This document shows positions 1 through 23,387 of a stretch of 23,387 bases of DNA, in pieces. The stretch comes from a virus: positions 42,084 through 65,470 of the IMG/VR virus record IMGVR_UViG_3300008116_000303; one strand, 5' to 3'. The position numbers and the translations under genes were made by a program. Positions within the stretch are counted from its first letter, which is position 1. Every line of letters begins with the position of its first letter. The notes below the pieces were generated by a model that was given only the letters and a program-made list of their open reading frames with translations, had not been told where the DNA came from and ran no database searches.

Positions 1-323
1 GCCGAACTTACGGCAGCAGATACAGCAGTGGCTGTAACTTGAGTAGTAGTCTGAGCAGTTTGAGCCTGAGAACAAGGAGATAATTTACGATATTCTTCAT
101 AAACTTGATTAAGCCATTGATTAAATACGCCATTGCGTACATCAGCGGCAGTAAAAGTACGAGACTTATTGTAGAAAATAATAGTAGTACTACCTGTAAT
201 AGGAATAACAAAAGTTGAAGTAACTTTTGTACACGGGTCCGTGAATGTTTGGACGATAGTTTGAGAAAAAGCATATATTGGTACTATTAGTACTAATATT
301 GACACAATAATAAACTGTTTCAT
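1..323 (-). CDS. Secreted Thr/Gln-rich protein, 3' end outside window
   Basis: The reverse strand is open from an ATG at 323 to the window edge, giving 107 visible residues without a stop. The N-terminus is a signal peptide: a Lys, about 16 hydrophobic residues, then a likely cleavage site at AFS-Q (residues 18-21), the usual Bacteroidetes pattern. The mature part has two cysteines (about residues 31 and 83), a beta-rich stretch and then a low-complexity Thr/Gln/Ala/Ser tail. Its ATG shares one base with the TAA of the upstream CsgG-like gene (TAATG), so the two are probably translationally coupled. I do not recognise the family. The product is likely exported to the periplasm or cell surface. 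Coding status is supported by the signal peptide and the coupled start; the plus-strand ORF over it is a shadow. Confidence 0.72.
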   Translation of the reverse strand, partial: MKQFIIVSILVLIVPIYAFSQTIVQTFTDPCTKVTSTFVIPITGSTTIIFYNKSRTFTAADVRNGVFNQWLNQVYEEYRKLSPCSQAQTAQTTTQVTATAVSAAVSS

Positions 324-1057
324 TACTTTACAAAGATTCCTTTCTTGATCATACGGTCTAGAATTCTAGCACACGCTATATCAAGAGCTTTCTTTGTAGC
401 AATAGAAATAGTAGATTGATTAAACTTAACGGGGTCCATAGCAGCATCAGATGTTATCCCAGCCACTTCTTTAGTAGTTTTTGCATCCCCAAGTCCAGAA
501 CCACTAAATACAACACCAGTTTCAGCATCAGTGAATCTAACCTGTAAACCAATGCGTGTGACCATAAGCTGCTTTGTACCATCCTTAAGAGAAATAGTTT
601 CATCTTCTGATATAGAGTAATCATAACATTCTATAGTAACAAAGTACTTAGCTAAATTAATTTTGCCTCTACCATCTAGTTTGTTCTCTGAAATGCCAGC
701 CTGGCTAGCCTGAAACTGCTTAACCATACGGTTCTTGATTTCAGTCTTATCTTCAGTAAACTTGAACCTATTAAGGTTCTCTAAATACTCCATTGAAATA
801 TTAGCCACACCAAGACCTACACGTTTCTCTTTAAGTTCAGGATACATCTCATACATTTCATCTGAGATACCACACTTAAGAATTTGTATAGGAATCTGTG
901 GACCATCATAGTCCAAGAAATCTGATATATCTATGGCTTTTTCAAAGCTAGCCTTATACTGTTCAGTAGAAGTCTTAGCAATTTGAGAAAAGCCTACATT
1001 AACAAGCAAGAACATCGTTATAAAAAATAACAAGACGTATACAAATGTCTTTTTCAT
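323..1057 (-). CDS. CsgG-like secreted protein (curli export pore family)
   Basis: This 244-residue protein starts with a clear signal peptide (residues 1-25, cleavage GFS-Q) and no lipobox cysteine. The mature part has the order of elements I associate with the CsgG/HfaB family: an early strand 'RVGLGVANIS' (79-88), a helix, a strand 'AKYFVTIECYDY' (136-147) matching the family's 'ADYIVTG' strand, a long strand ending 'LQVRFTDAETGVV' (171-183) matching 'RLVDVxTGEV', a GxG turn, and a final helix 'ATKKALDIACARIL' (220-233). In bacteria CsgG is an outer-membrane lipoprotein forming the pore for curli subunits. Here the membrane anchor is missing, so the protein may be periplasmic or the barrel may be built differently. 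It ends in TAATG coupling to the secreted protein downstream. The family call is from motif memory, not a search. Confidence 0.6.
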   Translation of the reverse strand: MKKTFVYVLLFFITMFLLVNVGFSQIAKTSTEQYKASFEKAIDISDFLDYDGPQIPIQILKCGISDEMYEMYPELKEKRVGLGVANISMEYLENLNRFKFTEDKTEIKNRMVKQFQASQAGISENKLDGRGKINLAKYFVTIECYDYSISEDETISLKDGTKQLMVTRIGLQVRFTDAETGVVFSGSGLGDAKTTKEVAGITSDAAMDPVKFNQSTISIATKKALDIACARILDRMIKKGIFVK

Positions 1058-1058
1058 A

Positions 1059-1277
1059 CTACTGTAGTTTATTAGAATATTTGGACAATGCCCAATATAA
1101 AAGCCAGAAGACCCCTGATGTACAGTAAAATATCATATCTGTAATCCAAAAGCTCCCCGTAACATCTAAGAGTGTTTTGAATAGCATGTCGTAGCCTAAC
1201 GGCAGGAAGAACATGGCTGCCATCAAACTTGCATCCCGAAAGGAACGTACCGTCTTTAGTCTTCTTCTTTTGTTCAT
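1059..1277 (-). CDS. Small two-TM membrane protein
   Basis: The product has 72 residues from the ATG at 1277; a TTG one codon upstream (1280) is a possible alternative start. After a strongly basic N-terminus (NKRRRLK) there are two hydrophobic segments, roughly residues 18-36 and 42-64, giving a probable N-in/C-in hairpin in the inner membrane. The stop TAG lies one base before the ATG of the CsgG-like gene, which supports translation in this frame. A second open frame (1072-1287, ATG at 1287) overlaps nearly the whole gene, but its product is less membrane-like and leaves a larger gap to the next gene. Function unknown; two-TM topology, basic tail and lysis-gene neighbours make a holin or antiholin role possible. 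Confidence 0.55.
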   Translation of the reverse strand: MNKRRRLKTVRSFRDASLMAAMFFLPLGYDMLFKTLLDVTGSFWITDMIFYCTSGVFWLLYWALSKYSNKLQ

Positions 1278-1310
1278 CAATATCCATGTTATTGGATTAA
1301 GTGAATAATA

Positions 1311-1928
1311 TTATTCAGGGTCTTTGATCTTACCACATTTAAGGCATTCAAGATCACCGTCCCCATCAGCGTCACCCCAAACGTGCTCACACTGTCTGTG
1401 TGCAAAGTACTCGTCTATCTTTCCGTCACCGTCAAAGTCTAGACCGTCCATGATACCGTCACCGTCTTCATCTATCTCTGTACCTTTTTTAGAAATTGTT
1501 GCTGTATCAGATTTAGAATCTTCTGCTGTGCGGTGATTATCATCTTTATTCTCCGCAGCTTTTGCAGCAAATGCAGCAAAGGTTGGGTCAACTAATGAAG
1601 TCTGAGGTTTATTAGACTCTTTCATATCATTAGTATGACTTAGAGTAACACCATCTTCTTCATCCATCTTCTGTACAAGCATTTTATCTTTGTCAGTATC
1701 AGAGAACCAGTAGTCTATAATCTTACCATAAGAACCAATAAAGGCACCTAGTAAAAGAAGTAGTAGTTCTTTCCACTCTCCTTGAATCTGAGTACCGTAA
1801 TTAATAGCAACGAATATTCCACCAATAATAAGCATAAATGATCCAAGAACTAACGCTGTAATAAACCAGCGTCTTAGCATCATTGCATTCAATAAGGCCT
1901 GAAAGCCTGAAGGTTGTTTATTTTCCAT
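1311..1928 (-). CDS. Holin-like two-TM protein with DxDxDG loops and Cys/His cluster
   Basis: The 205-residue product has TM segments at about 22-43 and 53-70, followed by 'IIDYWFSDTDKDK' (70-82), which recalls the 'YWFGSS..K' signature after the last TM of '3-TM holin' proteins. A polar Ala/Lys/Asp linker (85-150) leads to an acidic tail with three DxDxDG calcium-loop-like repeats: DEDGDG at 153-158, DFDGDG at 164-169 and DADGDG at 186-191. C180, H182, C195 and C198 surround the last loop and could bind zinc. The calcium loops resemble thrombospondin type 3 or dockerin/EF-hand loops. By the positive-inside rule (RR before TM1) the tail should be cytoplasmic. The start overlaps the preceding 36-codon gene by 11 bp. 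The membrane and metal-loop features are seen directly; the holin relation is inference. Confidence 0.7.
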   Translation of the reverse strand: MENKQPSGFQALLNAMMLRRWFITALVLGSFMLIIGGIFVAINYGTQIQGEWKELLLLLLGAFIGSYGKIIDYWFSDTDKDKMLVQKMDEEDGVTLSHTNDMKESNKPQTSLVDPTFAAFAAKAAENKDDNHRTAEDSKSDTATISKKGTEIDEDGDGIMDGLDFDGDGKIDEYFAHRQCEHVWGDADGDGDLECLKCGKIKDPE

Positions 1929-2028
1929 ACTTGTTCAATATTTGTAGGTTTTGTTTTATTAGCTTAGCTTTTTTAAGACCAGAACGTCTACTACGCCTAG
2001 CTTTAGGTTTAGGTTGTGCGTTTGCCAT
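1918..2028 (-). CDS. 36-residue Arg/Lys-rich peptide
   Basis: This short reverse-strand frame runs from ATG at 2028 to TAA at 1918-1920. It encodes a very basic peptide starting MANAQPKPKARRSRRSG, followed by a basic amphipathic stretch (LKKAKLIKQNLQIL). It starts three bases after the stop of the gene before it and overlaps the next start by 11 bp, so it fits the compact operon exactly. No other gene explains the 103-bp gap. The composition suggests nucleic-acid or membrane binding; I do not recognise a family. Confidence 0.6.
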   Translation of the reverse strand: MANAQPKPKARRSRRSGLKKAKLIKQNLQILNKYGK

Positions 2029-2031
2029 AGT

Positions 2032-2340
2032 TTACCACTTTGGTGCTTCTTCTTTAAACTCATCACCTTCTTTCTTCTTAGGCTTAGGTGCTGGAGCAGC
2101 TGGTTTTTCAACCACTCTTTCAATCACTTTAGTGCCACCACCAGACTGAGCTTGCTGATTAGAGTTAGTAATATTAATAACAGGTGCTGGAGCTGCAACA
2201 GGAGCTGCTTCTTTATCACCACCACCAAGTAATGTAGATACCCAAACGCCACCGGCTGTTACTACAGTACCTAATACACCTACAATAGTCTTCTTAAGAC
2301 TAGACCAAGTGCCTTCATTTTGTACATTTTCTTCTGACAT
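2032..2340 (-). CDS. Single-TM protein with Pro/Ala/Lys-rich tail
   Basis: The 102-residue product has a short polar N-terminus (MSEENVQNEGTW), one Gly/Val-rich TM segment (about 18-39), then a Pro/Ala-rich and Gln/Asn-rich linker and a charged tail 'KPKKKEGDEFKEEAPKW'. This is a membrane-anchored extended protein, a layout shared with inner-membrane spanins and other phage envelope proteins, but no family is recognised. Two overlapping plus-strand frames in this region are shadows. It sits between a lipoprotein gene (8 bp upstream) and the 36-codon basic gene. Confidence 0.65.
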   Translation of the reverse strand: MSEENVQNEGTWSSLKKTIVGVLGTVVTAGGVWVSTLLGGGDKEAAPVAAPAPVINITNSNQQAQSGGGTKVIERVVEKPAAPAPKPKKKEGDEFKEEAPKW

Positions 2341-2347
2341 AGTGTTT

Positions 2348-2734
2348 TTATTTAATTGTTATTGGATACTTAACCTCATTACCGTCAACATCTATAAAAA
2401 TAAGATCATAATCTCTCTTAGACAGTGTCTTAAGATTATACGTCTTACTAGTAATGCTATCGGATGCAGTAAAACCATCTTTTACAGAAGGTTCATCTGA
2501 TCCAAACGGTAATACCTGCACAGAGTATTTAGCTCCAGCAGTAGTTTGAAACTTTACTGATACTACATTGTCTACTACTGAAATAGTTTTTATAGCAGTA
2601 GATGTAGATTTTTTACCAAGATCTACTACAGGAATTGGTTGTATTTCAATCTTTGTACAACCATTCAAGAAATAGATAATACCGACAAGCAGTATCATAA
2701 GGGCAAGCAATAATCCAAAGTCTTTGTTTTTCAT
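2348..2734 (-). CDS. Putative lipoprotein with beta-rich domain
   Basis: The 128-residue product starts with a lysine-containing N-region, a hydrophobic core (residues 7-22) and a lipobox-like 'FLNGC' with cysteine at 26, so it is probably exported and lipidated. The match to the strict lipobox is imperfect (Asn at -2). Residues 45-128 alternate in a way expected of beta strands, such as 'VVSVKFQTTAGAKYSVQVL' and 'YDLIFIDVDGNEVKYPITIK', and may form one fibronectin-III- or Ig-like domain. It ends 8 bp before the single-TM gene and begins 4 bp after the cohesin-like gene. It could be an outer-membrane spanin or a surface partner of the cohesin protein; neither is proven. Confidence 0.68.
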   Translation of the reverse strand: MKNKDFGLLLALMILLVGIIYFLNGCTKIEIQPIPVVDLGKKSTSTAIKTISVVDNVVSVKFQTTAGAKYSVQVLPFGSDEPSVKDGFTASDSITSKTYNLKTLSKRDYDLIFIDVDGNEVKYPITIK

Positions 2735-2738
2735 AGTT

Positions 2739-4871
2739 TTAGAAGTTGTTATAACCGGTTAATTTAATTTTGTCTGAGTTCAGCTTGATACCTAATTGCA
2801 CACCTTTGTTATTACTAGCATCCATAGTAGGAGAAACTCTTATTACTGTAAGAATATCAAGTCCATTTACAAGGCTAGAAAACTTAAGCTTAAAAGGAAC
2901 TAAAGAAGTACCGTTTATAGCTTCAGTGTTGTTTTTATCAAGAGAACCAAACTTTACTCTTCCTGTTGTGGTATTCACAAAAGTGTACCAAGTATTAGGT
3001 AGGGTTAAGGCAACCTCTTCAAACTTTAACTTTGTTGGGTCATACTTAAATTCAAACTGAAGACCACTTACAGGATTTCCGTTTGTATTTATACCCACTG
3101 GTATTTCTATATTATTAGAAGTTACCGTTATATTAGATAGATTTACATCTATTGATCCAGATTCTGTACTTGCCTGTGCTGTACTCATTGTAGTATTAGC
3201 CATGCTTACAAATGCCTCATTCTTAAATAGACTATTAGCAGCATTTGTCTGTACAGTAGTAGTTGTACCATCAAAAGTAACAACCTGAGAAGAATGTGAT
3301 CTATTCACATCTCCCCATAAAATATACTTAAGATTCAGCTGAGCATTTGTACCAAGAGCACCTGTTCTAAAATAAGATTTTGGTGCAGTAATAGTATTCC
3401 AGTTAGCTGGAGTAATAGCGCCCCAAACATTATTAGGACTATTATTAAATTCATACTCACACTTAAGAGCATATTCACCTGATTGTGCAGTAGCTCTTAT
3501 ATACTGACTGTAGATTGATGTTTCAACATTGGAAAATGAAGAAGGAACTTTATATACAGCCCAGGTATTATCTGATAAACCAGCATCATACTGTACAGGA
3601 CCAGCATATAAATCAAAAACTTGTACAGATTTAATCTGATCTGCAGTAGGACCTCCTTGTACAAATTCACGTTTATCTATATGTAGTCTACTTACACCAG
3701 AAGAATATCCATTTACAACAAAGTATGCAAACTCTACAGCTCCAGGAATACTAGTAGCTTGTGTTGCATGCCAGCTTGGTAAACTAATATACCCACCTGA
3801 TCCAATAGTATACCCTGATGGTAAATTAACCAAGGTATCTATACCGGCTACCTGTGCAAGAAGCATAGGTAAGTCACCACCATTGAAAGATCTATCTTTA
3901 TTTATATCGGCAGCGTAGCTTGACTGTCCAGTTTTGATTGTAGTATTAGACATACTTCCATCAAGATTAGCTGAAGTAAATTCAGCCTGAGCTGAAGTAA
4001 AGTCTGAAATAGTTATGGCTGAGTTCATAATAGAATAGAATGTATCCATTCTTGCCATTACACTTACATCATATACTTTATTAGCTGCTAACAAGGACTG
4101 ATTAATATTTACAGTACCATCTGAGTTAACATCAAATAACACGCCTGTATTAGTAACAGTATCTCTGAAAGATACTTTTAAAGGAGATATAGTATGCAGA
4201 TTAGAGTTAAGATCAACCTTTGCAGATACATACTTACCAAAGTTTTGGTTCATCTGAACTGTAGAACTAAGAGGAGACTCTTGAATAGTATTATTATAAG
4301 CACCATTTACATCCCAACCTGCTACAAAGTTTAGCTTTATAGGATTGAATGTATAAGCTGTGGAAGCATCTCTTAACTTAAATCTAAGTACAATTAATCT
4401 ATCATAGCTACTATACGGCATTGCATTATTAGTAGCCCAGTTAAGGTTAACTCTTAAAATAGCATTAGGGCCACCTTGTGTATAAGAGTAAGCAGAATTT
4501 TGATAGTTACTAGTACCGTTTGATGTAGTATTTAACTGACTAGAGTTAAAACTATAACCAGGATAAACATAATGAGATATACTAATAGTTGATTGTTGTG
4601 GTAGTACACCACCGTTTCCGCCAGTACCTGTATGGTTAGCAGAAATTAATTCAAAGTTAGCATTGTCAAACTGTAGATCAAAGAGCAACTGTCTTGTTGT
4701 GTTATTACCGTTACCATTTGCGTCTATCCAAAGTTCAAACTGGTCACCACGGTTAATAACAGTACCTCCAATATTAGATGTTATGCTAGATTGTCTAAGT
4801 TTAAATTTAATCTGTGCATAACTAAACATTGTTATAAAAGATAACAAAGCAAGCAAAAATAGTTTTTTCAT
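2739..4871 (-). CDS. Secreted cohesin/dockerin-like protein, 710 residues
   Basis: A signal peptide (1-20, cleavage SYA-Q) is followed by a beta-rich cohesin-like region (about 21-215), with strand patterns such as 'QLLFDLQFDNANFELIS'. Next come dockerin-type calcium loops: 'FDVNSDGTVN' (246-255) and a fuller 'ADINKDRSFNGGDLPMLLAQ' (321-340), which has the Dx(N)xD..DLxxLL form of a dockerin repeat. A beta-rich middle (360-510) leads to a third, degenerate loop 'ILWGDVNRSHSS' (517-528). The C-terminal 130 residues resemble a cohesin domain: 'SGLQFEFKYDPTKLKFEEV' (602-620), then 'GRVKFGSLD' and 'LVPFKLKFSS'. Cohesins bind dockerins in cellulosomes and in other bacterial surface complexes. In this phage it may be a host-secreted surface or matrix protein, or a virion fibre component. 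The signal peptide favours export. It follows the 4873-5520 gene by one base. Confidence 0.72.
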   Translation of the reverse strand: MKKLFLLALLSFITMFSYAQIKFKLRQSSITSNIGGTVINRGDQFELWIDANGNGNNTTRQLLFDLQFDNANFELISANHTGTGGNGGVLPQQSTISISHYVYPGYSFNSSQLNTTSNGTSNYQNSAYSYTQGGPNAILRVNLNWATNNAMPYSSYDRLIVLRFKLRDASTAYTFNPIKLNFVAGWDVNGAYNNTIQESPLSSTVQMNQNFGKYVSAKVDLNSNLHTISPLKVSFRDTVTNTGVLFDVNSDGTVNINQSLLAANKVYDVSVMARMDTFYSIMNSAITISDFTSAQAEFTSANLDGSMSNTTIKTGQSSYAADINKDRSFNGGDLPMLLAQVAGIDTLVNLPSGYTIGSGGYISLPSWHATQATSIPGAVEFAYFVVNGYSSGVSRLHIDKREFVQGGPTADQIKSVQVFDLYAGPVQYDAGLSDNTWAVYKVPSSFSNVETSIYSQYIRATAQSGEYALKCEYEFNNSPNNVWGAITPANWNTITAPKSYFRTGALGTNAQLNLKYILWGDVNRSHSSQVVTFDGTTTTVQTNAANSLFKNEAFVSMANTTMSTAQASTESGSIDVNLSNITVTSNNIEIPVGINTNGNPVSGLQFEFKYDPTKLKFEEVALTLPNTWYTFVNTTTGRVKFGSLDKNNTEAINGTSLVPFKLKFSSLVNGLDILTVIRVSPTMDASNNKGVQLGIKLNSDKIKLTGYNNF

Positions 4872-4872
4872 T

Positions 4873-5520
4873 TTAGTCTAGAAGTTTATTTACTAATGAA
4901 ACAGATGTTTTCTTCAAAGCAGAACTAAGATTCTGTTGGTTGAATTTACCTCCTTGATCTATGACAATCGTAGACATAGATACTTCATCAGCTGACTCTT
5001 CAACGATAGCTTTCTTTTTAACCTTTCCGTTTTCAATAAGCTGTCCTTTGAGTCTAATAACGACTGACTCTTTATTTTTATGAAGAACAGACAAACTTGT
5101 CTGTGTCTTAAGTACATCTAAATAAACAATCTCTGCAGTAATTTTAAGAGATGCATTAGGATCTAACTCATACTCTTTATCCTGTAGAGCTTCTTCGATA
5201 ACACTTTTAACACCAAACTCAAGATTACGGTTGCCTGCCAAAGAGCCTACAACTACTTTGTTTGTAACAGAAGATACATCTATCTTCTTAGGTTCTTCAT
5301 AAAAGATGTTTCTTGGGTCATGTGCCCATCGTCCATCAAATGTTACATCAAACCAGGTAATAATTTGTTTTATGGTTTCATCTCTACCTGAAAACTCCAA
5401 GTAAACCATATATACTTGGAAGCATAAGGCTAGTGTTACCCATGTTAATGCACAGATAAGAAAAAACCATACAATCTTTTCTTTTACCCAGCCGTAAAAG
5501 TTTACAATGTGTGCTCTCAT
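4873..5520 (-). CDS. Membrane-anchored protein with CsgG/LptE-like alpha/beta domain
   Basis: This 215-residue protein has one long hydrophobic segment (about 17-40) after a short N-terminus, then a polar segment and a periplasmic-looking domain from about residue 85. That domain has the order strand (NKVVVGSL), helix (VKSVIEEALQ), strand (LKITAEIVYLDV), strand (SVVIRLKGQLIENGKVKKK) and a final helix (LSSALKKTSVSLVNKLL). This beta-alpha-beta-beta-alpha plan is shared by CsgG-type and LptE-type proteins and may be related to the CsgG-like protein at 323-1057, but sequence similarity is weak by eye. It is probably an inner-membrane protein with an exported C-terminal domain. Its TAA lies one base before the ATG of the secreted cohesin-like gene, so the pair may be co-translated. 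Confidence 0.62.
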   Translation of the reverse strand: MRAHIVNFYGWVKEKIVWFFLICALTWVTLALCFQVYMVYLEFSGRDETIKQIITWFDVTFDGRWAHDPRNIFYEEPKKIDVSSVTNKVVVGSLAGNRNLEFGVKSVIEEALQDKEYELDPNASLKITAEIVYLDVLKTQTSLSVLHKNKESVVIRLKGQLIENGKVKKKAIVEESADEVSMSTIVIDQGGKFNQQNLSSALKKTSVSLVNKLLD

Positions 5521-5556
5521 ATTAATAAATTTTGAGAGCTCAGAAATAAGCCAAAC

Positions 5557-5688
5557 TTATCTACCTTGCCCTCTATACTTTGAAACTTGTTTATCCTTAG
5601 GACCGCTGGTTTTCTTTGCGGAGCCTCCCTTTCTTTTACCAAATGATATTTTACGGGACTCTCCTCCTTTTGCTTTACCTTTTGCCAT
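5557..5688 (-). CDS. 43-residue Lys/Gly/Ser-rich peptide
   Basis: This reverse-strand frame runs from ATG at 5688 to TAA at 5557-5559. The product begins MAKGKAKGGESRK and is rich in Lys, Gly, Ser and Arg, with no hydrophobic core. Its ATG shares one base with the TAA of the endolysin gene (TAATG), the same coupling seen elsewhere in this operon, and this is the main evidence that it is translated. The composition is like small DNA-binding or structural phage peptides. It is not related by eye to the other basic peptides, beyond charge. Confidence 0.58.
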   Translation of the reverse strand: MAKGKAKGGESRKISFGKRKGGSAKKTSGPKDKQVSKYRGQGR

Positions 5689-6287
5689 TACACTAGAAGA
5701 TTATGATATTCTTTAAAATGTTTAATACGATCTGCTAGGCCAATAGTACCGCCATTTACACGTTTTGTAATTTTAGTTACTACTTCAGTAGAACTTCCAG
5801 TGTCAGCAATAGTGTTTAGACCGTTCTTATTCCAGAACCATGCTGCAGATGCCAAAGGATACTTAGTAGCTACTAAGTCCGGGTTATCTACAATACTTTC
5901 TGGCACAGAAGCATCAAAGGCAGTATAATTCTGCTTACCGGTCAATTGGATAAATCCACGACCTCTAAACTTGAATCCCTCACCACTAGCTTCTGGTCCA
6001 TTACCCATACGAGAAGCATATACTTTATTAGCAATCTTCTGTGGTTGTCTAGCATAAGCATTAGCTAAAGCTTCTGTAGGAAAATACTTCTTGAAGATTC
6101 CCATCAGACCTTTAGCTGAATAGTTAAGATTTTCTTGAGTAAGCTTAAAACCACCAGACTCATGTCCACACTGAGCTAGAAAATGAGCTACACGCAAAGG
6201 AGTGTTAACATTAAACTTCTCCATTACACCTGGAATCTGTGCAATAACTGAATCTGGTACGTGGCCTTTTAGTTTCTCTAGGTTCAT
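5688..6287 (-). CDS. GH19 family endolysin (chitinase-like lysozyme)
   Basis: The 199-residue product is a full single-domain glycoside hydrolase family 19 protein. Recognisable signatures are 'AQCGHESGGF' (38-47) with the likely catalytic Glu43, 'QENLNYSAKGL' (51-61), and 'RGRGFIQLTGKQNY' (108-121), a hallmark of phage GH19 endolysins. 'AAWFWNKNGLN' lies near residues 150-160. Phage members cut the glycan strands of peptidoglycan at the end of infection. There is no signal peptide, so it would need the holin-like protein at 7088-7336 or a similar pore. It overlaps the preceding small gene by 4 bp (ATGA) and the next basic peptide gene by one base (TAATG). Confidence 0.93.
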   Translation of the reverse strand: MNLEKLKGHVPDSVIAQIPGVMEKFNVNTPLRVAHFLAQCGHESGGFKLTQENLNYSAKGLMGIFKKYFPTEALANAYARQPQKIANKVYASRMGNGPEASGEGFKFRGRGFIQLTGKQNYTAFDASVPESIVDNPDLVATKYPLASAAWFWNKNGLNTIADTGSSTEVVTKITKRVNGGTIGLADRIKHFKEYHNLLV

Positions 6288-6445
6288 AGTGAATTACTCT
6301 TAGGTTTAGACTTGTAATACGTTTTTTTAGGTTTAGGTTTGCTTTCCTGCTTTGGTGCAGGCATAGCAGTTTCCTTTACTTCTTCAACCTTTTTTTCAAT
6401 TTTTTTCTTGAAAAGGTTGAGAAGCATCTTGATCATGCTTTTCAT
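6284..6445 (-). CDS. 53-residue amphipathic, Lys/Pro-rich peptide
   Basis: ATG at 6445, TGA at 6284-6286, overlapping the endolysin ATG in an ATGA junction. The first half (MKSMIKMLLNLFKKKIEKK) can form a strongly amphipathic, basic helix; the second half is Lys/Pro-rich (PAPKQESKPKPKK). Such a helix could sit on the inner membrane surface. The position directly before the endolysin suggests a role in lysis or its timing, but no family is recognised. Confidence 0.6.
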   Translation of the reverse strand: MKSMIKMLLNLFKKKIEKKVEEVKETAMPAPKQESKPKPKKTYYKSKPKSNSL

Positions 6446-6456
6446 GTTGTTAAGTT

Positions 6457-7098
6457 TTATTTATCCTTCTTACCGATTTTCCAGTAGGACTGGAAACCAT
6501 ATGTAACATTGCCGTTAATATCAGTTCCGGCTTTCAAGCCATAGATCTGATCTCTTTTGGTTTTAAGAATCAAGCCAGCTTCTGCTGCTTGAGGCATGAG
6601 GGTTTTTGATGTATTGATACCAGCACCAATATAAAGCTGGTTTCTTTTAGGAGCTTGCTTAGTAATAGTCACTGTCTCTTTTACAATAGGAATGACATAG
6701 TCTGCATTAATTGATCTTCCTGCTAGTCTATTAAACTGTACTGTATCTTTTATATAAAATCCACCCTTAAGCTGAGGTACTTTAATTGTATCAAAGAAGA
6801 TAGCTTTTGCTGCATGTTCTCTAACTAAAGCTTCAAACTGAAGTTTTAATGCTGCATAGTTAGTATCAGCAATCATCTGAGGAGGTAGTGTAAGAGTATC
6901 TATATCATAGATAATCTCTTTTACTGGTACCTTCTTTACAATAGTAGTATCATGTTGCTCCCATAGAGTATCAATTACTCTTACTGTATCTGCCTTGGGT
7001 TTATCAAAAAATCCCAGACCGTTATTACATCCCATGCGGGAAATTACCAGAACACCAATTACTACTAAAACAATAATCGCATATTTACTAAGCTTCAT
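6457..7098 (-). CDS. Membrane-anchored periplasmic protein, possible spanin
   Basis: The 213-residue product has an N-terminal TM segment (about 6-22), then an extended region rich in Asp/Thr/Val (33-75), a short helix (82-100) and a C-terminal beta-rich part (154-208) with hairpin-like strands 'QLYIGAGINTS' and 'GNVTYGFQSYWKIG'. A cysteine at 24 follows the TM but the context (SRMGC) is a poor lipobox. N-terminal anchoring, an extended periplasmic stretch and placement between holin and endolysin fit an i-spanin or u-spanin that would fuse inner and outer membranes; this is inference from layout. It overlaps the holin-like gene by 11 bp. Confidence 0.68.
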   Translation of the reverse strand: MKLSKYAIIVLVVIGVLVISRMGCNNGLGFFDKPKADTVRVIDTLWEQHDTTIVKKVPVKEIIYDIDTLTLPPQMIADTNYAALKLQFEALVREHAAKAIFFDTIKVPQLKGGFYIKDTVQFNRLAGRSINADYVIPIVKETVTITKQAPKRNQLYIGAGINTSKTLMPQAAEAGLILKTKRDQIYGLKAGTDINGNVTYGFQSYWKIGKKDK

Positions 7099-7336
7099 CT
7101 TCTTTCTTTTTCTTGTGAGAGAATTTATCTACGCTGTCCGCACCAATACCTACACAGGTCATGATTAAAACAGCATCTACAAGAGCGTCAGAAGGTTTAA
7201 TATCACCATGAGTAAAGGAATTAGCAGTAAGCGTTATACATAAAAACAATGCTCCCATAAATCCAACTACTGGCTTAATAGAAGTAGATCCCCGTTCATC
7301 TTTGAACAAATCAGTTATCCATTGCTTAAAAGTCAT
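7088..7336 (-). CDS. Holin-like two-TM protein
   Basis: The 82-residue product has a charged N-terminus with 'KDERGSTSIKPVVGF' (12-26), two hydrophobic segments (about 21-39 and 51-66) joined by a short polar loop, and a Lys/Glu-rich tail (HKKKKEDEA). The 'ERGxxSxKxVVGF' start, two TMs and the 'DSVDKFS' before the tail are features I recognise from small holin-like proteins of Bacteroidetes phages. It would form the inner-membrane hole that releases the endolysin. It overlaps both neighbours by 11 bp, showing tight packing within the lysis set. Confidence 0.72.
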   Translation of the reverse strand: MTFKQWITDLFKDERGSTSIKPVVGFMGALFLCITLTANSFTHGDIKPSDALVDAVLIMTCVGIGADSVDKFSHKKKKEDEA

Positions 7337-7622
7337 ACGCTATCTTTTTAGGTTTAAACTTTATTTCATTAGGAAGTACTGCAAAAGTCTGATAGTGATC
7401 CATCTGAGGATCATGAGACTTCTGAGGTAAGCTTGCCTGCTTATACATCTGTCTTTCTAAATTATCAATCCGCGTCTTATCTATATTAGACTGAGCCATA
7501 AGAGCCTTAACGTCAGCTTTTATTTCGTTGACGTCATTCCATATAAGGAGGCTTACAATAGATACAAGACTGGGAAACACCCAGACTTTGAATGCTGCTA
7601 TAGCTGGACTTTCTCTTTGCAT
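7326..7622 (-). CDS. TM plus coiled-coil protein, possible i-spanin
   Basis: The 98-residue product has one TM segment (about 12-29) followed by a heptad-like helix 'NDVNEIKADVKALMAQ' and on to about residue 60, then a Gln/His/Pro-rich and basic C-terminus. A single N-terminal TM with a periplasmic coiled coil is the usual layout of Rz-type inner-membrane spanins. It sits next to the holin-like gene and overlaps it by 11 bp. No lipoprotein partner is embedded in another frame; the lipoprotein at 2348-2734 could serve. Family not identified. Confidence 0.65.
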   Translation of the reverse strand: MQRESPAIAAFKVWVFPSLVSIVSLLIWNDVNEIKADVKALMAQSNIDKTRIDNLERQMYKQASLPQKSHDPQMDHYQTFAVLPNEIKFKPKKIAYDF

Positions 7623-7624
7623 AA

Positions 7625-7897
7625 TTAGCTAGCCTTTACAAGTTTGAACTCAAACGTATCACCAATTGGCTTTTTAAAGCTGATAATCAATGAGTTAGGA
7701 ATGATGTTACCTTTCTTGTCTTTTCGTACAAAATATCTAAGCTTCTCAGGATGAGATACTTCTACTTCACCAGCTCCAGCAGCAACATTTTCTGCAGGAA
7801 TCTCAAGTAGATTAGCAGGAACCTTAGCTCCAGCCATCATTGTACCAGGGATAGGCCAGCCCAATGCATCTTTTTGGGCGTAAAACTTCTTAGCCAT
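7625..7897 (-). CDS. Hypothetical 90-residue protein, first gene of the leftward operon
   Basis: The product has no TM segment or signal peptide. It begins MAKKFYAQKDALGWPIPGTM, and has a possible second half 'LRYFVRKDKKGNIIPNSLI' followed by 'FEFKLVKAS'. The repeated 'K-G/A-W/N-x-IP' pattern in the two halves (about residues 10-18 and 60-67) hints at two similar small beta modules. Small soluble proteins of this kind in phages may be decoration proteins, but I cannot assign it. It is the first gene after the divergent intergenic region and lies two bases from the next gene. Confidence 0.65.
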   Translation of the reverse strand: MAKKFYAQKDALGWPIPGTMMAGAKVPANLLEIPAENVAAGAGEVEVSHPEKLRYFVRKDKKGNIIPNSLIISFKKPIGDTFEFKLVKAS

Positions 7898-8008
7898 TGT
7901 ATAAAGATTTATAAATCTAAAATATGTAGTGTCTATATAAACTCTACAATATAATATACGAAATATTCACGAACTTACCTACATTTGCTTTTAAAACCTC
8001 TCCAACAT
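7898..8008. promoter_or_regulatory. Divergent intergenic region between lysis and replication operons
   Basis: This 111-bp AT-rich stretch is the only strand switch in the window. A leftward promoter candidate has -33 TTG (complement of 7947-7949) and a -7 TATTTTAG (complement of 7917-7924), spaced by 22 bp, with one mismatch to TAnnTTTG; its start would fall in the palindrome at 7905-7918. A rightward -7 match, TACATTTG, lies at 7980-7987, about 22 bp before the ATG at 8009, but I see no -33 element in front of it. Promoter calls are pattern-based and weak. Confidence 0.4.
7905..7918. repeat. Perfect 14-bp palindrome AGATTTATAAATCT
   Basis: Both arms are perfect with no spacer. It lies 7 bp upstream of the first leftward gene and over the expected leftward transcription start. 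It could be an operator for a dimeric regulator; a role in replication initiation is possible since the neighbour encodes a DnaA-type DNA-binding domain, but no good DnaA box is visible. Confidence 0.55.
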
Positions 8009-8509
8009 ATGAACGAACAACTCTATGCCGCACGTCTTGAAAAAAAACTGATAGATGAATTTGTAAAGAACTTCTACGAAAAGCTTGGTTATAAGCCTGT
8101 TGTCATTTCAAAGACCACAGGAATGCCAGCTGATGAGAGCATTCCCTTTATGAGTCTTGAAACCTTAAAAGAACATTTCCGCCCTTTCTTACCTATCGTA
8201 TATGGTAAGATCAAAGAACTTTCTTGTAGAGAAAGAGTAAGAGAAATTGTAGAACTAAGAAACATGTACTGTTATTTGTCCAAGAAAATGGGCTATTCTC
8301 TCAAAACTATAGGATTAGTAATTGGAGACAGGGATCATACTACTGTCATCCATAACATTAGAAGTTATAATAATCTGATGGAAACCAATCAAACCTACCG
8401 TGAAAAGTATATTAAAATTTTAAACCATATAAAGAAACAGTATGAATCACCAAGTCTGGACGACACTGATAAAGTACAATGTGAGTCCCAACCAGTTGTA
8501 CTTCCTTGA
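8009..8509 (+). CDS. Stand-alone DnaA domain IV DNA-binding protein
   Basis: From the ATG at 8009 the product has 166 residues; a TTG 24 bp upstream is in frame but less likely. Residues 73-138 match the C-terminal DNA-binding domain of DnaA: 'RERVREIVELRNMYCYLSKK' (74-93), 'GYSLKTIGLVIGDRDHTTVIH' region (95-115). The DHTTV motif, which reads the DnaA box in host DnaA, is intact. The AAA+ ATPase domain is absent; the N-terminal 70 residues are unrelated helices. It may mark a phage origin, compete with host DnaA, or act as a regulator. It is the first gene of the rightward block and its end overlaps the next gene by 68 bp, so the two are probably coupled. Confidence 0.87.
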   Translation: MNEQLYAARLEKKLIDEFVKNFYEKLGYKPVVISKTTGMPADESIPFMSLETLKEHFRPFLPIVYGKIKELSCRERVREIVELRNMYCYLSKKMGYSLKTIGLVIGDRDHTTVIHNIRSYNNLMETNQTYREKYIKILNHIKKQYESPSLDDTDKVQCESQPVVLP

Positions 8510-9020
8510 TTGCTGCAGGTACAAGATTAAACCTACCCATCTTATAGATGAAGACAAAGAGAGACAAGTAGCTTTAGAAAGAGAACATCTTACTGAAGAC
8601 AATAAACTAACCCCGGGAGCAATATTTATCCTGGATGAATTTGAGACATTACTGGCAAAGACAAAAAAGAAAGTCATGTCAGAAGTATTGGGTATTAATG
8701 CTTTACAGTCTATCAAGACATATAGAGAAATGTTTCCAGCTCAGAAGCTACCAAGTGGAGAACTGGCTAGACAGACCGTTCAGGAACTTAAAGACAAGTT
8801 TGTATGGTTTTTCAAGACCTATCCTGAATTTGACTGGAATCTAGTACTGGATGCAACAGACTATTATATCTATACAAAGCAGAAGGACGGTTATAATTTT
8901 ATGATTAACAGCTCATATTTTATACAGAAGACTGATCCGCGTACTAGAGTTAGTAGATCAGCTCTTGCCGATCATTGCCAGATGATTCTAGATAATCCAG
9001 AAATATTAAAAGCTGGCTAA
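8442..9020 (+). CDS. Possible winged-helix replication protein
   Basis: The 192-residue product begins with 'LIKYNVSPNQLYFLDCCRYK' (9-28), a pattern like the first helices of winged-helix domains in phage replication proteins. The C-terminal half has 'FKTYPEFDWNLVLDATDYYI' (about 128-147) and 'SSYFIQKTDPRTRVSRSALADHCQMI', which look like a conserved folded domain. The start at 8442 lies 68 bp inside the DnaA-like gene; the N-terminal pattern argues for this start. Position between a DnaA-like gene and the DnaB-type helicase would suit a helicase loader or initiator. That role is inference from order only; the family is not recognised. Confidence 0.7.
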   Translation: MNHQVWTTLIKYNVSPNQLYFLDCCRYKIKPTHLIDEDKERQVALEREHLTEDNKLTPGAIFILDEFETLLAKTKKKVMSEVLGINALQSIKTYREMFPAQKLPSGELARQTVQELKDKFVWFFKTYPEFDWNLVLDATDYYIYTKQKDGYNFMINSSYFIQKTDPRTRVSRSALADHCQMILDNPEILKAG

Positions 9021-9037
9021 AATTTAGTAAATTAATA

Positions 9038-9060
9038 TGTAAACCTTTTGGTAGTTTACA
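9038..9060. repeat. Inverted repeat over promoter -33 region
   Basis: TGTAAAC (9038-9044) and GTTTACA (9054-9060) form 7-bp perfect arms around a 9-base loop that contains the putative -33 TTTG. It lies 18 bp after the stop at 9020. No T-tract follows, so an operator fits better than a terminator. Confidence 0.45.
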
Positions 9061-9079
9061 AACAGTTTCATAAATTTAC
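9047..9079 (+). promoter_or_regulatory. Bacteroidetes-type promoter upstream of 9100 gene
   Basis: TTTG at 9047-9050 and TAAATTTA at 9071-9078 are separated by 20 bp, close to the Bacteroidetes TTTG / TAnnTTTG consensus, with the last G replaced by A. The start codon of the next gene is 21 bp downstream. This would give the helicase genes their own transcript. Confidence 0.5.
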
Positions 9080-9099
9080 ATCTACAAAACTCAAACAAC

Positions 9100-9315
9100 A
9101 TGTTTACACAAGAACACGAAGAAATGGTCAAAAAAGTGTTTGACCAGCTTCCCTCAGCAAGACTCAGCGGTGACTTTAAAGATGAAGTAAAGTACATTAA
9201 TCTAGGTCTCCTAACCTCTCTAGTAGAAAGAATGATGACACAAGCTTACCATGATGGTAAGATGTCAGGGCTTACTGATGCTGAAATAGCAATCAGTACA
9301 GCATTTTCTCATTAA
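9100..9315 (+). CDS. Small hypothetical protein
   Basis: The 71-residue product is mainly helical with no TM segment, signal peptide or cysteine motif. It begins MFTQEHEEMVKKVFDQLP and carries a likely helix 'LGLLTSLVERMMTQAY'. It follows a promoter candidate and precedes the helicase gene by 20 bp. The leader ACAACATG is of the A-rich type used throughout the block. Function unknown; the position makes a small replication accessory protein possible. Confidence 0.65.
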   Translation: MFTQEHEEMVKKVFDQLPSARLSGDFKDEVKYINLGLLTSLVERMMTQAYHDGKMSGLTDAEIAISTAFSH

Positions 9316-9335
9316 TCATTTTTTACTAGAACACC

Positions 9336-10394
9336 ATGAGTACTCAACCAAAAAAGTTTGGACGTAAAAGTTATCTCTCTGTATTAGAGAAAGGCGTTAA
9401 GTATGTAGAAAAACGCAGATCTGGAGATATTAAATCTCTCCGCACTCCTTGGCCTGGCTTCAACGCAGCAGGCATTGCCGGTTTAGAATGGGGCTCAATG
9501 CTTACCATTGGTGCACGACCAGGTGCCGGTAAAACCATGATTGTATCACAAATCTTACGGGAAGCTCATAGGCTTAATCCAGACCAGAAATTCAATATCT
9601 TAGAGTTTCAGTTTGAGATGGGTGATGAGCAGTATGCAGCTAGACAATTTGCTGGTGAAACAGCACTTGACTATGGTGTAATACTTAGTACAAACAGACA
9701 GCTTGAGCAGTTTGTTATGGACCGTATTGACGTGTACGTACAAGATGTAAAGTATGCTCAAAGCCAAGGTATTATTCGTGAGCTTATTTCTCAACCTCTT
9801 ACTTATTCCGAGATGGAAGAAGCTATCAAAGAAACTTACATAGAAGGTGGTAGTAAACCTTTGATTGTAACTATTGACCATAGCTGGCTTATCAAGAAGA
9901 GTGCAGGTGAGAAAGATAAGTTTGACGTACTATACAACACAGCAGAAATGCTAATGAAGCTAAAGAATCAGATACCTATTATTGTTATCATGGTTACACA
10001 GCTAAACAGATCTATTGACGAGGCAGCTCGTAAGACTCCTGGATCAATAGCAAACTATCCTACTTCTTCAGATATATTTGGCGGTGATGCTCTTATGCAG
10101 AGTTCTGATATGGTTGGCGTATTAGCTAGACCATTCAAGTCTGATATTAGAGTATACGGTCCTTATGGATATGAAGTAAAGAAAGAAGATGTATTCTTAC
10201 ATCTACTTAAAGTAAGAAACGGTAATGAAGATAAAGGTATCATCTTCCTTAAAATGGATGGTCCTAGTCAAAGAATGATAGAAGTACCTGACTTTACCGC
10301 AACAAGAGCACCAGGTTCCTACACACCTTTCTCACAAAGAACTGGAAGAACTGGTAGGCAAGATACATCGGCCCCTATAGGCACAGAATTATAA
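9336..10394 (+). CDS. DnaB-type replicative helicase, ATPase domain only
   Basis: The 352-residue protein is a RecA-fold ATPase of the DnaB/gp4 helicase type. Walker A is GARPGAGKT (59-67), followed by the 'ILEFQFEMGDEQYAARQFAGE' region (88-108) that matches the conserved 'S.EM...L..R..s' motif. Walker B is LIVTIDH (176-182), the sensor motif 'VTQLNRSIDE' is at 220-229, and 'KVRNGNEDKG' (292-301) is at the position of the arginine-finger segment. The N-terminal domain of full DnaB, which binds primase, is missing; only about 45 residues precede the core. It would unwind phage DNA 5' to 3' as a ring together with the primase at 12420. The Pro/Gly/Ser/Arg-rich tail (320-352) looks disordered. 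Strong call for the fold; the helicase role follows from context. Confidence 0.88.
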   Translation: MSTQPKKFGRKSYLSVLEKGVKYVEKRRSGDIKSLRTPWPGFNAAGIAGLEWGSMLTIGARPGAGKTMIVSQILREAHRLNPDQKFNILEFQFEMGDEQYAARQFAGETALDYGVILSTNRQLEQFVMDRIDVYVQDVKYAQSQGIIRELISQPLTYSEMEEAIKETYIEGGSKPLIVTIDHSWLIKKSAGEKDKFDVLYNTAEMLMKLKNQIPIIVIMVTQLNRSIDEAARKTPGSIANYPTSSDIFGGDALMQSSDMVGVLARPFKSDIRVYGPYGYEVKKEDVFLHLLKVRNGNEDKGIIFLKMDGPSQRMIEVPDFTATRAPGSYTPFSQRTGRTGRQDTSAPIGTEL

Positions 10395-10405
10395 AATACA
10401 ATAAC

Positions 10406-11020
10406 ATGTTTACAACATCACAAACCCGCACAGAAAGACAGTTTCTTTCTTATGAAGAGTACAAAACTCTACCTAAGGATCAACAAAATCACTACAAGGC
10501 TGAAATCCTAGAAGACATGAGAGATTATCACAGTAATCTTTTAGAGAACTTGGAGGCTAGCCGTAATGATTTTCAAATGAAGATGGCTTTTTATGATAAG
10601 CAAGCCAGAAATGTGGTTGGTATATTTCCTAATGAGTTCAGAAAAGAAGGAGGCTTCTACTTTGAACTTATTACTAGAGAATTTAAACCAGCTGATCCTA
10701 ATCGTACAGTATATCGTATACCATACAACCCATCCTTTGAAGAAGAATATGAAATGAATGAGAAAGGATCTTACTTAGTACCTTTAGAAGAACTAAGAAT
10801 TGCTGATCCACATGCTGTAGCTATTAGCGGACGCTCTGCTATTCTTGAAACACAGAAAAAGCAAACAGCTTCTAAGTCAGTTGTATCTTACAAAGCACCA
10901 GAACCTATGGAAGATGCTCCTTATAGTGAAATGACTATTAGAGACTTCTACGCTATTCATACAGGTAAACCTGTAAGTACAAAAATCTGGCTTAATGAAC
11001 TTATAAAATCAACAAAGTAA
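10406..11020 (+). CDS. Hypothetical protein in replication operon
   Basis: The 204-residue soluble protein has a helical N-terminal half (12-75, with 'YEEYKTLPKDQQNHYKAEIL') and a mixed middle 'GGFYFELITREFKPADPNRTVYRI' type region, then a possible flexible linker and a C-terminal helix (about 180-204). No metal-binding or catalytic motif stands out. It begins 11 bp after the helicase gene with a typical A-rich leader (ATAACATG) and ends one base before the Sak4-like gene, so it belongs to the same operon. I do not recognise the family. Confidence 0.7.
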   Translation: MFTTSQTRTERQFLSYEEYKTLPKDQQNHYKAEILEDMRDYHSNLLENLEASRNDFQMKMAFYDKQARNVVGIFPNEFRKEGGFYFELITREFKPADPNRTVYRIPYNPSFEEEYEMNEKGSYLVPLEELRIADPHAVAISGRSAILETQKKQTASKSVVSYKAPEPMEDAPYSEMTIRDFYAIHTGKPVSTKIWLNELIKSTK

Positions 11021-11021
11021 T

Positions 11022-11705
11022 ATGGCACACGGTATTTTAATTATCGCAGAATCCGGTGCTGGTAAGTCTACTAGTATTGAAAACTTAGACCCAGCAGAAA
11101 CGTTTATCATTAACGTTGCAAATAAACCTTTACCATTTAAAGGTTGGAAGAAAAAGTATATCTTGTGGAGCAAAGATAATCCAACAGGTAATCTTTACAC
11201 AGGTTCTTCTGCTCAACAGATAGAAGCATGTCTTACTTACATCAATAGTAAACGTCCTGAAATAAAGACTATTGTGATTGATGACTTTCAGTATATGTCA
11301 AGCTTTGAGTTCTTTGATAGATCAGATGAAAAAGGTTATGAAAAGTTTACGCAGATTGGTGCTAACTTAGCACGAATTGCTCGTATGCCTAAAGATCTAA
11401 GAGATGATCTAACAATCTTCTTCCTTACTCATGCTGAAGAGTCTACAGATCTAGAAGGTAAACGCAAGTTCAAAGCTAAAACTATTGGCCGTATGGTTGA
11501 TGAAAAGCTAAGTCTTGAAGGTTTATTTTCTATTGTACTTTTTGGTAAAGTAAAGAAGGATAAAGATGGAACAATACGTTACGTGTTTGAGACACAGAAT
11601 AACGGTGAAAACACTTGCAAGAGCCCTAAAGGTATGTTTACAGACTTTGAGATAGTAAACGATCTTGCAACAGTAAAGCAGTCTATTTATTTATATGAAA
11701 ATTAA
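11022..11705 (+). CDS. Sak4-like P-loop ATPase (recombinase type)
   Basis: The 227-residue protein has Walker A 'AESGAGKST' (9-17) very near its N-terminus and Walker B 'TIVIDDFQYM' (83-92). 'IFFLTHAEES' follows as a sensor-type strand, and the C-terminal part has 'FETQNNGENTCKSPKGMF', like the 'KtPxGmF' region in phage AAA_24/Sak4 proteins. Members are single-domain RecA-like ATPases that bind ssDNA and help annealing or strand exchange, usually beside an SSB gene. Here the next gene is a probable SSB and an exonuclease lies downstream, which supports a recombination role. An alternative is a general AAA ATPase for packaging or partition. Confidence 0.8.
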   Translation: MAHGILIIAESGAGKSTSIENLDPAETFIINVANKPLPFKGWKKKYILWSKDNPTGNLYTGSSAQQIEACLTYINSKRPEIKTIVIDDFQYMSSFEFFDRSDEKGYEKFTQIGANLARIARMPKDLRDDLTIFFLTHAEESTDLEGKRKFKAKTIGRMVDEKLSLEGLFSIVLFGKVKKDKDGTIRYVFETQNNGENTCKSPKGMFTDFEIVNDLATVKQSIYLYEN

Positions 11706-11737
11706 TTCCTCATTTTTAAATCACAAAAACACAGCGT

Positions 11738-12349
11738 ATGTTTAGTACAAACGGACAGGAAGTAAAACAAACAGGTGGTACTTCTAAGTCATTTCAACCA
11801 GGAGTAGTTTATGCTCACATTTTAAGAGGTCAGTTAAGAACATCAAACAAAGGAGACAAGAAGACTCTGGAACTGTTTATCTCAGGTCCAGCTCTTGATA
11901 ACTTTGAAGGATGGCCTATTGACAAAGACAACCCAACTGGACCTAAGTATTCAGGTCAAACCGCACGCGTAGGTGCCACTATGTGGACTGATGAATTTAG
12001 TAACGTAAATGTATCTCGTAATGAGATCATGTACAAGTTATCTATCATTGCTACAGAACTTGGTCTTAAGCATGAGCTTGATTCTATCAATGCAACAACT
12101 ATTGAAGACTGGGTAGCTCAAGTAATTGATCTTGTAAAAGGTAACAATCTTTACTGGTTCCTTAAAGGTACAGAAGAAGAATACAATGGTAAGACTATTG
12201 TAAAGTTATCTTTACCAAAATATAAGTTTGTTTCTATTGAAGAAGACAAACTAGAAAAGTTTGATAAGAACAATAAGTACCACTACAAAGCTTTAAATAC
12301 TAAACCAGTATCTAGCTTTGAACCAGCTACTGATGAGTTCCAGATGTAA
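11738..12349 (+). CDS. Probable ssDNA-binding protein
   Basis: The 203-residue protein has a flexible start, a beta-rich core ('VVYAHILRGQLRTSNKGDKK', 'KTLELFISGP', 'YKLSIIATELG'), and an acidic C-terminal tip (ATDEFQM) like that of SSB proteins. It lies between a Sak4-like ATPase and the primase, where phage SSB genes often sit, and a strong terminator directly follows, as expected for a gene made in large amounts. The OB-fold is inferred from strand pattern and position, not from a clear motif. It starts 32 bp after the preceding gene. The family name is uncertain. Confidence 0.6.
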   Translation: MFSTNGQEVKQTGGTSKSFQPGVVYAHILRGQLRTSNKGDKKTLELFISGPALDNFEGWPIDKDNPTGPKYSGQTARVGATMWTDEFSNVNVSRNEIMYKLSIIATELGLKHELDSINATTIEDWVAQVIDLVKGNNLYWFLKGTEEEYNGKTIVKLSLPKYKFVSIEEDKLEKFDKNNKYHYKALNTKPVSSFEPATDEFQM

Positions 12350-12367
12350 TCAATTTTTCATAAAGTC

Positions 12368-12402
12368 GGGGGCTGGTTTTTACTAGCCCCCTTTTATTTT
12401 TT
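12368..12402 (+). terminator. Intrinsic terminator after SSB-like gene
   Basis: GGGGGCTGGT (12368-12377) pairs with ACTAGCCCCC (12382-12391) as a 10-bp stem with one G-U pair and a four-T loop, followed by TTTTATTTTTT. It lies 18 bp after the SSB-like stop and only 18 bp ahead of the primase ATG. Confidence 0.9.
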
Positions 12403-12419
12403 ATTTCATAACCGAGTAT

Positions 12420-13400
12420 ATGTTTAAGACAAAAAATCTCGTACATGATGTCAAGGACGTACCGGTTTCTTGGATATTTGAACACTTTTGTAAGCTAAAA
12501 GAAAAGCTTAATGGTCATGATATAAAGATCAAAAGCTTGTTCAATGCTAAGGAGAGGACTCCGTCAATGTGCATATACCTTGATAAAAATAAAGTTTATA
12601 AATATAAAGACTTCTCATCAGGTAAAGGTGGATCTGCCATAGATCTGGTGAAAGAAATAACTCAAGCATCATATCATAAAGCTGCTAGTCTAGTAGTAGA
12701 AAAATATAATGACTATGTTCTACACAATAACGGAGGATACGATGTTCAAGAGTTCAAGCTCGCAAGTAGATACAAAGTATCAAAGCACGTTTTCAGATCT
12801 TGGAATACTTCTGATCAATACTTCTGGACCCAGTTTAACATTGGCTCCAGACTCTTGGAAGAGCACCATGTCCGTCCTCTTGAATATTACGTTCTGGTAC
12901 GCACCGAAGATGGACGAGATATAGAACTAGTAATACGTGGTAATTATCTCTATGGTTACTTTAAGAAAGATGGTACACTGTATAAGATTTATCAGCCTAA
13001 AACGCTTGATAAGAAATTTATCAAAGTATCAGATTTCGTACAGGGATCTGAGCAGCTTAAAGATTATCCCTATCTAATTATAACTAGCTCTCTAAAGGAC
13101 ATAATGGCTCTAAAAAGCCTCAAGCTTTCTATTGACTATGTTGCTCCTGACTCAGAGAATTCTCTTATAAAGAAAGAACAAATGACCGAGTATCTTAAAA
13201 AATACAAAAAGGTTATTATTCTTTTTGATTATGATGAAGCTGGTATAAAAGCCATGGATAAATACAAAGAAGTATATCCTGATGTACGTACATGTATTTT
13301 ACCTATGAGTAAAGACCCATCTGATTCTATAAAAGATCATGGGCCCAAGGAAGTTTTTACAAGAATTGTTCCAATCATAAATAAAAAGTTGGATGAGTAA
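12420..13400 (+). CDS. DnaG-like primase with TOPRIM domain
   Basis: The 326-residue protein has an N-terminal region resembling the primase zinc-binding domain without its cysteines: 'NAKERTPSMCIYLDKNKVYK' (42-61) and 'YKDFSSGKGGSAIDLV' (62-77). The C-terminal half is a TOPRIM domain with 'YLIITSSLKDIMAL' (218-231) and 'VIILFDYDEAGIKAM' (265-279), the latter giving the Asp-x-Asp pair at 270/272. The usual catalytic Glu of the first TOPRIM motif (VEGxxD) is replaced by Ser at about 223-224. 'SKDPSDSIKDHG' (297-308) fits the region after the Asp pair. It should make RNA primers for the phage polymerase, next to the helicase. Length is short compared with bacterial DnaG. A terminator stands immediately upstream. 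Confidence 0.83.
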   Translation: MFKTKNLVHDVKDVPVSWIFEHFCKLKEKLNGHDIKIKSLFNAKERTPSMCIYLDKNKVYKYKDFSSGKGGSAIDLVKEITQASYHKAASLVVEKYNDYVLHNNGGYDVQEFKLASRYKVSKHVFRSWNTSDQYFWTQFNIGSRLLEEHHVRPLEYYVLVRTEDGRDIELVIRGNYLYGYFKKDGTLYKIYQPKTLDKKFIKVSDFVQGSEQLKDYPYLIITSSLKDIMALKSLKLSIDYVAPDSENSLIKKEQMTEYLKKYKKVIILFDYDEAGIKAMDKYKEVYPDVRTCILPMSKDPSDSIKDHGPKEVFTRIVPIINKKLDE

Positions 13401-13404
13401 TCAA

Positions 13405-13429
13405 TGTTCTATATTATATTTGTAGAACA
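13405..13429. promoter_or_regulatory. Promoter -7 element inside an inverted repeat
   Basis: TGTTCTA (13405-13411) and TAGAACA (13423-13429) are perfect 7-bp arms. Between them lies TATATTTG (13415-13422), an exact TAnnTTTG element. A TTG at 13389-13391 could be the -33 part, although the 23-bp spacing is long. The layout suggests a plus-strand promoter for the GIY-YIG gene that a dimeric repressor could block. Confidence 0.5.
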
Positions 13430-13441
13430 GAATATCTACTT

Positions 13442-13888
13442 ATGAAACTTTGGCAATATCAAGACAGACCTATTACATGCATAGAAGACTTTCAAGGATA
13501 CAACGGCCTATTTGGTTTTGTATACCTTATACACAATACAATGAATGGTCAGTTCTATGTAGGTAAGAAAGTTTTCCGTAACAACCGTAAGAAAAAGATA
13601 ACCCAGAAAGTAAAGAAAGCTACTGGTACTCGTAAAACATACGAGCGTACCATCACCGAGTCAGACTGGAAAGACTATTATGGATCATCAAAGGAACTGT
13701 CAGCTGATATTCAGAGATATGGAAAGGATAAGTTTAAAAGAACTATTCTTGAGCTATGCTGCACAAAAAAATACTTATCGTATGCTGAGGTAGCGTGGCA
13801 AATTAAACTAGATGTTCTTAGAACAAATAGTTACAACGGTAATATCCTGGGCCGTTATTATACCCGGGACATGCAAAATTGTCTGTAA
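13442..13888 (+). CDS. GIY-YIG-type nuclease
   Basis: The 148-residue product contains 'GFVYLIHNTMNGQFYVGKK' (25-43), which has the two-strand GIY...YIG core as 'VYLI' and 'YVGKK', then 'DWKDYYGSSKEL' (75-86), a Glu at 116 in 'YAEVAWQ' in the position of the metal-binding Glu, and an Asn in 'YNGNILG' (131-137). The insert between 45 and 70 is very basic and may bind DNA. GIY-YIG proteins cut DNA as homing endonucleases, repair nucleases or phage defence-evasion nucleases. No intron or extra DNA-binding domain is visible. It has its own promoter-like element and ends in TAATG coupling to the next small gene. Confidence 0.8.
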   Translation: MKLWQYQDRPITCIEDFQGYNGLFGFVYLIHNTMNGQFYVGKKVFRNNRKKKITQKVKKATGTRKTYERTITESDWKDYYGSSKELSADIQRYGKDKFKRTILELCCTKKYLSYAEVAWQIKLDVLRTNSYNGNILGRYYTRDMQNCL

Positions 13889-14058
13889 TGGATAACACAG
13901 AAAAAAAAACTTGTCCTACTGCGGTAGCAGACTTACAGGGACAATACGATGAAATTATTGCCTTCTTAGAATATGAAGAGGCATTTACTGTAGATACAAG
14001 AACGCAACAGCGTATTCGTGCAAAACTTCAACAACTTGGTATATGGCCAGTAGAGTAG
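13888..14058 (+). CDS. 56-residue hypothetical protein
   Basis: The frame starts at the ATG at 13888, sharing one base with the TAA of the GIY-YIG gene, and ends with TAG at 14056-14058, overlapping the next gene by 16 bp. The product (MDNTEKKTCPTAVADLQGQ at the N-terminus) has a likely acidic helix (DEIIAFLEYEEAF) and a second helix 'RTQQRIRAKLQQLGI'. Both overlaps and the protein-like helix pattern support it; otherwise 154 bp would be unexplained. No family recognised. Confidence 0.65.
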   Translation: MDNTEKKTCPTAVADLQGQYDEIIAFLEYEEAFTVDTRTQQRIRAKLQQLGIWPVE

Positions 14059-14498
14059 AACAATTAATAGTTAAGTATCCTAAGATATTTAAACAGTATG
14101 AAGGTAATCCTGGTATGGTAAACTGGTTAGATCTACCATCTGGATGGGTACCTATAATAGATATGTTGTGTAACTCTATACAAAACTACGTAGATAACTT
14201 TGTTAGATACACAAAAGATGGTCAATATAGACCACAGCAAGTTACCTGTGTGCAAATGAAAGAAAAGTTTGGAGGTCTCCGTTTCTATACAGATGGGAAC
14301 GATGAGCATGTAGATGGAATGATCTACATGGCAGAAGTTATGGCTTATAATACATGCCAAGACTGTTCATCACAAGAAGATATTGGCCGCACACAAGGCT
14401 GGATAACTACTTTGTGTAGAAACTGTGCTATAAGTAATGGTGATAGAGCCATGAACTCATGGGAACCATTAAATAAAGCTCCAAATGCAAACATTTAA
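14043..14498 (+). CDS. Zinc-ribbon hypothetical protein
   Basis: The 151-residue protein has two CxxC pairs, C105/C108 (CQDC) and C125/C128 (CRNC), with 'GRTQGWITTL' between them: a zinc ribbon. Before it lies 'VQMKEKFGGLRFYTDG' (70-85), a motif I know from many phage hypothetical proteins of about this size. The N-terminal part carries 'YPKIFKQY' and 'PSGWVPIIDMLC'. Function is unknown; the zinc ribbon could bind nucleic acid or protein. It overlaps the 56-residue gene by 16 bp and the next gene by 14 bp. Confidence 0.75.
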   Translation: MASRVEQLIVKYPKIFKQYEGNPGMVNWLDLPSGWVPIIDMLCNSIQNYVDNFVRYTKDGQYRPQQVTCVQMKEKFGGLRFYTDGNDEHVDGMIYMAEVMAYNTCQDCSSQEDIGRTQGWITTLCRNCAISNGDRAMNSWEPLNKAPNANI

Positions 14499-14811
14499 AG
14501 AGTGGGTTAACTCCCCTGAATACCAAGAGCTGGTAGAAATAATGCAAAAAGCTCAAGAAGAGCAAATGAAAGATTTAGAAGATAATCTTTCCCAAGACAT
14601 GGTAGCTGACATCCGAGAGTGGAGAGTAGGTACTGGTCCTGATGATATGAATACACATAGCTGGCGTGGTGTAGCACAACTTTTTGTACAAAAATACTCA
14701 GAGTTTTCTGATAACCACAGTATAATAGCAGGTAATCAAATATCTGGTATGCAATTATGTGATGCAGCAATGAATTTACTTAATCAAAAACCTGAAGAAG
14801 GATGGAACTAG
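14485..14811 (+). CDS. Hypothetical helical protein
   Basis: The 108-residue protein begins MQTFKEWVNSPEYQELVEIM and is rich in Gln and Glu, with a long charged helix over residues 10-40 and two shorter helices after 60 ('WRGVAQLFVQKYSEF', 'QLCDAAMNLLNQ'). It has no membrane or catalytic motif. It overlaps both neighbours (14 bp and 10 bp), consistent with a coupled operon with the exonuclease gene. The antisense frame over it is a shadow. Confidence 0.65.
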   Translation: MQTFKEWVNSPEYQELVEIMQKAQEEQMKDLEDNLSQDMVADIREWRVGTGPDDMNTHSWRGVAQLFVQKYSEFSDNHSIIAGNQISGMQLCDAAMNLLNQKPEEGWN

Positions 14812-15830
14812 AAACTATTATGGAAGAATCTGTACAAATCTTAGAAAAAGATTTTTATAGTAAGAAGTTCTTTTACTCTTACAGTAGTCTGAACAAACTC
14901 ATGTGGAGTCCACAAGTGTTTTATCAGATGTATGTATTAGGTATTAAAGAAGAAAGATTAGATAATCACTTAGTACAAGGTAAGCTTATACACTTACTGT
15001 TACTGGAGCCAGAGAAATTCAACAAAGAATTTATGATGACACCAGGAAAGCTTCCTACAGATAGCCTTAGACAAGTTGTTGATCGTGTGTTTAGTCACTA
15101 TAAAGAGCTATCTGAAAATGGTGATGATCGCACAGAACTAGCACAGTTTGATAAAGCTATCTTAGATGTAATGTATGACATGAATTATCATCAAAGTTTA
15201 AAAACTGACCAGCAACGTCTTGATAAAATCATAACTGCTGAAGCTATTAGCTACTGGGATTTCTTAAAGACAAAAGGTAACAAGACACTTATTGATCCTG
15301 ATACATATAAGTATTGTAAAGATGCTGTTGATATTATCAAGACCAACGATCAGATCTGTAACCTAATTGGCTGTAATGTTACAGAGTTTGATAATAGAGA
15401 AGTTATCAATGAATTAGCTGTGACTGCTGAGTTTACTAATAAAAAGTACGGACTTAAAGGTATCATTGACAATATAGTATTAGACCATGACAAAAAGATA
15501 ATTCATATAAATGATATCAAGACTACCAGTAAAGATCTAAAAGACTTTCCTGAGAGTGTTGAGTTTTACTCTTACTGGTTACAGGCAATCATATACATAA
15601 TCATTGTTAACCAAGTATACCAGAATCTTATAGGTAATGGATATACTATTAAGTTTCACTTTGTAGTAATTGATAGAACTTTCCAAAGCTATGCTTTTCC
15701 AGTATCTGAAGACTCTCTAAACGATTGGTTAGAGAAATTTCAGAGTGCTGTAGATAAAGCAGAGTGGCATTTTGATAATAAGAACTATAATTTACCTTAT
15801 GAGTTTGCTAAAGGTTTAGTAGTTCTCTAA
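14802..15830 (+). CDS. PD-(D/E)XK exonuclease (RecB/YqaJ-like)
   Basis: The 342-residue protein has the order of motifs of RecB-type nucleases: 'YSSLNKLMWSPQVFYQMYV' near the N-terminus (27-45), GxxxH at 60-64 (GKLIH), 'GLKGIIDNIVL' with Asp at 223, 'INDIKTTSKD' with D238-x-K240, and QxxxY at 261-265 in 'YWLQAIIYI'. These residues form the metal-binding active site. Related phage enzymes (DUF3799/YqaJ groups) are exonucleases that resect ends for recombination and are often paired with ssDNA annealing proteins; the Sak4-like gene upstream would be such a partner. A host-DNA degradation role is also possible. It starts 10 bp inside the preceding gene. Confidence 0.86.
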   Translation: MELETIMEESVQILEKDFYSKKFFYSYSSLNKLMWSPQVFYQMYVLGIKEERLDNHLVQGKLIHLLLLEPEKFNKEFMMTPGKLPTDSLRQVVDRVFSHYKELSENGDDRTELAQFDKAILDVMYDMNYHQSLKTDQQRLDKIITAEAISYWDFLKTKGNKTLIDPDTYKYCKDAVDIIKTNDQICNLIGCNVTEFDNREVINELAVTAEFTNKKYGLKGIIDNIVLDHDKKIIHINDIKTTSKDLKDFPESVEFYSYWLQAIIYIIIVNQVYQNLIGNGYTIKFHFVVIDRTFQSYAFPVSEDSLNDWLEKFQSAVDKAEWHFDNKNYNLPYEFAKGLVVL

Positions 15831-15840
15831 ATCCATTTTG

Positions 15841-16401
15841 ATGATAGATAGCTTATATACTAAGTATTTTCAGAAGTCAAGGTCCTTTTTATACCCTGCC
15901 CTGGGTATAAAGAGGACTAGCAACTTCTCACCATCTGGTACATATATCAGTATAGATGGTCTCATAGAACCAGAGGATATGAAGTTAATTACTGCCTTCA
16001 AAGAAGATACCTCAGAAGGATATAAGATCTTTGAAGAGCAGATGATTACAACTAATCCTCTTTATCTGCAGACCATATCTATACAGGATTATAATCTGTA
16101 TGTGTTTGATTATGAGACATATGCAGCAGACTGGTATAGTTTTTTACTGGGTAAGTATTCTAAATTTACTCCACCTTTAAAGAGGGCTATCAAAGCATAT
16201 TACGGTGAAACCTCCAGTGAATACAAGTATATAGAGTCATACCTGTTTCCCGAAAAACACTATGATATCTACGCTAAACTATTAGATGTTAACGTAGCTA
16301 CCTTAAAAAAAGTCGGTGAACTGTGTGATCCCTGTGATCTAGAAAAAGAAAAATTAAAAATTCCTGTCGTAGATTTGGAGATGTTAAGTAAATCTTTATA
16401 A
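15841..16401 (+). CDS. Conserved-looking hypothetical protein
   Basis: From the ATG at 15841 the product has 186 residues; a TTG directly before it is less likely. It starts with 'MIDSLYTKYFQKSRSFLYPA' (1-20), a beginning I associate with a family of unknown function common in Bacteroidetes phages, and continues with 'YISIDGLIEPEDMKLI'. The middle has 'LYVFDYETYAADWYSFLLGKYS'. The C-terminus is helical and basic. There are no metal ligands or Walker motifs. It follows the exonuclease by 10 bp and its end contains the -33 element of the next gene's promoter. Confidence 0.7.
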   Translation: MIDSLYTKYFQKSRSFLYPALGIKRTSNFSPSGTYISIDGLIEPEDMKLITAFKEDTSEGYKIFEEQMITTNPLYLQTISIQDYNLYVFDYETYAADWYSFLLGKYSKFTPPLKRAIKAYYGETSSEYKYIESYLFPEKHYDIYAKLLDVNVATLKKVGELCDPCDLEKEKLKIPVVDLEMLSKSL

Positions 16402-16406
16402 ATTTG
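16374..16406 (+). promoter_or_regulatory. Strong Bacteroidetes-type promoter
   Basis: TTTG at 16374-16377 and an exact TAnnTTTG (TAAATTTG) at 16399-16406 are separated by 21 bp. The -7 element sits inside a small inverted repeat, TTTATA (16395-16400) and TATAAA (16407-16412). The start codon of the next gene is 24 bp downstream. This is the best promoter match in the window. Confidence 0.65.
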
Positions 16407-16430
16407 TATAAACTAACTTTAAAATATAGT

Positions 16431-16829
16431 ATGAACAATTCAATGATGCTCGTTACCGGTAGCTGGGGTAACAATAAGACTTTTAAAATGATTCCAGTTA
16501 CTAATGACTGTCCTTTCAATGAGGCTATCTTTGACAGAGATGGAAAAGTATTAGCCCTTGTAGGAAAAGAAAAGAAACAAAGTTTCCATATGCTCCCAAA
16601 AGTTACTGAACTTGGAGACGTACAAACTTTGAAGATTGGTAAAAGAGCAAATGGGAAAGATTACGCGGAAGAGCGTAAGACAATAGAAACTTATTACGAG
16701 TATTATATTGAGAACCCAGAAGAAATAGAACAGATCGTTAAAGGTTTTGCTGTTAATGCTGACAAGTTTGACTTCAAACAATATATGGAAGCAGCAGCTG
16801 CACAACCATCGCAAATAGTTACTGTCTAA
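16431..16829 (+). CDS. Hypothetical protein in its own transcription unit
   Basis: From the ATG at 16431 the product has 132 residues; the in-frame TTG at 16404 lies within the promoter -7 element and is rejected. It begins MNNSMMLVTGSWGNNKTFKM, has strands 'NEAIFDRDGKVLALVG' and 'SFHMLPKVTELGDVQTLKIG', then an acidic and aromatic helix 'ETYYEYYIENPEEIEQIVKGF', ending 'QPSQIVTV'. Its own strong promoter lies upstream, and two hairpins, one a clear terminator, lie downstream. This implies separate and probably high expression. The family is unknown; a DNA-associated or host-takeover role is conceivable from the neighbours (exonuclease, polymerase), but not shown. Confidence 0.72.
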   Translation: MNNSMMLVTGSWGNNKTFKMIPVTNDCPFNEAIFDRDGKVLALVGKEKKQSFHMLPKVTELGDVQTLKIGKRANGKDYAEERKTIETYYEYYIENPEEIEQIVKGFAVNADKFDFKQYMEAAAAQPSQIVTV

Positions 16830-16836
16830 GGACAGT
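16821..16836 (+). other. Hairpin over a stop codon
   Basis: ACTGTC (16821-16826), loop TAAG, GACAGT (16831-16836): a perfect 6-bp stem whose loop contains the TAA stop of the 132-residue gene. It may protect the 3' end of the message with the terminator that follows. Confidence 0.5.
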
Positions 16837-16857
16837 CCTGTGAGACCAAAACCAACT

Positions 16858-16887
16858 AAAAAGGCAGTCAAGTAACTGCCTTTTTTT
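16858..16887 (+). terminator. Intrinsic terminator before polymerase gene
   Basis: AAAAAGGCAGT (16858-16868) pairs with ACTGCCTTTTT (16875-16885) around a 6-base loop, with a seven-T run at 16881-16887. It ends the 132-residue gene unit. The polymerase ATG lies 43 bp after it; a G6 run (16901-16906) in a weak hairpin (GTTAA/TTAAC) fills the gap, and no TAnnTTTG element is visible there. Confidence 0.9.
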
Positions 16888-16930
16888 AGCTTTGTTAAAA
16901 GGGGGGACAGCTTAACTGAACAATAACGAT

Positions 16931-18868
16931 ATGAGTGACCAACAGACACACTGGGTTATGGACTATGAAACCCTAGTTAACTGTTTTGTAGCAGTCTTCC
17001 AGCACTATAAAGACGATGGTGTAAAACACATCTTTGTAATACATGATCAACGTAATGACTTTACAAAGTTTATAAACTTTCTCAAGAGTTGTGTCAAAAA
17101 TAAGCAGTACCATATTTCATATAATGGTCTAGCATTTGACGCTCAGATAACTCAGCATCTTTTAGATAATCATGTAAAATTTGAAAAGCTTAGTACCGCT
17201 GATCTTGTCAGTGAGATACATAAGTATGCTCAAAAAGTTATAGGGAAGTCTGAAAAGAATGAGTTTCAGGATTACGCTCCACACAAACTTCAGATCAAGC
17301 AGATTGATCTATTTAAACTAAATCACTGGGACAATCGTGCCAAGATGAGTAGTCTTAAATGGATACAGTACTCTATGGACTGGGAGAATGTAGAAGAGAT
17401 GCCTCATCCACATTATGAGCCTATCACAACTGAAGATCAGCTTAAGCTTGTTGTCAAGTATTGTATCAATGACGTACTATCTACTAAGATGATCTTAGAA
17501 CATAGTAAAGAACAGATCACGCTTAGACAAACCCTGACTAGAGAGTATGGTATTTATTTATACAATGCTTCTGAGCCAAGAATATCTAAGGAACTGTTTC
17601 TTCACTTCTTGAGTCAGAAGATTGGATGGGCCAAAGCTGATATTAAAAGTCTGAGATCTCCAAGGGACTATATCATTCTTGCTGAATGTATACTTCCTTA
17701 CATCAAGTTTCAGACTCCTGAGTTTCAGTCTGTACTAGAATACTTCAGAAAGAAAGTTATCACATCTACAAAAGATGGTTTCAAACACAGTGTTATGTAT
17801 AGAGGAGTACGTACAGACTACGGTCTGGGCGGTATCCATGGTGCAACAACTGCTGGTGTATATGAAGCCAAGTCTGGTTGGACTATAATGACATCAGATG
17901 TTACTAGCTTTTATCCTAACCTTGCTATCAAAAACGGGTTTCATCCTGCCCATCTTCCTAAAAAAGAGTTTGGTGAGCTTTATGAATGGTTCTTTGAAGA
18001 AAGGAAGAAAATTCCTAAAACAGATCCAAAGAACTATGTTTATAAACTAATCCTGAATTCTACTTACGGATTAACAGGTGATGAAAACTCATTCCTGTAT
18101 GATCCTCGTATGACAATGCAGATCACTATCAACGGTCAGCTTAGTCTAAGTATGCTCTATGAGATGATCTGTGAACAGATTCCAGAGGCTATACCTCTGA
18201 TGCAGAACACAGATGGTCTAGAGACTATGATTCCAACAGCTGCAGTATCTAAGTATTTAGATATCTGTACAATCTGGGAGAATATAACTAAACTATCACT
18301 TGAGCATGATCAATACAAGAAAATGATCATCAGGGATGTAAATAACTACATAGCTGTAAATACAAAAGACAAAGTAAAATGTAAGGGAGCGTTTGAGTGG
18401 GAAGACCTTGACAAGAAAAAGGTTGCTGTCTTCCACAAGAATAAAAGCTTTCTCATTATACCTAAGGCTATCTATGCTTACTTTGTTAATGGTATTAAAC
18501 CTGAAGATTTCTTAGCTCAAAATCAAACTATCCAAGACTACTGTGCTGGTGTAAAAGCCAAAGGTGGTTGGTATTATGAAGAGCGTAATATAGATCAAGG
18601 TAATCTAACTTTAAAAAGACTTCAGAAGATTGTAAGGTACTTTGTATCAAACGATGGATCTAAGATTGTTAAATGCAACAAAGATGGTCGTGAGATACAG
18701 GTAGAAGCAGGTAGTTGGCTACAAACCGTAGTAAACAAACTTGATCCAAATGTACCCTTTAGTGCTTACAATATCAATGAAAAGTACTATCTTGAAGAGA
18801 TCTATAAACAGATTGAACAGATAGAAAAAGAAAACAAAAGAGCATTCACACAACTTTCACTATTTTAA
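16931..18868 (+). CDS. Family B DNA polymerase with 3'-5' exonuclease
   Basis: The 645-residue enzyme has an N-terminal proofreading domain: Exo I 'MDYETL' with D11 and E13, Exo II 'YNGLAFD' with D70, and Exo III 'YCINDVLS' with D181. The polymerase domain has motif A 'SDVTSFYP' (322-329), motif B 'KLILNSTYG' (372-380) and motif C 'QNTDGLE' (425-431). Motif C has Asn for the first Asp of the usual DTDS; the second Asp (428) is kept. The protein ends 'FTQLSLF', a textbook beta-clamp-binding motif (QLxLF). At 645 residues it is compact for family B. It should copy phage DNA with the helicase and primase in this operon. A strong terminator is just upstream, so expression may depend on readthrough. 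Confidence 0.93.
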   Translation: MSDQQTHWVMDYETLVNCFVAVFQHYKDDGVKHIFVIHDQRNDFTKFINFLKSCVKNKQYHISYNGLAFDAQITQHLLDNHVKFEKLSTADLVSEIHKYAQKVIGKSEKNEFQDYAPHKLQIKQIDLFKLNHWDNRAKMSSLKWIQYSMDWENVEEMPHPHYEPITTEDQLKLVVKYCINDVLSTKMILEHSKEQITLRQTLTREYGIYLYNASEPRISKELFLHFLSQKIGWAKADIKSLRSPRDYIILAECILPYIKFQTPEFQSVLEYFRKKVITSTKDGFKHSVMYRGVRTDYGLGGIHGATTAGVYEAKSGWTIMTSDVTSFYPNLAIKNGFHPAHLPKKEFGELYEWFFEERKKIPKTDPKNYVYKLILNSTYGLTGDENSFLYDPRMTMQITINGQLSLSMLYEMICEQIPEAIPLMQNTDGLETMIPTAAVSKYLDICTIWENITKLSLEHDQYKKMIIRDVNNYIAVNTKDKVKCKGAFEWEDLDKKKVAVFHKNKSFLIIPKAIYAYFVNGIKPEDFLAQNQTIQDYCAGVKAKGGWYYEERNIDQGNLTLKRLQKIVRYFVSNDGSKIVKCNKDGREIQVEAGSWLQTVVNKLDPNVPFSAYNINEKYYLEEIYKQIEQIEKENKRAFTQLSLF

Positions 18869-18878
18869 AACCACAATT

Positions 18879-19721
18879 ATGCCTGTCAAAACATCTTTCG
18901 TGACAGAACAGTACATCCGTAACGCAGTCTTACCTAACCATGGTAAACGTTACACAGTAATTCCACACGGGTATATCATTGACGAGACCCGCAAAGAACT
19001 AGCTAACGCTGGTTTCCAAATTAACCAAGAGCTGTATAAAACCAGCCTTGATGGACAAGTAGCACAAGGTGTTTATCATCTTAACTACGGTAATGATCCT
19101 GATATGGGTCTTATGTTTGCATGGTCTAACTCTTATAACAAGCAAATGAAGTTTAAGTGTGCAGTTGGTGCACAAGTATTTATCTGTATGAACGGTGTAG
19201 TATCTGGTGATCTAGGTAGTTATAATCGTAAACACACAGGTTCAGCACTTAATGATGTTACAATTTCCTTATCTAATCAGATAAGCAGAGCCAAAGAATA
19301 CTATGATAACTTAGTAGCTGATAAAGAAATGCTCAAGCAAGTAAACCTTACTAGCAGTGAAGCAGGTTCAGTAGTTGGTAAGTTATTTATTGACCAAGAA
19401 ATCCTTACACTAACACAAGTAGGTATGATTAAGCGTGAGATGGATGCTCCTACTCACCAGTACAATGCAGCACCAAATTCTGCTTGGACTTTATACAATC
19501 ATATTACTCTTGCTCTTAAAGATTCTCATCCAATGACTTATCTTTCTGATCATCAGAAACTTCATAACTTCTTTGTTAATGAGTTTGGTCAGCTTAAGTC
19601 CGTTTATCAAGACGTAGTAGAAGAAACAGATGATATCCAAGAAGATTACATTCTTTTACCGCATGATGAAAAGGAAGAGTTTGTACCTGAGCAAGGAGAA
19701 TACGGTGTAGTATTTAATTAA
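18879..19721 (+). CDS. DUF932-like phage/plasmid protein
   Basis: The 280-residue protein has a central block that I associate with the DUF932 phage/plasmid family: 'MGLMFAWSNSYNKQMKFKCA' region (77-96) and 'GAQVFICMNGVVSGDLGSY' (98-116), with 'RKHTGSALNDV' (118-128) after it. A helical C-terminal part has 'WTLYNHITLALKDSHPMTY', and the tail is very acidic. Function is unknown; such proteins are found near replication and recombination genes in phages. It begins 10 bp after the polymerase stop and is followed by a terminator. Confidence 0.75.
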   Translation: MPVKTSFVTEQYIRNAVLPNHGKRYTVIPHGYIIDETRKELANAGFQINQELYKTSLDGQVAQGVYHLNYGNDPDMGLMFAWSNSYNKQMKFKCAVGAQVFICMNGVVSGDLGSYNRKHTGSALNDVTISLSNQISRAKEYYDNLVADKEMLKQVNLTSSEAGSVVGKLFIDQEILTLTQVGMIKREMDAPTHQYNAAPNSAWTLYNHITLALKDSHPMTYLSDHQKLHNFFVNEFGQLKSVYQDVVEETDDIQEDYILLPHDEKEEFVPEQGEYGVVFN

Positions 19722-19728
19722 TATTACC

Positions 19729-19760
19729 AGGGGTAGGTAGAAATATCTACCCCTATTTTT
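19729..19760 (+). terminator. Intrinsic terminator with GAAA tetraloop
   Basis: AGGGGTAGGTA (19729-19739) pairs with TATCTACCCCT (19744-19754) as an 11-bp stem with one G-U pair and a GAAA tetraloop, then ATTTTT. It lies 7 bp after the DUF932-like stop and 12 bp before the next start codon. Confidence 0.9.
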
Positions 19761-19772
19761 ATAAAGTGTAAA

Positions 19773-20150
19773 ATGGACGGAAATAACAAACGTATAGCTG
19801 AACTTTTTGAAACGGTACTGCAGCATATTAAGTGCATAGAAGCAAGAATAGAATGTGCTAGACCTCTTGTTAGTCAAAATCAAAAATATGTACTAGGAAA
19901 TGCTATTAATAAAATTAATGCAGCTTTAAATAGTATATACAGTCTACTTCCTGATTCAGATAGTATCCTTCGTGTAAAGAAACATCTTGATGATACAGAC
20001 ATAGTGTACGTAATGTTACTAACAGAGCAACTTATGAGAATACGTCCTGATGATATGGAGGAGGTTGTAGAACTTCTAGACAATTATTTATTTAACAAAT
20101 ATGGAAAATCAGAAGAAGTGCCGAGCAACAGGGAAGGTTCGGTTTCCTGA
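19773..20150 (+). CDS. Hypothetical helical protein
   Basis: The 125-residue product is largely helical, with 'AELFETVLQHIKCIEARIEC' (9-28), 'NAINKINAALNSIYSLL' and 'VVELLDNYLFNKYG', with no TM segment or metal motif. Its last 50 bp overlap the next gene, whose ATG at 20101 is well supported, so the final 16 codons are less certain but the frame is open to TAA. It follows a terminator by 12 bp with no visible promoter. Family unknown. Confidence 0.62.
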   Translation: MDGNNKRIAELFETVLQHIKCIEARIECARPLVSQNQKYVLGNAINKINAALNSIYSLLPDSDSILRVKKHLDDTDIVYVMLLTEQLMRIRPDDMEEVVELLDNYLFNKYGKSEEVPSNREGSVS

Positions 20151-20766
20151 TCCAGGAGGAGCTAAAGAAGCTATCATCAGAATAAAAAGTACTAATAGGT
20201 TCTATGATCATATACAAAATAAAAGAGTTAATAGAAGAGCAGGTAAACCAGACCAGTGTAGATTTTACTATTGTAAACACTGTCACGGTTGGCATCTTAC
20301 AAGCTCAGAACAAGGAACTTCTTTTAGAAAGTATAAGAAAGAAAGAAAAACAAATACTAAGGACTTTTTACTAACTGCTGAGCAAGCAGCTGAATGGAGA
20401 AAAGATTCATTACCTTTTCCTGAAACTAAAAAACCTGATAATATGAAATGGTATAAACTAAACGAAGATCACACTGTACAGTTATTAGCAGATGGATCTT
20501 ATCCTTCCGAAACAGACTTTGGAAATATCAAAAGAGTTGGTGATGATACTATAGACGGCCAACGAGTCTCTACTGTATTTCTTCACTTTGATCACGGCTG
20601 GAACTGGGATGCTGATAATGCACCTATACTATTTGAAACAATGATCTTTGGAGGAGAACATGATGAATCTATGTGGAGATACTCTACATGGGATCAAGCT
20701 AAAGAAGGTCATGATAAAATTGTTCACTGCCTGAAACACGGTATAAAGCCAAATGAATCTTTATGA
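20101..20766 (+). CDS. Zinc-ribbon protein fused to a phage C-terminal domain
   Basis: The 221-residue protein has a likely zinc site in its N-terminal part: C7 in 'KKCRATGKVRF' and 'CRFYYCKHCHGWHLTSS' (53-69) with C58, C61 and H65. This resembles small phage zinc-ribbon proteins with 'YxCxxCxxWHLT'. A basic linker (about 70-110) leads to a C-terminal domain with 'VSTVFLHFDHGW' and 'ILFETMIFGGEHDESMWRYS' (176-195) and 'TWDQAKEGHDKIV', a pattern I know from separate phage hypothetical proteins. Here both parts are in one chain. Function unknown. It ends in an ATGA overlap with the kinase gene. Confidence 0.75.
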   Translation: MENQKKCRATGKVRFPDPGGAKEAIIRIKSTNRFYDHIQNKRVNRRAGKPDQCRFYYCKHCHGWHLTSSEQGTSFRKYKKERKTNTKDFLLTAEQAAEWRKDSLPFPETKKPDNMKWYKLNEDHTVQLLADGSYPSETDFGNIKRVGDDTIDGQRVSTVFLHFDHGWNWDADNAPILFETMIFGGEHDESMWRYSTWDQAKEGHDKIVHCLKHGIKPNESL

Positions 20767-21443
20767 TAATAGGTGTAAATGGCTACGCAGGTAGCGGAAA
20801 AGACACAGTAGGTAAACTAATACAAATAGCTACTTGTTCTGATCTTCCGGAAGGATTAGACATACAAGAAATGGTAACTAATACTGATCACTCCTGGTGG
20901 ATTGAAGATGGTTCAGGTTGGGAAATCAAGAAGTGGGCTGGTAAGCTCAAGACAATAGCCAGTCTTCTCACAGGTATTCCTGTAGAGAAATTTGAAGACC
21001 AGGAGTTCAAAACTAAAGCACTTGGTAGAGAGTGGTGTTACCCTACAGAATGGCAAGGAAGAGAACACTGGGTAGAAATGACAGTAAGAGAGTTCTTACA
21101 ACGTCTCGGTACAGACGGTCTACGCACTGGACTGCATGAAAACACATGGGTAAATGCTCTGATGGCTGACTACGAAGGAACATATGACCTGGATACAGAT
21201 CGTACAACCTGGCCAAAGTGGGTTATTACAGACACTAGATTTCCTAATGAAGCTAGAGCTATCAAAGAAGCTGGTGGTATAGTAATCCGAGTAGATAGAC
21301 CTGGATGTAAACCAATCAATAATCATCCAAGTGAGACAGGACTAGATGAATGGAATTTTGATCATAGAATTATGAATGGATCTGACCTAGTCTCTTTACT
21401 GTTTACTGTTGGTACTATACTACGAAAAGAAAAATTGTTATGA
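20763..21443 (+). CDS. Deoxynucleoside monophosphate kinase
   Basis: The 226-residue protein has the P-loop 'NGYAGSGKDT' (6-15), typical of phage dNMP kinases of the T4 gp1 group. 'KWAGKLKTIASLLTGIPVEK' (58-77) with 'EFKTKALG' follows; 'TVREFLQRLGTDGLR' (106-120) and 'VITDTRFPNEARAI' (153-166) match the family's 'LQ.LGT..R' and 'DxRFPNE' motifs. 'NNHPSETGLD' lies near the C-terminus. It converts dNMPs to dNDPs for DNA synthesis, using NTP. The gene overlaps both neighbours by 4 bp (ATGA). Confidence 0.88.
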   Translation: MIIGVNGYAGSGKDTVGKLIQIATCSDLPEGLDIQEMVTNTDHSWWIEDGSGWEIKKWAGKLKTIASLLTGIPVEKFEDQEFKTKALGREWCYPTEWQGREHWVEMTVREFLQRLGTDGLRTGLHENTWVNALMADYEGTYDLDTDRTTWPKWVITDTRFPNEARAIKEAGGIVIRVDRPGCKPINNHPSETGLDEWNFDHRIMNGSDLVSLLFTVGTILRKEKLL

Positions 21444-21811
21444 GTAAAGAGTGTACATGTAGCTTCTGTAAAAAACCTAATTGGATTTCTCAAGTAGATT
21501 TTTATAGACTAAAGGCCAAGTTTCTTGGGTATCCTAAGTGCTGTACAGATGCATTTATAGATGATTACTTAAAAGGTAGACCAGTTCATAAAATAAGAAT
21601 AAAAGCAGGTAAGCATAATCAACCAATTAATCCTAGCTTTGTACCATGTTTATGGCATGCTAATAGAATTCTACATGAAAAGAAGAGCATAAATAGAATC
21701 TTTCGTAAAAGAATATCCTCTTATGCATTTCCATATTCTTCTGATGTAGAGTTTAGAGAATACGTAAGAAACTTTAGGAAAACATATGAAAATAATAAAA
21801 CAAAGAACTAA
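21440..21811 (+). CDS. Cys-rich protein with GYPKCC motif
   Basis: The 123-residue protein has 'CTCSFCKK' (5-12) and 'LGYPKCCTDAFIDDY' (29-43). The 'GYPxCC..xF' signature is one I associate with DUF483-related proteins of unknown function. A single later cysteine lies in 'FVPCLWHANRILHEKK', and the C-terminus is very basic. The five clustered cysteines could bind a metal. The end overlaps the radical SAM gene by 26 bp, so the two are probably translated together and may work together. Function not known. Confidence 0.68.
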   Translation: MSKECTCSFCKKPNWISQVDFYRLKAKFLGYPKCCTDAFIDDYLKGRPVHKIRIKAGKHNQPINPSFVPCLWHANRILHEKKSINRIFRKRISSYAFPYSSDVEFREYVRNFRKTYENNKTKN

Positions 21812-22637
21812 GACTTTAATCACTCGTGATAATGGCAGAAGTTCAGACGCAGTAGCTCCTAACTTTATCTACGGTTGTTTAGGAGGCTGCATGAGCTCAT
21901 ATTGTTATGTAGGTAGATATAATCATGACAAAGTGTATATTAATGAAAACACTGCTGATATTATGCTATCTATTTACAACTGGGCTAATAAACAAGAATG
22001 GCCAAAGAAACCTAACCAGTGTGATCCGGAATATTATGTTATTGATATAGGATGCAGCACTGATGTAGCTCTTCTGAGCAAACATTATAACTGGCAGGAA
22101 GTGTTTACTTACTTTAACAGAGCAGCAATGCTAAAAAGTACCTTTGCCACAAAGTATCCTACTATGTTCTTACCTAATAAGTATGACTTAGTAAAAGATA
22201 AAAACCGTATAAGAGTAAGTCTTATGCCTCAGAAGTATTCTGATATATTGGAACCAGGTACAGATAAGATAATAGATCGTATTGATGAAATACCAAAGCT
22301 ACAAGAGCATTTAGAAGTACATATTAATTTCTCACCAATCATTTATACGGATGACTGGTTGCAAGAATATAAAAAACTTTTCTCTACTCTAAGATCTGCA
22401 GGTATTTATGTAAAGTCAGAATGTATATTCTTGACGCATAACATTCATCAACATGAGCGTAACTCCAAACCTGTACAGGATTTACTATGGCGTCCTGATA
22501 TACAAGAGAAAAAAGATTCACACTATGCTCCAGATAATATTAGGTATCAGTGGCAGCTTAAAAAACAAATGATACAAGACTTTACCCACTTGTATGCAGA
22601 TTATTTTGATCCGGCTGGTATCCGGTATATATTTTAA
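21786..22637 (+). CDS. Radical SAM protein, spore photoproduct lyase-like
   Basis: The 283-residue protein has an N-terminal cysteine cluster 'YGCLGGCMSSYCYV' (29-42) with C31, C35 and C40, spaced CX3CX4C. The rest matches my memory of the spore photoproduct lyase (SPL) family: 'DIGCSTDVALLSKHYNWQE' (67-85), 'KSTFATKYP', 'VSLMPQKYSDILEPGT', 'VHINFSPIIYTDDWLQEY', 'IFLTHN' and 'DNIRYQWQLKKQM'. SPL uses a 4Fe-4S cluster and SAM to reverse UV thymine dimers. A phage enzyme could repair its DNA or modify other nucleic acids. The spacing differs from the usual SPL cluster. It is coupled to the preceding Cys-rich gene by a 26-bp overlap. Confidence 0.78.
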   Translation: MKIIKQRTKTLITRDNGRSSDAVAPNFIYGCLGGCMSSYCYVGRYNHDKVYINENTADIMLSIYNWANKQEWPKKPNQCDPEYYVIDIGCSTDVALLSKHYNWQEVFTYFNRAAMLKSTFATKYPTMFLPNKYDLVKDKNRIRVSLMPQKYSDILEPGTDKIIDRIDEIPKLQEHLEVHINFSPIIYTDDWLQEYKKLFSTLRSAGIYVKSECIFLTHNIHQHERNSKPVQDLLWRPDIQEKKDSHYAPDNIRYQWQLKKQMIQDFTHLYADYFDPAGIRYIF

Positions 22638-22660
22638 CCAAAACAAATAACCTATGAAAA
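22633..22660 (+). repeat. 28-bp direct repeat, copy 1
   Basis: Identical to 22993-23020. It runs from TTTAACCAAAACAAA through TAACCTATGAAAA. Here it contains the stop of the radical SAM gene and the start of the 44-residue gene. Confidence 0.85.
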
Positions 22661-22788
22661 CAATAAAAATATTAAATCAAATCGTTATAAAGTATGAGCA
22701 ACGAAAAGCTAATTTGAATAGTATAAAAGTAGATGCTATTAAAAGCCAAGTAACAATAACTGGTGTATGGACTCCAAAAACTAATTAA
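22654..22788 (+). CDS. 44-residue hypothetical protein
   Basis: The frame starts at the ATG at 22654, inside the first copy of the 28-bp repeat, and ends at TAA 22786-22788, three bases before the next ATG. The product begins MKTIKILNQIVIKYEQRKAN, with a second strand 'SQVTITGVW'. It is Lys/Ile-rich and has no recognised family. Support comes from its fit between stop and start codons and from the shared leader TAACCTATGAAA seen before three consecutive genes. Confidence 0.55.
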   Translation: MKTIKILNQIVIKYEQRKANLNSIKVDAIKSQVTITGVWTPKTN

Positions 22789-22791
22789 CCT

Positions 22792-23010
22792 ATGAAACTA
22801 TATACAGAAGAACAAGTAAATAAAATTGCAACTCAATCAATGAGTTTTGGAAGTTATGATAACTCCATTACACCAATTGAGATACTTGATAATGAAAACA
22901 TATACACAGAACAACAAATAAAAGAAACATTAAAAAGAATGGGACTTGATTTGTTAGTAAATGAATTTTTGAAAAAAGCTGAGCCAATAGAATTTAACCA
23001 AAACAAATAA
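22792..23010 (+). CDS. 72-residue hypothetical protein
   Basis: The product begins MKLYTEEQVNKIATQSMSFG and has a second similar segment 'IYTEQQIKETLKRMG' (37-51): the pattern 'YTExQ(V/I)' occurs twice, so it may have arisen by internal duplication or contain two copies of a short helical motif. The last five codons (FNQNK) and the stop lie inside the second 28-bp repeat. No TM or catalytic motif. Short helical phage proteins with 'YTEEQ' starts are common, and the function is unknown. Confidence 0.68.
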   Translation: MKLYTEEQVNKIATQSMSFGSYDNSITPIEILDNENIYTEQQIKETLKRMGLDLLVNEFLKKAEPIEFNQNK

Positions 23011-23020
23011 CCTATGAAAA
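22993..23020 (+). repeat. 28-bp direct repeat, copy 2
   Basis: Identical to 22633-22660, exactly 360 bp downstream. Its first half is coding (FNQNK and stop) and its second half is the leader and start of the metallophosphoesterase gene. A partial copy, TAACCTATGAAA, lies at 22786-22797. Confidence 0.85.
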
Positions 23021-23387
23021 TCCTACACATTAGTGATACACATGGGTACCACGGTACTTTCCAGGACTCCCGGTTTGAAGGTATAGATGTTGTAGTACAC
23101 AGTGGTGACTGCTCTAACTATAGAGATCCGTATAGAAACGAACCTGAAGTTAGAAACTTTATAGAATGGTACAAGAACGTACCAGTAAAGCATAAGATCT
23201 ATGTAGCAGGTAACCATGATACGTCTATAGAAAGACGCATGGTCACTCCTGGTGACTTTGCTGCAGCTGGTATCATCTATCTAGAGAATGAGGCTACAAT
23301 TATAAATGGAATTAAGTTCTGGGGGTCTCCTATTCCACCTACCTTCTTTGACTGGGCATTTATGAAAGCCAGAGACAAGACACATAA
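23014..23387 (+). CDS. Calcineurin-like metallophosphoesterase, 3' end outside window
   Basis: The 124 visible residues contain the family's metal motifs: 'ISDTHG' (6-11) with D8 and H10, 'VVHSGDCSN' (27-35) with D32, and 'VAGNHDTS' (64-71) with N67 and H68. These bind two metal ions and cleave phosphoester bonds; phage members act on nucleic acids, nucleotides or proteins. The later histidine motifs (GH and GHxH) lie beyond the window. The start follows the shared TAACCT leader. Confidence 0.9.
   Translation, partial: MKILHISDTHGYHGTFQDSRFEGIDVVVHSGDCSNYRDPYRNEPEVRNFIEWYKNVPVKHKIYVAGNHDTSIERRMVTPGDFAAAGIIYLENEATIINGIKFWGSPIPPTFFDWAFMKARDKTH

Follow-up and report, generated by a model that had tools for sequence, protein, structure and literature searches.

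The stretch of DNA analysed here, referred to as the window, covers 23.4 kb (23,387 nucleotides) at the right-hand end of a 65.5-kb virus record. Its first 7.9 kb is filled by a run of minus-strand genes, which code in order for a holin-like protein, a possible spanin, a GH19-type endolysin and a 43-aa basic protein, followed by a block of envelope genes. The open reading frames of this block, their strand and their tight spacing, as laid out in the initial annotation, were borne out on re-examination, and so were the signal peptides on 323-1057, 2739-4871 and 1-323, which are of typical Sec form with a K-rich start, a hydrophobic core and an A/S-x-x-Q motif. Scans for Bacteroidota-type and sigma-70 promoters reached chance level only. 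Related loci fall into clade A, which includes the window, and a sister clade B, which resembles the locus of Flavobacterium phage immuto. Loci with full flanks (n = 85; 40 clade A, 45 clade B) are termed complete loci below, and signal-peptide counts derive from a crude rule (SPI or lipoprotein) that also flags 6% of background ORFs.

Conservation within the set is highest for the gene at 323-1057, which encodes a CsgG-superfamily protein that is likely secreted or periplasmic. An AlphaFold2 model built from a 47-member alignment (pLDDT 75) was compared with known structures using Foldseek, and the top solved structures are all E. coli CsgG (4uv2, probability 1.00, E 2e-7). Nearly all of the 38 matches below 1e-3 belong to the CsgG superfamily, with HpaA, FlgT, GNA1162, PelC and LptE following CsgG in that order. 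Among predicted viral proteins, the sole strong fold match is an annotated phage CsgG. TM-scores against CsgG are low (0.40-0.46), and we therefore assign the protein to the fold class without claiming close similarity. Like all structure models used in this work, this one represents a monomer at moderate confidence (pLDDT 75 and 66). The relation to CsgG is visible by fold comparison only, as single-sequence and profile searches of Pfam, PHROG and the PDB returned no significant match. The CsgG profile PF03783 matched neither the window protein nor 29 aligned members, with the CsgG of pelagiphage HTVC008M scoring 180 bits in the same library as positive control. Direct comparison of the family with E. 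coli CsgG alone by hhalign aligned only 25 columns at 2% probability, and we therefore do not claim homology to CsgG itself at the sequence level.

CsgG-family proteins are known as curli secretion pores. The strand order of the model fits CsgG, supporting the fold that had been suggested for 323-1057, but the features expected of a curli pore are absent. The monomer model contains a single hairpin (residues 138-177) with a charged tip (ISEDETISLKDGTK) rather than the two transmembrane beta-hairpins per subunit of CsgG, the second hairpin insert being reduced to 27 residues compared with about 45 in E. coli CsgG. The window protein carries an SPI-type signal with neither a lipobox nor an N-terminal lipidated Cys. 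Among its relatives, 33/160 are called as lipoproteins, and a signal of either type is found in 144/160, as against the 6% background. The missing membrane hairpins and lipid anchor make a CsgG-type pore unlikely for the window protein. Judged from the model, the CsgG-like protein as such is not a curli pore, and any role in secretion would need a barrel.

A second protein of the same kind is encoded at 4873-5520 and present in 84/85 complete loci. As previously proposed, it is membrane-anchored through one N-terminal TM segment. The only hint from Pfam is a weak, sub-threshold similarity to YajG (PF03923, E 0.0013). Comparison by hhalign of the mature regions, from which signal and TM segments had been removed beforehand, gave a 95.8% probability (P 7e-9) for a match between this family and the CsgG-like family, against at most 3.7% for any of 19 control families taken from these loci. 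The link passes via clade B members (89%); clade A members alone match weakly (13.8%). Both proteins end in a KFNQ...KKA helix. The earlier suspicion of a possibly related alpha/beta domain is thus supported, and on these sequence profiles 4873-5520 is a distant homologue, and paralogue, of the CsgG-like protein.

The ORF at 1-323 had been listed among the proteins with a signal peptide. This signal peptide stands, but the ORF is not a small secreted protein and turns out to be the start of a larger outer-membrane protein, comprising the signal peptide, a DPC domain and the beginning of an Ala/Ser linker. A run of 22 N bases just outside the window edge interrupts it, and the barrel part lies behind this gap at about 41141-42083 of the contig (G000); in relatives, the halves on either side of the gap both match one ORF. 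The AlphaFold2 model of one relative (L011) displays a signal peptide, a small N-terminal domain, a long helix, a disordered Ser/Ala-rich linker and 12 long strands. Foldseek places FapF first for this model (E 7e-8), followed by other 12-strand barrels, and the match is not discriminating, being common to all 12-strand barrels, porins included. FapF itself is an amyloid-secretion barrel of 12 strands, preceded by an N-terminal coiled coil and a linker (PMC5557850). Signal peptides were called in 104/159 barrel proteins, some of the ORFs being called from an internal Met. Pfam and PDB sequence searches with the barrel family gave no relevant match that would indicate homology to FapF, and no PorP/SprF profile appeared among the families shown for 38 members. 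The PDB matches and most Pfam matches of the barrel alignment were rejected as low-complexity artefacts of the linker.

The gene at 2739-4871 encodes a secreted protein with a C-terminal cohesin domain at residues 587-691, in agreement with the initial annotation (PF00963, 28.0 bits against a cut-off of 24.1). Together with the fold search, this match rules out that the block holds neither a CsgG fold nor a cohesin. A dockerin profile scores below threshold (PF00404, E 0.031), and a clear dockerin-like calcium loop is found at residues 322-333 (DINKDRSFNGGD). Calcium-loop motifs occur in 74/256 relatives, where shuffled sequences would give 0.15. A terminal cohesin combined with a central dockerin-like loop would allow head-to-tail assembly. 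The 73 non-redundant members of this cluster bear Cohesin (32), Lectin_C (23) and type IX tail (Por_Secre_tail, 18) domains, more rarely LamG (4), CHU_C (1) or SprB (1), and also PA14, and signal peptides were called in 240/253 members. These domains agree with the surface-directed cargo foreseen earlier. One to four such secreted cohesin/lectin proteins are present per locus. Type IX tails are found on cargo in 76/82 clade B loci; direct search detected none on clade A cargo, and the cohesin protein of the window likewise lacks a C-terminal type IX sorting domain.

Several smaller proteins complete the block. Most constant among them is a one-TM, Ala/Pro/Asn-rich spacer protein (2032-2340), which ends in a conserved DEFKEEAPKW tail. 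The two-TM protein at 1311-1928 occurs in 97/161 loci (60/85 complete ones); its C-terminus consists of acidic, Asp-rich calcium-type repeats with a CxxH...CxxC motif, and clade B versions are without this tail. A small two-TM inner-membrane protein (1059-1280) is confined to clade A (24/80 loci). The protein at 2348-2734, found in 27/40 complete clade A loci, was correctly called a lipoprotein (lipobox LNGC) and appears beta-sandwich-like. Its interpretation as a detached type IX sorting domain arose from an iterative search that had drifted, and with 5% in a direct hhalign comparison this stays unproven. Very small, highly basic proteins lie between the set genes, at 5557-5688 (43 aa) and about 1918-2028 (36 aa); the former is conserved between set and endolysin in 32 clade A loci.

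Further upstream, the endolysin (5688-6287; PF00182, phrog_181) is a neighbour of the set rather than a core member. The same applies to the membrane-anchored periplasmic protein at 6457-7098 (51 clade A loci, 0 clade B), which has no family match and for which a spanin role is a guess, and to the two-TM holin-like protein at 7088-7336 (89/161 loci), whose profile matches do not rise above chance. Two other secreted proteins recur beside the set. A DNA/RNA non-specific endonuclease with a signal peptide (PF01223) is present in 15/85 complete loci (L087:4205-4783, cluster 16) and might act as a periplasmic block to incoming phage DNA. A putative metallopeptidase with an HExxH-type HESKH motif is present in 29/45 complete clade B loci (L132:5144-5599, cluster 10).

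The co-occurrence analysis establishes the genes as a unit, in line with the linkage first proposed from gene order. The barrel and the cohesin-cluster protein are present in 85/85 complete loci, and the spacer protein in 78/85; these genes and the paralogue, where found near the CsgG-like gene, always share its strand. Matches to the window CsgG-like protein were detected on 473 viral contigs and to the immuto version on 113. Within clade A, CsgG-like proteins are 79-94% identical to that of the window, and the median identity is 84% for the CsgG-like protein as against 56% for the cargo. In four genomes (L004, L009, L013, L065), the CsgG-like protein shares 83-91% identity with that of the window, the terminase 30-32% and the major capsid protein 24-28%; in several others with 80-83% CsgG-like identity, terminase and capsid show no detectable match, although these records may be incomplete. 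The set thus seems to be exchanged between phage groups, with the CsgG-like gene spreading irrespective of capsid and terminase. Fourfold sites of clade A CsgG-like genes differ by 40-63%, which rules out recent transfer as the sole cause of this conservation and indicates strong purifying selection in addition to sharing across phage groups.

A search of 84,980 genomes for a cellular origin of the CsgG-like protein yielded a single match, and of 395 Bacteroidota genomes none but this one matched, apart from a marginal 39-aa fragment. The matching locus (L086) lies on a 254-kb contig of a Bacteroidetes MAG, which by eye carries tail-collar-like genes and two barrel paralogues; it probably represents a large phage assigned to the bin of its host. 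Among cultured phages, the set was found only in Flavobacterium phage immuto, whose gp017 is 50% identical to the CsgG-like protein. Hosts of the set-bearing viruses appear to be Bacteroidota, an assignment based on immuto's Flavobacterium host, the style of the signal peptides and the type IX tails, rather than on per-contig host prediction.

What this unit does we infer as follows. At a probability of about 0.5, the set would be a phage-encoded, envelope-spanning assembly that displays adhesive proteins with cohesin or C-type lectin domains at the surface of infected Bacteroidota. The exported CsgG-like protein could sit as a ring or plug against the periplasmic side of the barrel, by analogy to PelC with PelB and LptE with LptD. 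The barrel could then, like FapF, provide a conduit or anchor in the outer membrane and be tethered across the periplasm by the inner-membrane spacer-type proteins. In the immuto-like clade, the cargo would also use host type IX secretion. A lectin/cohesin coat would most likely mask or cross-link surface glycans, leading either to superinfection exclusion or to infected cells and progeny being held near new hosts. The near-invariance of the CsgG-like protein next to variable cargo is as expected of a machine and its surface cargo. Two observations speak against this reading: type IX-tailed clade B cargo needs no phage export channel, yet the CsgG-like protein and the barrel are kept, and the cohesin protein of the window itself has no such tail. 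More tentatively, the set might constitute a horizontally shared phage secretion apparatus, in which the CsgG-fold pair and a FapF-like barrel assemble a calcium-dependent cohesin/dockerin/lectin coat or fibre.

The setting in the window could also be explained by an aid to lysis, with the CsgG-like pair and the barrel assembling late and weakening or opening the outer membrane beside the endolysin, holin and spanin-like proteins. The window, like many clade A loci, has these three genes immediately upstream of the set and on its strand, and a lysis-timing role has been proposed for the CsgGF of phage Melnitz (PMC9004378). We nevertheless consider this explanation rather unlikely. The lysis operon described in the initial annotation is present in the window but not general: across the complete loci, linkage to endolysin or holin is not constant, and an endolysin within 8 kb occurs in just 57/85, sometimes on the other strand only. 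In immuto, the set is located among replication and nucleotide genes. Moreover, a lysis aid gives no reason for every locus to carry cohesin, lectin and type IX-tailed cargo.

Somewhat less probable still is a blockade of receptors alone, in which the barrel and the surface proteins act independently in superinfection exclusion, chaperoned by the CsgG-like pair, with no transport machine. Phage-borne exclusion proteins commonly pass between unrelated phages, and the apparent exchange of the set would fit this behavior, as would its secreted, glycan-binding cargo and the secreted nucleases near it in some loci. However, a near-invariant CsgG-like protein and an unvarying complement of genes suggest an assembly of several parts. 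Lectin domains occur on phage tails too, and the CsgG-like protein has a very weak PHROG tail-assembly match (E 0.023), which would point to virion parts built into tail fibres or baseplate. This origin we regard as improbable, as it fits poorly with conserved Sec signals, lipoboxes, type IX tails and an outer-membrane barrel, and with sharing of the set independently of capsid and terminase genes.

Surface display by an envelope-spanning assembly thus stays the preferred reading, and with such a set the virus can probably rebuild the outside of the infected cell. Phage CsgG genes have been puzzling since they were seen in pelagiphages. The present set contains a distant member of the CsgG superfamily that hardly varies among hundreds of apparently Bacteroidota-infecting phages, some with unrelated capsid genes, and that is always accompanied by secreted adhesive cargo. 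If surface display is correct, remodelling the exterior of infected cells would join the common acts of lytic phages of aquatic Bacteroidota, and the set connects infection by phages with the type IX secretion of their hosts.

We found no description of the combined envelope set in the open-licence literature; it is uncharacterised as a whole, while phage CsgG and phage type IX cargo are singly known. With curli (type VIII) secretion it shares the CsgG-superfamily fold. It differs from CsgG in having no PF03783 match, no transmembrane hairpins and, in clade A, no lipid anchor, and in bringing a paralogue and a separate barrel; Pfam matches to CsgE, CsgF or curlin partners are absent from the proteins neighbouring the CsgG-like gene. 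CsgG/CsgGF precedents in phages come from pelagimyophages (PMC7029224) and Melnitz (PMC9004378), likewise aquatic phages with adjoining secreted adhesive proteins. In HTVC008M, CsgF and CsgG are followed by a secreted PA14 and curlin-repeat protein, in parallel to the set. That protein, gp018 (L170:7585-8910), contains PA14 and Curlin_rpt (PF07012, above cut-off), and gp016 (L170:5818-6504) is curlin-like by eye, where the published account has phage curli subunits missing.

PelC-PelB and LptE-LptD resemble the set in combining a CsgG-superfamily protein without a membrane barrel of its own with an adjoining, separate outer-membrane barrel. The set shows no sequence relation to them and has no polysaccharide or LPS machinery, and its partnership is deduced from gene order. 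FapF shares the N-terminal helical domain, long flexible linker and 12-strand barrel (PMC5557850), but has no sequence relation to the barrel protein, and no FapB/FapC amyloid subunits are seen in the set. Cryophage genes also bear host type IX sorting domains (PMC7468147); there, the cargo genes are isolated and variable, whereas here they belong to a conserved multi-gene envelope set. The closest counterpart is immuto, which carries the set as gp013-gp018. Its annotation names no system, with gp017 and gp018 listed as hypothetical and the lectin/cohesin genes named singly. As immuto is cultured on Flavobacterium, the function of the set is directly testable there.
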